Shown here piece by piece: positions 1-64,000 of a stretch of DNA of 64,000 nucleotides. Position numbers and translations under genes: made by a program. Where the stretch lies: NCBI RefSeq assembly GCF_008016455.1, contig NZ_SAXU01000001.1, positions 1,612,001 to 1,676,000 on the forward strand, read 5' to 3'. The first letter of the stretch is position 1, and each line of letters opens with the position of its first letter. The notes below the pieces were generated by a model, which was given only the letters and a program-made list of their open reading frames with translations, was not told where the DNA came from and searched no databases. The stretch comes from Brachyspira aalborgi. Its GTDB lineage: Bacteria > Spirochaetota > Brachyspiria > Brachyspirales > Brachyspiraceae.

Positions 1-1
1 T

Positions 2-922
2 ATACTTTTTATAATTTTCAAAAGAAAAGAAACCGCGTTAAAAGTTTTAGAAATTATAAAACAAGTTAAACCTAAATATTTGTATATAGCGGCGGACGGT
101 TGGAGAGACGAAAATGAAAAAATAAAATGTTTGGAAACGAGAGAAGCGGTTTTAAAAGCTATAAATTTTGAATGTAAAATTAAAACATTATTTAGAGATA
201 AAAATTTAGGTTGTTGCGATGGAGTAGCGGGAGCTATACAATGGTTTTTTGAAAATGTCGAACAAGGAATAATTTTAGAGGACGATTGTTTAGCGGAAAT
301 TTCATTTTTTGATTACTGTGAAAAACTTTTAAATTATTATAAAGACAACGAAAGAATAATGCATATTACGGGCGATTCTCCTTTAGACAGAAAAGTCGGC
401 GAAGCGAGTTATTATTTTGCGACAATTCAGCATTGTTGGGGTTGGGCGAGTTGGAGACGAGCTTGGAAATATTACGATTCTACAATGAAAACTATAAGTT
501 TTAAAGATACGAAGAAAACTTTGAAGAGACGATATAAAGATTTTAATATAAGAGATTATTGGAAAAATTGGTTTTATAGAACGGGCGATATAAACACTTG
601 GGATTATCAATGGACTTACTGCATAATTTCAAAAGACGGAATATGCATAAATCCAAATTTAAATATGGTTTCAAATATAGGTTTTGGAGCGGATTCCACG
701 CATACCTCAAACTCCGAAGATGAAAACGCTAACAGAAAAACTTATCCAATGGATACTGAAAATATTATTCATCCTTCAAAAATAGAATGCGATAGAGAAG
801 CCGATTTTGAAATAGCGATTAAAAGATTCGGTTTAATTCCTTTTTCGTTAAAACATAATTTAAGCAGAGAGATTAAGAGAATTATTAGACAGATTGGGGA
901 TTTATTTAAAAGTAAAGCTTGA
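2..922 (+). CDS. Glycosyltransferase, GT-A-like (5' end outside the window)
   Basis: The frame is open from base 2, so the true start lies outside the window; about 306 residues are visible. The N-terminal part (FKRKETALKVLEIIKQVKP, then YIAADG) is the usual beginning of the family of putative sugar-nucleotide transferases that open with a P-x-L-F-x-x-F-x-R strand and continue with K-x-L-Y-I-x-A-D-G. An EDD motif follows in GIILEDDCL, a plausible metal/nucleotide-sugar site. A tryptophan-rich stretch near WGWASWRRAW is also typical of this family. It most likely transfers a sugar during surface polysaccharide or LOS synthesis; the acceptor is unknown. It converges on the fucose cluster on the opposite strand. 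A TTG at base 80 is in frame but is internal, because family homology continues upstream of it. Confidence 0.75.
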   Translation: MLFIIFKRKETALKVLEIIKQVKPKYLYIAADGWRDENEKIKCLETREAVLKAINFECKIKTLFRDKNLGCCDGVAGAIQWFFENVEQGIILEDDCLAEISFFDYCEKLLNYYKDNERIMHITGDSPLDRKVGEASYYFATIQHCWGWASWRRAWKYYDSTMKTISFKDTKKTLKRRYKDFNIRDYWKNWFYRTGDINTWDYQWTYCIISKDGICINPNLNMVSNIGFGADSTHTSNSEDENANRKTYPMDTENIIHPSKIECDREADFEIAIKRFGLIPFSLKHNLSREIKRIIRQIGDLFKSKA

Positions 923-967
923 TAAATATTTTCTTAATATACAATTTTAATAAAAAATTATTATAAT

Positions 968-1468
968 TTACATCATATGATTATTAATATTTAGATTTAT
1001 ATATTGATACCCATATATATGTAAATTTTTTATAATATTTATTGACTTATTAAACATATTTAATATAAAATTTAATACGGATAAAATAATATAAAATAAT
1101 ATTAAGAATACAAAAAGCATTAACGAACTACAAGCCATGAATTTAATATAATTAGATATAATATTATCTAATAGTTTATCATCTGTTGTATCGTTGTTAT
1201 TATTAATTAGTCCGTTTTTTTTAGCCATAAAAAAACCTATTATATGTTCTAATATAGAAAAATTATCAGATATATCTATTAATATGTCTATATTTTTTAT
1301 GTATCTCTTTTTATCTCTTTTATTTATAAGCGTATCATTGCTAATATATTCCCTTTTAGAAATTAAATATCTTATGCCAATCTGTATAAATATATTTTTC
1401 CACACTATAGAAAACATATATATTATAAATAAAATAAATATCATATATACAAATACTTTTGTAATCAT
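968..1468 (-). CDS. Hypothetical membrane protein (166 aa)
   Basis: I do not recognise this protein. It begins with a strongly hydrophobic segment (about residues 4-24), has a charged central region rich in Asp, Asn and Lys, and a second long hydrophobic segment near residues 112-140, so two membrane spans with the middle loop on one side are likely. It follows the 1471-1773 gene with only two bases between stop and start, so the two are probably co-transcribed and may act together. It lies at the downstream end of the fucose cluster. No catalytic motif is visible. It is very rich in Ile and Asn, in line with the local AT content. Confidence 0.55.
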   Translation of the reverse strand: MITKVFVYMIFILFIIYMFSIVWKNIFIQIGIRYLISKREYISNDTLINKRDKKRYIKNIDILIDISDNFSILEHIIGFFMAKKNGLINNNNDTTDDKLLDNIISNYIKFMACSSLMLFVFLILFYIILSVLNFILNMFNKSINIIKNLHIYGYQYINLNINNHMM

Positions 1469-1470
1469 AA

Positions 1471-1773
1471 TTATTTGTTCCTATATATTTTTAATTTATT
1501 ATAATTAATTCTATTAATGATTAATAATATAAGAAGCAATAAATTAAAAGCAAATGAAATGGCAAATTTTCTATCGCTTTCAAATAAACTTATAATTGTT
1601 TTTGATATATATTTTACTATTTCTTTATCTCCAGATTTTACCATTAAATAAAATGTTCCATAAATTAAAAGTAAAAAAGATACGGTAATAATTACTCTTG
1701 CTGAATAAACAATTAAAGTCTTTTTTATAAAAAAATTATACCGCAATTCATCTTTAGATTTTTTGTTTGCCAT
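1471..1773 (-). CDS. Hypothetical two-span membrane protein (100 aa)
   Basis: Unrecognised small membrane protein. A lysine-rich N-terminus (MANKKSKDEL) is followed by a membrane segment at about residues 20-45 and another near 70-88, with a basic tail. The start is supported by the lysine-rich cytoplasmic-looking N-terminus. It is two bases upstream of the 968-1468 gene in the same direction, which suggests a two-gene unit. About 90 bases separate it from the broken GT11 gene upstream, so it may be the tail of the fucose operon or separately expressed. Confidence 0.55.
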   Translation of the reverse strand: MANKKSKDELRYNFFIKKTLIVYSARVIITVSFLLLIYGTFYLMVKSGDKEIVKYISKTIISLFESDRKFAISFAFNLLLLILLIINRINYNKLKIYRNK

Positions 1774-1863
1774 ATATTATCCATCAAATTTATAAACTTA
1801 TATAACATTATAAATTTTAAAATAAAAAAGTCAAGCTATATACTATTAATAATATAATTTTAA

Positions 1864-2262
1864 TTAAATCGGCGTCATATCCACATTTACATTAAAACTA
1901 TTTAAATCTACTTTATCGTCTCTACTTAAAATATGCATCAAAGGAACATTGCCTATAAAACTTGCCCAAATCGTAAAAGTGGAAGGCGCGCCTATTATAT
2001 AATCGCATAAACTCAGCAAATAATGGTCCTCATACCAATCGCATTTTGAAATAATATAATTTTGTTTTGGTTTCAAAGTTATCTCTTCGTTTGAAAATAA
2101 AATAAATAATATTTTTTTGTCTTTAAATAAATTAGAAAATTGCTCTATCTTATCGTTATAAACTTCATCCTCGTAATAATATTTTCCGTTATTCCAATAT
2201 TTATAATCGCCTCTTCTTATATGAACTCCGACTTTTATATCATATTTTTCAAATTCTTTCAT
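1864..2262 (-). CDS. GT11-type fucosyltransferase, C-terminal half (out of frame)
   Basis: This 132-residue frame carries the diagnostic GT11/fucosyltransferase motif VGVHIRRGDY, the GDP-fucose-binding HxRRGDY box, followed by DYIIGAPSTFTIWASFIG, the later conserved acceptor-domain block of alpha-1,2-fucosyltransferases. It has no ribosome-binding site: its ATG is formed by the end of an AT dinucleotide array. It overlaps the 2249-2719 frame, which encodes the N-terminal half of the same enzyme in another frame. Together the two halves make a protein of about 285 residues, the normal family size. One more AT unit (12) or two fewer (9) would fuse them. As sequenced, this half is probably not made except by slippage. 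Confidence 0.75.
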   Translation of the reverse strand: MKEFEKYDIKVGVHIRRGDYKYWNNGKYYYEDEVYNDKIEQFSNLFKDKKILFILFSNEEITLKPKQNYIISKCDWYEDHYLLSLCDYIIGAPSTFTIWASFIGNVPLMHILSRDDKVDLNSFNVNVDMTPI

Positions 2263-2719
2263 ATATATATATATATATATATGAAGACATTTCTAATTTT
2301 GGAGTATATTTTTTTTTAAAATAATCTCTGTATTTAATAGCAAGCTCGGGAACTCTAAATTCCCAACCCGACACAAAAATCGTTTTATCTCTATTCTCTA
2401 ATATTTGTTTATCGTAAAGTGCGATATTATTTCTATCTTCAATATTCATATAATCAAATATTAAAAAATTTTTGATATTTAATTTTATTGCAAATTTAGA
2501 AAGATTTTCAATTATGCTATAACGAGTATTTAAATTCGGCAAAAATATTTTAGGAATTTTCTTAAAACTGTATTTATCTTTTATTCCGTAAAAATCTTCC
2601 ATGTCGTAAAATTCAAGATTATGATATTCTATATTATTATCTTTACAATAAGCCTCAAAATGCATATTTTGAAGAAGCCTATTGCTTTTGTCTCCAAATC
2701 TTTTATACAGAAAAACCAT
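2249..2719 (-). CDS. GT11-type fucosyltransferase, N-terminal half (truncated by AT repeat)
   Basis: This is the 5' half of an alpha-1,2-fucosyltransferase-like gene. The N-terminus has the family pattern of an aromatic/basic strand followed by GDKSNRLLQNMHFEAYCKDN, matching the G-x-x-x-N-x-x-x-Q-x-x-x-A region of GT11 proteins. The last residues before its stop are an artefactual alternating Tyr-Ile stretch translated from the AT array, then ERI and a stop. The rest of the enzyme continues in another frame at 1864-2262. It follows the GT10 gene by 40 bases in the gmd/fcl operon, so the donor GDP-L-fucose is made next door. The product as encoded would lack the HxRRGDY donor site and be inactive. 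I infer phase-OFF rather than a dead gene, because both halves are otherwise intact. Confidence 0.75.
   Translation of the reverse strand: MVFLYKRFGDKSNRLLQNMHFEAYCKDNNIEYHNLEFYDMEDFYGIKDKYSFKKIPKIFLPNLNTRYSIIENLSKFAIKLNIKNFLIFDYMNIEDRNNIALYDKQILENRDKTIFVSGWEFRVPELAIKYRDYFKKKYTPKLEMSSYIYIYIYERI
2261..2282. repeat. (AT)11 dinucleotide microsatellite inside the GT11 gene
   Basis: Eleven perfect AT units, 22 bases. The array contains no stop codon in any frame, because it reads as alternating Ile and Tyr. The upstream coding frame and the downstream coding frame differ by one base, so addition of one unit or loss of two units would restore a single reading frame. Arrays of this length are classic substrates for slipped-strand mispairing. 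Confidence 0.95.
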
Positions 2720-2759
2720 TTTTATTTCCTAAAAAATTATTTTATTTATTATTTTAAAT

Positions 2760-3845
2760 TTATTTCAATCTTTCGTTTATAAGCTCTTCTAATCTATTTA
2801 AAATTTTCTCTCTTCGCTCCCAAAGATAATCAACCATAGAATCGTTAATTTTTATTTGATTTTGAAAAGCGTCAAATAATTTATCGTCTTTATTTAATCT
2901 TTCAACTTCTTTTAAAAGTTCCGAATTGTCTTCGTCTTTTATATAAAACAACAATGCATTTTTATTTATCAAGTCAAGCTCAATATTTTCATCTCCCGAA
3001 TAAATCGGAATGCATCCCGCTTTGAAAGAATCAAATAATTTTTCCGTAATGTATCCATCGCTAATTGTATTTTCGGGACAAATATTAAATTTGAAATCTC
3101 TTAAATATTCTATTTTGTTATTATTAAATTCATTTTTCAAATCATCGTCATTGTGTAATAATTTTCCCGCGCATTTCACTTCGCCAATTTTACTAATTTT
3201 ATTAAAAATTTCTGTTCTAATTTTCGGAATGTCATGACTTGCAACTAACGAAGCAAATTTATTCTTTTTAGATTTTGCATTATTAATATTGTCTATCGTT
3301 TCTTTAATTTTATCTTTCGTATAATTTCTTTCTAATATATTGCCAAAATTATAGTTTATCCAAATAGGAAATCTCACATAATTATTAAATTTATTTTCGT
3401 CCAATCTATCATAGCCTAAAGACAAATCGATATAATTGACGCAATTATCAGAAAATCTACTCCAAATTTTTTCTATTGCATTTTTAGAAACGCATTCGCC
3501 CGTATAAAAAATTTTAATTTTAGCTTTCGATTTATTTAAAAAATATCTTCTGCCGTTTGGTCCGAAAAATTCAATATCGGGATTATAGCTTATTTCCAAA
3601 TCGGGAATATAATTATCTTTTATAAAATTATAAAAATAGTTATATTTAAATTCTATTTCGTTTATCGCCCAATCGTTTCGCACGAAAAAAGTTTTCTTAT
3701 CTTTAATTTTATCTTTATAACTTGCATAATTTATTCTATAACCCAAATCTTTAAGAAAGATAGAATTATTTCTTATTCTATTTCTCAATCTATAAATTGG
3801 AATTATCCAAACCAAATATTCTATTAAATTCTTTTTCAAATACAT
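2760..3845 (-). CDS. GT10 family alpha-1,3/1,4-fucosyltransferase
   Basis: A 361-residue glycosyltransferase of family GT10. The signature is FKFNICPENTISDGYITEKL near residues 252-271, followed by AGCIPIYSGD, which together form the GDP-fucose-binding alpha-1,3-fucosyltransferase motif also seen in Helicobacter FutA/B and animal FUTs. Earlier blocks FFGPNG, FYTGECVS and YVRFPIWINY match the N-terminal acceptor domain. It would transfer L-fucose from GDP-fucose onto N-acetylglucosamine or glucose of a surface glycan. Its start lies one base after the gmd stop, so translation is probably coupled, and GT11 follows after 40 bases. No heptad repeats such as those at the C-terminus of Helicobacter enzymes are seen; the tail is merely basic and helical. 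The acceptor is unknown. Confidence 0.9.
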   Translation of the reverse strand: MYLKKNLIEYLVWIIPIYRLRNRIRNNSIFLKDLGYRINYASYKDKIKDKKTFFVRNDWAINEIEFKYNYFYNFIKDNYIPDLEISYNPDIEFFGPNGRRYFLNKSKAKIKIFYTGECVSKNAIEKIWSRFSDNCVNYIDLSLGYDRLDENKFNNYVRFPIWINYNFGNILERNYTKDKIKETIDNINNAKSKKNKFASLVASHDIPKIRTEIFNKISKIGEVKCAGKLLHNDDDLKNEFNNNKIEYLRDFKFNICPENTISDGYITEKLFDSFKAGCIPIYSGDENIELDLINKNALLFYIKDEDNSELLKEVERLNKDDKLFDAFQNQIKINDSMVDYLWERREKILNRLEELINERLK

Positions 3846-3846
3846 T

Positions 3847-4860
3847 TTAATTTTTATTTATTTTATCTAAACTTAATCCGCAATTATTTAAATCGTATTC
3901 TAACATTATTTTTACAAGCTCTTTAAAAGTCGTTTTAGGTTTCCATCCTAATTTTTCTTTTGCTTTCGCGGGATTTCCAAGAAGTAAATCGACTTCTGCA
4001 GGTCTATAATATCTCGGGTCTATTTCTACATATTTTTTCCAATCTAATCCGACTAAACCAAAAGCTTCGTCTAAAAATTCTCTAACCGAATGCGTCTCGC
4101 CCGTAGCTATAACATAATCTTCCGCTTTATCTTGTTGAAGCATAAGCCACATTGCCTCTACATAATCTTTTGCATATCCCCAATCTCTCTTTGCATCCAA
4201 ATTTCCCAAATATAATTTATCTTGTTCTTTCTTTAATATTCTTGCAATCGCATGAGTAATTTTTTTAGTTACAAAAGTCTCGCCTCTTCTTGGACTTTCA
4301 TGATTAAATAATATTCCATTGCAAGCATACATATCGTAGCTTTCTCTATAATTTACAGTAATCCAATAAGAATATAATTTTGCGCAAGCGTAAGGACTTC
4401 TTGGATAAAACGGCGTCTTTTCAGTTTGCGGAGTTTCAACCACTTTACCGTATAATTCGCTTGTAGAAGCTTGATAAAATTTTGTTTTTATTTCCGTCTC
4501 TTTAATCGCGTCTAAAATTCTTATAGTTCCCAAAGCGACTACATCCGCCGTATATTCGGGTATATCAAAACTTACTCTAACATGACTTTGAGCGGCTAAA
4601 TTATAAATCTCATCGGGCTGAATTTTCTCAAGCAATCTCGATAAAGCCGAACTATCCGCTAAATCTCCGTAATGAAGAAAAACTCTCGCATCGTTTACAT
4701 GAAAATCCTGATATAAATGCTCTATTCTTCCCGTATTGAAAGACGAACTTCTTCTAATAATTCCATGAACTTCATAACCTTTTTCAAGCAAAAGCTCCGC
4801 TAAATATGAACCGTCCTGTCCCGTTATTCCCGTAATAAGCGCTTTTTTAGTTTTACTCAT
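3847..4860 (-). CDS. gmd: GDP-mannose 4,6-dehydratase
   Basis: Gmd converts GDP-D-mannose to GDP-4-keto-6-deoxy-D-mannose, the first committed step to GDP-L-fucose. The protein is a 337-residue extended SDR. The NADP-binding GITGQDGS (residues 11-18) is diagnostic of Gmd, and the [15 protein letters not shown] region matches the substrate/NADP contact. The catalytic residues are visible as T133, E135, Y157 and K161 (YACAK). Length is normal for the family. It lies 51 bases downstream of fcl and one base upstream of the GT10 gene, forming a fucose synthesis and transfer operon. Confidence 0.97.
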
Positions 4861-4911
4861 TTTAATTAAATCTCCGTTTTTATTTTAATTGTTTTTAATT
4901 ATTATAAATAG

Positions 4912-5844
4912 TTAATCTTTATAATTTTTCAAAAAATCATTATAAGCAATTTTTAAACCTTCTTCAAGTTCGGTTTTATAATGCCAACCTAAATTATTTA
5001 TTTTAGAAACATCCAATAATTTTCTCATTGTGCCGTCAGGTTTTGAAGAATCTAAAATTATATTTCCTTCGAAACCGACTACTTTTTTTATCAAATTAGC
5101 CAAATCTTTTATAGTTATTTCTTTTCCGCTTCCGATATTTATAAATTTCCCTATTTCTTTTGCGTCTTTATTTTCCATTAAATATAAACATGCTTCGGCT
5201 AAATCGTCAGAATTCATAAACTCTCTTAAAGGCGTTCCGCTTCCCCAAATAATTGTTTCTTTATCTTTATTTATTTTCGCTTCATGAAATCTTCTAATAA
5301 GCATTGGAATTACATGAGCGTTTTCTTTATGATAATTATCGTTAATTCCGTAAAGATTGCATGGCATAACCGCTATATAATTTGTTTTATATTGTTTATT
5401 ATAAGCGGCGCATAATTCTATTCCCGATATTTTTGCCAAAGCGTAAGCTCTATTCGTGCTTTCCAAATATCCCGAAAGTAAATATTCTTCTTTAATTGGC
5501 TGCGGGCATTCTTTAGGATAAATACAACTTGAGCCTAAAAATAATAATTTTTCTACTCCATTTTCAAAAGACGCTTCGATAATATTATTTTGTATTTGAA
5601 GATTATAAAGTAAAAAATCAACGGGATAAGTGTCGTTTGCATAAATTCCTCCGACTTTTGCCGCTGATAATATTACCCATTCGGGCTTTTCTTTTTTAAA
5701 AAATTCAAATACTTTATCTCTTTCTCTCAAATCAAGCTCGCTATGAGTTTTTTTAATAATATCTTTATAACCTTTATTTGTAAAAACTCTCTCTATTGCG
5801 CTTCCGACTAATCCTTTATGTCCCGCTATATATACTTTTTTCAA
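4912..5844 (-). CDS. fcl: GDP-L-fucose synthase
   Basis: Also called WcaG. The enzyme is a bifunctional 3,5-epimerase/4-reductase that turns the Gmd product into GDP-L-fucose using NADPH. It has 310 residues, the usual size. Visible motifs are the nucleotide-binding GHKGLVGS (residues 8-15), GSSCIYP (104-110) with the epimerase cysteine C107, and the SDR pair Y134 and K138 in YALAK. An H-x-I-P segment in ENAHVIPMLIRR fits the family's catalytic histidine. It is the first fucose gene after the Na/Pi transporter (37-base gap) and is followed by gmd, so it is probably part of one polycistronic unit. Confidence 0.96.
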   Translation of the reverse strand: MKKVYIAGHKGLVGSAIERVFTNKGYKDIIKKTHSELDLRERDKVFEFFKKEKPEWVILSAAKVGGIYANDTYPVDFLLYNLQIQNNIIEASFENGVEKLLFLGSSCIYPKECPQPIKEEYLLSGYLESTNRAYALAKISGIELCAAYNKQYKTNYIAVMPCNLYGINDNYHKENAHVIPMLIRRFHEAKINKDKETIIWGSGTPLREFMNSDDLAEACLYLMENKDAKEIGKFINIGSGKEITIKDLANLIKKVVGFEGNIILDSSKPDGTMRKLLDVSKINNLGWHYKTELEEGLKIAYNDFLKNYKD

Positions 5845-5881
5845 AATTAAACTCCTTTTTGTTTTTTATTTATTTTTAATT

Positions 5882-7552
5882 TTATTTATCTTTTCCCGTT
5901 ATCTCTTCGACTATATTTACAAGATTTGAAATTGACCTATTGAAATAAACCAAAACATCGCCGTATAAATGAGCGTTGAGTGGAGGAATTAAAGATTTAT
6001 CCACATTATCATAATGTCTCTGTCTCGCTTGATAATAAAAATCTTTCACTTGATGATATTTTTCAATCGCTTCTTCGTAAGTTTTTTCTTTATTTATATA
6101 ATAATATTGAGGAATTAAAGTCGATAAATAATCTATAAACTCAACATTATTATTAATCATTTTAAGTATATCTTTTTTTTGAATTTCGTTAAATAAAGTT
6201 CGCTTTTCGTTTCCTTTAATAATCGCTTTTGCCAAATCTTTTAAATTATCTCCCAAATTTTCGTAATAAGTGCTTATATTTATTAAAGAAGCTATATTTG
6301 AAGAGTTTAAAGTATTTTTTCCTAAAAGTTTAAGCAAGAAAGTGTGAATTTCGTTATCGGTATTATCTAAAAGTTTTTCGTTATCTCTTATTTTATTTAA
6401 TAATCTTTCGCTCGGATTATCAAATAATTCTTTTATTCTAATTAACATTTTTTTTGCAATCTCTCCCATATAAGTCACTTCTTTTCTAACTTCTATTTCC
6501 GCCGATATTGGCATATTTAAAAGTTTATCTAAAAGCAAACTTGCATGTTTTTCATCGTCTTTCTCTTTTATTAGAATGCAAACTATTTTTTCAAGTTTAT
6601 CGGTTAGAAAATAAAATACTATAACATTAGCTATATTAAAAACCGTATGAGCCGCCGCTATATAAAAAGATATATTAACATAATTATTATTAACGACTTT
6701 ATAAACTCCGCCCGAAACTATAAAACCCGCCAAAAAATTAACCAATTTTATATACGGATTAAATAAGAAAAACATATAAACCACGCCGAATATATTAAAA
6801 AGACTATGAACCAAAGCCGCTCTTTTTGCGTTAGTCGAAGCGTTTAAAGTCGCCAAAACCGCCGTTATTGTAGTTCCGATATTCTGCCCAAGTATTAACG
6901 CTACCGAAGTTGGAAAATCTATTAAACCGACAATTGCAAGAGAGATTGTAACTCCAAGCGCTGCGCTACTCGACTGTATTATTGCCGTCACTATCATTCC
7001 TATCATTACGCATAAAAATCTGCCTTTAAATGTGTCGGCGTTTGCTATCAAAAATATTTTTTCAAATTCTTCAGAACCGCGCACGCTTTCAAATGCGTTT
7101 TTCATTAAAATGAGTCCGTAGAATATCATTCCAAAACCCATTAATATTTCGCCAAAGAATTTTAATCTTCTATTTTCGCTGCAAAATATTACGATTATTG
7201 AGCCTATTCCTAAAGAAGGCAAAGCCAAAACATCAATATCTAAAGAAATTATCCATCCCGTAATCGTAGTTCCGATATTTGCGCCAAGTATTATATTAAT
7301 CGCTTGAGTTAAATTTAATATTCCTGCATTAACGAAGCTAACCGTCATAACCGTAACGGCACTGCTTGATTGAACTATAGCCGTTATTAAAAAACCTAAA
7401 GATATTCCAAGTATTTTATTATTTGTAACTTTATGCAATATCTCTTTTAATCTACTTTCGGTGCTTTCTTGCAAACCGTCCGAAAATAGTTTCAGCCCGA
7501 ACATAAAAAGCCCGAATCCGCCTATTAAATTGAAGGTTAGATTTTGTATCAT
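5882..7552 (-). CDS. Na+/phosphate cotransporter family protein with PhoU-like tail
   Basis: A 556-residue inner-membrane protein of the Na/Pi-cotransporter (NptA/YjbB) family. Two inverted transporter repeats each contain a QSSS motif (residues 61-64 and 193-196), the signature of the substrate-binding hairpins, with many hydrophobic spans through about residue 320. The C-terminal 220 residues are soluble and helical, resembling a PhoU domain, the usual arrangement in bacterial members. It probably moves phosphate, with sodium, across the inner membrane, and the PhoU part may sense phosphate. It is first in line before fcl, with a 37-base gap. A link to GDP-fucose synthesis is not obvious; co-transcription may be incidental. 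Confidence 0.9.
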   Translation of the reverse strand: MIQNLTFNLIGGFGLFMFGLKLFSDGLQESTESRLKEILHKVTNNKILGISLGFLITAIVQSSSAVTVMTVSFVNAGILNLTQAINIILGANIGTTITGWIISLDIDVLALPSLGIGSIIVIFCSENRRLKFFGEILMGFGMIFYGLILMKNAFESVRGSEEFEKIFLIANADTFKGRFLCVMIGMIVTAIIQSSSAALGVTISLAIVGLIDFPTSVALILGQNIGTTITAVLATLNASTNAKRAALVHSLFNIFGVVYMFFLFNPYIKLVNFLAGFIVSGGVYKVVNNNYVNISFYIAAAHTVFNIANVIVFYFLTDKLEKIVCILIKEKDDEKHASLLLDKLLNMPISAEIEVRKEVTYMGEIAKKMLIRIKELFDNPSERLLNKIRDNEKLLDNTDNEIHTFLLKLLGKNTLNSSNIASLINISTYYENLGDNLKDLAKAIIKGNEKRTLFNEIQKKDILKMINNNVEFIDYLSTLIPQYYYINKEKTYEEAIEKYHQVKDFYYQARQRHYDNVDKSLIPPLNAHLYGDVLVYFNRSISNLVNIVEEITGKDK

Positions 7553-7701
7553 ATATATCCTAATTTATATAGTGTTTTTAGAATATCATATAATATTAAA
7601 AAGTCAATAAAATAGTTATCATATATAGTATTGTATTTTATTTCATTTAATATAACATATAAATTAAAATTCTACCTTAAAAAATAATAAACGGAAAATA
7701 A

Positions 7702-8598
7702 ATGTTTGGAAATAAAAATATAACGACTAAAGAACTTTTAAAATCTGTTCGTCAAATAGAAATAAAAACTTCAAGAATAGTAAATTCTTATTTTTCGGGG
7801 CAATATCATTCCGCTTTCAAAGGACATGGAATAGAATTTGACGAAGTTAGAAAATATTCTATAGGAGACGATGTTAGAGCGATGGATTGGAAAGTTAGCG
7901 CAAGATATAACGAGCCTTTTATAAAAAGATTTAGAGAAGAGAGAGAATTAAATGTTATAATACTTGCAGATTTTTCAGCTTCAACAAATTTCGGATTTAC
8001 AAAAACAAAACATAATCTAATAGTCGAAGTTTCGGCTTTGCTTACATTTTCCGCTTTAAAAAATAATGATAAAGTAGGACTTTTAATTTTTACCGATACG
8101 GTTGAAAAATTTATTCCTTTGGGTAAAGGCAGAAATCATGTTTTAAGAATAATAAGAGAGCTTATAGAATTTGAACCTAAAAATATAAAAACAAATATAG
8201 CGAATACTTTGGAATATTTTAACAGAATTCAATTAAGAGAAAGCATAACTTTTTTAATAACCGATATATGCTCCGAACTTCCTAAAAAAGAAATTGAAAT
8301 AACTAAAAAAAGACATGATTTTATAGTATGTTTGGTAAACGATATGTTGGAATATGAACTTCCTAATCTTGGCGGAACTTTAGTTATGTCCGATTCTGAA
8401 AACGGAGATTTTGTATATTTTGATATGTCAAATAAATCGATAAGAAATAAATATTTGTCGGAACAAAATAAAATTATGGAATATAAATTAAATTTTCTCA
8501 AAAAAAATTCTATAGAAAAAATATTACTCGACACTTCAAGCGATTATGTTAATGAAATAATGAAATTTTTTTATAAGGAAAAGAAGATAGGATTATAA
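7702..8598 (+). CDS. DUF58 domain protein (vWA-like)
   Basis: A 298-residue DUF58 family protein. The hallmark is GIEFDEVRKYSIGDDVRAMDWK (about residues 46-67), describing the conserved R-x-Y-x-x-G-D-D-x-R-x-I-D-W signature, followed by a von Willebrand A-like domain with DFSAS (a MIDAS-type D-x-S-x-S) and a later T-D site near LITDIC. DUF58 proteins commonly partner with MoxR AAA ATPases and act at the envelope, but no MoxR gene lies here. The role is therefore unclear. The gene is preceded by an AT-rich spacer and faces away from the transporter. Confidence 0.88.
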   Translation: MFGNKNITTKELLKSVRQIEIKTSRIVNSYFSGQYHSAFKGHGIEFDEVRKYSIGDDVRAMDWKVSARYNEPFIKRFREERELNVIILADFSASTNFGFTKTKHNLIVEVSALLTFSALKNNDKVGLLIFTDTVEKFIPLGKGRNHVLRIIRELIEFEPKNIKTNIANTLEYFNRIQLRESITFLITDICSELPKKEIEITKKRHDFIVCLVNDMLEYELPNLGGTLVMSDSENGDFVYFDMSNKSIRNKYLSEQNKIMEYKLNFLKKNSIEKILLDTSSDYVNEIMKFFYKEKKIGL

Positions 8599-8639
8599 TT
8601 AGCATAATAAAAAATAAAAATTAATAAAACAAACTATTG

Positions 8640-8685
8640 CCCACTTTCGGTGAAACATTAACAGTTTAAATTTAAAGCTTTATGT
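8640..8685 (-). repeat. Dispersed repeat X, copy 1
   Basis: Read on the minus strand, this segment resembles a stretch near 27343-27385 on the plus strand: both contain CTTTAAATTTAA, then TGTTAATGTTT, then GAAAG and GGGC, with a few substitutions. Similarity covers about 40 bases. It lies in the spacer between the DUF58 gene and ytxH. Its function is unknown. Confidence 0.6.
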
Positions 8686-8732
8686 TTTATGTGAAATATT
8701 TTTTATTTATATTTTTTAATTCATAAAAATAT

Positions 8733-8763
8733 ATTCATTGCAATAACGAAGTCCAAAGCAATT
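8733..8763. repeat. REP-like repeat Y, degenerate copy
   Basis: Reads ATTCATTGCAATAACGAAG followed by TCCAAAGCAATT, a decayed form of the CATTGCGAGGACGAAG...GCAATCC element found more perfectly at 37042-37074. Such quasi-palindromic CATTGC...GCAAT elements occur as dispersed extragenic repeats in many bacteria. Confidence 0.55.
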
Positions 8764-8790
8764 AACATTTGAAAAAGTTGATTTTTTTAG

Positions 8791-8819
8791 TTGACAAAAA
8801 ATTAAATTAAATTTAATAT
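8791..8819 (+). promoter_or_regulatory. Sigma70-type promoter for the ytxH unit
   Basis: TTGACA at 8791-8796, a 17-base spacer, then TAATAT at 8814-8819. It lies about 40 bases before the ytxH start, which also has a strong AGGAGG ribosome-binding site. Confidence 0.65.
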
Positions 8820-8856
8820 TTATTCAAATAAAAAGATAAAAAATAGGAGGACATAC

Positions 8857-9114
8857 ATGTCTAAAGAAGTATCAGGATTATTTTCTTTTATATTGGGCGT
8901 AACCGCTGGAGTTGCGCTTGGCATTTTGTTCGCTCCAAAATCGGGCGAAGAAACGAGAGAAGATATTAAAGAAACTATTGATAATTTAAAATATAAAGTG
9001 GACGATTTATATCATAAAGGCGTTTTAAAAACTACCGAGCTATACGAAAAAGGCAAAGAAAAAACAAGCGACTTTCTTGATAAGAGAAGAAAAAAATCCG
9101 CTGCGGAAGATTAA
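8857..9114 (+). CDS. YtxH domain protein
   Basis: An 85-residue YtxH-family protein. A single hydrophobic, glycine-rich membrane segment (about residues 8-27, GVTAGVALGILFAP) leads into the family motif FAPKSGEETRE, then a lysine/glutamate-rich amphipathic helix. Members are small membrane-anchored proteins, often stress-associated, of unknown biochemical role. The start is well supported by AGGAGG shortly upstream. The next gene begins 11 bases later and is also a single-span protein with a long helix, so the pair is probably co-expressed from the promoter at 8791. Confidence 0.85.
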   Translation: MSKEVSGLFSFILGVTAGVALGILFAPKSGEETREDIKETIDNLKYKVDDLYHKGVLKTTELYEKGKEKTSDFLDKRRKKSAAED

Positions 9115-9125
9115 TTTTAAATAAA

Positions 9126-9509
9126 ATGGAAGATATTGTATTTCAAATAAATGTTATAGCTATATCTTTGGCGTTTATCGCTATAGCTATATTAATTTTA
9201 TCATTGGCTATATTTTTTATTTTGCTTGCAAGCTATTTTAGATTTACAAATAAATTCGATAAAATACTTGACAATATAGAATCTATTAGCGATAAAGTTA
9301 ATAATATAGCTTCTTTTGTAGATTCGGAAACGGAAAGAACAAAAAGAACTTTAGAGGATATGCATGACGCTTTCGATAATATATCAAATAGCATATATAA
9401 TTTTACTTCCGCCGCGAGAGGTTGGACGGAAAATTTAAGCATAGCGAATATAATAAAGTCTATAATTAATTTGTTTAGAGGCAGGCAGGAATCCGATGAC
9501 GATTTTTAA
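9126..9509 (+). CDS. Single-span membrane protein with coiled-coil region (DUF948-like)
   Basis: A 127-residue protein with an N-terminal membrane segment (about residues 8-38) and a following helical region with regularly spaced hydrophobic residues and SISDKVNNIASFVDSETERTK-like periodicity. This arrangement resembles DUF948 proteins, which are often found next to YtxH proteins, but the match is only by architecture. It is 11 bases downstream of ytxH and overlaps the next gene by 14 bases. The acidic tail ends ESDDDF. Confidence 0.6.
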   Translation: MEDIVFQINVIAISLAFIAIAILILSLAIFFILLASYFRFTNKFDKILDNIESISDKVNNIASFVDSETERTKRTLEDMHDAFDNISNSIYNFTSAARGWTENLSIANIIKSIINLFRGRQESDDDF

Positions 9510-10587
9510 GATTAATAAATTTTTTATTTTTATAGTTTTAATTTTTTCATTATCTTTAAGTTTATATTCTCAAGATAATAATTGGGTTATAAGAATAAGA
9601 GACTCTCAAGGAGAATTAAAAAAACTTTTCACTGTTAATGATTTTATGCAAGAAGTTTCAAATATTGCAAATTTAAGAGGACTTCCTGCAGAAAATTTAA
9701 ATATGCTCCTTACGAACGATTTACAATTATGGCAATTTGTTTCGACTCTTATAGAACAGGAATTAATCTATATTAAAGCGGTTGAAGAAGGTTTTGATAA
9801 AGACGAAGAGTTGACATTAGCAATTTCGCAAGAAAGAGATAATCAAATAGCTCAATTATATATGCAAAAAAAAGTGAGAGACGATTTTTCTGTAGTTTCT
9901 GAAGAAGAGAAAAGAAATTTTTTTAATAATAATAGAGAAAGACTTCAAGCTGCAAGAGGAAATAATGTAAGATACGAGCAAGTGGCTATGGATATAGAAT
10001 ATACGATTTTGCAAGAGCGTATGCGAAACGAATATGAAAAAATGATAAACGAAGCTAAAACAAATTATAAATTGGAATATTCGCCAACTAAAGACCCTTG
10101 CATTATTATTGACGATAAAAAAATTCCTTTGTCAAATTTTAATGAAATGTTTAATCAGGCTTTAAGACAATCTGGAGAAAATATACCGCCAGCTTTGAGA
10201 GTTCAAGCAAGAGATAATATGTTTACCGCTTTTGTCGCTAGAGAGATAATGATATACGAAGCTAATAAAGTTGGTTTTTATAATGAACCTGAAGCAAAGA
10301 CGGTTGAAAATTATATTACAAGAAGCGCCATAGTTTCTCATTATATAGACAAAACTATAAGAGCTACAATTGAAAAACCAACTAAAGAAGAGATAAATCA
10401 AGTTTACGAACAATATGGAAAATTATATAAAATAGATTCCTTACCTTATGCGGAAGCTCAAAAAGCGCTTGAAACATTGGTTATAGAAGCAAAGACGCAG
10501 CAAAAATATCAATTACTAATAACCGATTTAAGATATAGATATAATATAGAAAAAAATCTTTCTTTAGTTAAGAATATTAAGCAATAA
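9496..10587 (+). CDS. Exported SurA/foldase-like protein without a clear PPIase domain
   Basis: A 363-residue secreted protein. Residues 1-26 form a signal peptide (basic MTIFKINKF, hydrophobic core, then LSLYSQDN). The rest is soluble and helical with the repeated pattern seen in SurA/PrsA N-terminal chaperone domains: LIEQELIYIKAVEEGFDKDEEL and REIMIYEANKVGFYNEPEAK each resemble the segment that follows 'L-I-x-x-x-L-x-x-x-x-A-x-x-x-G'. I see no parvulin (rotamase) domain. Probable role: periplasmic chaperone for outer-membrane proteins, which fits the beta-rich protein encoded two bases downstream. The ATG overlaps the end of the previous gene by 14 bases, suggesting translational coupling. 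Confidence 0.65.
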   Translation: MTIFKINKFFIFIVLIFSLSLSLYSQDNNWVIRIRDSQGELKKLFTVNDFMQEVSNIANLRGLPAENLNMLLTNDLQLWQFVSTLIEQELIYIKAVEEGFDKDEELTLAISQERDNQIAQLYMQKKVRDDFSVVSEEEKRNFFNNNRERLQAARGNNVRYEQVAMDIEYTILQERMRNEYEKMINEAKTNYKLEYSPTKDPCIIIDDKKIPLSNFNEMFNQALRQSGENIPPALRVQARDNMFTAFVAREIMIYEANKVGFYNEPEAKTVENYITRSAIVSHYIDKTIRATIEKPTKEEINQVYEQYGKLYKIDSLPYAEAQKALETLVIEAKTQQKYQLLITDLRYRYNIEKNLSLVKNIKQ

Positions 10588-10589
10588 TT

Positions 10590-11489
10590 ATGAAAAAAAT
10601 TTTTATATATTTATTTTGTATATTAGGATTATTTTCTAATTATTTATTTGCCATAAGAAACGATTATTATTTTGATGTTTCGCCTTTAATACAAAAAGAA
10701 AAAATGTTCTCAATAGGGCTTGGCGGAATATTTGAAGAATATAATTCTTGGTATCAAAACGGTTTGTTAAATATTTTAGACCCTTATAACGCGAATATAA
10801 GCAGAAGAGATATTTATTTTACTATAGCTCCTTTTTTTAATATTCGTCCGATTAGATTTATAGAGCTTGGATTTGCGGCAAGTTTTGCATATCGAAGACA
10901 GGATTCTAGAAATGATTCAACAAGACTTACGAATAAAACCGATAGTTTTGGATTTAAAGATATTGATGCAAATATAAAAATAACTATGCTTGATTGGTAT
11001 TTATCGCTTGGAACAAAAATTGGAGCGAGTTTTAGTTTTCAAAAAGATTCTTTTTTATATACGCAAAGACGAATTAAAGACAATTTTAATTTTTATGCAA
11101 ATATTATGGTTGCGGGAGTTCCTAAAGTTATTCCCGTTAATATTTTATTTTGTTATATTTTTGATACGAGAGATAATTTACTTACCGATATATTAAATTA
11201 CGGCGAGATAGTCGGCGCTTTAGAAATTATAACTTCTCCTTTTATAACCATATACACGGGCGTAAGTTATATGTTTCCTTATAAAAAAGGTTTAGAGTTT
11301 GATTATACTTATGTAGAGCCTTTCGTTAAAGTTAAAGCCACAATATCTGATTTTCTTTATATGACTGCATCATACGAAAAAGTAGTTTGGGGAAGCGGAA
11401 ATATTCCAAACACTGCGACTTTTAATTTTTCAATAGAATATATGTTTTATTCTCCAAAATGGAGTTGGTGGTATTTAGGAAAATCTTAA
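10590..11489 (+). CDS. Probable outer-membrane beta-barrel protein
   Basis: A 299-residue exported protein with an N-terminal signal peptide (KKIFIYLFCILGLFSNYLFA). The mature part alternates hydrophobic and polar residues, is rich in Tyr, Phe and Asn, and ends with aromatic residues (FSIEYMFYSPKWSWWYLGKS), all typical of outer-membrane barrels. I do not recognise a named family. It begins two bases after the SurA-like gene, so it may be a client of that chaperone or share a biogenesis role. Confidence 0.6.
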   Translation: MKKIFIYLFCILGLFSNYLFAIRNDYYFDVSPLIQKEKMFSIGLGGIFEEYNSWYQNGLLNILDPYNANISRRDIYFTIAPFFNIRPIRFIELGFAASFAYRRQDSRNDSTRLTNKTDSFGFKDIDANIKITMLDWYLSLGTKIGASFSFQKDSFLYTQRRIKDNFNFYANIMVAGVPKVIPVNILFCYIFDTRDNLLTDILNYGEIVGALEIITSPFITIYTGVSYMFPYKKGLEFDYTYVEPFVKVKATISDFLYMTASYEKVVWGSGNIPNTATFNFSIEYMFYSPKWSWWYLGKS

Positions 11490-11576
11490 AAATTCTAAAT
11501 TAGGAATATGACTTATTATTAATTTGAAAGAGAAAGTAAAATTTAAATTTTTTCTACAGATAAAAAGAAATAATTA

Positions 11577-13256
11577 TTAAATCTTTTCATCTTTAAGCAA
11601 ATTATTAAATTGACTTCTTGTATAAACTCTAATTTTTTCATTATGCGAAACATAACTTTTTGCGCTATTGCTCAATTCTACAGGCGCTATTAATACTCCG
11701 CTTTTTGCTCCCGATTCGCTAACCATCATTAAAAAATCTCGAACCATTAATTCCCCGATTTCGCTTTTTTGCCATCTCTTAAAAGAAATTAATATAAGCT
11801 CTTTCTTGCTTCCTTTTATATTATAAGTTAAATAATTTATCTCTTCTCCGCTATTTGCAGGATGAGTGGCGTCCGTATATTCTTGAACTATAACATAATC
11901 TGAAAATTTTGATTTCATTATATTACCGCATAATTTTTTAAATGACATTCTATCTAAAGAAAATATTTTATCTACTTTATAAGCTATAGTTATATTATTG
12001 TTTGGATTTCCTTTTTCTGCAATTTTTAAGCTTTCTAAAATATTGTCTATATCCATAGTTTTTTGAACTTCTATTAAATTCATAATATAATCAAAATTTA
12101 TAAAAGAAATCTCCCAAGAGTTTACGGTTTTTTCCCAATTTTCAATATTTTCTTTTCCGACATAATTCTCATAATTATCGTTTTTATATTTTTCTTCGCC
12201 TAATTTATTTTCTTCTTTTAATTTATTCAAAACTGTTGTCGCTTTAATTACCGCATTTAAATAATTTAATATTTCGTCTAAATTATAAATATTAAATTCG
12301 GGCATATCAAAAGATTTAATTAATTCAAAATAATTTTTAGACATCTCTATATCGCCAAGAAAATACGAATAAAAAGAATAATCAAATTTTAAATGAGCGT
12401 AATTTTTATTCGATTCGTTAATTTTATATAAAGAGTATAATTTATTATAAAGACTTTTAAATCTCTCGGATTCTTCAAGTTTATACAACACGAACAAATA
12501 TAATTTATTAATATCGAATTCATGATTTTTATCTATAAATTTATTTGATAAAATATCTTCTATAAAAGATTTTGCGATATTTAATTCTTCGGATAAAATA
12601 TATGTAGATATTAAATCTTTTTCCAATTCTAAAATATCTTTTTTTATATCTTTCGATTTATTTGCAATCGCTTCTTTAATTAGTCTCTTTCTTAATTCCT
12701 CCAAAAAAGCTATACATTTTTTATAATCTTTCATTTTATACGAAACGAAAGCGGCGCATTTAAGGTCTTCCGTCATAAACTCGGCTTTTGAAACTATAGC
12801 CTTTCCAAAATAATGATTTGATAATTTAAAATTTCCTTCTTTCGCCAAAGTATTTGCGACTTTTATAATATACAAATTATTGCTCGGCTCAATTTTTATT
12901 ATTTTTATCGCGTATTTAAAAGCTTCTTCTTTTTTACCCAATTCGCTATATTTACTTTCAAGTTTTTTGCAAATATTTAATTCTTCTCTTTTTTCCAATA
13001 TTCCGTTATTTGCAAGCAATTCGTATTTTTCTAAAGCCAATTCTATTTTGCCTATTTCTTCTTCGCATTTTGCCAAATCGTAAATTGCTCTATAATCTTC
13101 TGGATTTTCTTCTATTTTTTTGTAAAGTTCTTCTATAGTTTTTTTAATGTCTTTTGAATTTTTTTTTCCGTCTCTATAAAAAATATTTTTTAATATTATT
13201 GAAGAAGAAATAATTAAAAAAACCGAAACGGCTAAATATATAAAAATATCTTCCAT
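11577..13256 (-). CDS. Membrane-anchored TPR protein with Mrr-like restriction-endonuclease-fold C-terminus
   Basis: A 559-residue protein. Residues 5-25 form a membrane anchor. A run of TPR-like helical hairpins follows (EENPEDYRAIYDLAKCEEE, then ELALEKYELL and repeats up to about residue 330). The last 110 residues resemble the Mrr-type nuclease fold: ELILISFKRW aligns with the Q-x-K strand, then VRDFLMMVSESGAKSGVLIAP and SAKSYV align with the VRDF...GA.KGV..T...A..YA helix of Mrr. The usual Gln of Q-x-K is Ser here, so activity is doubtful. Similar TPR-plus-Mrr-like proteins occur in spirochaetes. It probably serves as an envelope scaffold rather than a true restriction enzyme. Confidence 0.6.
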   Translation of the reverse strand: MEDIFIYLAVSVFLIISSSIILKNIFYRDGKKNSKDIKKTIEELYKKIEENPEDYRAIYDLAKCEEEIGKIELALEKYELLANNGILEKREELNICKKLESKYSELGKKEEAFKYAIKIIKIEPSNNLYIIKVANTLAKEGNFKLSNHYFGKAIVSKAEFMTEDLKCAAFVSYKMKDYKKCIAFLEELRKRLIKEAIANKSKDIKKDILELEKDLISTYILSEELNIAKSFIEDILSNKFIDKNHEFDINKLYLFVLYKLEESERFKSLYNKLYSLYKINESNKNYAHLKFDYSFYSYFLGDIEMSKNYFELIKSFDMPEFNIYNLDEILNYLNAVIKATTVLNKLKEENKLGEEKYKNDNYENYVGKENIENWEKTVNSWEISFINFDYIMNLIEVQKTMDIDNILESLKIAEKGNPNNNITIAYKVDKIFSLDRMSFKKLCGNIMKSKFSDYVIVQEYTDATHPANSGEEINYLTYNIKGSKKELILISFKRWQKSEIGELMVRDFLMMVSESGAKSGVLIAPVELSNSAKSYVSHNEKIRVYTRSQFNNLLKDEKI

Positions 13257-13446
13257 ACAAAACCTTGATAAAATCTAAATTCTTATAAAATATTATTATA
13301 TAATATTTTTATATAAAATAAATCGTTATTATATATTATCGTTTTATATAAAGTTTAATTTAATAAAAATTAATGATAATCGTAAAACCTATGATAATAT
13401 TATTTTAAAAAGTTTTATATATAATTAAAATTTTTTATTTATTCTA

Positions 13447-14262
13447 TTACAAATTTTTAACTAAATTATTTATCTTTATAGCGTCTTTCCATAAATCTTC
13501 AACTTTATCAAGTTCAAAAATCGTATTTGAATCGGAAGGACTTTTTTCAGGATTAGGATGAACTTCCATAAATATTCCGTCTATTCCTAAAGCGACTGCG
13601 GATTTTAAAAGAGCGGGAATAAACTCTCTCGCTCCTCCTGAAATTCCATTTGAGGCGGAAGGCATTTGAAGAGAATGAGTCGCGTCATAAATTACGGGAG
13701 CATAATTTTTCATTATTTCAATATTTTTCATATCGACTATTAAATTTCCATATCCGAACATAGTTCCTCTTTCGCATAAAAAAAACCTCTTTTCGTTTAT
13801 TGCATCAGAACATTTATCGGCTATATATTTGCAATCATATCCGCTTATGAATTGTCCTTTTTTAACATTAATCGCTTTCCCCGTTTCGCAAGCCGCTCTT
13901 AACATATCCGTTTGTCTGCATAAGAATGCGGGAATTTGCAAAAAGTCTACATATTTTGCAGCTTCTTCGGCTTCTGCAGGAATATGTATATCGGTTATAG
14001 TCGGAAGATTAAATTCTTTTGAAACTGTTTTTAATATTTCAAGCCCGTTTTTCATTCCCAAACCTCTAAAAGAATTTAGAGATGTTCTGTTTGCCTTATC
14101 ATAACTTCCTTTAAATATTAATTGTATATTTAATTTTTCTTTAATTTCTTTTAATTTTTTAGCTATATTTATAGTCATTTCCTCGCTTTCTATAACGCAA
14201 GGACCCGCTATAAATATTAAATCTTTATTTTTATTTGTAATACCTTTATAATCAAAAATCAT
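13447..14262 (-). CDS. kdsA: 3-deoxy-8-phosphooctulonate synthase (KDO-8-P synthase)
   Basis: KdsA condenses phosphoenolpyruvate with arabinose 5-phosphate to make KDO 8-phosphate for the LPS/LOS core. The 271-residue protein has the PEP-binding FIAGPCVIES (residues 17-26), FKGSYDKANR, the TDIHIPAEAEEAA segment, FLQIPAFLCRQTD and the GTMFGYGNL and DATHSLQMP blocks, all characteristic of KdsA. The cysteine after GP (C22) is the position associated with metal-dependent forms. Full length. It implies the organism makes a KDO-containing lipooligosaccharide, which would be an acceptor platform for the sugars made by the other glycan genes here. Confidence 0.96.
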   Translation of the reverse strand: MIFDYKGITNKNKDLIFIAGPCVIESEEMTINIAKKLKEIKEKLNIQLIFKGSYDKANRTSLNSFRGLGMKNGLEILKTVSKEFNLPTITDIHIPAEAEEAAKYVDFLQIPAFLCRQTDMLRAACETGKAINVKKGQFISGYDCKYIADKCSDAINEKRFFLCERGTMFGYGNLIVDMKNIEIMKNYAPVIYDATHSLQMPSASNGISGGAREFIPALLKSAVALGIDGIFMEVHPNPEKSPSDSNTIFELDKVEDLWKDAIKINNLVKNL

Positions 14263-14443
14263 AATTCAAACCTTTATTTTAATTTAAATTAATTAGTTAA
14301 TGATACTATATAAATTGTTAATGTCAATTAATTATTTAAATTATCATTTTAAATAATATGCATAAAATTAAAATATTTTATTGAAATTTAAAATAAATTT
14401 CTATATAATTAAACTTTAATATTTTTATGGGATTTTATATTTA

Positions 14444-16258
14444 ATGCTGACTTATAAAACCGAAGACGAAGTTAGAGACGAGGCAAGAATTCTTTTAAAT
14501 TTGACTAATAACGAGGATAAAACAAAATCTGGAGTCGGACAATTAACGAGTTTTAGCAGTCTTGATAATTATTATTTCAAAGGAATTTCTAAAAGACCTG
14601 ACGGATGGTATTTTCCTAACGACATACAGAAAACAGCTATTATTTTAGAAACTAAAGCCTCAAACGAATTATTAGACGAAAAAAATGAAAATCAAATTAA
14701 AGAATATATAAAAATTACTCAAAGAAAATATAAAAAAGTCGTAGGAATTCTTTATAATAGCAATGAAGCTATAGTATATAAAAACGATGTAGTTTATTCG
14801 GCTACCAATCAACTATTTGATAAAAATTATTATTTAAAACTATTTAATAATATTCAAATCGATATTGACAAAATACAAAGTTGCACAATAAATATTAATG
14901 AAATATTGCATCATAAATTTGTAATGCAAAATCTTACTCAAAGAATGATATTTACGGCATGCGCTTTAGTCGCTGATAGAAAAGGGGCTAATTTAGAGAA
15001 TTTAAAAAATTTAAGTTTTTCAATGTTAAAATCTCAAATTATAGAAATTTTGGAAAAATCTTACAGCGAAGAGATGCGAAGCAATGAAAAACTAAAAATT
15101 ATAAAAGAACAATATCAAAAAATTACTTGCGATAAAGAAAACGATATAAACGCTATTGGCGATTTTATAGATAATGTAATTCAAATTTCAAAATATATAC
15201 AAAGCAATGATTGGCAAGGCGAAGATGTTATGGCAATATTTTTTAATGAATTTAATCGATATTTGCCTAAAAAACCCGATTATGGGCAGGTTTTTACACC
15301 CGATAATGTCGTATCTTTAATGTATAGATTAATAGAAGCAAATTATAAAGATAAGATTTTAGACGCCGCATGCGGAAGCGGAGCTTTTTTAGTAAAAGCA
15401 ATGGGAAATATGACGAGAGAAGTCGGCGGAATAACCAACGATAAAGAAGTTAAGAAAATACAAAACGAAAAACTATTTGGCGTTGAAATATCAAAAGATT
15501 TATTTACTTTAGCATGCGCAAATATGCTTATTCATAAAGACGGGAAAACAAATTTAATACAGGCGGATTCGAGAGACGAAGAAGTTTGCAAATGGATAAA
15601 ATCTAAAAATATTACAAAAGTTTTAATGAATCCTCCTTATGAAAAGAAATACGGAGTTATGGGAATTGTGGAAAATGTTTTAAATAATGTTAGCGAAGGG
15701 GCAATGTGCGCGTTTTTACTTCCTGATAATAAACTTGAAATATCAAGAAAAGCCGTAGAAAGATGGCTTAAAAAACACTCTTTACTTAAAATAATAAAAC
15801 TTCCCGACAATACTTTTACGGGAAAGGCATCGGTTAATGTGTCAATATTCATTTTTAAAGCTCATGAACCTCAAAAAGAAAAAGAAATTTTTGCATGCTG
15901 GATAAAAGAAGACGGACTTGAAACGGTAAAAAATAAAGGTAGGCAAGATATAAAAGGAAAGTGGAAAAATGAACTTGAGGATTATTGGTATAATATTATT
16001 TATAAACAAAGCGGAAATGAAACTTGTCAATGGCTTAAACCGAGCGAAAATTTAAGTTATAAAATGCCCGAAACTCCTTTTGAAATTAGCGAAAATGATT
16101 TTAGAAAAGTCGTGCTTGATTATATGCTTTTTGAAAGAGGAATTGATAAAAAAGAATTTGAAAAAACTATTTTAGAAAAAGTTTTATACGAAAGCGATAT
16201 TATTGTAGAAGATAAAACAATTAAAATTACTTTGAAAGACGAAGAGGACGAAAAATGA
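14444..16258 (+). CDS. BcgI-like restriction/N6-adenine methyltransferase subunit
   Basis: A 604-residue fusion. The N-terminus carries a PD-(D/E)XK-type nuclease motif: P52 D53 followed by E69-T-K71 in IILETKAS. A helical region (about residues 150-260) leads to a gamma-class adenine methyltransferase: QVFTP (282-286, motif X), DAACGSG (307-313, SAM-binding motif I) and NPPY (396-399, catalytic motif IV). Combined cleavage and methylation in one chain with a separate small specificity subunit is the layout of type IIB BcgI or type IIG systems. The next gene overlaps by ATGA and supplies the specificity subunit. No separate HsdR gene is present. Host protection and DNA cleavage are inferred from motifs. 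Confidence 0.85.
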   Translation: MLTYKTEDEVRDEARILLNLTNNEDKTKSGVGQLTSFSSLDNYYFKGISKRPDGWYFPNDIQKTAIILETKASNELLDEKNENQIKEYIKITQRKYKKVVGILYNSNEAIVYKNDVVYSATNQLFDKNYYLKLFNNIQIDIDKIQSCTININEILHHKFVMQNLTQRMIFTACALVADRKGANLENLKNLSFSMLKSQIIEILEKSYSEEMRSNEKLKIIKEQYQKITCDKENDINAIGDFIDNVIQISKYIQSNDWQGEDVMAIFFNEFNRYLPKKPDYGQVFTPDNVVSLMYRLIEANYKDKILDAACGSGAFLVKAMGNMTREVGGITNDKEVKKIQNEKLFGVEISKDLFTLACANMLIHKDGKTNLIQADSRDEEVCKWIKSKNITKVLMNPPYEKKYGVMGIVENVLNNVSEGAMCAFLLPDNKLEISRKAVERWLKKHSLLKIIKLPDNTFTGKASVNVSIFIFKAHEPQKEKEIFACWIKEDGLETVKNKGRQDIKGKWKNELEDYWYNIIYKQSGNETCQWLKPSENLSYKMPETPFEISENDFRKVVLDYMLFERGIDKKEFEKTILEKVLYESDIIVEDKTIKITLKDEEDEK

Positions 16259-16758
16259 AAATAGATACTTCGGGCTGGAAAGAGTTTAAGTTGGTGGATT
16301 TATTTACATATGAGAGAGGGACAAGGCTTACAAAAAATAACAGATCCAAAGGTAAATATCCGCTCGTGACAGCTGGAGAATATAATAAAGGTATAAAAGA
16401 ATATATAAATAATGAAAATCAAAAAATATTTAATAATGCTATAACGATTGATATGTTTTGCAATAGCTTTGTCCATATTGATAATTTTTGTTGTGATGAT
16501 AATGTCATCGTTTTAAATTCAAAACAAAATATAAGTAGATATACTATGCAATTTATTAACGCAATAATTGATCAAGATAAAGAAAAATGGGGATATGGTA
16601 AACAATATAGACAAAATAGTTTAGAAAAACATAAAATTTTCTTGCCGATTTACAAAAATGGTAACCCCGATTGTGAATATATGGAAAATACAATTAAAGC
16701 TACAGAACAGGAAATTATTGATATTATAAAACTAAAAATGATTAGAAAAGTTAAATAA
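16255..16758 (+). CDS. Restriction-modification specificity (S) subunit, single-TRD
   Basis: A 167-residue target-recognition protein. It starts with the S-subunit pattern W-K-E-F-K-L-x-D-L-F, then ERGTRLTKNN and GKYPLVTAGEYNKG, and ends with LEKHKIFLPIYKNGNPDCEYME followed by a helical tail. This matches one half of a type I/IIB S protein: one TRD and one spacer helix. Full S proteins have two TRDs; half-size forms dimerise to read a symmetric bipartite site. The start overlaps the stop of the methyltransferase/nuclease gene (ATGA), so translation is coupled. The tail IIKLKMIRKVK is short, so a C-terminal truncation cannot be excluded. Confidence 0.8.
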   Translation: MKIDTSGWKEFKLVDLFTYERGTRLTKNNRSKGKYPLVTAGEYNKGIKEYINNENQKIFNNAITIDMFCNSFVHIDNFCCDDNVIVLNSKQNISRYTMQFINAIIDQDKEKWGYGKQYRQNSLEKHKIFLPIYKNGNPDCEYMENTIKATEQEIIDIIKLKMIRKVK

Positions 16759-16898
16759 CTTATAGATTGATTTTATATTGTTGATTATTTTATATTTTCA
16801 TTATATCGATAATATATTGAAATATCATAAAAACTCTTAAAATCAATCAATTTTAAGTTATTTTTTATAATAAAAATTAAATTTTTTTATTTTAGGTA

Positions 16899-16925
16899 TT
16901 TACTTTTTTTCAAAAATATTATAAT
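16899..16925 (+). promoter_or_regulatory. Possible flaB promoter
   Basis: TATAAT at 16920-16925 lies in an AT-rich region, with TTTACT at 16899-16904 as a weak -35 and a spacer of only 15 bases. Transcription from here would produce the structured leader described at 16951-17004. No clear sigma28 element is seen. Confidence 0.35.
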
Positions 16926-16950
16926 ATAATTCGTATAAATATAATAAAGT

Positions 16951-17004
16951 TATATTATGCTGTCGTTTTTTATGGGATGATTAAACGACTTAAGGCATAA
17001 TATA
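16951..17004 (+). promoter_or_regulatory. Long hairpin in the flaB leader (candidate CsrA/translation control site)
   Basis: TATATTATGC (16951-16960) pairs perfectly with GCATAATATA (16995-17004), and inside it GTCGTTT (16962-16968) pairs with AAACGAC (16983-16989), leaving a 14-base loop that contains GGGATG. The stem of 17 pairs, with a 1/5-base internal loop, sits about 50 bases before the flaB start. The loop GGA (16975-16977) and a second ATGGA (17039-17043) that overlaps the ribosome-binding site look like a paired CsrA site. Binding is inferred. Confidence 0.6.
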
Positions 17005-17054
17005 AACGGATTAAAAAACTAATTTTTAAACACTATTCATGGAGGGTAGTAATT

Positions 17055-17891
17055 ATGATTATCAACAATAATGTTTCTGCATTAAATGCAAACAGACAAT
17101 TGAACTTAAACGGAAGTTCAATGACAAAAACTATTGAAGCGCTTTCAAGCGGACAAAGAATTAACAGAGCTGGAGACGATGCTTCTGGATTAGCCGTTTC
17201 TGAAAAAATGCGTTCTCAATATCGCGGTCTTCAACAGGCTACAAGAAACGCTCAAAGCGGAATTTCTTTCATTCAAACAACGGAAGGTTATTTAAATGAA
17301 ACAACCAATATTATGCAAAGAATGAGAGAGTTGGCAATACAATCCGCTAACGGCATATATTCCGACAGCGACAGAGCTTTAATTCAAGTTGAAGTAAATC
17401 AGTTGGTTCAAGAAGTTGATAGAATCGCTTCTCAAGCAGAGTTTAACAAAATGAACATGTTAACGGGAAGATTCGCTTCAGACGGACAAACTCCTATTAC
17501 TTTTCACATAGGCGCTAATATGGACCAAAGAGTGTCTGTAAATATAGGCGCTATGACTGCCGCTAATCTTCAAGTTGGAGGCGAAACTCCTATTTCAATT
17601 TCTTCAGTTGAAACTGCAAACCAATCACTTGGAAGAATTGACGAAGGAATACAAATGGTTGTAGCTCAAAGAGCAGAATTAGGCGCCGTTCAAAATAGAA
17701 TGGAATCTATGGTAAAAAGCTTAATGATAGCTACAGAAAATACAATCGCAAGCGAAAGCGTTATAAGAGACGCCGATATGGCTCAAGAAATGGTAGCCTA
17801 CACTCGCGAACAAATTCTTCAACAAACAGGCGCCGCTATGTTAGCAAATGCAAACGCTAAAAATCAATCAATAATGAGAATAATAGGTTAA
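17055..17891 (+). CDS. flaB: Flagellin core protein FlaB
   Basis: FlaB is the core filament protein of spirochaete periplasmic flagella. The 278-residue protein has the two conserved flagellin helical ends: MIINNNVSALNANRQL at the N-terminus with GDDASGLAVSEKMRSQ, and the C-terminal ANQSLGRIDEGIQMV through NANAKNQSIMRIIG. The variable central domain is very short, as in spirochaete FlaB. No signal peptide is present, as expected for export by the flagellar type III system. It has a strong GGAGGG ribosome-binding site at 17041-17046. Codon use is richer in G and C than its neighbours, as is common for a highly expressed gene. It is monocistronic, bounded by the terminator at 17918. Spirochaetes usually carry several flaB paralogues; which one this is cannot be said. 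Confidence 0.96.
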   Translation: MIINNNVSALNANRQLNLNGSSMTKTIEALSSGQRINRAGDDASGLAVSEKMRSQYRGLQQATRNAQSGISFIQTTEGYLNETTNIMQRMRELAIQSANGIYSDSDRALIQVEVNQLVQEVDRIASQAEFNKMNMLTGRFASDGQTPITFHIGANMDQRVSVNIGAMTAANLQVGGETPISISSVETANQSLGRIDEGIQMVVAQRAELGAVQNRMESMVKSLMIATENTIASESVIRDADMAQEMVAYTREQILQQTGAAMLANANAKNQSIMRIIG

Positions 17892-17917
17892 TCAAGCGAC
17901 TTATTACAAATATTAAT

Positions 17918-17968
17918 AAAAGCCTTTTAGAGAATATATTTTTCTAAAGGCTTTTATTTTTTTATTTT
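17918..17968 (+). terminator. Rho-independent terminator of flaB
   Basis: AAAAGCCTTTTAGA pairs with TCTAAAGGCTTTT (one bulged base), followed by ATTTTTTTATTTT. It lies 26 bases after the flaB stop and could also serve the converging membrane-protein gene. Confidence 0.9.
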
Positions 17969-17970
17969 AA

Positions 17971-18741
17971 TTAATCGAAATCTAATTTTTGCGAATTTGA
18001 AACGAAATCTCTATTTAAGAAAAATAAAGCAATTATAATTTTAAAATATGTGTCGAATAAATATAATAATATTCTCGATAAAAAATAATATAATAAACCT
18101 TCTCTCGTATCTGCAGGAGCGGAAGGAAACGATATTATAAAAACATTTTCAAAAAAAACTATAAAAGAAAGCATAAATAAAGCTTTAAAAAATTTCGGTT
18201 TTATTAAACTTGCAGAATATTTTATAGCGTCTATTCCCCAAGTATGCCTTAAAGCGCAAATATTATTTGTAAACATAAACAAAACTACGAAAATCAAACC
18301 AGGAATTATAAAGAAAGCCAATCCGAAAAAAACTATTATCATATATATAAAAGAAGTTATTATTGCGGGAAGAATAACTTTAACGCTTTTTTTTATCGCC
18401 CAAAATGCCGTTCTTATTTTTTTATTTATCATAACCTCTACTAAAAAAGATATTGATAAAACTGAAATTATATCTAAAAACCAAGATAAAAAAGTATTAA
18501 TATAAAATCCTTCATTGACTTCGTTTTTAAACCAATTTATAAAATCCTCAAAAGTTTGAATTTTTAAAGGGTCAAGAATAGTCGGCGGAAAATAAGCGGT
18601 AGTTAATATTATAGGAATTCCGCATATCATAGCGATTAAAAAGAAGTTAAAAAAATTATACCTAAATATAGAAAAAGATATTGTAAATAAATCTAAAATT
18701 TCTAAATCTTTTTTTTCTAACTCTTTTCTAAAGGATGGCAT
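17971..18741 (-). CDS. Hypothetical multi-span membrane protein (256 aa)
   Basis: Unrecognised integral membrane protein with about five or six hydrophobic spans, for instance FFNFFLIAMICGIPIILTTAYF near residues 30-50 and a cluster including IIVFFGLAFFIIPGLIFVVLFMF. The segment after it (WGIDAIKYSASLIKPKFFKALFM) is a typical cytoplasmic loop of proteins in the DUF975/YciC-like group, so membership of that loose superfamily is possible. It converges with flaB and lies 200 bases from the BFD-like gene. No function can be assigned. Confidence 0.6.
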   Translation of the reverse strand: MPSFRKELEKKDLEILDLFTISFSIFRYNFFNFFLIAMICGIPIILTTAYFPPTILDPLKIQTFEDFINWFKNEVNEGFYINTFLSWFLDIISVLSISFLVEVMINKKIRTAFWAIKKSVKVILPAIITSFIYMIIVFFGLAFFIIPGLIFVVLFMFTNNICALRHTWGIDAIKYSASLIKPKFFKALFMLSFIVFFENVFIISFPSAPADTREGLLYYFLSRILLYLFDTYFKIIIALFFLNRDFVSNSQKLDFD

Positions 18742-18899
18742 AATTTTTCCTATTATTAATAATAAACATAATAATTTTAACTTATAGTAGTATAAATTAC
18801 AAATAAAAATTATTGATTTTTTATTAATATAGCTTAAATAAATATTGAATTTTATTTATTAAATGTTAAAATATTAAAGTAATAATGAGGATATGAATT

Positions 18900-19139
18900 A
18901 TGGATTTGACTATAGAAGATTTGAAATGCCAAACGGCTTTAAATTACGATAAAGAATTATGCGTTTGTAAAAAAGTCTCTTACAGAACTATTTATAAAGA
19001 AATAGTAGAAAATAAATTAATTACAGTCGAAAGCATTGCCGAAAAAACAACCGCTTCTACGGGCTGCGGCGGATGCGTAAATAGAATAGAAAGCTTGATA
19101 GAATACGCTAAAAAGAATAATTTTGAGCCTTTGCCATAA
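18900..19139 (+). CDS. BFD-like [2Fe-2S]-binding protein
   Basis: A 79-residue protein with the four-cysteine pattern of bacterioferritin-associated ferredoxin domains: C21-x-C23 and C56-x-x-C59, separated by about 32 residues. In this fold the cysteines bind one [2Fe-2S] cluster at a helix-turn-helix. Motif TGCGGCVNRIE is typical. Such stand-alone proteins take part in iron release or iron-sulfur or NifU-like electron transfer; the partner is not evident here. A GAGG ribosome-binding site is present 12 bases upstream of the ATG. Confidence 0.85.
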   Translation: MDLTIEDLKCQTALNYDKELCVCKKVSYRTIYKEIVENKLITVESIAEKTTASTGCGGCVNRIESLIEYAKKNNFEPLP

Positions 19140-19400
19140 TTTGATTTAAATTAATTGTTATGACTGAATGTTTTAAATAAAGTCAAAATTTCTTGTTCTT
19201 TTTTTGATGCCAATACTAGACTATAAAGCTGACAGACAACATAACAATAATAAAGATAGAAACAGCAATTTTAAATACGGCGAAGGCAAATATATTAAAC
19301 TTAATTAAAAATAAAAAATCAAAAGCAAAATAAGTATTTATTAATAATATTTGTTAAGCTTTTTATAATATTTAATAATTTCTTATTTTAGTTAAACATA
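19140..19400. other. Non-coding stretch before the tandem elements
   Basis: I see no coding sequence, terminator or clear promoter in this AT-rich stretch. A run of small frames (around 19210-19310) encodes nothing recognisable and may be a gene remnant. Confidence 0.4.
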
Positions 19401-19404
19401 AAAG

Positions 19405-19514
19405 AGACGGAAGAGCAATCAACCGTCCCTTTTACTATTTAATGAGTCTAATATGAAAAAACTTTTATCTATCACATATTTAGACGAATAAATCTCAAAA
19501 AAGTTCCCGAGTAA
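19405..19514 (+). repeat. Tandem unit of unknown element, copy 1
   Basis: The unit has a hairpin GACGG (19406-19410)/CCGTC (19423-19427) followed by a CCTTTT tract, then GAGTCTAATATGAAAAAA, a 12-codon frame (19453-19491) ending TTAGACGAATAA, and AAAAAAGTTCCCGAG. A second copy begins 160-166 bases later with the same order of parts. No function is known. Confidence 0.7.
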
Positions 19515-19566
19515 TTTCCTTTTATTTAAAAAAATTTTAAAAATTATTTAGAAATTTTAAAATAAA

Positions 19567-19688
19567 GGACGGACTATATTAAATAATCCGTCCCCTTCTA
19601 AATATTGAGGAGTCTCATATGAAAAAAAATTACTTATTTATCGTATAGTTAGACGAATAATTTTAAAAAAAGTTCCCGACTAAATTAT
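19567..19688 (+). repeat. Tandem unit of unknown element, copy 2
   Basis: Hairpin GGACGGA (19567-19573)/TCCGTCC (19587-19593) followed by CCTTCT, then TGAGGAGTCTCATATGAAAA with a good ribosome-binding site, a 9-codon frame from 19619 (TAG in place of the Tyr of copy 1), TTAGACGAATAA and AAAAAGTTCCCGAC. The hairpin stem is kept by compensating changes relative to copy 1, whose stem is shorter. Confidence 0.7.
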
Positions 19689-19704
19689 AATTAACGCAAT
19701 TTTT

Positions 19705-19733
19705 TTGACAAATTGACAAATATTTTATATAAT
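19705..19733 (+). promoter_or_regulatory. Sigma70-type promoter of the UDP-xylose synthase gene
   Basis: TTGACA at 19705-19710, 17 bases, TATAAT at 19728-19733: a perfect consensus. A second TTGACA at 19713 is out of phase with the -10. The start codon is 36 bases downstream of the -10. Confidence 0.8.
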
Positions 19734-19768
19734 ATAGCTTAATATTAAATTAAAAAAGGCTTTATATA

Positions 19769-20707
19769 ATGAAAAGAATTATAATTACGGGCGGAGCAGG
19801 TTTTTTAGGCTCTCATTTATGCGAAAGATTATTAAACGAAGGAAATCATATAATATGCGTTGATAATTTTTTTACAGGCTCTTATGAGAATATTAAACAT
19901 TTAAAGAATAATAAAAATTTTGAAATTATAAGGCATGATATAATTGCGCCAATTCATATAGAATGCGATGAAATATATAATTTTGCCTGTCCAGCCTCTC
20001 CTATTCATTATCAAAGAAATCCTGTTCATACTTTTAAGACAAGCGTTTTGGGAATTTTAAATATGCTTAATTTGGCGAGAGAATGCAACGCGAGATTGCT
20101 TCAAGCGTCAACGAGCGAAGTTTATGGCGACCCTTTGGAGCATCCGCAAAAAGAAACCTATTGGGGACATGTAAATCCTGATGGAATAAGAAGTTGTTAT
20201 GACGAAGGAAAACGAGGAGCGGAAACTTTAATGATGGATTATAATAGACAATATAAAACCGATATAAAAATAATTAGAATATTTAATACTTATGGACCGA
20301 GAATGAACGAAAATGATGGAAGAGTCGTTTCAAATTTTATTATTCAAGCTCTTAAAAATATTCCTATTACGGTTTACGGAGACGGAAGTCAAACGAGAAG
20401 TTTTTGCTACTGCGATGATTTGATTGACGGAGCTGTAAAAATGATGAATAGCGAAAATTTTATTGGTCCCGTTAATTTAGGAAATCCTATAGAAATGCCC
20501 GTTATAGATTTTGCTAAAATTATAATTAAGGCGACTAATTCAAAATCTGAAATAATATTTAAAGAACTTCCAAAAGACGACCCCGTTAAAAGACAACCCG
20601 ATATAAGCCTTGCTAAAGAAAAACTTAATTGGCAGCCAAAATATAATCTTGAGGACGGACTTAAAAAAACTATAGAATATTTTGAGGATTATCTTAAAAA
20701 TAAATAA
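19769..20707 (+). CDS. UDP-glucuronate decarboxylase (UDP-xylose synthase)
   Basis: A 312-residue extended SDR. The NAD-binding GGAGFLGSH (residues 8-16), the [12 protein letters not shown] segment, [13 protein letters not shown] with the substrate Ser/Thr and acidic pair, and [11 protein letters not shown] with the catalytic Tyr and Lys are those of UXS enzymes, in particular the P-A-S-P and E-G-K-R signatures. The enzyme oxidises and decarboxylates UDP-glucuronate to UDP-xylose, a donor for surface glycans. It has its own consensus promoter. A UDP-glucose dehydrogenase needed to supply the substrate is not in this window. Confidence 0.9.
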
Positions 20708-20738
20708 TATATTAAAATTGTAATTAAATAATTTAACT

Positions 20739-21293
20739 TTAAGAAATCAAACCTTTCACAGACTCCGCTCCCGCATTCAAAGCCTTCTCATTGCCAGGCA
20801 GAAATTCTTTTTTCCTCTCTCCAAAAACTTTTATAAAAGCCTGTTGAATGCTCTCAAACGAAACTATATTATCCAAAGAAAGCAAAGCGCCAAGCATAAC
20901 CATATTTGCCGCTCTTGAATTTCCCAAATCGCCCGCTATTTTATTAGCTTCCACATAAGCGACTTTTATATCGTCTCTTTCGGATTTTTTTTCAATAAGA
21001 GAAGAATTTATTAAAAGCACTCCGCCAGGCAAAATATCTTTTTCAAATTTCGTCAAAGAAGGAAGATTCATTATAACCGCAGCCGTAGCGTCATGCGATA
21101 TTAAAGGCGAACCTACTAATTCATCGCTTACAACAACAGAACAGTTTGCCGTTCCTCCTCTCATTTCGGGACCGTATGAAGGACACCAAGTGACATGCTT
21201 ATTTTCTATCATTCCTGCATAAGCGAGCATTTGTCCCATAGACATAACGCCTTGTCCTCCGAAACCTGCAAAAATAATTCTTTCAGTTTTCAT
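20739..21293 (-). CDS. 2-oxoacid:ferredoxin oxidoreductase, gamma subunit (VorC-like)
   Basis: A 184-residue subunit with the nucleotide-free gamma fold: FAGFGGQGVMSMGQMLA near the start, then PSYGPEMRGGTANC, the usual motif of gamma subunits of KorC/VorC/PorG. With the alpha, beta and delta subunits immediately upstream, it completes a four-subunit enzyme that oxidatively decarboxylates a 2-oxoacid to acyl-CoA and reduces ferredoxin. Best guess of substrate is a branched-chain oxoacid (3-methyl-2-oxobutanoate), because the alpha subunit looks like VorB, but 2-oxoglutarate is possible. It lies 12 bases after the beta gene. Confidence 0.9.
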   Translation of the reverse strand: MKTERIIFAGFGGQGVMSMGQMLAYAGMIENKHVTWCPSYGPEMRGGTANCSVVVSDELVGSPLISHDATAAVIMNLPSLTKFEKDILPGGVLLINSSLIEKKSERDDIKVAYVEANKIAGDLGNSRAANMVMLGALLSLDNIVSFESIQQAFIKVFGERKKEFLPGNEKALNAGAESVKGLIS

Positions 21294-21305
21294 AAACGCC
21301 TCCTA

Positions 21306-22037
21306 TTAATCGTTTCTAAAATTTCCCATAGGATAATGAGGAATCAAATAATCTCTTATCCATTGATGCGATTCTGTTGGAGATATTCCCCAATTTGTAG
21401 TGCAACTTGTAAGCATCTCAACTATTGAAAAACCTTTTCCTGCAATTTGATTTTCAAAAGCTTTTTTAGTCGCCATTTTTGCCTTTCTTATATTTGCTGG
21501 CGTATCCAAAGAGACTCTTTCTACAAATGTAGCTCCTTCTATTGTAGCAAGCATTTCGCATACTCTTATAGGTTTTCCCGCTCTTGCAAAATCTCTTCCC
21601 GCTTGAGTAGTTGTAGTTCTCTGTCCTTCAAGAGTCGTAGGCGCCATCTGTCCGCCCGTCATTCCATAAATTGCATTATTCAAAAATATTACGGTTATAT
21701 TCTCTCCTCTTGCCGCGGCATGAATTATTTCGGCAGTTCCTATAGCGGCTAAATCTCCGTCTCCTTGAAGAGTAAAAACCACGCTATCTGAAACCGCTCT
21801 TTTTATTCCCGTTGCAACGGCTGGCGCTCTGCCATGCGCTGCTTGTTGCATATCGCAATTAAAATATTTATAAGCCAAAACGCTGCATCCAACCGAAGCT
21901 ATTCCAACCGCTCTATCTAAAACATTAAGCTCTTCCAAACATTCTGCAATTATTCTCTGAGAAGTTCCATGCATACAACCAGGACAATAATGCGTTCTTA
22001 CATCCGTTAAGCCTTTAGATTTTTCAAAAACTATCAT
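21306..22037 (-). CDS. 2-oxoacid:ferredoxin oxidoreductase, beta subunit (TPP-binding)
   Basis: A 243-residue thiamine-diphosphate-binding subunit. It shows HYCPGCMHG near the N-terminus, the thiamine motif LQGDGDLAAIGTAE followed by NNAIYGMTGGQMAPTT, and VGCSVLAYKYF. The Cys-x-x-Cys at the start is also typical. The beta subunit holds TPP for decarboxylation of the oxoacid. The start overlaps the alpha stop by four bases (ATGA), showing coupling within the vor operon. Confidence 0.93.
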   Translation of the reverse strand: MIVFEKSKGLTDVRTHYCPGCMHGTSQRIIAECLEELNVLDRAVGIASVGCSVLAYKYFNCDMQQAAHGRAPAVATGIKRAVSDSVVFTLQGDGDLAAIGTAEIIHAAARGENITVIFLNNAIYGMTGGQMAPTTLEGQRTTTTQAGRDFARAGKPIRVCEMLATIEGATFVERVSLDTPANIRKAKMATKKAFENQIAGKGFSIVEMLTSCTTNWGISPTESHQWIRDYLIPHYPMGNFRND

Positions 22038-23092
22038 AAAATTCCTCCTGCAAATTCTTTTATATGTTCTATTATTTCATGTGAAGTCGGCACAATGCCT
22101 CCCGCTTTCCCAAAAAATTTAACGGGAACTTTGCATTCGCATGCCAATTTTATATCGTCTATCATTTGTCCCATACTCATTTCAATACTAATATACATTT
22201 TACAGTTATTATTATTCTTAAATTCTTTTTCAGGGAATGGCCATAAAGTTATAGGTCTTATCATTCCTATTTTTTTATTTTCGCCTCTAAAAGTATCGAC
22301 TACTTCTCTGCAAACTCTCGACATAGTGCCGTAAGAAACCAATATGATATCGGCGTCTTCGGTAAAATATTTTTCAGCTCTCGCTTCTTTCTCTTTAATT
22401 AATTTATATTTTTCTTGCAAATTAAGATTATGTTTATATAATAAATCAGCCTCTAAATATAAAGAATTAACTATATTTTTTTCTCTCTTTCCTCTCATTC
22501 CGTTTGTAGCCCAAGTTTTTTCTTTTATTTCGTATTTTGGTTTATAAATAATTTCAACAGGTTCCATCATCTGCCCAATAAAACCGTCCGCCGCAACATA
22601 AACGGGCGTTCTATAATAATCCGCTAAATCAAACGCTTCCATTATCATATCGCTCGCTTCCTGCAAATTAGAAGGCGCAAGAACGGGGCAATTATAATCT
22701 CCGTCTCCGCCGCCTTTAGTCATCATATTATAATCGCTTTGTGAAGGCTGTATTCCTCCAAGTCCAGGTCCGCCGCGCATAACATTAAGTATAACCGCTG
22801 GAATTTCTGCAGCGGCAAGATATGATATTCCTTCTTGCTTTAAAGCTATTCCTGGCGAAGACGATGAAGTCATAGCTCTCGCTCCCGCTCCGCCCGCTCC
22901 ATAAACCATATTAATCGCAGCAATTTCGCTTTCCGCTTGAACGAAAGAACCTCCCGATTCAAACATTGCTTTAGACATAAACTCTGGAATCTCGTTTTGA
23001 GGCGTTATCGGATAACCGAAAAAACATTTGCATCCCGCAGCTATTGCAGCGCTTGCCATAGCCTCGTTTCCTTTCATTAATTTTTTAGCCAT
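22034..23092 (-). CDS. vorB: 2-oxoacid:ferredoxin oxidoreductase, alpha subunit (VorB-like)
   Basis: A 352-residue alpha subunit, close in pattern to proteins annotated as 3-methyl-2-oxobutanoate dehydrogenase subunit VorB: MKGNEAMASAAIAAGCKCFFGYPITPQNEI, then EIAAINMVYGAGGAGARAMTSSSSPG and GGPGLGGIQPSQSDY. These form the pyrimidine-binding and CoA-handling surfaces. Full length for the family. The enzyme lets an anaerobe ferment branched-chain amino acids or assimilate carbon with ferredoxin as electron carrier. Upstream is the ferredoxin-like delta subunit, 12 bases away. Confidence 0.9.
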   Translation of the reverse strand: MAKKLMKGNEAMASAAIAAGCKCFFGYPITPQNEIPEFMSKAMFESGGSFVQAESEIAAINMVYGAGGAGARAMTSSSSPGIALKQEGISYLAAAEIPAVILNVMRGGPGLGGIQPSQSDYNMMTKGGGDGDYNCPVLAPSNLQEASDMIMEAFDLADYYRTPVYVAADGFIGQMMEPVEIIYKPKYEIKEKTWATNGMRGKREKNIVNSLYLEADLLYKHNLNLQEKYKLIKEKEARAEKYFTEDADIILVSYGTMSRVCREVVDTFRGENKKIGMIRPITLWPFPEKEFKNNNNCKMYISIEMSMGQMIDDIKLACECKVPVKFFGKAGGIVPTSHEIIEHIKEFAGGIL

Positions 23093-23104
23093 ATTATATT
23101 CTCC

Positions 23105-23350
23105 TTATTTTTCATTTGCTTTATTTTTATTATCCAATCTCTCTACGACTATGCATAAATCTGGACACATAATAGCGCAGTTGGTGCATCCTATACATTT
23201 TTCCATATCCGTAACCGAAGCTGGATAATATCCCCAAGAATTCATATTATCTTTATCTAAATATAATATTTTAGTAGGGCAAACTGAAACGCAATTTGAA
23301 CAGCCCTTACATTGTTCTTTATCGATTGTTACTCTGCCTTTATTAGCCAT
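23105..23350 (-). CDS. 2-oxoacid:ferredoxin oxidoreductase, delta (2x[4Fe-4S] ferredoxin) subunit
   Basis: An 81-residue ferredoxin with two clusters: C14, C17, C20, C24 and C52, C55, C58, C62, each C-x-x-C-x-x-C-x-x-x-C-P. It passes electrons from the alpha/beta active site to free ferredoxin. I chose the ATG at 23350 (MANKGRVTID) because a clear GGAGG lies seven bases upstream; an in-frame upstream start at 23407 would add a lysine-rich extension with no homologous look. It is the first gene of the delta-alpha-beta-gamma operon. Confidence 0.92.
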   Translation of the reverse strand: MANKGRVTIDKEQCKGCSNCVSVCPTKILYLDKDNMNSWGYYPASVTDMEKCIGCTNCAIMCPDLCIVVERLDNKNKANEK

Positions 23351-23641
23351 ATTGCCTCCATTATTTTTTATAAAAATTGCTCGCTTAAAAATTATAATCG
23401 CTTGCATTTTTATTTTATCGCTATTTTCTTAATTAAAATTTACAATATTAATAAAAATTGTCAATAATTATAATTAACTAATATTAATAGCTGCAAATAT
23501 CTAAATTATATAATATTTTTAATTTATAGTTATTTTTTAATTAAAATTTATTTTGTAATTTTAAATAAAAATATTATAATCAATCGATAGCTTTTATTTA
23601 ATTTATTTAATTAATAAAAATAATTTTTTTGAGGAGAAAAT

Positions 23642-24808
23642 ATGCTTAAATATAATTCCAATGAAATACTTGATTATATAATAAAAAACAGAAGATATTT
23701 GCATTCAATTCCCGAGCTTGGCGGAAATCTTCCAAAAACGAGAGAATTTGTTATAAAAAAATTGGAAGAGCTTAATATAGAATATACGAAAAATAAAAAA
23801 GATTCGGGAATTATTGCATATATAAAAGGCAATGATAAAAATAATAAAACAGTCGCGTTAAGAGCGGATATGGACGCTTTGCCGATTAAAGAAGAAACAG
23901 ACTTTGAATATAAATCCTGCAATAATAATATGCATGCTTGCGGGCATGATGTTCATACGGCTATTTTATTAGGAGCTGCAAAAATACTTTCTGAAAATAA
24001 AGATAAAATTAACGGAACGGTTAAACTTTTATTTCAAACGGGAGAAGAAACGGGAACGGGCGCAAAAATAATGATAGAAGAAAACGCGCTTGAAAATGTT
24101 TCTGCAATATTTGGAGTTCATATTGGAAGTTTCGCTCCAGATACTCCAAATGGAACTTTTATTATTCAAGAAGGACCGATTATGGCTTCTGCAGACCAAT
24201 TGATTATAAGAGTTAAAGGAAAAGGTACGCATGGAGCTTATCCGCATTTTGGAGTGGACCCGATAATAATATCGGCGGAGATAATCAACGGACTTCAATC
24301 GATAATAACGAGAGAAATAAAATCTTCCGAAAATGTTTTACTTTCTTTATGCAGAATAAACGGAGGAAGCGCTTTTAATATAATTCCCGATATGGTAGAA
24401 ATAGAAGGAACTATAAGAACTTTTAATAACGAATTGAGAGATTATTTTATTAAGAGAATAAAAGAAAAATCAAAACTCATTGCAGAATCTATGCTTGGAG
24501 AATGCGAAATAGAATTAGTCGAATATGCATGCGTTACGAATAACGATAAAAATATTACGGAAAGCGTAAGAAAAACAGCGGAAAAATTATTTTCAAAAGA
24601 AGCGATTTGGGATAAATATTTTAATCCTTCTATGGGAGGCGAAGATTTTTCTTATTATCTTAAAAAAGTCGCGGGATGTTTCGCTTTATTTTCTACGATT
24701 ACGGAAAAGAATATTCCGAATCATAATAATAAATTTGAAGTCAATGAAAGCAAATTAAATATGCCCTCTGAACTTATGGCAAATTGGGCGGTTGATTTTA
24801 AAATTTAA
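23642..24808 (+). CDS. M20 family amidohydrolase (N-acyl-amino-acid/hippurate hydrolase type)
   Basis: A 388-residue zinc metallopeptidase-like hydrolase. Metal-binding motifs are ALRADMDALPI, HACGHDVHTA, and FQTGEETGTGA with the catalytic Glu, then FGVHIG and the late GGEDFSYY carrying the last metal ligand. The central domain (about 180-290) is the dimerisation insert. Members cleave N-acyl amino acids, hippurate or indole-amide conjugates; the exact substrate cannot be read from sequence. The start has GAGGAG seven bases upstream. It is monocistronic in a convergent neighbourhood. Confidence 0.9.
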   Translation: MLKYNSNEILDYIIKNRRYLHSIPELGGNLPKTREFVIKKLEELNIEYTKNKKDSGIIAYIKGNDKNNKTVALRADMDALPIKEETDFEYKSCNNNMHACGHDVHTAILLGAAKILSENKDKINGTVKLLFQTGEETGTGAKIMIEENALENVSAIFGVHIGSFAPDTPNGTFIIQEGPIMASADQLIIRVKGKGTHGAYPHFGVDPIIISAEIINGLQSIITREIKSSENVLLSLCRINGGSAFNIIPDMVEIEGTIRTFNNELRDYFIKRIKEKSKLIAESMLGECEIELVEYACVTNNDKNITESVRKTAEKLFSKEAIWDKYFNPSMGGEDFSYYLKKVAGCFALFSTITEKNIPNHNNKFEVNESKLNMPSELMANWAVDFKI

Positions 24809-24852
24809 CTTTATTAATTAAATTAAATTTTTAAAATTAATTTTCTTTAATC

Positions 24853-24891
24853 TGGATTGCCACTCCTTCGCTTCGTTCGGCTCGCAATGTC
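24853..24891. repeat. REP-like repeat Y copy
   Basis: GGATTGCC...GGCTCGCAATGTC, the reverse orientation of the element at 36999-37074. Quasi-palindromic extragenic repeat lying after the M20 gene. Confidence 0.65.
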
Positions 24892-24958
24892 GGGGAAATG
24901 GATTTTTTAGTTTCTGCTTATTTTAGCCGAATTTTTTAGATTTTTTTAAAATAAATGC

Positions 24959-24986
24959 TTGACAAATTTTTTTAAAATGTTATAAT
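24959..24986 (+). promoter_or_regulatory. Sigma70-type promoter of pentamer locus A
   Basis: TTGACA (24959-24964), 16-base spacer, TATAAT (24981-24986). The same context (ATGCTTGACA...AAATGTTATAATTT) recurs at 56577, which suggests a shared promoter module. Confidence 0.8.
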
Positions 24987-25034
24987 TTGCATACAATTTA
25001 ATAAATAGCCGAAGGAAAGAATTTCGGTTTAAGG

Positions 25035-25109
25035 ATGTTTAACTTGAATAATCTAGAACAGAACAGAACAGAACAGAACAGAACGCTATTATTATCTTCT
25101 AAACAATAA
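25035..25109 (+). CDS. Short ORF reading through the (AGAAC)6 array, locus A (out of frame)
   Basis: From ATG 25035 (or TTG 25044, better spaced from the AAGG at 25031) translation enters the pentamer array, giving EQNRT repeats, and stops at TAA 25107 after 24 codons. With one more AGAAC unit (or two fewer) the frame would instead continue without a stop to TAA 25276-25278, giving about 82 residues with LNFYILQISKAF and a hydrophobic and basic tail. That longer stop codon overlaps the ribosome-binding site of the lipoprotein gene (ATG 25289). A hairpin CCGAA/TTCGG (25009-25027) precedes the start. Coding status is inferred from frame openness and from the similar loci at 56.6 and 63.9 kb. 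Confidence 0.5.
   Translation: MFNLNNLEQNRTEQNRTLLLSSKQ
25055..25084 (+). repeat. Pentanucleotide array (AGAAC)6
   Basis: Six perfect AGAAC units. Loss or gain of a unit moves the downstream frame; the frame open for 63 codons after the array is reached with seven or four units. Confidence 0.97.
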
Positions 25110-25288
25110 TTTAAATTTCTATATATTACAAATTTCAAAAGCGTTTAAATTTTTAAGCGCTTCAATTTTATTGCAAAAATTTTTATCAAATAAAAAACTA
25201 ATATTTGAATTATCTCAATTCAATCAAAATTTTAATTTCGCAAGAAACATTTATTTAAATGTTTTTAATAAAAATTAAGGAGTGTAGT

Positions 25289-25879
25289 ATGAAACTACTA
25301 AAAAAAATTACAATCTTATTATGCTTTTTGTCTTTGATAGCTTTCGTAAGCTGTAGCGCCGAAGATAAAAGCGGAGTAAAAGAAAAGGACAATGCCGATG
25401 GAACTGAAATTACAGGCGGCGGAAAAAGTGGAAATTCTGGAACGGGTGGAAGCGCTGGAACAGGTGAAGGCTCTGGAACGGGCGGCGGAACTGAAACTAC
25501 CGAAACTGGAAATTTTCCTCCACCTGCGGGAACATATAGAGACGATAATGTTTGGAATACATGGCATGATACTAGTGACGATACTAAAGTTTCTAAACTC
25601 GATGAAAATACTACTAGGATAACAGGAAGGTCTAAAATAACAAGTGGCAATGGCGGTGGGCAAGCATTTGGTTTTGATATTTCAAAATGGAAGAAAACAA
25701 TCAAAGATGGAAAAGAATCTAAATATGAGGCAGTCGATATAGTAGTCGAAACAGGTTATAATTTTACAGATATTAGTATAGTTTATTATTACGATTCTTC
25801 AACTTTAGAAATAACTTTTAAAAGTAAAAGTAGTAGTGTAGACGACTGCTTATTTAAAGGAACTAAAATATCCGAATAA
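25289..25879 (+). CDS. Surface lipoprotein with Gly/Thr-rich linker
   Basis: A 196-residue lipoprotein. Signal peptide KLLKKITILLCFLSLIAFVSC ends in a lipobox with Cys as the probable acylated residue. A low-complexity linker rich in Gly, Ser, Thr and Glu follows (about residues 40-85), then a compact beta-rich domain to the end. The linker is unusual in this AT-rich genome and would let the domain extend from the membrane. The start ATG has TAAGGAG nine bases upstream, whose TAA is the stop of the long ON-state form of the locus A leader ORF, so expression may depend on the pentamer count. Function unknown. Confidence 0.75.
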   Translation: MKLLKKITILLCFLSLIAFVSCSAEDKSGVKEKDNADGTEITGGGKSGNSGTGGSAGTGEGSGTGGGTETTETGNFPPPAGTYRDDNVWNTWHDTSDDTKVSKLDENTTRITGRSKITSGNGGGQAFGFDISKWKKTIKDGKESKYEAVDIVVETGYNFTDISIVYYYDSSTLEITFKSKSSSVDDCLFKGTKISE

Positions 25880-25940
25880 TATTTATTTTAGTTTAAAATT
25901 GCCATTAATAATATAAATATAATTTTAAACTTTCAAGTTA

Positions 25941-25977
25941 AACGGGCGAGGTTAAAACTTCGTCCGTTGTTTTTTAT
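25941..25977 (+). terminator. Rho-independent terminator of the lipoprotein gene
   Basis: AACGGGCGAGGT (25941-25952) pairs with ACTTCGTCCGTT (25957-25968), with G-U pairs, followed by GTTTTTTATTT. A near-identical hairpin follows lysC at 28895. Confidence 0.88.
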
Positions 25978-26006
25978 TTGTATTAAAATTAAAAAAGAAG
26001 TGGGAT

Positions 26007-26876
26007 TTATAATTTTTCAATTTCTTTTATGGTTAAGCCTGTTATTCGTTTAATAGTTTCTATATCGATGTTTTCTTTTTTCATTGCAGTTGCCATTGAG
26101 ATTTGTTCGGCATGCCTGCCCGCTTCAAAACCTTCTTCTCTTTCTCTTGATAACATCATTTTTTGCCCTAATAAAAATGCATCTCGGGCGTCATAAGCTC
26201 TCATAAGTTTATCGTCAGAAGTAAATCTTTTATATTCTTCAATTACTTTTGTCATAATCGGGTTTGCCTCCATTAATTCTTTTTCTATAGCTTTTAAATT
26301 TTTGCTTGTGAAAAATTTCATCCAAGTTAATAATCTATTTTTCTTTAATTCGTCTAAAGTTGATTTTTCAATTATTTCAATAAATCGTTTTGCCTCTATA
26401 ATATGCATTTGAATAAAATCTAAATCTATATTATGATTTTTCGTATCAATTAATTTAAAGCAACGGTGAGGTTTTCCCTCGTCTCCAAAATCTAAATTAA
26501 AGTTAAGTAAATTTATACTAATAATTCTCGGGAGCTTTTTATAATCTTCGCCTTCCTTTAATTCGTTTACAATATTTTTTGAAATATAATAAAAAACTCT
26601 TTTGACAAAATCCATATTTCCGCAAAGTTGAATTTCAATAATTACAGTTTGATTATCTTTTGTTTTCGCTTTTATATCGATTATTGACTCTTTTAAATCA
26701 ATATTTTCGGACAAATTATAAGGGTCGATTATTTCCAAATCTTTAACTTCTTCAAAATTGAAATCGCTTAAAGCGGCGTTAACCATATCTTCAAGCATAT
26801 TTTCATTTCCGTTTTTGCCGAGTAAATATCGGACAAATAAATCATTTAACTTGTCAATTTCTCTATTTCTTTTCAT
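26007..26876 (-). CDS. Rpn family PD-(D/E)XK nuclease/transposase-like protein
   Basis: A 289-residue protein of the Rpn (recombination-promoting nuclease/transposase_31-like) family. Near the start it has the family pattern DLFVRYLLGKNGNE, then DIKAKTKDNQTVIIEIQL, the PD-(D/E)XK core with D at the end of one strand and E-I-Q on the next. KRVFYYISKNIV matches the helix that follows. The C-terminus ends in short repeats of helical, charged type (SREREEGFEAGRHAE), typical of the family tail. These proteins cut DNA in vitro in E. coli homologues and are often linked to horizontal spread. It is isolated between intergenic regions. Confidence 0.85.
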   Translation of the reverse strand: MKRNREIDKLNDLFVRYLLGKNGNENMLEDMVNAALSDFNFEEVKDLEIIDPYNLSENIDLKESIIDIKAKTKDNQTVIIEIQLCGNMDFVKRVFYYISKNIVNELKEGEDYKKLPRIISINLLNFNLDFGDEGKPHRCFKLIDTKNHNIDLDFIQMHIIEAKRFIEIIEKSTLDELKKNRLLTWMKFFTSKNLKAIEKELMEANPIMTKVIEEYKRFTSDDKLMRAYDARDAFLLGQKMMLSREREEGFEAGRHAEQISMATAMKKENIDIETIKRITGLTIKEIEKL

Positions 26877-26968
26877 AAGAATATTATAACAAAATATTTT
26901 TTATTTGTCAAAATTTAAATTATAATTAATTTAAATTAAATTTATAAAATTATATATGCTAATAAAAT

Positions 26969-27015
26969 AGAGATAAAAAAACAACCTCTATGTTCAAAAA
27001 GAGCATAGGAGTTTT
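26969..27015. terminator. Imperfect hairpin with flanking A/T tracts
   Basis: AACCTCTATG and CATAGGAGTT form a stem with two mismatches, flanked by AAAAAAC on the left and TTTTATTTTTT on the right, so it could act as a bidirectional terminator. No upstream plus-strand gene is obvious, so its role is unclear. Confidence 0.45.
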
Positions 27016-27027
27016 ATTTTTTAATAT

Positions 27028-27060
27028 ATTATTGTAAACGAAGTAAATCAATCCGCTTTT
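27028..27060. repeat. REP-like repeat Y, degenerate copy
   Basis: ATTGTAAACGAAG followed by CAATCCGCTTTTAATAAA shares the 3' half and flank with 37042-37090 (AGCAATCCACTTTTAATAAA), so the repeat includes a conserved right flank. Confidence 0.55.
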
Positions 27061-27137
27061 AATAAAATTTATTTATTAACTAAACAAAATCTTTCAAATT
27101 AATTCTATTAAATTAAATATGGTAAAATAAAATATAC

Positions 27138-27165
27138 TTGATATAATATTTTTTTATTGTATCAT
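27138..27165 (+). promoter_or_regulatory. Possible promoter for a small ORF
   Basis: TTGATA (27138-27143), 16 bases, TATCAT (27160-27165). It is weak by sequence but correctly placed, 54 bases ahead of the small ORF at 27219. Confidence 0.4.
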
Positions 27166-27218
27166 ATAAACATTAAAATTTATTAGAATTTTTATGATTT
27201 TAAATTTATGGAGAAATT

Positions 27219-27302
27219 ATGACATTTACAGATTTAATAATGAATTTAAATAAAGTTATTAAATTCGGTATTAAAAGAATAAAATTCCCATTGTTTAGTT
27301 AA
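27219..27302 (+). CDS. Possible 27-residue cationic peptide
   Basis: A 27-codon frame begins at ATG 27219 with GGAG eight bases upstream. The product starts MTFTDLIMNLNK and continues with VIKFGIKRIKF, an amphipathic, positively charged helix. Such a size and character fit small membrane-active or regulatory peptides, but nothing recognisable is present. A plausible promoter lies at 27138-27165. It could equally be a remnant. Confidence 0.35.
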   Translation: MTFTDLIMNLNKVIKFGIKRIKFPLFS

Positions 27303-27339
27303 ATAAAATTTAAAAAAGAAATATAACCACTAATCATTG

Positions 27340-27390
27340 GACTTTAAATTTAATGTGTTAATGTTTTCACTGAAAGCGGGCTTTAGCCTT
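27340..27390 (+). repeat. Dispersed repeat X, copy 2
   Basis: Plus-strand copy of the segment at 8640-8685 (CTTTAAATTTAA, GTTAATGTTT, GAAAG, GGGC). This copy is flanked by AAAAAAGAAATA and TTATTTCTTTTTT, which form an inverted repeat around it. It lies 130 bases upstream of lysC. Confidence 0.6.
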
Positions 27391-27516
27391 ATTTCTTTTT
27401 TTACAAATATTAAAAAATAATTTTCAACAAATTTACTAACAAGTATGTTTTAATAAAGGTTGAATAAAAATAATTTTTATAATATCATATATTGATTTTT
27501 ATTTTGGAGAATAACA

Positions 27517-28869
27517 ATGAAAGTTGCAAAATTCGGAGGCTCGTCTTTAGCGAATGCGAATCAAATAAAAAAGGTTGTGGATATTATACTTTCTGATAGC
27601 GAAAGAAGAATAATAGTAGTATCCGCTCCAGGAAAGAGACTTAAAGAAGATACAAAAGTAACCGACTTGCTTATAATTCTTGCAGATTCTATTCTTTTGG
27701 GTAATGACGGAAATCATGAACTCAAAATAATAATGGAAAGATTTAAAAGCATAATTGAAGAACTTTCTTTATCAAAAGAACTTTTAGACGAAATTAATAA
27801 AGACATAAAAATAAGAATATCGGAAGATAAATCTTTAGCTATAAAATTTAAAGACGGAGTAAAAGCTTTGGGCGAAGATATAAGCGCAAAAATTGTGGCG
27901 GCTTATATTAATTCTTTGGGAATAAAGGCAAAATATATTAGTCCGAAAGACGCGGGGCTTTTGCTTTCTGAAGAATTTGGAAACGCTACGGTTTTGGATA
28001 AATCTTATAAAAATTTATCGAAATTAAAAAATGAAAACGCTTTAATAATATTTCCAGGATTTTTCGGCTATACTGAAAAAGGCGATGTGGTAACTTTTCC
28101 AAGAGGCGGAAGCGATATAACGGGTTCGATTTTAGCTAAAGCGGTTAATGCGGATATTTACGAAAATTTTACTGATGTTGACGGAGTTTTTGCAGCATCT
28201 CCTTTAATAATAGATAATCCAAAACTTATAGACGAATTTACTTATAGAGAGATGCGAGAGTTAAGCTATGGCGGATTTAATGTTTTGCATGCCGAAGCTT
28301 TACAACCCGTTTATGAAGCGAATATTCCCGTTCATATTTTAAATACTAATAATACGGAATCTAAAGGCACTAAAATATTGGCGAGTAGAAATAAAAGTAA
28401 AAATCCTGTCGTTGGAGTTTCGGGCGAGTCGGATTTTTCATGTTTGTATGTAAGCAAATATTTAATGAATAGAGAAGTCGGTTTTGGAAGAAAACTTTTA
28501 GAGATAATAGAAAATGAAAATATACCTTATCAGCATGCTCCTTCGGGAATAGATAATATTTCTGTAATAGTTAGAAATTCGGCTATAACTCCCGAAAAAG
28601 AACAAAGAATATACAGAAAAGTTAGAGACGAGCTTAAAGTTGATAGCGCTTTTTTTGACCATGAACTTGCTTTAATTATGCTTGTAGGCGAAGGAATGCA
28701 AGAGACAATAGGAACTTCGGCTAAAGCTATGAACTCTATGGAAAAAGCGAATGTTAATATAGAGATGCTTAACCAAAGCATAAGCGAAGCGAGTATTATG
28801 ATAGGCGTAAAAGAAAAAGATTTAAATAAAGCTATAAAGTCGTTATATCAAACTTTTTTTGAAAATTAA
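27517..28869 (+). CDS. lysC: Aspartate kinase
   Basis: Aspartate kinase phosphorylates aspartate, the entry step to lysine, threonine and methionine. The 450-residue protein has the N-terminal KFGGSSLANANQI (residues 4-16, ATP-binding), the FPRGGSDITGSILA catalytic block, and TDVDGVFAASP. The C-terminal third holds two ACT domains for feedback control, with VIVRNS in the first and IMLVGEGMQ in the second. Length fits a monofunctional enzyme. A GGAG ribosome-binding site is present. It has the terminator at 28895 and faces clpB. Confidence 0.95.
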   Translation: MKVAKFGGSSLANANQIKKVVDIILSDSERRIIVVSAPGKRLKEDTKVTDLLIILADSILLGNDGNHELKIIMERFKSIIEELSLSKELLDEINKDIKIRISEDKSLAIKFKDGVKALGEDISAKIVAAYINSLGIKAKYISPKDAGLLLSEEFGNATVLDKSYKNLSKLKNENALIIFPGFFGYTEKGDVVTFPRGGSDITGSILAKAVNADIYENFTDVDGVFAASPLIIDNPKLIDEFTYREMRELSYGGFNVLHAEALQPVYEANIPVHILNTNNTESKGTKILASRNKSKNPVVGVSGESDFSCLYVSKYLMNREVGFGRKLLEIIENENIPYQHAPSGIDNISVIVRNSAITPEKEQRIYRKVRDELKVDSAFFDHELALIMLVGEGMQETIGTSAKAMNSMEKANVNIEMLNQSISEASIMIGVKEKDLNKAIKSLYQTFFEN

Positions 28870-28894
28870 AAATTTATTATTTATTAAACACTTG

Positions 28895-28930
28895 AACGGG
28901 CGAGGTTAAAACTTCATCCGTTGTTTTATT
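28895..28930 (+). terminator. Rho-independent terminator of lysC
   Basis: AACGGGCGAGGT pairs with ACTTCATCCGTT (28911-28922) around a TAAA loop, then GTTTTATT. Sequence differs from the hairpin at 25941 by one base in the stem. Confidence 0.85.
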
Positions 28931-28945
28931 AATTTATATTATTTT

Positions 28946-31519
28946 CTACTTTTCAAAAACCAAACCATCTTTACCTTTTACAATCTTTATACTGTCGCCT
29001 TCAAAATATTTTCCCGCGAGAATTTCTTTTGCAAGAGGATTTTCAATATAATTTTGTATCGCTCTTTTCAAAGGTCTTGCTCCAAATTGAGCGTCATAAC
29101 CTACATCGGAAATAAACTCTATCGCTTCGTTTGAAACTTCCAAATTTATTCTTCTGTCTTTGAGTCTTTCCGCTAATTTTTCAATTTGATTTTTCACTAT
29201 GGCGTTAATATATTTTTTATCTAGTCTAGTAAATGTTATTATTTCGTCTATTCTATTTAAAAATTCAGGACGAAAAGAAATTTTTAAAAGCTCGTTAATT
29301 TTTTCTTTTATGCTACTCATATCTTTAGTTTCAAGTATCAAATCCGAACCTAAATTACTAGTCATTATAATTATAGAATTTTTGAAATCTATAACTCTTC
29401 CTTGTCCGTCTGTCAATCTGCCATCGTCCAAAACTTGAAGTAAAACATTAAAAACATCGGGATGCGCTTTTTCAATTTCGTCAAATAAAATAACGCTATA
29501 AGGTCTTCTTCTAACCGCTTCCGTTAATTGTCCGCCTTCGTCATAACCTACATATCCTGGAGGCGCTCCGATTAATCTGCTTACAGAAAATTTTTCCATA
29601 TATTCGCTCATATCGATTCTTGTTAATGATTTTTCATCGTTAAAAAGAAAATCCGCTAAAGTTTTTGCAAGTTCCGTTTTTCCAACTCCCGTAGGTCCTA
29701 TAAATAAAAAACTTCCAAGCGGTTTATTTTCATCCGAAAGTCCCGCTCTATTTCTTCTTATCGCATCGGCTACTGAATTTATAGCTTCATCTTGCCCAAT
29801 AACTCTTTTATGCAAAACATTTTCAAGGTTCAAATATTTTTGTTTTTCGCTTGCAAGCATTTTGCTTACGGGAATTCCTGTCCAAACTGAAATTACTTGA
29901 GCTATATCGTCTTCCGAAATTTCTTCTCTCAATAATCTTTTATCTTCATTGTCTTTTGAATTTTCAAGATTCGCTTCTTCTAATTTTTTTGTAAGTTCGG
30001 GAATTTTTCCGTATTTAATTTCGGCGGCTTTTGCTAAATTTCCTTCTCTCGTGTATTGAGTTTCTTTTATATTTAATTCTTCCAATTCTTCTTTTAATTT
30101 TCTTATCTCTTCTATTCTCTTTTTTTCGTTATCCCATTGAAGTTTCATTCCGTTTCGCTCTTCTATGATTTCCGATAATTCTTTTTCTAATTTTTTAAGT
30201 CTATCTTTTGACGCCGCGTCATTTTCGTTTGAAAGCGCTTGTTTTTCAATATTAAGCTGTAAAATTTTTCTTTCAAGTTGGTCTAATTCCGTAGGTTGAC
30301 TTTCTATTTCTATTTTTAATTGACTTGCAGCTTCATCAACCAAATCTATTGCTTTATCGGGCAAAAATCTATTCGTTATATATCTATTTGAAAGAACTGC
30401 AGCAGCAACCAAAGCCTCGTCTTTTATTCTAACGCCATGATGCACTTCGTATTTATCTTTAAGTCCTCTTAATATCGCTATCGTATCTTCAACGGTTGGC
30501 TCTTTACAATAAACTTGTTGAAATCTTCTTTCAAGCGCCTTGTCTTTTTCTATATATTTTCTGTATTCGTCTAAAGTTGTAGCTCCAATCGCTCTCAATT
30601 CTCCTCTCGCTAATGCAGGTTTTAAAAGATTTGAAGCGTCCATCGAACCTTCGCTAGCTCCAGCTCCTACTAAAGTATGAAGTTCGTCAATAAATAATAT
30701 AATATCTCCGTCCGATTTTTCTATCTCGCTAATTACCGCTTTTAATCTCTCTTCAAATTCTCCTCTAAATTTCGCTCCCGCAACCAAAGCTCCCAAATCT
30801 AAAGCGAGTAACTTTTTATTTTTCAAACCATCGGGAACATCTTGAGATACAATTCTTCTTGCAAGTCCTTCGACTATAGCCGTTTTTCCAACTCCAGGCT
30901 CTCCTATAAGAACGGGATTATTTTTTGTTCTTCTTGATAAAACTTGCATAACTCTTCTTATCTCTTCATCTCGTCCGATAACAGGGTCGATTTTTTCAGC
31001 GTCAGCTAAAGCCGTTAAATTTCTGCAATATTTTTCTAAAGATTGCATTTTCGCTTCAGGGTCTTGACTGTTAATATTTTGATTTCCTCTTAAAGATTTT
31101 ATAGCCGACAAAACTTCTTTTTTATTTATTTTATTATCTCTAAGCATTCTGCCCGCTCTATTTTCCGCATCGACTAAAGCCAAAAATATATGCTCCGTTG
31201 AAACATATTTATCTTTTAAAGCCGTAGCTTCTTTTTCAGCTTTTGCCAAAACTTTTCCCGCATTTGTAGATAAATGAAGTTGAACATTTTCTCCCAATAC
31301 TTTAACATTTTCATTAACCAATTTTTGAGTTTTTTCTATTAAAGAATTAACGGGAATTCCTATTCTCTCTAAAAGAGGCTTGATTAAACCGTCTTCTTGT
31401 TTTAATAAAGCTAAAAGCAAATGCTCGCTTCCTATTTCAGAATGGTCTTCTCCATTTGCAATATTCGCCGCTTCGTTTATAACCTCTTGGGCTTTTATAG
31501 TATATTTATTATAATCCAT
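28946..31519 (-). CDS. clpB: Chaperone ClpB (AAA+ disaggregase)
   Basis: ClpB extracts polypeptides from aggregates together with DnaK. The 857-residue protein has the Clp N-domain (residues 1-145), AAA1 with Walker [10 protein letters not shown] and Walker B FIDELHTL, the long coiled-coil middle domain (about 400-525, including [12 protein letters not shown]), AAA2 with [10 protein letters not shown] and [12 protein letters not shown], and a C-terminal small domain. The middle domain distinguishes it from ClpA and ClpC. Full length. No CIRCE or other heat-shock operator is evident in the 216 bases upstream, but an AT-rich promoter region is present. Confidence 0.97.
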
Positions 31520-31735
31520 AATTATATCTCCAATTCTAATTTAATTTATAATTTTACTTTTTAAACTGTATAAAAATAAAACTGTAAAAAAGTATAGATA
31601 CGATACATAATATAATCGATTTTTTTAAAGTAGTATTATTTTATAACATATAAATTATAGAATATAAAATTGATGTTTAATAATGATATTTTTTACTATA
31701 TTTACAAGCATAAAATAAAATCGCGATAAAGAAAA

Positions 31736-32431
31736 TTAAATTGTATTGCATCGGCTTGCTTCACTATGAGTGGCGGTAGTATTACCACCACCGCTAGGAT
31801 TTATCCAGAGTTTAGACAAAGTATTGCCATTTGAAGCAATATAAAGTCCTCCTGCAGCATAAGATTGGCTTTGTGAGGAAGCGTTTGTAAATACCGTAAT
31901 TGCATTAAAATTACTTTGAACTCCGCAAGATTGTATTACTCCAGCGGCAACAGACACTAAAGCGCCTGGTGTTATTGTAAAACTTCCATTACCTGGTGAT
32001 TCTGCTCTTGGAACAACGGGAATTACTGAATCGATTCTAGTTTCTATCTTTCCGCCTTCCGCCAAGTCGTTTGTGCCATAAGCCGTAACGCTTACATAAT
32101 ATAAAGTGCCGTTATTATAAGTTAATCCGCCTGTTTTCGGGAAAGTTAATGTAATATTACTTCTTGCATGAGTAGAAAATGAAATAGTCGGATATCCTCC
32201 GCTACTGTTTAATAAAGCGTTAGTAAAGGTTTGAGTAGTGCTTATATATAAATTAAATCCTGCAAAATCAGAAGCCAAAATTCCCGACCAAAAATTTATA
32301 CTAATTGAAGCATTGCCTGGAATCGCTCTCACTTGATAGAGAGGATTATATTCGTCAACAACTGTAATAAGCTCGTTTGAACAAGAATTAAATATAAACA
32401 AAATGAAAAATAAAAATATAATCTTTTTCAC
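31736..32431 (-). CDS. Putative lipoprotein with fibronectin-like repeats
   Basis: A 231-residue exported protein. The signal peptide KKIIFLFFILFIFNSC gives a lipobox Cys at residue 17. The mature protein is beta-rich: residues 30-120 resemble a fibronectin type III-like fold (ISINFWSG...FAGFNLYIS...GTLYYVSVTAYGTND), found in many Brachyspira surface lipoproteins. The C-terminal half is Gly/Ser-rich with repeated small segments. The gene is monocistronic, separated from the ABC permease by 113 bases. Function unknown, likely surface exposed. Confidence 0.65.
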   Translation of the reverse strand: MKKIIFLFFILFIFNSCSNELITVVDEYNPLYQVRAIPGNASISINFWSGILASDFAGFNLYISTTQTFTNALLNSSGGYPTISFSTHARSNITLTFPKTGGLTYNNGTLYYVSVTAYGTNDLAEGGKIETRIDSVIPVVPRAESPGNGSFTITPGALVSVAAGVIQSCGVQSNFNAITVFTNASSQSQSYAAGGLYIASNGNTLSKLWINPSGGGNTTATHSEASRCNTI

Positions 32432-32544
32432 TACGGCAACCTTAACAAATTATTTAATTATCTTAATTATAATATATTTTAAAAAAATTTTAATACTTTT
32501 TATTAATTTTTTTATTATTAATTAATCATATTATCGGAATAATT

Positions 32545-34956
32545 TTATTCTTCCCTATCTTTTAAACCTTCAACCATATCCAATTTATCGACATAATGCG
32601 CGCTCATAATAGAAACTAAAAATATAGCGACTATTAATAATATTATAGCATGCATATAACTTTCATCGTAAATATGCGGAACGAAAGAAAATAATTTACT
32701 CGAAAAAGGCTTTTTAACCAAATATAAAATTCCATATCCCGCCGCTATTCCCGTAGGAATTGCCAAAATAATTTGAGTTATAGTTTCTTTTAAAGACGCT
32801 ATCATTATTTCTTTAGTCGTATAACCCATAACTTTAAGAAGAGTAAACTCGTATCTTCTTGTAGCTAAAGTAATAACGCCTACTCCATAAAGAGAAGTCG
32901 CTCCAAGTAAAAAAGCTATAAATATAAGTATTTGAACTAAAAGATAAATTGTAGCGATTTGATTTTTATAAGCCGTATATTCATCGTTTACAAAACTATA
33001 ATAAGAAATATCTTCGCTTTCGTCTAAAATTTCTTTTATCTCTTCGTCTGAAATATTTTCTTTTTTAGTAAAAAATATCGTATTATAATCGTTAGAAATA
33101 TCGAATTCTTTTTCTGCAAATTTTTTGTCCATATAAATAAAAAACATTCCTTGTTGTTCTACAAATTTACCGCATTTTACTATTCTTGAAACGGTATTTC
33201 CCAAAGTGTATAATTCTATTCCAATATAATCGTTTTCTTTAATTTTTAATTTATCGGCTAAATATTTTGGAATCATTATCGTATCTTCGGGATTTTCATT
33301 TTTAGGAATATCTAAAGAATAAAAATCTTTGTCGTATATTAAAGTCGGTATATATAAATTTTCGCTGTCGATTTTGAAAGCGGGATAAATTTTAGATTGA
33401 TAAATAGCAGCTTTATCATAAGAGTTAATTATATTATTCGTAATTATCTCAGAGTCTTCTTCCCATTTTGTAGAATTAATCGTAGCTCTAATATCGTAAA
33501 GCGCAAATTTTTGATATAGAGTAGATAAAAAATAATCGAAAGAATTATTAAAGCCTTGAGCGAATATTGTCATACTAATAGCTGCAAACATTCCCCATAA
33601 AGAAGCAAAATATCTCGTCTTGCTCCTCGATGCGTTTTTAATCGCGTATCTCGTATTAAATGAAAATCTATTCCAAATTTTTAAATTTTCTATAAAACTT
33701 TTTCCTCCGCCTTTCGGTGGCTCTCCTCTCATTGATTGAGCGGGATTAAGTTTTAAAATTGAAATTGCGGCAAGCAAGTTTGATAAAATGCAAACAAATA
33801 ATATAATCGCTCCCGCTATAATCCATAAATCAAAATAAGTATTATAAGTAAAATTCGGCATATCGAATATTTTTGAAAGAACTTCAAATATTGAAGGCAA
33901 AATTATTTTTGTAGATATAAAGGCTAATAATATTCCGAAAAACGAAACTAAAAAAGAATATTTTATATACATATACATTATTGAAGCGTCCGTTAAACCA
34001 ATCGCTTTCATTATTCCGATTTGCTTTCTTTCAACGGCTACATTTCTTCTCTGTATTATATAAAGCAATAATATAGCCATTAACAATAATATCGAAGGAC
34101 ATATATAAGAAAAAGAATCAATTTGAAGTAAAGTTTGTTCATAATTCACATAATTAACCGATTGCTCTCTATCGGTAAAATAAAATATTTTCTCTTTTAA
34201 TTTTATTCTTATAAGATTTTCTATATTTACTTTATTAACATTATCTTTATATTTTATATAAATAGAATTATAAGGAAGCATTATAGGTTTTATAGTAAAA
34301 TAAGGATTAGCGGGCGGATTAAATTTAAAATGCTCTTCGTTAATTTCTACTACCGCAAAATCTTCAGGCTCTGAAACAGTGCTTGCACCGTCTTTAAATA
34401 AAAAAACATAATTCGGATAAGAAACCAAAGAAGCTATAATAAAAGATTCTGTTTTGCTTTCGTTATTAATACTAAAATTAAGCTCTATTTTATCGCCAAT
34501 TTTCAAAGAATGAGCGTCCGCAAAATTTTTATTAATCGCAATTTCATTTGTATCAAGTATATATTTTCCTTTATAAACATAAGGCTTATTTATTCTCGTA
34601 TATTTATCGTCCGTTCCGTAAATAATGGCGTCTATGCTTTCTTTGTTTTCCGTTTTGTTTTCTGTTTTTATTTTTTCTATTTTTCCTTGAAATCTATGCC
34701 TGCCTTCCGCTCTTTCAACTCCGTTAATATCTTTTATAGTTTTTATATCTTCTTCGGTAAAAATTCCAAATAAAACCAAATCGTCTAATAAATTATTTTC
34801 AAAATAATTTTCCGCCGATAATTTAAAATCTCTATAAAGAGTTTTTACGGCTACAAAAAATAAAACTGCAAGCGCCGTTATAAATACCGCGGATATAAAT
34901 ATTGCAAGTTGTTTGTTTATTTTTCTTAATAAAAGTTTAGTTTTTATATCAAACAT
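32545..34956 (-). CDS. ABC transporter permease, FtsX/MacB-like (two FtsX domains)
   Basis: An 803-residue protein with one N-terminal span (about 17-40), a large extracytoplasmic domain, a FtsX-like core with three spans (near 280-405), a second large periplasmic domain, and a second FtsX core (near 675-795). This duplicated architecture is typical of the YtrF/MacB-type lipoprotein or antimicrobial peptide permeases. The ATP-binding partner is 30 bases upstream. Likely role: lipoprotein release or export of envelope substances, or peptide resistance. The substrate cannot be told from the sequence. Confidence 0.88.
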   Translation of the reverse strand: MFDIKTKLLLRKINKQLAIFISAVFITALAVLFFVAVKTLYRDFKLSAENYFENNLLDDLVLFGIFTEEDIKTIKDINGVERAEGRHRFQGKIEKIKTENKTENKESIDAIIYGTDDKYTRINKPYVYKGKYILDTNEIAINKNFADAHSLKIGDKIELNFSINNESKTESFIIASLVSYPNYVFLFKDGASTVSEPEDFAVVEINEEHFKFNPPANPYFTIKPIMLPYNSIYIKYKDNVNKVNIENLIRIKLKEKIFYFTDREQSVNYVNYEQTLLQIDSFSYICPSILLLMAILLLYIIQRRNVAVERKQIGIMKAIGLTDASIMYMYIKYSFLVSFFGILLAFISTKIILPSIFEVLSKIFDMPNFTYNTYFDLWIIAGAIILFVCILSNLLAAISILKLNPAQSMRGEPPKGGGKSFIENLKIWNRFSFNTRYAIKNASRSKTRYFASLWGMFAAISMTIFAQGFNNSFDYFLSTLYQKFALYDIRATINSTKWEEDSEIITNNIINSYDKAAIYQSKIYPAFKIDSENLYIPTLIYDKDFYSLDIPKNENPEDTIMIPKYLADKLKIKENDYIGIELYTLGNTVSRIVKCGKFVEQQGMFFIYMDKKFAEKEFDISNDYNTIFFTKKENISDEEIKEILDESEDISYYSFVNDEYTAYKNQIATIYLLVQILIFIAFLLGATSLYGVGVITLATRRYEFTLLKVMGYTTKEIMIASLKETITQIILAIPTGIAAGYGILYLVKKPFSSKLFSFVPHIYDESYMHAIILLIVAIFLVSIMSAHYVDKLDMVEGLKDREE

Positions 34957-34986
34957 TATTTATACTTTCCATTTTTATTAAATTAA

Positions 34987-35697
34987 TTACCATTCTATAT
35001 ATTCTGGATTTAAAGGATTTTCTATATCAAACCTTTCTACAACCTCTCCGTTTAAAATCTTTATAACCGTATCCGCCATTTTAGATATTTCTTTACTATG
35101 CGTAATTAAAACTATGCTCGTTCCAAAATCTCTATTTAAATCTCTCAATGTTTTTAAAGCCATTATTCCCGTTTTATTGTCTAAAGCTCCCGTAGGCTCG
35201 TCGCATAAAACTACTTTAGGTTTTTTGGCAATCGCTCTTGCAATGCTTACTCTCTGTTGTTCGCCTCCCGATAGTTCAGTTGGATAATGTTTTATTCTGT
35301 TTTCAAGTCCTAATAATTTTAAAGCGTTTTCGGCGTTTTCTCTCGGAAGTCCCGTTATTTCTGTAGAGAATTCAACATTTTCTAAAGCGGTTAAATTTGG
35401 AAGCAAATTATAACTTTGAAAAACAAAACCAATATTTTCCCTTCTAAATTTCGACAATTCTTTATTGCTATAATTTGAAATATCTTCGCCTAAAAATAAA
35501 ACATGTCCGCTTGTAGGTTTGTCCAAAGCGCCCAATATATTAAGCAAAGTGCTTTTACCCGAACCGCTAGGTCCAAGTATTGCCGTTAATTTTCCTTCTT
35601 CTATAGTTAGATTTATAGAATTAAGCGCTTGAGTAGCTCCTCTGCCATGCCCGTAAATCTTGCTTATATTTTTTATTTCGTATAAATTATTACTCAT
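34987..35697 (-). CDS. ABC transporter ATP-binding protein (LolD/MacB type)
   Basis: A 236-residue ATPase with Walker A GPSGSGKST (residues 42-50), signature LSGGEQQRV (142-150), and Walker B VVLCDEPTGALD. The segment after the signature is of the LolD/FtsE/MacB subfamily, whose partners have FtsX-like permeases, as is the case here. It drives the mechanotransmission cycle of the permease encoded 30 bases downstream. It begins nine bases after coaBC. Confidence 0.93.
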   Translation of the reverse strand: MSNNLYEIKNISKIYGHGRGATQALNSINLTIEEGKLTAILGPSGSGKSTLLNILGALDKPTSGHVLFLGEDISNYSNKELSKFRRENIGFVFQSYNLLPNLTALENVEFSTEITGLPRENAENALKLLGLENRIKHYPTELSGGEQQRVSIARAIAKKPKVVLCDEPTGALDNKTGIMALKTLRDLNRDFGTSIVLITHSKEISKMADTVIKILNGEVVERFDIENPLNPEYIEW

Positions 35698-35706
35698 AAA
35701 AAATTC

Positions 35707-36894
35707 CTAATTATTATTTTTATTTCGCCATTCTTCTACCGCTATATCTACAATTTCTTTTGCGCATTCTTTTTTGCTTAAAATTGGAAAATATTCAACT
35801 CTTCCGTCTTTAAAAAATATCGTTATCTTATTCGTATCTTTTCCTATAGCGTCTTTAATATTATTAGCTACAATCATATCGGCGTTTTTTCTTTCCATTT
35901 TATCTATGGCATATTTTTTTAATTCTTCTTCGGTTTCGGCAGTTTCGGCGGCAAAAGATACGATTAAAGTTTTTTCCGATTTTTCATCTTTAGTAAGAGC
36001 GAGTATATCTTCGTTTTGTATAAGTTCTATATTATTTATATTTTGCTTTTTTACTTTTTTATCAAATGTTTTTGCAGGCTTAAAATCTAAAGGCGCTGCA
36101 GCCATAAATAATATATCCGTATTTTTTAATTCGCTTAAAACCGTTTCTTTTAATTCTTCTGTAGTTTCAACTTTTACTTTTCTATTTTTAGAATTAGTAA
36201 TTAAAGGATTTGAAACGCTTCCTTCTATGTAAATAATATTTCCGTTTTTAGAATTTATTTGATTATATAAAGCCTCGCCCATTTTTCCGCTTGAGCTATT
36301 TGTTATATATCTTATCGGGTCTATCCATTCTTTAGTAGCTCCAGCCGTTATCGTAAATCTTATATCGCCGTATTTATTATTAGTCAGTTTATTTATTATA
36401 GTTTCAAAAGATGCAAGCCTTCCGATTCCGTCCTCTTCGCAAGCCATAGTTCCTCTTTCGGGTTCTATCATTTCAAAATTTAATTCTTCTATCATATATT
36501 TAACATTTTTCTGAACGGTTTTATTAAGCCACATATAAGGATTCATCGCGGGAGCGAATAATTTTCTTCCCGTATACGCGCATGCAATTGTGCTTATGCT
36601 ATCGTCATAAATTCCGTTTGCAATTTTTCCAATCATATTAGCGTCTATCGGAGCGATTAATAAAGCGTCCGTTTTTTTATTAATATTTATATGAATAAGC
36701 GGGTCTTCTTCTTTCCAAATATTTCTTATAACATGATTTCCGCTCATAGTTTCCAAAGCTTTAACTCCAAGCATATTTTCCGCGTTTTTAGTCACGGCGC
36801 AAATTATTTCATGCCCTTGCTTTTTCAACATACTTACAAGAACGGGAATTTTGTATGCCGATATTGAGCTTGTTATTGCAATTAATATTCTCAT
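35707..36894 (-). CDS. coaBC: Bifunctional phosphopantothenoylcysteine decarboxylase/phosphopantothenate-cysteine ligase
   Basis: CoaBC makes 4'-phosphopantothenoylcysteine and decarboxylates it in coenzyme A synthesis. The 395-residue protein begins with the flavoprotein CoaC domain: ITSSISAYK (nucleotide fold), APAMNPYMW with the PXMNXXMW motif, and TMACEEDGIGRL around the catalytic cysteine loop. The CoaB ligase half starts near residue 185 with ITAGATKEWIDPIRYITNSSSGKMG, a signature of the ligase. Full length for the fused enzyme. It starts the operon leading to the ABC exporter; the link looks incidental. Confidence 0.95.
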   Translation of the reverse strand: MRILIAITSSISAYKIPVLVSMLKKQGHEIICAVTKNAENMLGVKALETMSGNHVIRNIWKEEDPLIHININKKTDALLIAPIDANMIGKIANGIYDDSISTIACAYTGRKLFAPAMNPYMWLNKTVQKNVKYMIEELNFEMIEPERGTMACEEDGIGRLASFETIINKLTNNKYGDIRFTITAGATKEWIDPIRYITNSSSGKMGEALYNQINSKNGNIIYIEGSVSNPLITNSKNRKVKVETTEELKETVLSELKNTDILFMAAAPLDFKPAKTFDKKVKKQNINNIELIQNEDILALTKDEKSEKTLIVSFAAETAETEEELKKYAIDKMERKNADMIVANNIKDAIGKDTNKITIFFKDGRVEYFPILSKKECAKEIVDIAVEEWRNKNNN

Positions 36895-36998
36895 AAACTG
36901 CCTATAAATTAAAGTCTATTTATATTATATACTATAATAAATAAAAAAATAGTCTAATAATGTTTTAATTTATATTGTTTATGTTTTTTATTTAAACA

Positions 36999-37074
36999 GT
37001 CATTGCGAGCGATAGCGTGGCAATCTACTATTTTTTGCTATGTCATTGCGAGGACGAAGTCCGAAGCAATCCAC
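36999..37074. repeat. Pair of REP-like repeats Y
   Basis: Two head-to-tail copies: GTCATTGCGAGCGATAGCG...GGCAATCTAC (36999-37028) and GTCATTGCGAGGACGAAGTC...GAAGCAATCCAC (37042-37074). They are the best-preserved members of the family seen at 8733, 24853 and 27028. Confidence 0.8.
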
Positions 37075-37166
37075 TTTTAATAAAATTCACTTATTTAATA
37101 AACCCAAATATTTAAAATAACTTTTTCAAATATTAATTACCTCACAATAACAATACACAAAAAATA

Positions 37167-37195
37167 ACCCCGCATTTTTACGGGGTATTTTATTT
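37167..37195 (-). terminator. Terminator of the 37230-37940 gene
   Basis: ACCCCG (37167-37172) pairs with CGGGGT (37181-37186). On the minus strand it is followed by TATTTTTTG. It lies about 40 bases past the stop of the outer-membrane-like gene and may also stop plus-strand transcription, since ATTTTATTT follows on the other side. Confidence 0.75.
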
Positions 37196-37229
37196 AGGAG
37201 GTAAAACATTATAGTTTAAAACCAAAATT

Positions 37230-37940
37230 TTATTTAGAGCGTCCAAAAGATATTCCAGCAAATATAGAAATATTTATATAAGAATATTGTTCTTTATCAT
37301 AAGAAGTTATTAAAGAGCCGTTTTCATTATACCAACTCATAGTAGGGTTTTTATATTCCATACCAAAATTATAAGATAAACTCGCTCCGTATATAAACAA
37401 TAATTTTTCTTTTAAATAATGTATTCCTTCAAAAACTAATTTTATATACGGCATCGTGGTTTTAGTATAGTTGTCTTTTATATAGCCATAATTAAATCTT
37501 TTCGTATTGTCATTGCTATCGAGAGTAAAACCTGAAAACGGAAACATAACCCCAGCTCCAATACCAAAAGAAAAGTTATTATTAAAATTAAGTTTGCCTA
37601 AAAAACCTAAATTAAACACATCAAAAAATGTAAAATAAGGTTTATCGGGTTCAATTATTTTTGAAAGTATAGTTTTATAATATCCGAAATCAATTAAAGC
37701 GCTAATACTTTTTAAAGTGGCATTTGGAATATCGAAATTTGCTCCAATATTTCCAAGAATTCCATATTCTCCGCCTATAAAACCTTTAGTTTTAGAACCA
37801 TATTTAATAATTCCAGATTCTTCTCTTTCAAAAATATTTATATTTAAACCTACCGAAGCGTATAAACCCGTTTCAAAATTAACCGCAAATATATTGATAG
37901 AGTATAATAAAAATATTATTAATATTATATATTTTTTCAT
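37230..37940 (-). CDS. Probable outer-membrane protein (236 aa)
   Basis: An exported, beta-rich protein with signal peptide KKYIILIIFLLYSINIFA and cleavage near AVNFE. The mature chain has repeated amphipathic strands with G-x-x-G (FGIGAGVMFPFSGF, GASLSYNFGMEY) and ends ISIFAGISFGRSK, with aromatic residues at strand ends, which is typical of small outer-membrane barrels. No named family recognised. It is monocistronic with its own terminator. Confidence 0.6.
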   Translation of the reverse strand: MKKYIILIIFLLYSINIFAVNFETGLYASVGLNINIFEREESGIIKYGSKTKGFIGGEYGILGNIGANFDIPNATLKSISALIDFGYYKTILSKIIEPDKPYFTFFDVFNLGFLGKLNFNNNFSFGIGAGVMFPFSGFTLDSNDNTKRFNYGYIKDNYTKTTMPYIKLVFEGIHYLKEKLLFIYGASLSYNFGMEYKNPTMSWYNENGSLITSYDKEQYSYINISIFAGISFGRSK

Positions 37941-38119
37941 AAGATATATCCTTTGATTTCTATATTTATATAATATATTATATACAAAAAATAAACAAGA
38001 GGCAAAACTATAAAAATTATAAAAATTTATAAGAAATTATTTATTTTAATACATTTCATACTTATTTTAACAAACAAAAATTTTATAAAATATTTTATTA
38101 TCGAATTCTATATATAGTA

Positions 38120-38147
38120 TTGACAAAAATATTTTTTTCTATATTAT
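38120..38147 (+). promoter_or_regulatory. Likely promoter of the serine operon
   Basis: TTGACA (38120-38125), 16 bases, TATTAT (38142-38147), 55 bases before the first start codon. Confidence 0.6.
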
Positions 38148-38201
38148 TATATATTTATAATTTTAAATTCTAAAATTTTAATTTTTTAATGAGAGGCTAA
38201 A

Positions 38202-39347
38202 ATGAAAGATAAAACTTTTTTAATGATACCAGGACCTACTCCCGTGCCAGAATCCGCTTTAATGGAAATGGCAAAACATCCTATGGCTCATAGAAGTAAA
38301 GAATTTTCAAATATTTTAAAAGAAGTTTTTGAAAATTTAAAATATGTATTTCAAACTAAAAACGATGTCTTTTTATTTACGGCGAGCGGAACAGGAGCAA
38401 TGTGCGGAGCTTTGGAAAATCTAATAAACGAAGGCGATAAAGTTTTATGTTTGTCAATCGGAAATTTCGGAGCAAGATGGGAAAAAATTGCAAAATCGCG
38501 CGGAGCTGAAGTTATAAAAATAGAAGCGAAAGCGGGAGATATAATAAAGCCAGAAATTTTGGAAGAAGAATTAAATAAAAATAAAGATATAAAAATCGTC
38601 ACTCTCACTCATAGCGAAACTTCTACGGGAGCGGCTAACGATATTAAAACTTTATGCTCAATAATAAAAAATCATGGAGCTTTATCTGTAGTCGATGGCA
38701 TAACGAGTTTATGCGCGATGGAGTTTAAAACTGACGAATGGAATATTGATGTCGCGGTTTCGGGTTCGCAAAAAGGATTTATGATTGCGCCAGGACTTTC
38801 ATTTTTAACTGCAAGCGAAAAAGCTTTTAAGATGCATGAAAATTGCAAATTTCCAAGTTTTTATTTTAATTGGAGCGAACATAAAAAATCTTTGTCTAAA
38901 GATACTACACCTTTTACTCCAGCGGTTAATTTAATTTGCTCTCTCCATACTTCTTTAAAAATGATTAGAGAAGAAGGAATTGAAAATATTAATAAAAGAC
39001 ATAAAAAACTTACTTTAGCTTTAAGAAACGCAATAAGAGAGATTGGTTTAAAACTTTTAGTTGAAGACGATAAAAATGCAAGCCATTCAATAACATCTAT
39101 ACTTCCGCCAGAAAATATAACCGTTCGAGATATTAGAAAAACTCTTAAAGACGATTATGATATAATAGTTGCAAACGGACAAGGAAATTTGGAAAATAAA
39201 ATATTCAGAATTGGAACTTTGGGCTTTGTATCGGAAAGAGATTTAATTATGGCTGTAGGTTCTTTGGAAGCGAGCCTTATAAAATTAGGTTATAAATTTA
39301 ATGTTGGAAGCGGAGTTAAAAAATTAATTGAAGAATTGAATAAATAA
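38202..39347 (+). CDS. Class V aminotransferase, probable phosphoserine aminotransferase
   Basis: A 381-residue PLP enzyme of the alanine-glyoxylate/serine-pyruvate aminotransferase class. The opening PGPTPVPESALMEMAKHPMAHRS, the ASGTGAMCGALEN segment, D165 in VVDGITSL and the Schiff-base lysine K191 in SGSQKGFM identify it. Because serA and serB follow directly, it most probably makes phosphoserine from phosphohydroxypyruvate, replacing a classical SerC. Some methanogens and spirochaetes use a class V enzyme of this type. It has the operon promoter at 38120; serA starts 20 bases after its stop. Confidence 0.85.
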   Translation: MKDKTFLMIPGPTPVPESALMEMAKHPMAHRSKEFSNILKEVFENLKYVFQTKNDVFLFTASGTGAMCGALENLINEGDKVLCLSIGNFGARWEKIAKSRGAEVIKIEAKAGDIIKPEILEEELNKNKDIKIVTLTHSETSTGAANDIKTLCSIIKNHGALSVVDGITSLCAMEFKTDEWNIDVAVSGSQKGFMIAPGLSFLTASEKAFKMHENCKFPSFYFNWSEHKKSLSKDTTPFTPAVNLICSLHTSLKMIREEGIENINKRHKKLTLALRNAIREIGLKLLVEDDKNASHSITSILPPENITVRDIRKTLKDDYDIIVANGQGNLENKIFRIGTLGFVSERDLIMAVGSLEASLIKLGYKFNVGSGVKKLIEELNK

Positions 39348-39367
39348 TTAAAACGGAGAATTATTAA

Positions 39368-40960
39368 ATGAAAGTATTGATAACAGATAATATAAACAAA
39401 TGCGTAAAGGATATAATATCCGAAACTGCCGAAGCGGTTTTTCTTCCGACTATGAGCGAAGAGGAGATAATAAAAATAATCGGCGAATATGACGCTTTAA
39501 TGGTTAGAAGCCAAACTAAAGTAAACCGAAATATAATCGAAGCGGGAAAAAAATTAAAAATAATAGGAAGAGCGGGAGTCGGAGTAGATAATATCGATGT
39601 TAATTCTGCAACCGAAAAAGGAATAATTGTAGTAAACTCGCCTGACGGAAACACGATAGCCGCATCGGAGCATACTATCGCTTTAATGCTTGCAATTTCA
39701 AGAAATATTGTCCCAGCTTCTCAATCCACTAAAGAAGGAAAATGGAATAGAGACGCTTTCACGGGAACTGAACTTTTTGGAAAAACTTTAGGAGTGATGG
39801 GATTTGGAAGAATAGGAAGAAAAGTCGTAAATATCGCTTTGTCAATTGGAATGAAAGTTATAGTTTACGACCCTTTTGCAAATGAGGAAATGGTTAATAA
39901 AAAAGGAGCTTTATACGAAACATCTTTAGATAATTTTTTGAAGACTCTTGATTATCTTTCTATTCATATACCGAAAACTTCCGACACGATTAACATAATA
40001 AATAAAGAAAATATAAATAAAATGAAAAAAGGCGCTATAATAATCAACTGTTCGAGAGGCGGTTTGGTTAATGAAAACGACTTAAAAGAAGCTTTGGAAA
40101 ACGGACAAATTTCGGCGGCGGCGATTGATGTTTATGAAAATGAGCCAAAAATTGAAACTTGTCCTTTGATTCATTATAACGGTAATAATATAATTCTAAC
40201 TCCTCACCTTGGCGCAAGCACTAAAGAAGCCCAAATTAATGTAGCTTTAGATGTCGCTTCTCAAATTAAAAAAGTTTTATCGGGAGGTTATACAGATTCT
40301 GCAGTTAATATTCCTTCTCTTAATCCTGAAAAATTAGAGCCTGTTAAAGATTATATGAATATTTCTGAAAATGCAGGCGAGATTATAGGGCAGATATCAA
40401 AAGGAAAAATAAAATCGTTTGAAATAACGGCGTATGGAGAGCTTATAAAATTAGATATCGAGCCTTTGGAAGTCGCTATATTGAAAGGCGCTTTATCTTC
40501 TATATTTCATGATGTAAATTATGTAAACGCTCCTTTTTTAGCAAAGCAAAGAGGAATTGAAATAAAAATTATAAAATCTGAAGCGCCTTCAAGTTTTACA
40601 AGTTTATTAAAAGTTAAAATGACAACCGATATTGAAACTAATAGCGTATCCGTTTCTTTAATAGCGAAAAATATTGCAAGAATAGTAAAATTAAACGATT
40701 ACGATGTTATAATAAAACCAAACGAGCATATTCTTATAGTTCCGCATATAAATCAAGTCGCTATGGTTGCGAAAGTTGCAAATACTTTATGCGAAGAGAA
40801 TATTAATATAGGCTCAATGAATGTTTCGCAAAATATTAAAGGAAGCGATATGTCAATAATGGTTATAGATATCGACACGGCTTTAAGCGAAGAGATGTTA
40901 AATAAAATATCTAAAATAGAAGGAGTTCATAATCCGAAGTGCATTAAATTAAATGTATAA
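39368..40960 (+). CDS. serA: D-3-phosphoglycerate dehydrogenase
   Basis: SerA oxidises 3-phosphoglycerate to phosphohydroxypyruvate, the first step to serine. The 530-residue protein is the long form: substrate and NAD domains at the start (GRAGVGVDNIDV, GVMGFGRIGRKV for NAD binding, NCSRGGLVNE and TPHLGAST around the catalytic Arg, Glu and His), an intervening domain at about 320-450, and a C-terminal ACT domain (HINQVAMVAKVANTL...NIGSMNVSQN) that usually gives serine feedback. It is the middle gene of the serine operon. Confidence 0.95.
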   Translation: MKVLITDNINKCVKDIISETAEAVFLPTMSEEEIIKIIGEYDALMVRSQTKVNRNIIEAGKKLKIIGRAGVGVDNIDVNSATEKGIIVVNSPDGNTIAASEHTIALMLAISRNIVPASQSTKEGKWNRDAFTGTELFGKTLGVMGFGRIGRKVVNIALSIGMKVIVYDPFANEEMVNKKGALYETSLDNFLKTLDYLSIHIPKTSDTINIINKENINKMKKGAIIINCSRGGLVNENDLKEALENGQISAAAIDVYENEPKIETCPLIHYNGNNIILTPHLGASTKEAQINVALDVASQIKKVLSGGYTDSAVNIPSLNPEKLEPVKDYMNISENAGEIIGQISKGKIKSFEITAYGELIKLDIEPLEVAILKGALSSIFHDVNYVNAPFLAKQRGIEIKIIKSEAPSSFTSLLKVKMTTDIETNSVSVSLIAKNIARIVKLNDYDVIIKPNEHILIVPHINQVAMVAKVANTLCEENINIGSMNVSQNIKGSDMSIMVIDIDTALSEEMLNKISKIEGVHNPKCIKLNV

Positions 40961-40983
40961 TAATTTTAAGGAATTATTTTAAA

Positions 40984-41604
40984 ATGAAATTAGCCGTTTT
41001 CGATTTTGACTCCACTCTAATGGACGGAGAGACTTTAGACATAATATCCAAAGAAACCGAATATTATAAAGAAATAAAAGAAATTACAGAAAAAGGAATG
41101 AAAGGAGAGATTGATTTTTTTGAAAGTTTAATTTCAAGAGTCGCTTTGCTTGAAGGAATGAAATTAAAAAAAGTAAATGAAATATGCGAATCTCTTCCAA
41201 TTATGAACGGAGCAGAAGAAACTATAAAAGAATTAAAAAATAAAAATTATAAATGCGTTTGTTTTTCTGGTGGATTTAAAAACGCTACTTCAATATTTGT
41301 CGAAAAATTAAAATTAGACGGAGAATTTTCAAATATATTCCATACAAAGAATAATATTCTAACGGGAAAAGTCGGAGGCGAGATGATGTTTTCAGACAGT
41401 AAAGGAAATATGCTTTTGGCTTTACAAAAATTGCTTAATATTCCTTATAACGATACTCTTGTTATAGGAGACGGAGCGAACGATTTGAGTATGTTTAAGC
41501 ATGCGAAAAATAGAGTCGCTTTCTGCTCTAAAGAAATTTTAAAAAAAGAAGCAAATATAATAATAAACGAAAAAGATTTAAGGCTTTTAATAGATAAAAT
41601 TTAA
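40984..41604 (+). CDS. serB: Phosphoserine phosphatase (HAD family)
   Basis: A 206-residue HAD enzyme. DFDSTLMDG with catalytic D7 and D9 is motif I; CFSGGFKNA is motif II (Ser), a lysine follows at K in the third region, and VIGDGANDLSM is motif IV with paired aspartates, the phosphoserine phosphatase pattern. It removes phosphate to make serine, completing the pathway with serA and the aminotransferase. It begins 23 bases after serA and is followed by a terminator. Confidence 0.93.
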   Translation: MKLAVFDFDSTLMDGETLDIISKETEYYKEIKEITEKGMKGEIDFFESLISRVALLEGMKLKKVNEICESLPIMNGAEETIKELKNKNYKCVCFSGGFKNATSIFVEKLKLDGEFSNIFHTKNNILTGKVGGEMMFSDSKGNMLLALQKLLNIPYNDTLVIGDGANDLSMFKHAKNRVAFCSKEILKKEANIIINEKDLRLLIDKI

Positions 41605-41657
41605 TCCGTAATAAATTAAGATTAAAATTTTAAAATCAAAATTTATTACGGATTTTT
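41603..41657. terminator. Bidirectional terminator between serB and khpB
   Basis: AATCCGTAATAAATT (41603-41617) pairs perfectly with AATTTATTACGGATT (41640-41654), 15 pairs, with T-rich flank. Its left arm overlaps the serB stop codon. It can end both convergent operons. Confidence 0.9.
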
Positions 41658-41665
41658 AAGTCAAA

Positions 41666-42379
41666 TTATTTATTCTTGTAATGCGGTTTATAAGAGTTTC
41701 TGTTTCTATTATTATTGTTATTATATCTTCTATTATTGAAGTTGGCATTTTTAGAAAAAACTTTTACTCTTCTGTATGGCGGTTCTCCATCGCTTTTAGT
41801 TTCAACATCCTGGTCTTTTTGCAATTCAACATGTATGATTCTTCTTTCATAAGGAGACATAGGCTCTAATATAACCGCTCTTCTTGTTTTTTTAGCTTGT
41901 TGAGCCGCTTGACGCGCCATATGTTTTAAGGTTTCTTCTCGCCTTTCTCTGTATCCGTCCACATCTAATATAACATGTCTTTCATTGCCGTCATTAAAAT
42001 TTTTAGAGACAATTAACGAAATTAAAAATTGTAAAGCCTCTAAAGTAGCGCCTTTTTTTCCTATAAGCACTCCCGAATCTTCAGTAGAGATATTTATATA
42101 TATTTTATTTCCGCTTTCTTCTTTAGCGTTTATCTCGCCGTTGATTCCCATATATTTTAATATGTCAGCTATAATAGATTTGAACTCTCCAAGATTTTCA
42201 GATATTTCTTCATAATAAACTCTTATTACGGTAGGCAATTCTTCGCCTATTCCAAATAGATTGCGCTTTCCTTTTTCGACAACCTCGATTCTAATTTGTT
42301 CTTCCGTAAGATTTAACTCTTCAAGCGCTTTGTTTACGGCGTCTTTTTCCGACTTACCGCTAAATTCTTTTACTAACAT
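41666..42379 (-). CDS. khpB: RNA-binding protein KhpB (Jag)
   Basis: A 237-residue Jag-type protein. It starts with a Jag-N domain (KEFSGKSEKDAVNKALEELN and FGIGEELPTVIRV), followed by a KH domain with the GKKGATLEAL loop (about residues 110-125), then an R3H domain with RHVILDVDGYRERREETL, and an Asn/Arg-rich tail (RRYNNNNNRNRNSYKPHYKNK region). It binds RNA and, with KhpA in Gram-positives, affects cell elongation. It follows yidC in the usual oxaA/jag arrangement. Confidence 0.93.
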   Translation of the reverse strand: MLVKEFSGKSEKDAVNKALEELNLTEEQIRIEVVEKGKRNLFGIGEELPTVIRVYYEEISENLGEFKSIIADILKYMGINGEINAKEESGNKIYINISTEDSGVLIGKKGATLEALQFLISLIVSKNFNDGNERHVILDVDGYRERREETLKHMARQAAQQAKKTRRAVILEPMSPYERRIIHVELQKDQDVETKSDGEPPYRRVKVFSKNANFNNRRYNNNNNRNRNSYKPHYKNK

Positions 42380-42407
42380 AATTACCTCCTTAAATAATTA
42401 TAATTTT

Positions 42408-44279
42408 TTATTTTTTTATTTTTTTCTTATTTTTTGTTTTGCTTGATTTCTTTTCTTTTTCTCCTTCAATAATATTATTTTCATTTTTATTCAATAACTT
42501 TGCCGTAATAAATTGTTGAGCTACGGCAAATATATTTTGAGCCGTCCAATATAACGCTAATCCGCTTGCAAAATTATAAAACAATAAAAGCATCATAAGC
42601 GGAAATATAGTCGTCATCATTTTCATTTGAGTCGCCGCAGAACCCGAAGCTCCCGCGTTTGAAGACGGCTGAAGTTTCATACTTAAGTAGCTCGTTATTG
42701 CCATAAGTATAGGAAAGAAATTAAAATTAAGTCCTCCTAATATCGGAACTCCCGAAGGAAATACAAATAATTTATCGGGAGAGGACAAATCCGTTATCCA
42801 TAAAAAAGGCGTATTTCTTAATTCTACCATTGACTGCATCAAATAGAAAAAAGCTATAAGAAGAGGAAAAGGCAAAAGCATAGGCAAACATCCGCCCAAA
42901 GGATTAATTTTTTCTTTCTTATAAATTGCCATTATTTCCACATTCAATTTTTCTGGATTATCTTTATATTGTTCTCTTATTCTCTCTATTTTCGGATTAA
43001 CAAGTTGCATCCTTCTCATTGATTTATAAGAAGCATGATTTAAAGGATAGGTTACAATTTTAAATAAAAGAGTAAATAATATTATTGCCCAAGCGTAATT
43101 TTTAGTAATGTTGTATAAATAGTTTAGCATAATATCCAAAATATATGTTAAAGGTCTTAAATTAAGTCCCAAAAAAGACTCTTGAAATATAGATTCGTAG
43201 GATTCTTCAAGATAATATTTTGCAAATAATCTTCGCATTTTAGGTCCCATATAAACCGAATAATTATCTGTAATAGAATTTCCCGCTTTAATAATATGCT
43301 TTGAAACTAAATTTGCCAAATGAAAATCGTTTCTGTATTCGTTAGTTGTAGGACGAGAAAATGTCATTGTTTCAAAAGTTGTGTTAGATTGAGGCGGACT
43401 TGATATAACCGCAAAATATCTATTATTTAACGCAACCCATTTGTCTTCGCCTTCGTATATATTATATCGCATTGAATTAGTTTTTGAGCCTCTTGAACCA
43501 AATAATCTTGAAATTATATTTTCTTTTACTATATCGCCCGTTAAAAGAATTTTTGATTTTCCATTTCCTTTTATTAAATATTGAGCTTTCGTAGCGTCTT
43601 CTCTCACGGAATTTTTATCCGTTCTATAAGGTCCGATTCCCGTTCCTAAAAAATATGAATAATAAATAGACAAATCTTTATCGCTCGTATTTTCTATAAT
43701 AACAGTATTTTTTAATTGATAAGGGTCTTCTCCGAATGCAAAACTTTTCTTTATTCTAACGGGAACATTTTCTATAACCGCTTCGGCAATATAATTTATA
43801 GTTTCGTTATTTGTTTCAATTATATTATAATTTAAATTTTCTTGGACGGCTATTGAATTTGAGAGATTTTGAAAAGTTAAAGTAAAAGGATAAATATTTT
43901 GATAAACTTGTCCAACCATATCTACTATTTCGTTTGTGGCTTCTTTAGGAATATCTTGTTTATAATAATTTTTTAATTCGTAAGAAAATAAAGCGCCGTT
44001 TTTAAATTTTGCTATAACATATTCGTTTTCTAAAGTTTTAATTTGTTCATTTAATTCGTTTGTTAAACTGTTTGTATAATCTATTTTTTGCATACTCGAA
44101 GTATTTAAAAGCGTATTTATATTTTCTTCATTATCGTTAGTTTGATTTAAAGCGATATTTGTATTTATATTTTGATAAGTAGAAACCGTTTTAATAGTTT
44201 TTGATTGATAAAACATATATAAAAATAATATTATAGCGGAAAGTCCAATCGCTATAGCCATTCTTTTTCCATTATCCAT
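42408..44279 (-). CDS. yidC: Membrane protein insertase YidC
   Basis: A 623-residue YidC/OxaA. An N-terminal membrane span (about residues 8-25) is followed by a large periplasmic beta-sandwich domain (about 60-360), then a conserved insertase core with five spans, including the RRMQLVNPKIERIREQYKDNPEKLNVEIM amphipathic region and PLGGCLPMLLPFPLLIAFFYLM. A lysine-rich tail (EKEKKSSKTKNKKKIKK region) is present. It inserts and folds inner-membrane proteins, alone or with SecYEG. It lies between yidD and khpB in the classical rpmH-rnpA-yidD-yidC-jag order, but behind a terminator at 44322-44361. Confidence 0.97.
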   Translation of the reverse strand: MDNGKRMAIAIGLSAIILFLYMFYQSKTIKTVSTYQNINTNIALNQTNDNEENINTLLNTSSMQKIDYTNSLTNELNEQIKTLENEYVIAKFKNGALFSYELKNYYKQDIPKEATNEIVDMVGQVYQNIYPFTLTFQNLSNSIAVQENLNYNIIETNNETINYIAEAVIENVPVRIKKSFAFGEDPYQLKNTVIIENTSDKDLSIYYSYFLGTGIGPYRTDKNSVREDATKAQYLIKGNGKSKILLTGDIVKENIISRLFGSRGSKTNSMRYNIYEGEDKWVALNNRYFAVISSPPQSNTTFETMTFSRPTTNEYRNDFHLANLVSKHIIKAGNSITDNYSVYMGPKMRRLFAKYYLEESYESIFQESFLGLNLRPLTYILDIMLNYLYNITKNYAWAIILFTLLFKIVTYPLNHASYKSMRRMQLVNPKIERIREQYKDNPEKLNVEIMAIYKKEKINPLGGCLPMLLPFPLLIAFFYLMQSMVELRNTPFLWITDLSSPDKLFVFPSGVPILGGLNFNFFPILMAITSYLSMKLQPSSNAGASGSAATQMKMMTTIFPLMMLLLFYNFASGLALYWTAQNIFAVAQQFITAKLLNKNENNIIEGEKEKKSSKTKNKKKIKK

Positions 44280-44321
44280 AAATCTTTATTAAGCTCCTTA
44301 AAATCTCCGTTAAACCTAAAA

Positions 44322-44363
44322 TAAAAAAAGCCCCTTCGTAATAAAACATTACGGAACGGGGTC
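44322..44363 (-). terminator. Terminator overlapping the yidD stop
   Basis: On the minus strand CCCCGTTCCGTAAT and ATTACGAAGGGG pair around GTTTT, followed by CTTTTTTTATTTT. The yidD stop codon (TAA) is in the stem, so termination here would uncouple rpmH-rnpA-yidD from yidC-khpB. Confidence 0.85.
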
Positions 44364-44561
44364 ATATATCTTTTTTGCCAAAGGATTACATCTTATTACT
44401 CTCAACATTGCCAGAAAACTCCCCTTTATAGCTCCGTATTTCATAACCGATTGTTTAGCATACTCCGAACAAGATGGAATATATCGGCATGAAGGTTTTA
44501 AATAAGGCGATATCGCTTTTTGATATAAAAAAATTAAAAATAAAATTACTTTTTTCAACAT
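44349..44561 (-). CDS. yidD: Membrane protein insertion efficiency factor YidD
   Basis: A 70-residue YidD. The N-terminal helix (KKVILFLIFLYQKAIS) is followed by the family block PSCRYIPSCSEYAKQSVMKYGAIKGSFL, with the cysteines and the CSEYA motif, then RVIRCNPLAKKIYDPVP. It assists YidC. Its start coincides with the end of rnpA, so the two are translationally coupled. The 3' end overlaps a terminator hairpin. Confidence 0.95.
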   Translation of the reverse strand: MLKKVILFLIFLYQKAISPYLKPSCRYIPSCSEYAKQSVMKYGAIKGSFLAMLRVIRCNPLAKKIYDPVP

Positions 44562-44959
44562 TATTTAAACCTCTGAAATAACTTCAATAAATTAGTTTTG
44601 CAATCCTCAAGCGAATATAAATTAATTTTCTTTACTATAATAAAATAATCATATCCCGCTGGAATTTTACTCTTTTCCGTTCTGTATATTTCCCTAACAA
44701 TTCTCTTTGCTCTATTCCTCTTTACCGAATTTAATTTATTTTTTTTAACGGCAACCGCAAATCTTGAATAGGAACGATTATTTTTTAATCCTAAAATCGT
44801 ATAGAAGTAATTAACTGATTTTCTTAAATCGGCTTTATTTTCAAAGAAAACAACTATATCGTTTCTCTTTTTCAATCTTTCTTTATAGTATATTTTAGAT
44901 GAAACTTTATTAACAAAATTTCCAAAATCATTTGTTAATAATTTATTATTCCTATTCAC
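44561..44959 (-). CDS. rnpA: Ribonuclease P protein component
   Basis: A 132-residue RnpA. The basic protein has YKERLKKRNDIVVFFENK, FAVAVKKNKLNSVKRNRAKRIVREIYR containing the RNR motif (RNRAKR), which contacts RNase P RNA, and a lysine-rich end. It promotes tRNA 5' end processing. It follows rpmH by 18 bases and abuts yidD, the conserved ribosome/membrane-biogenesis cluster. The N-terminal 15 residues are an extra extension compared with typical RnpA, so an internal start is possible. Confidence 0.92.
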   Translation of the reverse strand: MNRNNKLLTNDFGNFVNKVSSKIYYKERLKKRNDIVVFFENKADLRKSVNYFYTILGLKNNRSYSRFAVAVKKNKLNSVKRNRAKRIVREIYRTEKSKIPAGYDYFIIVKKINLYSLEDCKTNLLKLFQRFK

Positions 44960-44977
44960 TTACCTATTCGTTTAATA

Positions 44978-45121
44978 TTATTCGTCAGCGGCAGTTAATC
45001 TATATCTGCCTTTTCTTCTTCTACGCTTTAGAATATCTCTTCCATGTTTTGTTGCCATTCTCTTAAAAAAACCAAATTTTCTAGCTCGGCGTAACTTACT
45101 TGGCTGATAAGTTCGTTTCAT
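44978..45121 (-). CDS. rpmH: 50S ribosomal protein L34
   Basis: A 47-residue L34: [19 protein letters not shown], then [20 protein letters not shown] and a short RLTAADE end. This is the canonical size and motif. A GGAGAG ribosome-binding site lies just upstream. It is the first gene of rpmH-rnpA-yidD, and dnaA, often divergent from it, is not present here. Confidence 0.97.
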
Positions 45122-45207
45122 TTTCTCTCCTTTCTTAAAAAACTAAATTAAAAATCAAAATATAATTATTAAATCATTTTTATTATAATCAAAATTTACT
45201 ATAAGTT

Positions 45208-45236
45208 AATTTACATTATATTTAATATTTTGTCAA
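45208..45236 (-). promoter_or_regulatory. Probable rpmH promoter
   Basis: On the minus strand TTGACA (45236-45231), 17 bases, TAAATT (45213-45208), then about 85 bases of leader to rpmH. No other element is recognisable in 45122-45360. Confidence 0.5.
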
Positions 45237-45368
45237 GTATAAAAATTATTATTTAAACTAAAATTTATTTAATTATAAAATACTTAAATAATAACATATA
45301 TTAAAGTTTTAAAACCTAATAATAGTTTTAAACAGATTTTTTATATTTTTATCGTTATTATAAATAAT

Positions 45369-45397
45369 TTGACTAATTATATATCGTATTATATAAT
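45369..45397 (+). promoter_or_regulatory. metK promoter
   Basis: TTGACT (45369-45374), 17 bases, TATAAT (45392-45397), 37 bases upstream of the metK ATG. The leader is too short to hold a SAM riboswitch. Confidence 0.7.
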
Positions 45398-45433
45398 AAT
45401 CGGAATTATATTTTTAAAAAAAGAGGTAAAACT

Positions 45434-46621
45434 ATGGCAGAAATTAAAAATTATTATTTCTCTTCCGAGTCTGTAACGGAAGGCCATCCTGATAAGATTT
45501 GCGATGCCGTAAGCGATGCAGTCTTAGACGAATGTTTAAAACAAGACCCGCATTCGAGAGTCGCATGCGAAACTTTGGCTAAAACGGGCATGCTTATTTT
45601 GGCGGGCGAAATCACTACAAAAGCGAAATTGGATTATCAAAAAATCGCAAGAGGAGTGGTTAGACGAATAGGTTACACAAGCAGCGATATGGGATTTGAT
45701 GCCGATACTTGCGCCGTTATGGAATCTATACATGAACAATCTCCCGATATCGATATGGGAGTAAGCGTAGGAAAAGGCTTATTTAACAAAGACGAAGGCA
45801 ATAAAAGCGAAGGAGCGGGCGACCAAGGTATAATGTTTGGATACGCTATAAACGAAACGGAAACTTTTATGCCTTTAACGATTCATTTGGCTCATAGACT
45901 CGCCGAAAGATTGGCAAAAGTGAGAAAAGAAAATATATTAGATTATTTAAGACCAGACGGAAAGAGTCAGGTTACAATCGAATATAAAGACGGAAAAGCC
46001 GCAAGAATAGAAGCGGTTGTAATATCCACTCAACATGCCAAAGGAATAGAGCATAAACAAATAGAGGAAGATATAAAAAAGCATGTTATAAACGAAATAT
46101 GCCCTAAAAATATGCTCGATGAAAATACAAAATATTATATCAATCCTACGGGTTTATTTGTAGTAGGCGGACCAATGGGCGACTGCGGACTTACAGGCAG
46201 AAAAATAATAGTCGATAGCTACGGCGGACATGGAGCGCATGGAGGAGGAGCTTTCAGCGGAAAAGACCCGACAAAAGTGGACAGAAGCGCTTGCTATATG
46301 GCGAGATATGTTGCAAAAAATATTGTTGCAAGCGGTATAGCGGACAGAGCTTTAGTGCAATTTGCTTACGCTATCGGAGTTCCAGAACCGCTTTCGGTTT
46401 ATGTAAACACTTTTGGAACTTGCAAAGTGCATGACGAGGTTTTAGCGGCTATAATCTCAAAACAGATTGATTTAACTCCAGCGGGAATAATAAAGCATCT
46501 TGATTTGAGAAGACCAATATACGAAAAAACTACGGCTTATGGACATTTCGGCAGAGAGGACGCCGACTTTACTTGGGAGAAAACGGATATTAAACATTTA
46601 TTTGAAAATCCGAAAAAATAA
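45434..46621 (+). CDS. metK: S-adenosylmethionine synthase
   Basis: MetK makes S-adenosylmethionine from methionine and ATP. The 395-residue protein has [24 protein letters not shown] with the catalytic His and the phosphate-binding site, [36 protein letters not shown] and [17 protein letters not shown]. All active-site segments are intact and the length is normal. It has its own promoter at 45369 and a terminator at 46653. SAM made here serves many methyltransferases, including the BcgI-like enzyme. Confidence 0.98.
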
Positions 46622-46652
46622 AAAAAGATTTGATTAATTAAATTATTTATAG

Positions 46653-46688
46653 AAGAGATTTGCAATTTTGTAAGTCTCTTTTTTATTT
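46653..46688 (+). terminator. Rho-independent terminator of metK
   Basis: AAGAGATTTGC (46653-46663) pairs with GTAAGTCTCTT (46670-46680), followed by TTTTATTTT. Confidence 0.8.
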
Positions 46689-46715
46689 TCTTTATAATTG
46701 AATTTTATAAAAAAT

Positions 46716-48140
46716 TTATCCGCTGTATTCTTCAATATACTTTCGCATAAGATTTTTTATCTTTTCTTTATCAGCATACAAAGAAGCAAAATCAAATTCT
46801 TCTATCATAATTTTTCTTTCTTCGGGAGTCAAGCATTTAACAGTATCTTTTGCTATAAATAATTTTTTATATTGAGACGGAATCAAAGTTTCATCGTCAG
46901 TTAAAATCTCTTCAAACAATTTTTCGCCTTCTCTTATTCCCGTAAAAACTATAGGAATATCATTTTCGTTTAATCCGTAAACTTTCAGCATATTTTTAGC
47001 CAAGTCAAGTATTTTAACAGGCTTTCCCATATCTAAAGTAAATATTGTTCCATTATTTAAAGCGCATGCTTTTATAACCAATCTTGCCGCTTCTCTAATT
47101 GACATAAAAAATCTAACCATTTCGGGATGAGTTACGGTTATCGCTTTTCCTTCTTTTATTTGACTTTCAAAAACAGGAATAACGCTTCCGCTACTTCCCA
47201 ATACATTTCCGAATCTCGTTATTTTGAATATTGTATTATTTTGTTCATGCGAAAAAGATATTATCATCCTTTCGCAAATTCTTTTGCTCGCTCCCATTAA
47301 AGAAGTTGGACGAATTGCCTTATCGGTTGATATGAATACAAAATTTTTTATATTATTTTTTATAGATAAAGTCGCTATATTTTCCGTAGCGAGTATATTA
47401 TTCTTTATCGCTTCTTCGGGATATTCTTCCATAAATGGCAAATGTTTATAAGCCGCCGCATGAAATATTATATCGGGGTTGTATTCTTTCAATGTTTTGT
47501 CGATTTTAATATAATCTCTAACATTTGAAATTATATATTTAAATTTATCTTTATTTTCTGACAAGTTTATCGACATTATCAAAGAATGAATCGCGTTTTC
47601 GGAAATTTCAAGAGCGATTGCTTTTTTAACGGGCAAAGTTATTAATTGTCTGACAAGTTCGCTTCCTATAGAACCGCCTCCGCCTGTAACTAATACGACT
47701 TTGTTTTTATAATAATCGTATATTTCTTTTTCGTCAAAACCGATTTCTTCTCTTCCGAGCAAATCAGAAGGTTCGAGTCGTCTAATATCTTTTAATGAAA
47801 AATTTCCTCTTATAATTTCAAAAATTCCAGGAACTATTTTATGTTTTATTCCCACGCTTGATATTGAATTTAATATTTTTTCAAGTTCTTTTTGTTTCAA
47901 TGTGGGAATGGCAATTATTATTTCGTCTATATTTATATTTTTAGATTTATATTCTTTTGCAATTTTTTCGATATCGTTTATTTTTCCTTTTACTTTTATA
48001 GAACAAATTTCTTTTTTATTTTCGTCATCGTCCAAAAAGCATAGAATATTATAATCTTTATTTTTTTTAGAATACAATATTTCTTTAGCAAGCATTTTTC
48101 CCGCATCGCCCGCTCCTATAATAATAATATTTTTAATCAT
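46716..48140 (-). CDS. PglF-like UDP-GlcNAc 4,6-dehydratase/polysaccharide biosynthesis protein
   Basis: A 474-residue protein of the CapD/PglF/FlaA1 family. The first 120 residues form a CoA-binding-like Rossmann domain (IIIIGAGDAGKML), the second, from about 147, an SDR domain with VTGGGGSIGSELVRQL, AAAYKHLPFMEEYPEEA, and the catalytic FISTDKAIRPTSLMGASKR in which Met takes the usual Tyr position (PTN.MGA-K, normal in this family). Full-length PglF has four N-terminal membrane spans; these are missing here, so this form is soluble. It dehydrates a UDP-amino sugar toward bacillosamine-type or other deoxyamino sugars. It is followed by hpt on the same strand. Confidence 0.88.
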   Translation of the reverse strand: MIKNIIIIGAGDAGKMLAKEILYSKKNKDYNILCFLDDDENKKEICSIKVKGKINDIEKIAKEYKSKNINIDEIIIAIPTLKQKELEKILNSISSVGIKHKIVPGIFEIIRGNFSLKDIRRLEPSDLLGREEIGFDEKEIYDYYKNKVVLVTGGGGSIGSELVRQLITLPVKKAIALEISENAIHSLIMSINLSENKDKFKYIISNVRDYIKIDKTLKEYNPDIIFHAAAYKHLPFMEEYPEEAIKNNILATENIATLSIKNNIKNFVFISTDKAIRPTSLMGASKRICERMIISFSHEQNNTIFKITRFGNVLGSSGSVIPVFESQIKEGKAITVTHPEMVRFFMSIREAARLVIKACALNNGTIFTLDMGKPVKILDLAKNMLKVYGLNENDIPIVFTGIREGEKLFEEILTDDETLIPSQYKKLFIAKDTVKCLTPEERKIMIEEFDFASLYADKEKIKNLMRKYIEEYSG

Positions 48141-48161
48141 AGATTTTATTTATTCCGTTTA

Positions 48162-48692
48162 TTATTCAACTACTCCAATATAATTGAGGTTTCTATATTT
48201 TTGAGCGTAATCTATTCCGTATCCTACGACAAATTCATCTTCTATATTAAATCCGTTATAATCTATATTTATATTTACTTTTCTTCTTGAAGGTTTATTT
48301 AATAACGCGCATATTTTTAAAGAAGCGATATTTCTAATTTGTAAAACTTCGCAAATTTTTTCTAATGTATAACCTGTGTCAATAATATCTTCAACAATGA
48401 TAACATCTCTACCCGATAATTGAACATCAATATCTTTCAAAATTTTTATTTCAGAACCTATTTTATTATTTCCGTAGCTTGAAACTATCATAAAATCTAT
48501 TTCTATTGGAATGTCTATATATCTTGATAAATCGGCTATAAAAATAAAAGAGCCTTTAAGCAAACCTACCAAACAAGGAGCATTTTCTTTTTTTCTATAA
48601 TCGTCCGATATTCTTTTTGCCAATTCTTTAACTTTTTCGTTTATTTGCTTTTCATCAATTAAAATTTTAGATATTCCTTTTTCTTTATTCAT
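48162..48692 (-). CDS. hpt: Hypoxanthine-guanine phosphoribosyltransferase
   Basis: A 176-residue type I phosphoribosyltransferase. The PRPP loop VIIVEDIIDTGYTL (residues 97-110) and SSYGNNKIGS flexible loop, along with LVGLLKGSFIF and the C-terminal DEFVVGYGIDYAQKYRN block, are diagnostic of Hpt. It salvages hypoxanthine and guanine into IMP and GMP. The gene is immediately upstream of the PglF-like gene (21-base gap) and divergent from the V-ATPase operon. Confidence 0.95.
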   Translation of the reverse strand: MNKEKGISKILIDEKQINEKVKELAKRISDDYRKKENAPCLVGLLKGSFIFIADLSRYIDIPIEIDFMIVSSYGNNKIGSEIKILKDIDVQLSGRDVIIVEDIIDTGYTLEKICEVLQIRNIASLKICALLNKPSRRKVNINIDYNGFNIEDEFVVGYGIDYAQKYRNLNYIGVVE

Positions 48693-48790
48693 TTATAAGC
48701 CCCAAAATATAAATATTTAAAAAATCTTTTAAATTATAACTTAAAATAGAGTTATTTTAAAGTTTTATTAAAAAAATTTAAAAATAACGC

Positions 48791-48819
48791 TTGACATTTT
48801 TTTTTATCATTGTTAAAAT
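48791..48819 (+). promoter_or_regulatory. Promoter of the V-ATPase operon
   Basis: TTGACA (48791-48796), 17 bases, TAAAAT (48814-48819). The spacer begins with nine T residues, so slippage could alter the spacing. Leader of about 60 bases to the first start. Confidence 0.65.
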
Positions 48820-48885
48820 TGTTGTTATTGTTATTAAATAATAAATCTTTATTTCATAAAATTAATTATAAGTTAAGGGGTTATT

Positions 48886-49494
48886 ATGGCTGAAGATAAA
48901 AAACTTGATTCTCTTCTTGAACGCGTATATCAAGATGGCGTTGAGAAGTCTAATAAGAAAGCGGAAGAAATTATTTCAAACGCTAAAAGCGAAGCCGACA
49001 AAATATTAAAAGACGCTGAAGCTAAATCGGAAGAAATTATTAAAGAAGCCGAAAGAAAAGCTGAAGAATTGAAAAAAAACACTATAACAGATGTTCGTAT
49101 GGCGGGCGAGCAATCAATAAGCGTATTAAAGCAAAAAATTAAAGAATTGGTTAGCGCTTCCGTATTGGAAGACGGTTTAAAAGGCGCTTTTGCCGACACT
49201 AATTTTTTGAAAGATTTAATTCTTGAAGTTGTAAAAAAATGGGATGTTTCTTCGGGAGATGTTGCCGTTTACTTTCCAGAATCTAAAAAAGGCGATATAG
49301 ATTCCGCATTTGAAAAATCCATAAAAAGCGCTATTAAAAATGCAACGATTAATTTTGATAAAAAACTTTCTAACGGATTTAGAATCGTGCCAGATGGCGG
49401 AAATTATCAAATGCAATTTACAGATGAAGATTTCGTTGAATTTTTCAGCGATTTCATAAAAGCAAAAACGGAAGAAGTAGTTTTTAGTAAGTAA
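48886..49494 (+). CDS. atpE: V-type ATP synthase subunit E
   Basis: A 202-residue stalk subunit. The N-terminal two thirds are a long charged helix (KKAEEIISNAKSEADKILKDAE, with strong heptad periodicity), and the C-terminal part (FRIVPDGGNYQMQFTDEDFVEFFSDFI) is the globular end of subunit E, which binds the A3B3 head. It forms the peripheral stalk holding the catalytic head. First gene of the operon; the next gene starts 14 bases later. Confidence 0.85.
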   Translation: MAEDKKLDSLLERVYQDGVEKSNKKAEEIISNAKSEADKILKDAEAKSEEIIKEAERKAEELKKNTITDVRMAGEQSISVLKQKIKELVSASVLEDGLKGAFADTNFLKDLILEVVKKWDVSSGDVAVYFPESKKGDIDSAFEKSIKSAIKNATINFDKKLSNGFRIVPDGGNYQMQFTDEDFVEFFSDFIKAKTEEVVFSK

Positions 49495-49508
49495 GAGGAT
49501 TAAAAAGC

Positions 49509-50345
49509 ATGGGTTCATATTATTATCTTATATCTGGCTTGCCTGAAGTTAAACTTTCAGATTCAAAGGCTAAATATGATATTAATGAAATTACTCAAAA
49601 TATATTGTCTAATTTGAGCGATAAAGATATAAAATTATTTAATTATTTTATCTATCAAAATGACAATAAAAATTTGGTAAACGCTATAGCTTTGTCTAAA
49701 GGATTATTTAGTCCTTATTCTGTTCATTTAGAGCCTTCGATATTTTCTAAAGAAGAAATTCAAAAGTATGCTAATCTTTCAAATTTGCCTAATTATATGG
49801 TTAAATTTTTAGAAGATAATAAAAATACCGAATGGGAAAATATAAGGCATATAGAAAATAGTCTTTTAAGTTTATATTATGAAGAAATGATACAAACAGG
49901 AAACGCTTTTATAAGAGAATATGCTTTATTCATGCGAAATTTGAAAAATATATTGGCGGCATTAAATGGAAAGGCTTTAGGATTTAGCGGAGATGAAATT
50001 TCAAAAGAATTAATAGGAGATTATCCTTTAATATCCGCGTTGACTAAATCAAGCGCTGCGGATTTTGGATTGGGTAGAGAAATTCCGTATATAAATAATA
50101 TAATAGATACTTTTAATTCTTCCGATAAAGCCGACCCTTATAATTTAGAAAATGTAGAATGTTCTTTAGTTAATGGATTTTTAGATAGATTGACTTCTAT
50201 AAAATCATTTACTACGGATAATCTTTTTGCTTATTATATAAATTTAACCTATGCCGTTAGTATTAACGGAAGGAATGAAGAAGAAGGTAAGAAACATTTA
50301 CAGACGCTTGTAAATTCTTTAAAAAGCGAAGCGTCTGCTATGTAG
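49509..50345 (+). CDS. DUF2764 protein of the spirochaete V-ATPase operon (possible subunit C substitute)
   Basis: A 278-residue protein of the DUF2764 family, found in V-ATPase operons of spirochaetes and Bacteroidetes. It starts MGSYYYLISGLPEVKL, a family hallmark, and is helical. The operon lacks a recognisable subunit C, so this protein may fill that place as a link between the rotor/stator. That role is inference. It lies between E (14 bases) and A (26 bases). Confidence 0.8.
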   Translation: MGSYYYLISGLPEVKLSDSKAKYDINEITQNILSNLSDKDIKLFNYFIYQNDNKNLVNAIALSKGLFSPYSVHLEPSIFSKEEIQKYANLSNLPNYMVKFLEDNKNTEWENIRHIENSLLSLYYEEMIQTGNAFIREYALFMRNLKNILAALNGKALGFSGDEISKELIGDYPLISALTKSSAADFGLGREIPYINNIIDTFNSSDKADPYNLENVECSLVNGFLDRLTSIKSFTTDNLFAYYINLTYAVSINGRNEEEGKKHLQTLVNSLKSEASAM

Positions 50346-50371
50346 TTTGTATATTTAATTAGGAGATTGAA

Positions 50372-52135
50372 ATGACTAAAGGTAAAGTAACTGCTATAAT
50401 ATCAAACCTAATTTCGATAGAGGTTGACGGACCTGTTTCTCAAAATGAAATATGCTATGTGTCATGCGGCGAAGCAAGACTTATGGCGGAAGTTATTAAA
50501 ATCGCTGGGACAAGCGCAAGCGCTCAGGTTTTCGAGTCGACAAGAGGCGTAAAATTAGGCAATTCCGTAGAGTTTACGGGTTCAATGCTTGAAATTGAAT
50601 TAGGACCTGGACTTTTAGGTAAAAACTTTGACGGATTACAAAACGACCTTGATAAATTGCAAGGCGTATTTTTAGAAAGAGGAAAGTATAATAATCTCGC
50701 CGAAAACAAAGAAGCAAGATACGATTTTACTCCTATAGCTAAAGTTGGAGACGAAGTTCAAGCTGGAGATTGGATAGGAGCTATTAAGGAAGGATGGATT
50801 GACCATAAAATAATGGTTCCTTTTAAATTTGAAGGAAAGGGAACTGTAGAAAGTGTGGTTTCCGCTGGTTCTTACGGTTTATCCGATGTTCTTGCCGTTG
50901 TTAAATCTCATAATGGAGATAAAACGGAAGTGACTATGGTTCAAACTTGGCCCGTAAAACTTGCAATTAAATCTTTTAGAGAAAAACCAAGACCTTTCAA
51001 ATTGTTAGAAACGGGAGTTAGAACGATAGACACATTTAACCCTATTACCGAAGGAGGAACGGGCTTTATTCCAGGACCTTTTGGAGCGGGAAAAACAGTT
51101 TTACAACATGCTTTGGCAACAAATGCAAACGCCGATTTGATTATAATGACGGCTTGCGGAGAGAGAGCTAATGAAGTTGTTGAAATATTTACTGAATTTC
51201 CTGAGCTTATAGACCCAAGAACGGGAAGAAGTTTGATGGAAAGAACGACAATTATTTGTAATACTTCAAATATGCCCGTTGCGGCTCGTGAGGCTTCGGT
51301 TTATGTGGGAATGACGGTTGCAGAATATTATCGCTCAATGGGGCTTAAAGTTCTTCTTCTTGCCGATTCAACTTCTCGTTGGGCGCAGGCTTTAAGAGAA
51401 ATGTCAAACAGACTTGAAGAATTGCCAGGACAGGATGCATTTCCTATTGACTTGCCAGCTATTATTTCAAGTTTCTATGCAAGAGCGGGATTCGTTTATT
51501 TGAATAATGGTGAGACGGGTTCTATTACATTTATAGGAACGGTATCTCCTGCGGGCGGAAACTTAAAAGAGCCTGTAACAGAATCTACCAGAAAAGCTGC
51601 AAGATGTTTCTATGCCTTATCTCAAAAAAGAGCGGATAGTAAGAGATATCCAGCCGTTGACCCTTTGGATTCTTATTCTAAATATATAGAATATCCAGAA
51701 TTCGTGGAATTTGCAGACAGCAATATAGAAAAAGGTTGGTCTGATAAAGTTATTAAAGCAAAAGATATAGCAAGAAAAGGACAGGAAGCAAGCGACCAAA
51801 TAAGCATTCTTGGAGACGATGCAGTTCCTTTGGAATATCATCAAAGATTATGGAAAGCGGAGCTAATAGACTTCGTTATCTTACAGCAGGACGCTTTTGA
51901 TAAAGTCGATAAAAACTGCCCTATAGATAGACAAAAAGAATTATTAAATCAAGTAATGAAAGTGGTTGAAGCCGATTATAGATTTGACGATTATAGCGAA
52001 GTAGGAACTTATTTTAGAAGACTTATTAACGCTTTTAAACAAATGAATTATTCGGTTTATCAATCAGACGAACATAAAAAATATACGGCTGAAATGGAAT
52101 CAATATTTGCCGAAAGGAGTATAGCTCATGCCTAA
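50372..52135 (+). CDS. atpA: V-type ATP synthase subunit A (catalytic)
   Basis: The 587-residue catalytic subunit. P-loop GPFGAGKT at residues 235-242, the inserted 'bulge' domain upstream (about 95-185), the DSTSRWAQALREMSNRLEELPGQDAFP block, and the C-terminal helical domain identify V-ATPase A. It hydrolyses or makes ATP coupled to proton or sodium flow. The next gene, subunit B, overlaps its end by eight bases. Confidence 0.97.
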   Translation: MTKGKVTAIISNLISIEVDGPVSQNEICYVSCGEARLMAEVIKIAGTSASAQVFESTRGVKLGNSVEFTGSMLEIELGPGLLGKNFDGLQNDLDKLQGVFLERGKYNNLAENKEARYDFTPIAKVGDEVQAGDWIGAIKEGWIDHKIMVPFKFEGKGTVESVVSAGSYGLSDVLAVVKSHNGDKTEVTMVQTWPVKLAIKSFREKPRPFKLLETGVRTIDTFNPITEGGTGFIPGPFGAGKTVLQHALATNANADLIIMTACGERANEVVEIFTEFPELIDPRTGRSLMERTTIICNTSNMPVAAREASVYVGMTVAEYYRSMGLKVLLLADSTSRWAQALREMSNRLEELPGQDAFPIDLPAIISSFYARAGFVYLNNGETGSITFIGTVSPAGGNLKEPVTESTRKAARCFYALSQKRADSKRYPAVDPLDSYSKYIEYPEFVEFADSNIEKGWSDKVIKAKDIARKGQEASDQISILGDDAVPLEYHQRLWKAELIDFVILQQDAFDKVDKNCPIDRQKELLNQVMKVVEADYRFDDYSEVGTYFRRLINAFKQMNYSVYQSDEHKKYTAEMESIFAERSIAHA

Positions 52136-53450
52136 AGCGTTTCAAAAAGTTTATACAAAATTAGTTCAAATTACAAAAGCAACCGTAGCTTTAAGAGCCG
52201 AAAATGTTGGAAACGATGAAATGGCTTTAGTAGACGGACGCCCAGCTCAGGTTGTAAAAATGATAGGAGATATAGTGACTCTTCAAGTCTTTCAAGGAAC
52301 TGAAGGAATTCCTACAAATGCGGAAGTTGTCTTTTTAGGAAGACCTCCAAGACTTAAAGTTAGCGAACTTCTTGCAGGAAGATTCTTCAACGCTTACGGA
52401 GAGCCAATAGACGGAGGAGCGGAAATTGAAGGTAAAGAAGTCGATATAGGCGGACCTTCGGTTAATCCTGTTAGAAGAAAACAGCCTTCGGAACTTATAG
52501 CCACAGGTATTGCAGGAATAGACTTAAATAATACTTTGGTTACAGGACAAAAAATTCCGTTTTTTGCAGACCCAGACCAACCTTATAACGCCGTTTTGGC
52601 TCAAGTTGCAATTAGAGCGGAAGCGGATAAAATTATTTTGGGCGGTATGGGACTTTCAAATGACGATTATTTATCATTTAAAAATACATTTACCGAAGCG
52701 GGCGCTTTAGATAAAATTATATGTTTTGTAAATACAACGGACGACCCTGCGGTTGAGAGACTTTTAATACCCGATATGGCTTGCACGGCTGCAGAATATT
52801 TCGCTGTAGAACATAAAGAAAAAGTTTTAGTTTTGCTTACCGACATGACTCTTTATGCGGATGCTTTGGCTATAGTTTCAAATAAGATGGACCAAATTCC
52901 TTCAAAAGACTCTATGCCTGGCTCTTTATATTCCGACCTTGCTAAAATATACGAAAAAGCGGCGCAATTTCCTGATGGCGGTTCAATAACGATTATTGCC
53001 GTTACTACTTTGAATGAGGGAGATATTACTCATGCAGTTCCCGATAATACGGGATATATTACGGAAGGGCAATTATATTTAAGAAGAGATTCCGATATTG
53101 GTAAAACAATTATCGACCCATTTAGAAGTCTTTCGCGTTTAAAACAGTTGGTTATAGGAAAGAAAACGAGAGAAGACCATCCAACCGTTATGAATACTTT
53201 AGTTCGTCTTTACTCGGATGCGGCTAATGCAAAAATGAAAAAAGAAAACGGTTTTGATTTAACGGAATATGACGAAAGATGTTTAAAATTCTCAAACGAA
53301 TATTCTGAAAGATTGCTTGCCATAGATATTAATATTAAAATAGACGAGATGCTTGAAACAGGTTGGGAGCTTATGTCTAAATATTTCAGTAAAGCGGAAG
53401 TTGGAGTTAAAGACTCTTTGGTTGAAAAATACGGAAAATGGGCAAGTTAA
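52128..53450 (+). CDS. atpB: V-type ATP synthase subunit B
   Basis: The 440-residue non-catalytic partner of subunit A. It lacks a P-loop and has the family sequences PVNPVRRKQPSELIATGIAGID, LVTGQKIPFFADPDQPYNAVLAQ, GSITIIAVTTLNEGDITHAVPDNTGYITEGQLYL, and a C-terminal helical domain. It alternates with A in the hexamer. Overlaps the A stop by eight bases. Confidence 0.97.
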   Translation: MPKAFQKVYTKLVQITKATVALRAENVGNDEMALVDGRPAQVVKMIGDIVTLQVFQGTEGIPTNAEVVFLGRPPRLKVSELLAGRFFNAYGEPIDGGAEIEGKEVDIGGPSVNPVRRKQPSELIATGIAGIDLNNTLVTGQKIPFFADPDQPYNAVLAQVAIRAEADKIILGGMGLSNDDYLSFKNTFTEAGALDKIICFVNTTDDPAVERLLIPDMACTAAEYFAVEHKEKVLVLLTDMTLYADALAIVSNKMDQIPSKDSMPGSLYSDLAKIYEKAAQFPDGGSITIIAVTTLNEGDITHAVPDNTGYITEGQLYLRRDSDIGKTIIDPFRSLSRLKQLVIGKKTREDHPTVMNTLVRLYSDAANAKMKKENGFDLTEYDERCLKFSNEYSERLLAIDINIKIDEMLETGWELMSKYFSKAEVGVKDSLVEKYGKWAS

Positions 53451-53477
53451 TTTTGTATATTGTAAAAGGTAAATAAA

Positions 53478-54077
53478 ATGGCATTAAAATTTCAATATAA
53501 TAAAACGGCTTTGCAAAATCTTAGAAGACAACTTTCAATAAGAGAAAAAGCTTTGCCTACTTTAAAAAGTAAAGAAGCCGCTCTTCGTCTTGAGGTTAGA
53601 AAAATAACGGCTGAAATTGATTTGCTTAAAGAAGAATATGAGATGATAGTTAAAGAAAATCAAAATTATAACGGTTTTTGGACGGAATTTCCTAAAATTG
53701 TAAAGATTAGAAATATCATATCCGAGCAGAAAAATATTGCGGGAGTTAGAGTGGCTATCTTAAATAAAATTGATTTTGCATTAGAACAGATTAGTCTTTT
53801 TAATATGCCTTCTTGGATAAGATTAGCGATTAGCATGTTTGAAAGATTAATGACTATTCAGATAAGAATTGAAATGACAGAAGCAAGATTAAACGCTTTG
53901 GCTTATGCAAGAAAGAAAACCACTCAAAAAGTTAATCTTTATGAGAAAGTTCAAATTCCCGAATACAGAATGGCTATAATAAAGATTAAAAGATATATGG
54001 AAGACGAGGATAATTTAAGCAAATCTTCGCAAAAGATAGTAAAAGAAAGAAACAGAGCAAAGGAGGCGTCTTTATGA
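53478..54077 (+). CDS. atpD: V-type ATP synthase subunit D
   Basis: A 199-residue rotor shaft subunit: two long helices separated by a loop, starting LKFQYNKTALQNLRRQLSIREKALPTLKSKEAALR, the usual start of subunit D. It forms the central axle with the (absent) F subunit in typical enzymes. It overlaps the next gene by four bases (ATGA). Confidence 0.93.
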   Translation: MALKFQYNKTALQNLRRQLSIREKALPTLKSKEAALRLEVRKITAEIDLLKEEYEMIVKENQNYNGFWTEFPKIVKIRNIISEQKNIAGVRVAILNKIDFALEQISLFNMPSWIRLAISMFERLMTIQIRIEMTEARLNALAYARKKTTQKVNLYEKVQIPEYRMAIIKIKRYMEDEDNLSKSSQKIVKERNRAKEASL

Positions 54078-55942
54078 TTAGAAAGATGAAAAAACTCTCT
54101 CTCTTTGTTTTTCACGAAGATAAAGAAAAAACTTTAAAAGATTTGGCTTCATTAGGATTGGTTCATATAGAAATTGCAAATGGAGTTTCAAGCGATAATA
54201 TAGAAAATATTGTATCTAAAAAGAACGAAGCGATTAGAGCTAAATCTATAATTAATTTGGCTTTATCGGAAGCTAAAAAACTAAAAAAAGACACTTCAAA
54301 TTTGAAAGCGGAAAATACTTCAAAAAAAGCTTTAGAAGTTATAGAAAATATTTTATCAATATCTCAAGCTACCGATAAATTAAAAACCGAAAGAGAAATT
54401 TTGAAAAAAGAACTTTCAATAATAGCTCCTTTCGGCAATTTTAGTTTTAATAAAATTAAAGAATTGCAAGAGAAAACGGAATACAATATATTATTTTATT
54501 CTTCTACGATTAGAGAATTTAACGATTATGATTTTTCTTCATTAAAAGATATATTCGCTTATCCTATTAAAGAAGAAAGCGGAAAAGTTTATTTTATCGT
54601 ATTTAAGAAAAAGAATACGGAAGAAAATTTAACTTTTGATATTGTTAATATGCCTTCAAAATCTTATGACGATATAATTAAAGAGATTTCAAAAATAGAA
54701 AGCGAAATTGAAAATAACGATAATGAGATAATAAAGAGTCAAGTTTACATAAACGCTATAGACAAAGAAATTGATAATTTGAATATATATAATCATTTTG
54801 AAGAAGCTAAAGAAAGTTTTATAGCAAGCGAATCTACCGAAGGAAAAATACTTTATGTTGAAGCTTATATTCCTAAAGATAAAGAAGTTGAAACAAAATT
54901 ATTTTTAGACGAGAAAAAAATCGCTTATATACTTGAAGAGCCTTCAAAATCTGATAATGTTCCCGTTGAGCTTAAGAATAATAAATATTCGAGCGCTTAC
55001 GAACTTATCACAAAATTATTCCAATTGCCAAATTATTTTGAGATAGATTTGACTCCTATGATAGCGGTTTTTTATCCTTTATTCTTTTCTTTCTGTTTCG
55101 GAGATTCGGGATACGGATTGGTTTTAACTATAATGTCTATTATAGGTTTATTTAGCGTTTTGAAAGGAAAAATGAGAGGAGTTGGAATACTTGCTTTAAC
55201 TTTGGGAATTTGCACAATTATAATGGGCATTATTAACGGCGGAAGCGTATTTGGAGTGACAATCGCTTCAAAAACGGATATACCTTTATTTGCCACTTTA
55301 AATAAATATTTGCTAATTACAGACACAAAAGAGAATTGGTTTTTAACTCCGTTTAATACCGCTCTTTTAGTTGGAGTTTTGCATATATTCTTCGCTTTGA
55401 TTGTCGGAGTTATAGATAGAATTAAAACAAGCGATATTGGAGATATATTAGCGGCTATAGGAAAACTTTTATTAATTCCTGGACTTGTTTTATGGTTTTT
55501 AGGCGATATGCAAAATATGGAAGTTATAAAACAGTTCGATAAAATATATTATGTTCTCATGCTTGTCGGCGTAATTCTTCTTTCAATATTGTCGAATATA
55601 GGCAAAAAGCCCGATATATTGAATTCTATACTCGGCATTTACTTTGCGGCTACGGGCATAATGGGCGATACTTTATCGTATATTCGTTTATTCGCTTTGG
55701 GAGCTTCGGGTTCAATACTCGCTTTGGTTATAAATCAAATTGGGACAAGCTTTAAGGCGATACCTGGAGTTGGCATAGTTATTATGGTTGCATTTTTAGT
55801 CTTAGGACATGTCGCCATATTTGCTTTGAATATACTCGGAGCTATGGTGCATCCTTTGAGGCTTACATTTGTTGAGTTTTACAATAATGTAGGTTTTGAA
55901 GGAGGCGGAAAAGAATATAAACCTTTAAAAAAGGTTGCTTAA
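54074..55942 (+). CDS. atpI: V-type ATP synthase subunit I (a-subunit)
   Basis: A 622-residue stator membrane subunit. The N-terminal half is cytoplasmic and helical (about 1-330). The C-terminal half has seven to eight spans including YPLFFSFCFGDSGYGLV (residues 337-353), a hallmark, and DTLSYIRLFALGASGSILA, containing the essential Arg that forms the half-channel. It bridges the stalk to the K ring. It overlaps D and is followed by K after 62 bases. Confidence 0.96.
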   Translation: MIRKMKKLSLFVFHEDKEKTLKDLASLGLVHIEIANGVSSDNIENIVSKKNEAIRAKSIINLALSEAKKLKKDTSNLKAENTSKKALEVIENILSISQATDKLKTEREILKKELSIIAPFGNFSFNKIKELQEKTEYNILFYSSTIREFNDYDFSSLKDIFAYPIKEESGKVYFIVFKKKNTEENLTFDIVNMPSKSYDDIIKEISKIESEIENNDNEIIKSQVYINAIDKEIDNLNIYNHFEEAKESFIASESTEGKILYVEAYIPKDKEVETKLFLDEKKIAYILEEPSKSDNVPVELKNNKYSSAYELITKLFQLPNYFEIDLTPMIAVFYPLFFSFCFGDSGYGLVLTIMSIIGLFSVLKGKMRGVGILALTLGICTIIMGIINGGSVFGVTIASKTDIPLFATLNKYLLITDTKENWFLTPFNTALLVGVLHIFFALIVGVIDRIKTSDIGDILAAIGKLLLIPGLVLWFLGDMQNMEVIKQFDKIYYVLMLVGVILLSILSNIGKKPDILNSILGIYFAATGIMGDTLSYIRLFALGASGSILALVINQIGTSFKAIPGVGIVIMVAFLVLGHVAIFALNILGAMVHPLRLTFVEFYNNVGFEGGGKEYKPLKKVA

Positions 55943-55983
55943 AATAGTTTGAAAAAATATTTAATATAGAAAATTATAATTAA

Positions 55984-56472
<489 letters not shown>

Positions 56473-56505
56473 AAGAAAGATAAAACAAACTTATAAACGC
56501 TAACT

Positions 56506-56541
56506 AATCCGTAGGAGTTTTTAATCTCTTACGGATTTTTT
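56506..56541 (+). terminator. Terminator of the V-ATPase operon
   Basis: AATCCGTA (56506-56513) pairs with TACGGATT (56530-56537), with GGAG/CTCT inside, followed by TTTTTTAT. Confidence 0.85.
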
Positions 56542-56576
56542 ATAATTTTTCGCTTAAAAAAATTTTAATTTAATGC

Positions 56577-56605
56577 TTGACATTTATTTTTAAAAATGTT
56601 ATAAT
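56577..56605 (+). promoter_or_regulatory. Sigma70-type promoter of pentamer locus B
   Basis: TTGACA (56577-56582), 17 bases, TATAAT (56600-56605), perfect consensus. An ATG begins at 56613, about where transcription would start, so the message may be leaderless. Confidence 0.8.
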
Positions 56606-56612
56606 TTCAATC

Positions 56613-56687
56613 ATGAAAGTAAATGGTGATAATATAAACAATAAATTCTGCAGCAGCTCAGCTCAGCTCAGCTCAGTATCACTTTAA
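56613..56687 (+). CDS. Short ORF reading through the (CAGCT)4 array, locus B (out of frame)
   Basis: From ATG 56613 the frame enters the pentamer array and stops at TAA 56685 after 24 codons. If one pentamer were lost (or two gained), the frame would continue to TAA 56845 with LNFFQVYVYLLIIK and further hydrophobic residues, about 76 residues in all. A second frame, reached by gain of one unit, is also open, but the LNFF frame matches locus C. Upstream of the array is KFC, as in locus C. Product inferred, not demonstrated. Confidence 0.45.
   Translation: MKVNGDNINNKFCSSSAQLSSVSL
56654..56676 (+). repeat. Pentanucleotide array (CAGCT)4 plus CAG
   Basis: Four perfect CAGCT units and a partial fifth. 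It sits at the same place relative to start codon and downstream LNFF frame as the arrays at 25055 and 63846. Confidence 0.95.
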
Positions 56688-56908
56688 ACTTTTTTCAAGT
56701 TTATGTTTACTTATTAATTATAAAAACTATTATATTTATTTTGAGTTCATATTTAATAAAATCGTTTATTCAATTAAATGTTTTTATTCACATTTTTATA
56801 TACAAAATATTTTTGGGAAAAATAAAAACAAGTATCACTGTATAATACTAGTTATATGTTATAATATAATTAAAAATAAATATTTAGCCGAAAGACGAAG
56901 GAGAAAAA

Positions 56909-57259
56909 ATGGAACAAAACAATGTTCAAGAACAAATTATTAAGAATAACGACAGTTCGGAAAAAAGCTGGATTGCATGCTTGTTGTTATGCATATTTTT
57001 AGGAGAGATTTACGGGCATAAATTTTATGTCGGCAGAGTAAAAGAGGCTTTGATTATGTGGGCGGTTCTTATAGTCTCTATTATCTTGGCTTTCGTTGGC
57101 ATGGGAACGGCGGTATTATCTTCCGCTTTGCTTGGATTTTTAGTTACGGGTTTGGGAATTGTAGGAATAAGTGCATATTGTCTCATAATAATTATAGATT
57201 TATTTGTTATACTCGTAGGAAAATTCAAAGACGCCGAAGGAAAATTTGTGACTAAATAA
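56909..57259 (+). CDS. TM2 domain membrane protein
   Basis: A 116-residue protein with the TM2 domain: W-I-A-C-L-L-L-C-I-F-L-G-E-I-Y-G-H-K-F-Y-V-G-R, two hydrophobic segments joined by a short turn, ending VGKFKDAEGKFV. An extra hydrophobic span (about 62-85) separates the two parts. The family's function in bacteria is unknown. It has AAGGAG six bases before the ATG. It is downstream of pentamer locus B and followed 14 bases later by a nuclease-like gene, so it may be transcribed with it. Confidence 0.8.
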   Translation: MEQNNVQEQIIKNNDSSEKSWIACLLLCIFLGEIYGHKFYVGRVKEALIMWAVLIVSIILAFVGMGTAVLSSALLGFLVTGLGIVGISAYCLIIIIDLFVILVGKFKDAEGKFVTK

Positions 57260-57273
57260 TAAAGGATATAATT

Positions 57274-58353
57274 ATGGATAAAAAATTAGATAAATTTCTT
57301 TCGGAATATTCAAATATTGAATTTTCTAAAGTAAATAAAAATATTTTTGAAATATCGGGTTTTCCACATTACGAAACGGTTTTTAATAATGTTTTAGCTT
57401 TCTTTTTAGATAGTTCGGAAAGTCATAATTTTAAAAATATAGTTTATAAAAGTTTATTGGAATTGCTTAAATCTAAATCCGATAAAATAGATTTATACGA
57501 TGAAGAAACTTGGGAAGTAAACAGAGAAGAAAGCACGGACAATGGAAAACTTATAGATATTTTAATAAAAAGTGAAAATTACATTATAGGAATTGAAACT
57601 AAAATAAACGCTTCGCTCACTAACGATATAGACGATTATTATAATCATATAGAAAAAATAAAAGAAAACGGACAGAAACCTATTTTTGTAATTTTAAGCA
57701 AAAAATCTATTGATGAAAATAGAAAAAATATTTTTAATATTACTCATAAAGAATTAAAATCTATATTGGAAAAGAATATAAATCTTAATGATAATAATAA
57801 ATACGCTTATTTGTTAAAAGATTTTTTAGAGAATATGAATAATTTTTACGGAGGTTCGACAATGAACAAAGAATTTATAGAGCTTTTAAAAGACGAGGAA
57901 AAAGCGGAAAAAATAAAAGACATATATTTTAATGTATATGAAGTCAGAAAAGAATTAGAAAGGAATGCAAGAGAATTGAAAAACGAATTAAATGCAAATC
58001 CTAAAATTTTTAAATCTTCAAGAATAATTAAGCCTAATTGGACTATAAATATATGTATTGAATTATCTAAATATTTTTATAATGAATGTGAATTTGTTAT
58101 AGAAATTTATATTGGGGTTAATGATAGTTATGAAGTATTTATATATTTTAGGAAAAATAGCAAAGTTTTAAAATTTGATGAAAAATTAGATAAATTCATG
58201 AAAGATATAACGGCTAATTTTTATAAAAATTTTGAATTAAGTAAAGGCGAATACGATGAATTGATGGCAAATTTGAATAAAGAAAAATTATTTGAATTAG
58301 TAAAATGCATAGAGGAAAATTGCTCTAAATTAAAATCAAAAAATAATATTTAA
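57274..58353 (+). CDS. PD-(D/E)XK nuclease superfamily protein
   Basis: A 359-residue protein with the N-terminal pattern FEISGFPHYETVFNNVLAFFLDSSESHNF found in the PDDEXK_4 (PF14281-like) family, then the core D-I-L-I at residues 93-96 and IGIETKI near 102-108, giving a D-x-n-E-x-K site. This fold cuts DNA in defence and repair proteins. It is 14 bases downstream of the TM2 gene in the accessory region. A defensive role is only inferred from its fold and location. Confidence 0.8.
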   Translation: MDKKLDKFLSEYSNIEFSKVNKNIFEISGFPHYETVFNNVLAFFLDSSESHNFKNIVYKSLLELLKSKSDKIDLYDEETWEVNREESTDNGKLIDILIKSENYIIGIETKINASLTNDIDDYYNHIEKIKENGQKPIFVILSKKSIDENRKNIFNITHKELKSILEKNINLNDNNKYAYLLKDFLENMNNFYGGSTMNKEFIELLKDEEKAEKIKDIYFNVYEVRKELERNARELKNELNANPKIFKSSRIIKPNWTINICIELSKYFYNECEFVIEIYIGVNDSYEVFIYFRKNSKVLKFDEKLDKFMKDITANFYKNFELSKGEYDELMANLNKEKLFELVKCIEENCSKLKSKNNI

Positions 58354-58379
58354 TTAATTTAAAACAAGGAGAAAATAAA

Positions 58380-58643
58380 ATGAAATTTGATTTGGAAACA
58401 TTAAAAACTTGGATTAAAGAGAATAAGAAAATTGATGTAATATTTTTCGCTCTTTTAATTTTGCTTATATTACAAGGAATATACTTATTCTTTAATTCTA
58501 ATCCCGAGACGATTGTGTCGAAGCTTTGGGAAGGAAACACTCTCGTTTTTACCATACTTAAAACTTTTATATTAAACGGTTTTTTATTGGTAGGAATATT
58601 TATGGTAAGAGTATATTTATTCATAATAAAAAAAGACAAATAA
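58380..58643 (+). CDS. Hypothetical small membrane protein (87 aa)
   Basis: Two hydrophobic segments (about residues 22-39 and 55-83), with a charged N-terminal helix (LKTWIKENKKID). Unrecognised. It follows the PD-(D/E)XK gene by 26 bases with a GGAG ribosome-binding site seven bases upstream, and the next lipoprotein gene has the same upstream sequence, so all are likely co-transcribed. Confidence 0.55.
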   Translation: MKFDLETLKTWIKENKKIDVIFFALLILLILQGIYLFFNSNPETIVSKLWEGNTLVFTILKTFILNGFLLVGIFMVRVYLFIIKKDK

Positions 58644-58678
58644 TTTTAATTAAATTTTTATACATAGGAGAAAATAAA

Positions 58679-59653
58679 ATGAAAACAACAATTAAAATTT
58701 TACTAACTTTAACTACTATCTCTATGATAGGAATTTACGCTTGCGATGGAGGAGAACTTTCTTCAAAATTGGATGGAAAAGTTTATACAAATTATATTGA
58801 TGATGTATTAGTTTCGATTACTTTTTCTTCCAATAAATTAAAGATATCTGGCGATGGGTTGGTAGCTTTTGCTGGTTTATTGGTAGATTATACATTATTA
58901 AAAAATGTGGGTAAAAATAAATCAATTTACCATGTCACGGTGTTTGGTATGGGAGGTACATTAGGCATTGAACTAAAAGGAGATAGATTATATACATATG
59001 AAGGTCATTGGAAGTCCGCAGACGATGTAAAATTTACACCCGAATATATTAACACTAATTATTTTAAGTTTTCGCATAATTTAAGGGAAGTAAATAAAGG
59101 AGTAGAAATGAAAAGATTAATCTTAATATTTATTTTTGTTTCGGGTATAAATCTATTCGCACAGGCAAATTTTAGTTTATATATATATAAGGGAAAAGCT
59201 AATTATTTAAAAGGATATAATCAATATTTGCCTTCTGTTTATTATATTTTTAATTATATATTAAATATAAATAATTATTTAATTGAAAAAGAATATATTT
59301 ATAATTATACGAATAAAAAAATGTATTTGCTTAAAGATTATTATAGTTATTATTATGGTTCTTTATATAATCCGAAAAGAGATTTAGTATTAAAATATTA
59401 TGATTTAAATGGAAAACAGAGAACCAATGATTATGAATTTACTATAAGAACGGTTAAAGGCACTAATAGATATGGAGATGAAATAATCGAAGATAATTAT
59501 TATGATTACACTAGTAAGGACATTAATAATGATTATTTAAAAATATTTAGTTCTTGGAGCATTCAATCATATGAAAATAGCTTAAAACTGCCAAATGTTA
59601 TAAACCCTAAAAATATTGGGTTATATGATATATGGGGCGGTTATTGGCATTAG
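58679..59653 (+). CDS. Lipoprotein fused in frame to the start of the next gene
   Basis: The 324-residue frame appears to be two genes. Residues 1-143 are a small lipoprotein: signal KTTIKILLTLTTISMIGIYAC with Cys22, then a beta-rich domain. Residue 144 is a methionine (base 59108) with AAAGGAG seven bases upstream and a fresh signal peptide, KRLILIFIFVSGINLFAQ, so a second gene starts here in the same frame. The lipoprotein has no stop codon before it, suggesting a small indel near 59080 has removed the original stop. The second part ends at a frameshift near 59640. Confidence 0.6.
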   Translation: MKTTIKILLTLTTISMIGIYACDGGELSSKLDGKVYTNYIDDVLVSITFSSNKLKISGDGLVAFAGLLVDYTLLKNVGKNKSIYHVTVFGMGGTLGIELKGDRLYTYEGHWKSADDVKFTPEYINTNYFKFSHNLREVNKGVEMKRLILIFIFVSGINLFAQANFSLYIYKGKANYLKGYNQYLPSVYYIFNYILNINNYLIEKEYIYNYTNKKMYLLKDYYSYYYGSLYNPKRDLVLKYYDLNGKQRTNDYEFTIRTVKGTNRYGDEIIEDNYYDYTSKDINNDYLKIFSSWSIQSYENSLKLPNVINPKNIGLYDIWGGYWH

Positions 59654-60084
59654 GTTCTGAATATCAAATTGATGATGATGATTCCAGAGAATATAATGGT
59701 TATGATTATTCAGGTAAAGATTATATATTTGGAACAAACATATATGATTATAATAGATATACTAATTATTATATTATAGATTTAGAAACTAAATCAAAAA
59801 TAAATTATAAAAATGTTATCAACAAAGAAGAATACGAGAAAAGATTGAAAGAATATGAAAATAAATTAAAAGAAAGAGAAGAAAAAGTAGCGGAACTTGA
59901 AGCCGAAATATCTAAAAATATGGATAGTCTTGAAAGTTTAAGGAAGTATAAAGATTATTTTATTAGAGAAAAAACGGCGTTTTATATGGCGCATTGCATT
60001 ATAGAAGCAAAGAAGAAGCGGAAGCTATGGCTGAAAAAGTTTGGAAGAATAGTGGCGATACGGCTCGTCAGTATAGCGAATTAA
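59632..60084 (+). pseudogene. Middle fragment of the broken exported gene
   Basis: Reads LGSEYQIDDDDSREYNG, the coiled coil and REKTAFYMAH, then the wrong frame (CIIEAKKKRKLWL...). The coding part ends at the GCATT duplication at 59991-60000. The ATG at 59632 has no good ribosome-binding site. Confidence 0.6.
59991..60000 (+). repeat. GCATT tandem duplication
   Basis: Two perfect GCATT units in the coding frame. Removal of one unit restores the downstream frame (FYMAHYRSKEEAEAM). Confidence 0.85.
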
Positions 60085-60374
60085 ATGGGCTTGAGTATAA
60101 ATTGGAAAAGAATAAAAAAGAGATAGAAGAACTTAAAAATGAATTGGAAGAGCTAAAAAATATAAAAAAAGATATGGAAAAAAATGAGTATATAAAATAC
60201 TTCAGGGAAAAATTTCCAGAATTAGAAAATGATTTTTACTATTTAGGAGAAAATTCTATAACTACAAATAGTATTAATTTTATACCTTTCAAATATTTAA
60301 AACCTTATTTTGAAGAGAGTGTTAAAACTAAAGAACAGTTTTATAAATTGATTAATTTTGAAAATGAAAAATAA
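59994..60374 (+). pseudogene. 3' fragment of the broken exported gene
   Basis: Begins in frame at HYRSKEEAEAMAEKVWK and continues as a charged helical region with KNKKEIEELKNELEELKN to LINFENEK. It has no ribosome-binding site of its own; removing one GCATT unit joins it to the middle fragment. Confidence 0.6.
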
Positions 60375-60543
60375 AATTTTGATTAATTAAATAAAAAAAT
60401 ACAGATATAAAACCTCGTCTTTTTTTAAATATAATTTTGATATAGTAAAAAATAAATTTAAATCTATTGTATTTTATAAAATATTTGATATTATTATATA
60501 TAATAATTTTTATACGAAATATATTAAAACAAAGGAGTAATTA

Positions 60544-61149
60544 ATGAAGTATTTTGTATTTAAACATAAATTAGATAATTTTGAATCAGAAATTGAACCT
60601 TATGAATTCTTGAAAATATTAGAAAAAGGAAAATATGTAATATCTCATTACGAATATGGGTATCATGATAGTAATAAGGTTAGCAATAATTGGAATATTC
60701 TTGGAAAAATGGAAAAAGGAGATGTAATTATTTTAGCAATAGAAAAATGGGGAAAAAATAAATTTTATGGATTTGGATATATAAAACAGCCAAGAAAATT
60801 TAAAGATATACCCAATAAGAAATTAGATTTTGATAAAATTTTTAAAAATGAATATAGTGGAGAATGTAAAGAATATAAAAATAAATATATTAAAGGCAAA
60901 TACAAAGGCATAGTATATTTTAAAGATAAATGTTTTTACACAAATTTATATGATAAAGAATTTAAATATGGACCTCAAAGAGTGGATGTTGATTATTATA
61001 AAATAATATCAAATGGAATAAAATATAAAGTAGAAAGAGAATATAGGATAGATAAGAATGTCTATTTAACGGCTTTTGAAATAAAAAAGAATAAAGCTTT
61101 AAAGATAGTAAGGGACTTACTAAATGATAAGAATTTTGAATTCAGTTAA
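60544..61149 (+). CDS. Hypothetical protein, possible PUA/EVE-like domain
   Basis: A 201-residue protein with good AAGGAG eight bases upstream. The central GDVIILAIEKWGKNKFYGFGYIKQP resembles the 'KGD.i.li..k..k.fyg.g.i' strand pair of PUA/EVE-like domains, which bind modified DNA or RNA bases. The rest is basic and Lys/Tyr-rich, similar to neighbouring accessory genes. The match is short, so the assignment is weak. Confidence 0.5.
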   Translation: MKYFVFKHKLDNFESEIEPYEFLKILEKGKYVISHYEYGYHDSNKVSNNWNILGKMEKGDVIILAIEKWGKNKFYGFGYIKQPRKFKDIPNKKLDFDKIFKNEYSGECKEYKNKYIKGKYKGIVYFKDKCFYTNLYDKEFKYGPQRVDVDYYKIISNGIKYKVEREYRIDKNVYLTAFEIKKNKALKIVRDLLNDKNFEFS

Positions 61150-61202
61150 TAATCTTACAAAAAATTAATTAAAAATATTCTATTAAACCTTATAACAACT
61201 TC

Positions 61203-62078
61203 TTAATTTGAAAACTCGTTTATCTTATTATTCGCCCTTTCAAAATATCTTTCATAAGCTTTCTTGCAATAATTTTCATGTTTGCTTTTTAATCCTACGG
61301 GAGGATTTTCAAATTTATAAGGACCGTTTACTTTCCAACCCGTGAGTATTCCGATATTAATCGCATCAACGGGACATCTAAAAGCGCAACTTGAACACAT
61401 AACGCATTTATTTTTGAATTTTATATTATTATTTTCATCGTTATAAATATTATTTACGGGACATTTTTTAACGCATAAATTACAATGAGTGCATATATTT
61501 TTTACTTTAAATAATCTTCCGTTTATTTTCATCGCGGGATGCTCGATTCTAAATATAAAAGCTATTAATCTGCCGAAAGGAAATTTTTTTAATAAATACT
61601 TTTTTCCTTGCAAAATTTCTTTAACTTCTATCGAACATAAAGATTTTGCCGTTTTCCACATTTTTGAAGCAGTTTCATCCGTATGTCTAAATATCATATT
61701 ATAAGGCATAATATAATGATATTCGTTTGTTAAAATATAACCTTTTGGTTTTAATCTCGCAATTAAAGGTTCTGAAGAAATATTATTTATAGTCAAAGGC
61801 TCGCCCGAAGTTTTTATTATAAATATATTTTTATTTTTAGTTTTTGGAAATAATTTTATAATATCAAAAATCGGATATGGAGCGTTAAATCCATGAATCG
61901 GATAAGCGATTCCCACATAATCATAATTTTGAGGATTTGGCATATTTTCAAAATTATCGCCTACTTTATAAAGCAGAGTTTCAATTTTATTTTCTTCAAA
62001 ATTTTTCTTATATTCTCTCGCAACTTTTTCCGTATTGCCCGTTCCTGAAAACCAATATATAACCGCTTTTTTATTCAT
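61203..62078 (-). CDS. EFR1 family flavodoxin/ferredoxin protein
   Basis: A 291-residue protein with an N-terminal flavodoxin-like domain (YWFSGTGNTEKVAREY, FMN-binding loop) and a C-terminal two-cluster ferredoxin (CTHCNLCVKKCPVNNI and CVMCSSCAFRCPVDAI), each C-x-x-C-x-x-C-x-x-x-C-P. This is the EFR1 arrangement. It can exchange electrons between FMN and two [4Fe-4S] clusters in anaerobic metabolism. It is 67 bases downstream of the SDR fusion on the same strand. Confidence 0.9.
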   Translation of the reverse strand: MNKKAVIYWFSGTGNTEKVAREYKKNFEENKIETLLYKVGDNFENMPNPQNYDYVGIAYPIHGFNAPYPIFDIIKLFPKTKNKNIFIIKTSGEPLTINNISSEPLIARLKPKGYILTNEYHYIMPYNMIFRHTDETASKMWKTAKSLCSIEVKEILQGKKYLLKKFPFGRLIAFIFRIEHPAMKINGRLFKVKNICTHCNLCVKKCPVNNIYNDENNNIKFKNKCVMCSSCAFRCPVDAINIGILTGWKVNGPYKFENPPVGLKSKHENYCKKAYERYFERANNKINEFSN

Positions 62079-62145
62079 TTAATTAAACCTTTATTTTTTA
62101 AATTTAATAATTTTTAAAATTTTTTCATTATTAAAATTTCTTTCG

Positions 62146-63690
62146 TTAAAATTTCTTATGGCAAGCCTTAAAATCTTTATCGAAATAATAAATCATATTT
62201 TCGTTTTTATCATGCGAATTATAATAAACTTGAGCGTAAAAAGGACTTTTCTTTGCAAGTTTGTCGAAACTCCAAGTATGATTTTCAAAACATTCTTCGC
62301 ACCAATGCCCCGCTTTTATTATCGTTGTAGGTTTCGCTTCAAATTTATGTCCTTCTGAACATTCCCATAATAATTTTGTTTCTAAATTTTCCATTTTTTC
62401 GCTTAAAAGTTTTCCGCCTCTAAACTCCGCCGCTTCTTTCAAATCTTCAATATTTATTTCATTATCTTTTTTATTTTCATTATAACCATGATTTAAAAGT
62501 TTAGCGTTATTTATATTTTTAATCTCTTCGTAATTTATATAATTTCCTTCAAAGTCTTTATTTTCTTTAAGCAAATTAAAATCGCTCCATTTTTTCGGCA
62601 TATTCTCATAATTTTTCACGCTTCCAAATGCAGATACAATTTTTCCAAATTCTTTATTTTTATACCAATAACGAGGAGAATTTGAATCAAGTAAAAGCCT
62701 TTCAATTGAAAAAATTTTTATCAATTTTGAAGGAACTATTTTTGCAAGCGAATAATACCAATGCTTTTTTGCAATCTCTTTCCAATAATCGTTTATAGAA
62801 TCTCTTTGATAATGAAATAATTTTTCTAATTTGTCGCCGTCATAATACCAAACGCCATGAAAATTGCGAGTTGCATTCCAATTTGGCTGCATATATTTTT
62901 TAGCGTTTCCGCCGATTAACTTAAAACCTTCGTTAAAAATATCGTATCCTATCATTCTATTTTCCGCTTTGCTTCCCAAATTAAAGACTCCACGCCAAAA
63001 ATAATTGTCAAGTTTATTTTTTAAATCTTCTTCGATTATTCTTTTCATTAAATATCCGCTATCTCTTGCGGTAATCCATTCTAAAGGAGCGTTATAACAA
63101 GTATGAAACATTAAACCATCGCTCATATTGTCGGTTAGCATTCTATTATGAAGCATCGCCGTTTGTCTTATTATCGCTCTATTTTTAAGAGAAGATTCTA
63201 AAATATATCTTTCTGCTTTAAGTTTATAATAAGAATAGAGGTCGTAATTACTTATTATTAAAGGGTCGCCTACTCTCGCCCAAGGATTTTTTTCGTTTCT
63301 ATTTCCGTATAAACCGACAGTAGATATATGAATTAATTTTTTATTTTCGTCAATTTCTAAAATTGTATCGACTATATTTTTTGTTCCCAAATAATTTGAT
63401 TTATAATTTAACTCTAAAAATTTATCGGATTTCGGAGGAATAATCGCTGCAAGATTAAAAATATAATCGGCGTCTTTAATCAATTTTTCGCAGTCTTCTT
63501 TATTTTCAATATTTCCAATGATTATTTCAATTTTATTTTTGTATTTGCTTTTTAATTTTGTAGCTTTTTTAACGCTTTCTTTTCGTATCAAAACTTTTAT
63601 AATTTCTATTTCGTCAATTTCAGATAACTGCCTTAAGGTTTCAACGCCCATATTTCCCGTTGAACCCGTTAATGCTATTTTATATTTCAT
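62146..63690 (-). CDS. SDR epimerase/dehydratase with C-terminal zinc-ribbon-like domain
   Basis: A 514-residue protein. The N-terminal 330 residues are an extended SDR: ALTGSTGNMGVETL, FNLAAIIPP, HISTVGLYGNRN and SYYKLKAERY with the Tyr/Lys catalytic pair. The C-terminal 110 residues hold two zinc-binding knuckles: a WECSEGHKFEAKPTTI block and a GHWCEECFENH block (C-x-x-G-H and C-x-x-C). A similar knuckle pattern occurs in homing-endonuclease-like and ssDNA-binding domains. The ATG at 63690 has GGAA nine bases upstream; a GTG at 63702 is an alternative. It sits behind the pentamer locus C promoter. Fusion of sugar SDR to a zinc ribbon is unusual. Confidence 0.8.
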   Translation of the reverse strand: MKYKIALTGSTGNMGVETLRQLSEIDEIEIIKVLIRKESVKKATKLKSKYKNKIEIIIGNIENKEDCEKLIKDADYIFNLAAIIPPKSDKFLELNYKSNYLGTKNIVDTILEIDENKKLIHISTVGLYGNRNEKNPWARVGDPLIISNYDLYSYYKLKAERYILESSLKNRAIIRQTAMLHNRMLTDNMSDGLMFHTCYNAPLEWITARDSGYLMKRIIEEDLKNKLDNYFWRGVFNLGSKAENRMIGYDIFNEGFKLIGGNAKKYMQPNWNATRNFHGVWYYDGDKLEKLFHYQRDSINDYWKEIAKKHWYYSLAKIVPSKLIKIFSIERLLLDSNSPRYWYKNKEFGKIVSAFGSVKNYENMPKKWSDFNLLKENKDFEGNYINYEEIKNINNAKLLNHGYNENKKDNEINIEDLKEAAEFRGGKLLSEKMENLETKLLWECSEGHKFEAKPTTIIKAGHWCEECFENHTWSFDKLAKKSPFYAQVYYNSHDKNENMIYYFDKDFKACHKKF

Positions 63691-63768
63691 TCTAATTTCC
63701 ACACTTGTTTAATTTAAAAAATTGTATAATATAATTTTATTTTTATCAATTTTAAGTTTTATTCCTTT

Positions 63769-63924
63769 CTAAAAATTCCATAATAAGTTGTCTATTAATG
63801 CCTTAAGAAGTATTAAATATATATAATTGAAAAAGTTTAAAATAATATTGTATTGTATTGTATTGTATTGTATTGTATTGTTGCAGAAGCTCAATAAAGT
63901 TTTAATTAAAATGTTTTCAAACAT
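63769..63924 (-). CDS. Small hydrophobic protein, pentamer locus C (in frame)
   Basis: A 51-codon ORF from ATG 63924 to TAG 63769. Residues 1-14 MFENILIKTLLSFC, then a translated (CAATA)7 array (NNTIQYNTIQYN), then IILNFFNYIYLILLKAL, a likely membrane span. The array keeps the frame open, so this locus is ON as sequenced. It has the same architecture as the loci at 25035 and 56613. It is co-oriented with and 78 bases upstream of the SDR gene. Function unknown. Confidence 0.5.
   Translation of the reverse strand: MFENILIKTLLSFCNNTIQYNTIQYNIILNFFNYIYLILLKALIDNLLWNF
63846..63880 (-). repeat. Pentanucleotide array (CAATA)7
   Basis: Seven perfect units (TATTG on the plus strand). Its change in number would shift the frame of the ORF at 63769-63924. 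Confidence 0.97.
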
Positions 63925-63932
63925 ATTTTTTA

Positions 63933-63961
63933 ATTATAGATTATTTAATAAAAAAAGTCAA
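63933..63961 (-). promoter_or_regulatory. Sigma70-type promoter of pentamer locus C
   Basis: TTGACT (63961-63956), 17 bases, TATAAT (63938-63933). ATG 63924 lies just after the predicted transcription start, so the message may be leaderless. Confidence 0.75.
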
Positions 63962-64000
63962 GTTTATTTTTTGTAAATATTAACTAATAAAAGTTAATTT

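Follow-up and report, generated by a model that had tools for sequence, protein, structure and literature searches.

In trp-type ribosome-mediated attenuation, a short leader-peptide ORF precedes a terminator hairpin, and amino-acid supply acts as the switch. SSR contingency loci, such as lic, mod and hsdM of Haemophilus influenzae and opa of Neisseria, are switched by changes in the number of repeat units. H. influenzae also has pentanucleotide tracts (PMC2651432). In Escherichia coli, uORFs that begin with a 5'-terminal AUG can alter the expression of the downstream cistron (PMC4965119), and stop/start overlaps of the ATGA type are treated as a signature of translational coupling (PMC3711429). 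Here we analysed a window of 64,000 nucleotides from Brachyspira aalborgi (contig NZ_SAXU01000001.1, positions 1,612,001 to 1,676,000), in which one locus, denoted locus B, can be compared with each of these systems. Like the SSR contingency loci, it carries a non-triplet repeat whose unit number sets the frame, and like the E. coli uORFs (PMC4965119), it has a predicted 5'-terminal AUG, followed by a gene with its own Shine-Dalgarno (SD) sequence. We consider it likely that such a phase-variable leader ORF gates the gene behind it via translational coupling. The features of locus B are as follows, in window coordinates.

56577..56605, + strand: promoter P1, TTGACA-17-TATAAT with TG ahead of the -10 element, 12/12 consensus match
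56613..56687, + strand: leader ORF as currently phased, 24 codons and a stop codon, predicted to be leaderless
56654..56676, + strand: (CAGCT)4.6 array with no stops in any frame, the presumed hypermutable switch
56677..56845, + strand: post-array "LNFF" frame, entered after loss of one unit, ending 64 nt short of TM2
56677..56943, + strand: post-array "FKLF" (FKLFSSLCLL) frame, entered after gain of one unit
56832..56865, + strand: probable second promoter with a palindromic operator, GTATCACTGTATAATAC then TGTTATAAT, recurring before other genes
56909..57259, + strand: TM2-domain gene, 116 aa, strong Shine-Dalgarno (PF05154, E=2.7e-08)
57274..58353, + strand: PD-(D/E)XK nuclease-family gene (PF14281, E=5.2e-18; PDC-S26, E=2.7e-51)

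P1 consists of TTGACA (56577-56582), a 17-nt spacer and TATAAT (56600-56605), and is indeed the perfect promoter described in the initial annotation. Three perfect TTGACA-17-TATAAT sites were found in the window, compared with 0.06 expected from shuffles. The leader ATG at 56613 lies 7 nt 3' of the -10 element, about where transcription had been expected to begin, and in many related loci the ATG likewise lies 6-10 nt past the -10. This spacing suggests that the AUG forms the 5' end of the transcript, and a leaderless mRNA is therefore predicted at locus B. A terminator-like hairpin (56506-56537) was observed between the upstream gene (56005-56472) and P1, so that locus B is probably a separate transcription unit.

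Translation from the leader ATG gives MKVNGDNINNKFCSSSAQLSSVSL and ends at the stop codon 56685-56687, where the initial annotation had placed it. The array, previously read as (CAGCT)4, extends over 4.6 units, and its 13-nt pattern had 0.00 matches expected by chance. Its unit length is not a multiple of three, and the array is placed so that unit number sets the reading frame. Behind it, two frames are open as had been noted, LNFF to 56842 (TAA at 56843-56845) and FKLF to 56940, beyond position 56909 where TM2 begins. Loss of one unit, earlier proposed to switch on a 76-residue membrane peptide, would give 75 residues.

The TM2 gene and the PD-(D/E)XK gene behind it form the downstream operon. 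The second gene is similar to the model of PDC-S26, a candidate phage-defence system, and is itself a candidate for phage defence. It should be noted that locus B is a weaker and less clean example of the gene-reaching geometry described below. The FKLF frame ends 32 nt inside TM2 rather than in an exact ATGA overlap, LNFF stops 64 nt before the gene, TM2 has a strong Shine-Dalgarno of its own, and the probable second promoter lies between leader and gene; these points weaken the case for coupling at this locus. The promoter-operator module GTATCAYTRTATRATAC...TGTTATAAT was also seen at L029, L030, L037, L092, L002 and L062. Behind it lie genes for TM2, for short CxxC-containing proteins and for others, a leader array being present or absent, and the set resembles a small regulon.

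A DNA search of the 349-bp locus B region against its own genome returned at least nine other full or partial copies with 72-95% identity. The copies share the promoter, the ATG, the array and a core beginning TTTAAACTTTTT, and they vary in unit number and some of them in the unit itself (CAGCT, CAGTT or AAGCC), with different genes behind. More arrays, with the units AGAAC, ACACT, AATAC and AAAGC, were found near promoter-like matches. Altogether, at least about 41 pentanucleotide arrays in the 2.5 Mb of the own genome and 26 in relatives gave 67 distinct loci, a catalogue that was drawn from few homology searches and is thus a lower bound. Their common layout is a near-consensus promoter followed by a short leader ORF holding the array. 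In other Brachyspira species, ATCGC and ACCGC arrays occupy the equivalent position. In B. catarrhinii, the nearest relative searched, draft contigs often end inside the shared core, as expected of a multicopy repeat. The window has three GC-containing pentamer arrays, all of this class, and the two besides locus B are as follows.

24959..25289, + strand: promoter, leader ATG at 25035 and (AGAAC)6 at 25055-25084, with an open frame that stops 13 nt short of a lipoprotein gene
63769..63924, - strand: 51-codon leader ORF with (ACAAT)7.2 at 63846-63881, now in an LNFF-like frame

In the latter, the gene is reached by neither of the long frames. AGAAC and AAAGC leaders before lipoprotein genes (25055-25084; L113, L099, L114-L118) have the 3' leader segment KAFKFLSASILLQKFL in common. 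Locus B is thus probably one copy of a genus-wide phase-switch cassette and not a one-off.

Unit number varies between close relatives, which is a mark of SSR contingency loci. Among the TM2-leader orthologues of other Brachyspira, two genomes whose leader flanks are 99.5% identical carry 16 and 4 units, and a third genome carries 14 (flank identity over the three, 98.4-99.5%), in a comparison that spans genomes of different species and draft assemblies in which arrays can be shortened. Paralogous CAGCT copies, dispersed ahead of unrelated genes, have 2-8 units. The anatomy of the leaders, their multiplicity, their frame geometry and the variation of unit number between genomes are direct observations.

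The frame geometry was examined in the 50 of 67 loci with a gene 60-280 nt downstream (46 after de-duplication), and a post-array frame was counted as reaching the gene when it came within 30 nt of the downstream start or passed it. Some frame did so in 44 of the 50 loci, the six exceptions including the locus at 63846. After de-duplication, 40 of 46 loci had a leader frame that ended on or near the downstream start or entered the gene, compared with 7.6 (sd 2.0) in dinucleotide shuffles. Exact ATGA overlaps were found in 12 of the 46 (2.0 expected from shuffles) and in-frame continuation or fusion into the gene in seven (0.3 expected). The initial annotation had considered long openness in two frames unusual for AT-rich DNA, and this is borne out for the class, since gene-reaching frames are rare in shuffled spacers. 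An early post-array stop was also considered as a selected trait and was dropped, as it occurred in 44.1 of 46 shuffled loci compared with 46 observed.

The dispersed sequence could instead be a neutral repeat, with an array and open frames that arose as by-products of duplication and of its AT-rich composition. Clear homology extends over as much as 349 bp of the copies, which are therefore not independent. Because family members are related, we resampled a single locus per group from 20 groups with unrelated spacers, built on shared 16-mers since shared 10-mers merged nearly all loci. On average 15.8 of the 20 reached the gene compared with 3.5 in shuffles, and no more than 7 did so in any of 1000 shuffles. 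In length-matched natural intergenic DNA from the window the rate was 32%, compared with 88% of leader loci. Unrelated spacer groups and other species thus show the same geometry far beyond both controls, and different repeat units sit at the same position, which makes a neutral origin very improbable. The comparisons with shuffles and with intergenic DNA also support coupling between leader and gene for the class as a whole.

In the assemblies used, only seven of the 46 loci are currently in a gene-reaching phase, compared with 17.3 expected (P=3e-4), suggesting that most would be off in these assemblies. This deficit, the six loci in which no frame reaches the gene and the frame ends of the B. 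catarrhinii TM2 leader (below) count against the coupling model. L077 (= L034) is now in the gene-reaching phase, with leader and lipoprotein joined in one reading frame (232 codons).

We then asked which post-array frame matters. Within the locus B family, whose frames were assigned by hand from core sequences, it is usually FKLF that meets the gene, either in an ATGA overlap (L086, L088) or in frame (L077, L079, L104), and LNFF ends 7-90 nt before the gene. In the TM2-orthologous leader of B. catarrhinii, the frames end 43 and 90 nt ahead of TM2. Since FKLF is the usual gene-reaching frame, coupling to TM2 at locus B should follow from gain of a unit and not from loss.

The initial annotation had instead regarded the array as the switch of a peptide, and the product itself might matter, for example as a small, hydrophobic and toxin-like LNFF membrane peptide. 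In the family-1 copies, LNFF is an open, hydrophobic frame; it also stays open in the direct TM2 orthologue of B. catarrhinii and is vaguely resembled at 63846. However, stops fall within the LNFF-type frame of the sister AAAGC leaders, the kind of relatives that the annotation had named as evidence against its reading, and the C-terminal parts vary from copy to copy. No excess of variable sites at third codon positions was detected in either frame, nor any amino-acid-level constraint on the LNFF peptide, in the 33-nt family core (a small sample), and a profile search for LNFF gave no convincing match beyond two close species. The small-membrane-protein reading was rejected on the missing codon-position bias, and a selected LNFF product now appears improbable. 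The array as a frame switch in an ORF that looks translated and is probably leaderless, as the annotation had it, is supported, but LNFF as its product did not hold up. Given that the frame meeting the gene is FKLF, that third-position excess is missing and that AAAGC leaders carry stops in the LNFF-type frame, passage of ribosomes is, in this small sample, the likelier selected property than the peptide. What the switch controls is most likely the gene behind the leader.

We infer leaderless initiation, coupling and on/off expression from these sequences, and the switch would work as follows. Transcription would start at or beside the leader ATG, and ribosomes would enter the short leader ORF and cross the pentanucleotide array. 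Replication slippage would shift the unit number by one and with it the exit frame of ribosomes crossing the array. One phase would halt them at once after the array. In another (at locus B, FKLF after gain of one unit), they would arrive at the start of the downstream gene and either initiate again or continue, so that the gene is turned on, which at locus B means the TM2 and PD-(D/E)XK operon. The remaining phase (LNFF, after loss of one unit) would stop short of the gene and may yield little or intermediate expression. Extended to the genus, we lean towards a modular and possibly three-state switch, in which unrelated genes are gated by translational coupling to a separate leader ORF, leaderless or SD-led, that holds a hypermutable pentamer, the cassette having been copied from gene to gene.

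Alternatively, the leader could act as a ribosome-controlled transcription attenuator, in which an early stop leads to termination before the gene and passage leads to readthrough, with coupling secondary. In ACACT leaders, a GC hairpin and T-run lie at most 31 nt from the array (CGCCGCATTATAAATTTTTTCGGCG-ATTTTTTC), and terminator-like sites occur in 16 of 50 spacers compared with 1.9 expected. However, most of these 16 belong to one homologous family, and such a site is missing from the leader-to-gene spacer of locus B and from those of most of its family. The fold of the locus B leader RNA was unremarkable (z=-1.03), and RNA structure was rejected as a feature of this locus. Attenuation would also leave the exact ATGA overlaps unexplained, and we regard it as unlikely to be the main mechanism. 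Under translational coupling, the hairpin of the ACACT family may add attenuation.

The genes behind the leaders (surface polysaccharide, lipoproteins, candidate defence) are typical of contingency targets, and the SSR contingency loci likewise act on surface and restriction or defence functions. L029 lies before another PDC-S26 gene, L086 and L088 before dynamin-like or other GTPases, and AACAG and AAAGC leaders mostly before lipoprotein genes. The ACACT/AATAC leaders (L094, L123-L133, L097, L100, L136) lie before surface-polysaccharide or glycan-type genes, with the terminator-like hairpin directly after the array. Several leaders (L030, L073, L029) are followed by short proteins that repeat a YCxYC motif and were assigned to no family.

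If correct, the model would allow the contingency genes of a poorly tractable genus of gut spirochaetes (surface glycans, lipoproteins, candidate phage defence) to be listed, and their predicted state to be read from unit counts in any long-read genome. It would also represent a plug-in type of phase switch that leaves the controlled protein unchanged. In the open-access literature searched, no description was found of phase variation by repeats in Brachyspira or of repeat-switched coupling via a separate leader ORF. SSR switches, coupling signatures and 5'-terminal AUG uORFs are each known, and no reusable cassette combining them was found in that literature.

Compared with trp-type attenuation, the ACACT family is alike in having a short leader ORF before a terminator-like hairpin, whereas the Brachyspira leaders would be switched by DNA slippage and locus B has no terminator. 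The E. coli uORFs (PMC4965119) are not described as repeat-bearing or phase-variable, unlike the Brachyspira leaders. As in translationally coupled pairs, a leader frame of the class can stop on or next to the downstream start. However, phase variation and coupling are treated as separate classes (PMC3711429), whereas in Brachyspira a hypermutable array would decide whether the coupling frame is used. Finally, the array of SSR contingency loci lies in the switched gene or its promoter region, whereas that of Brachyspira lies in a separate leader ORF that is reused before many unrelated genes.
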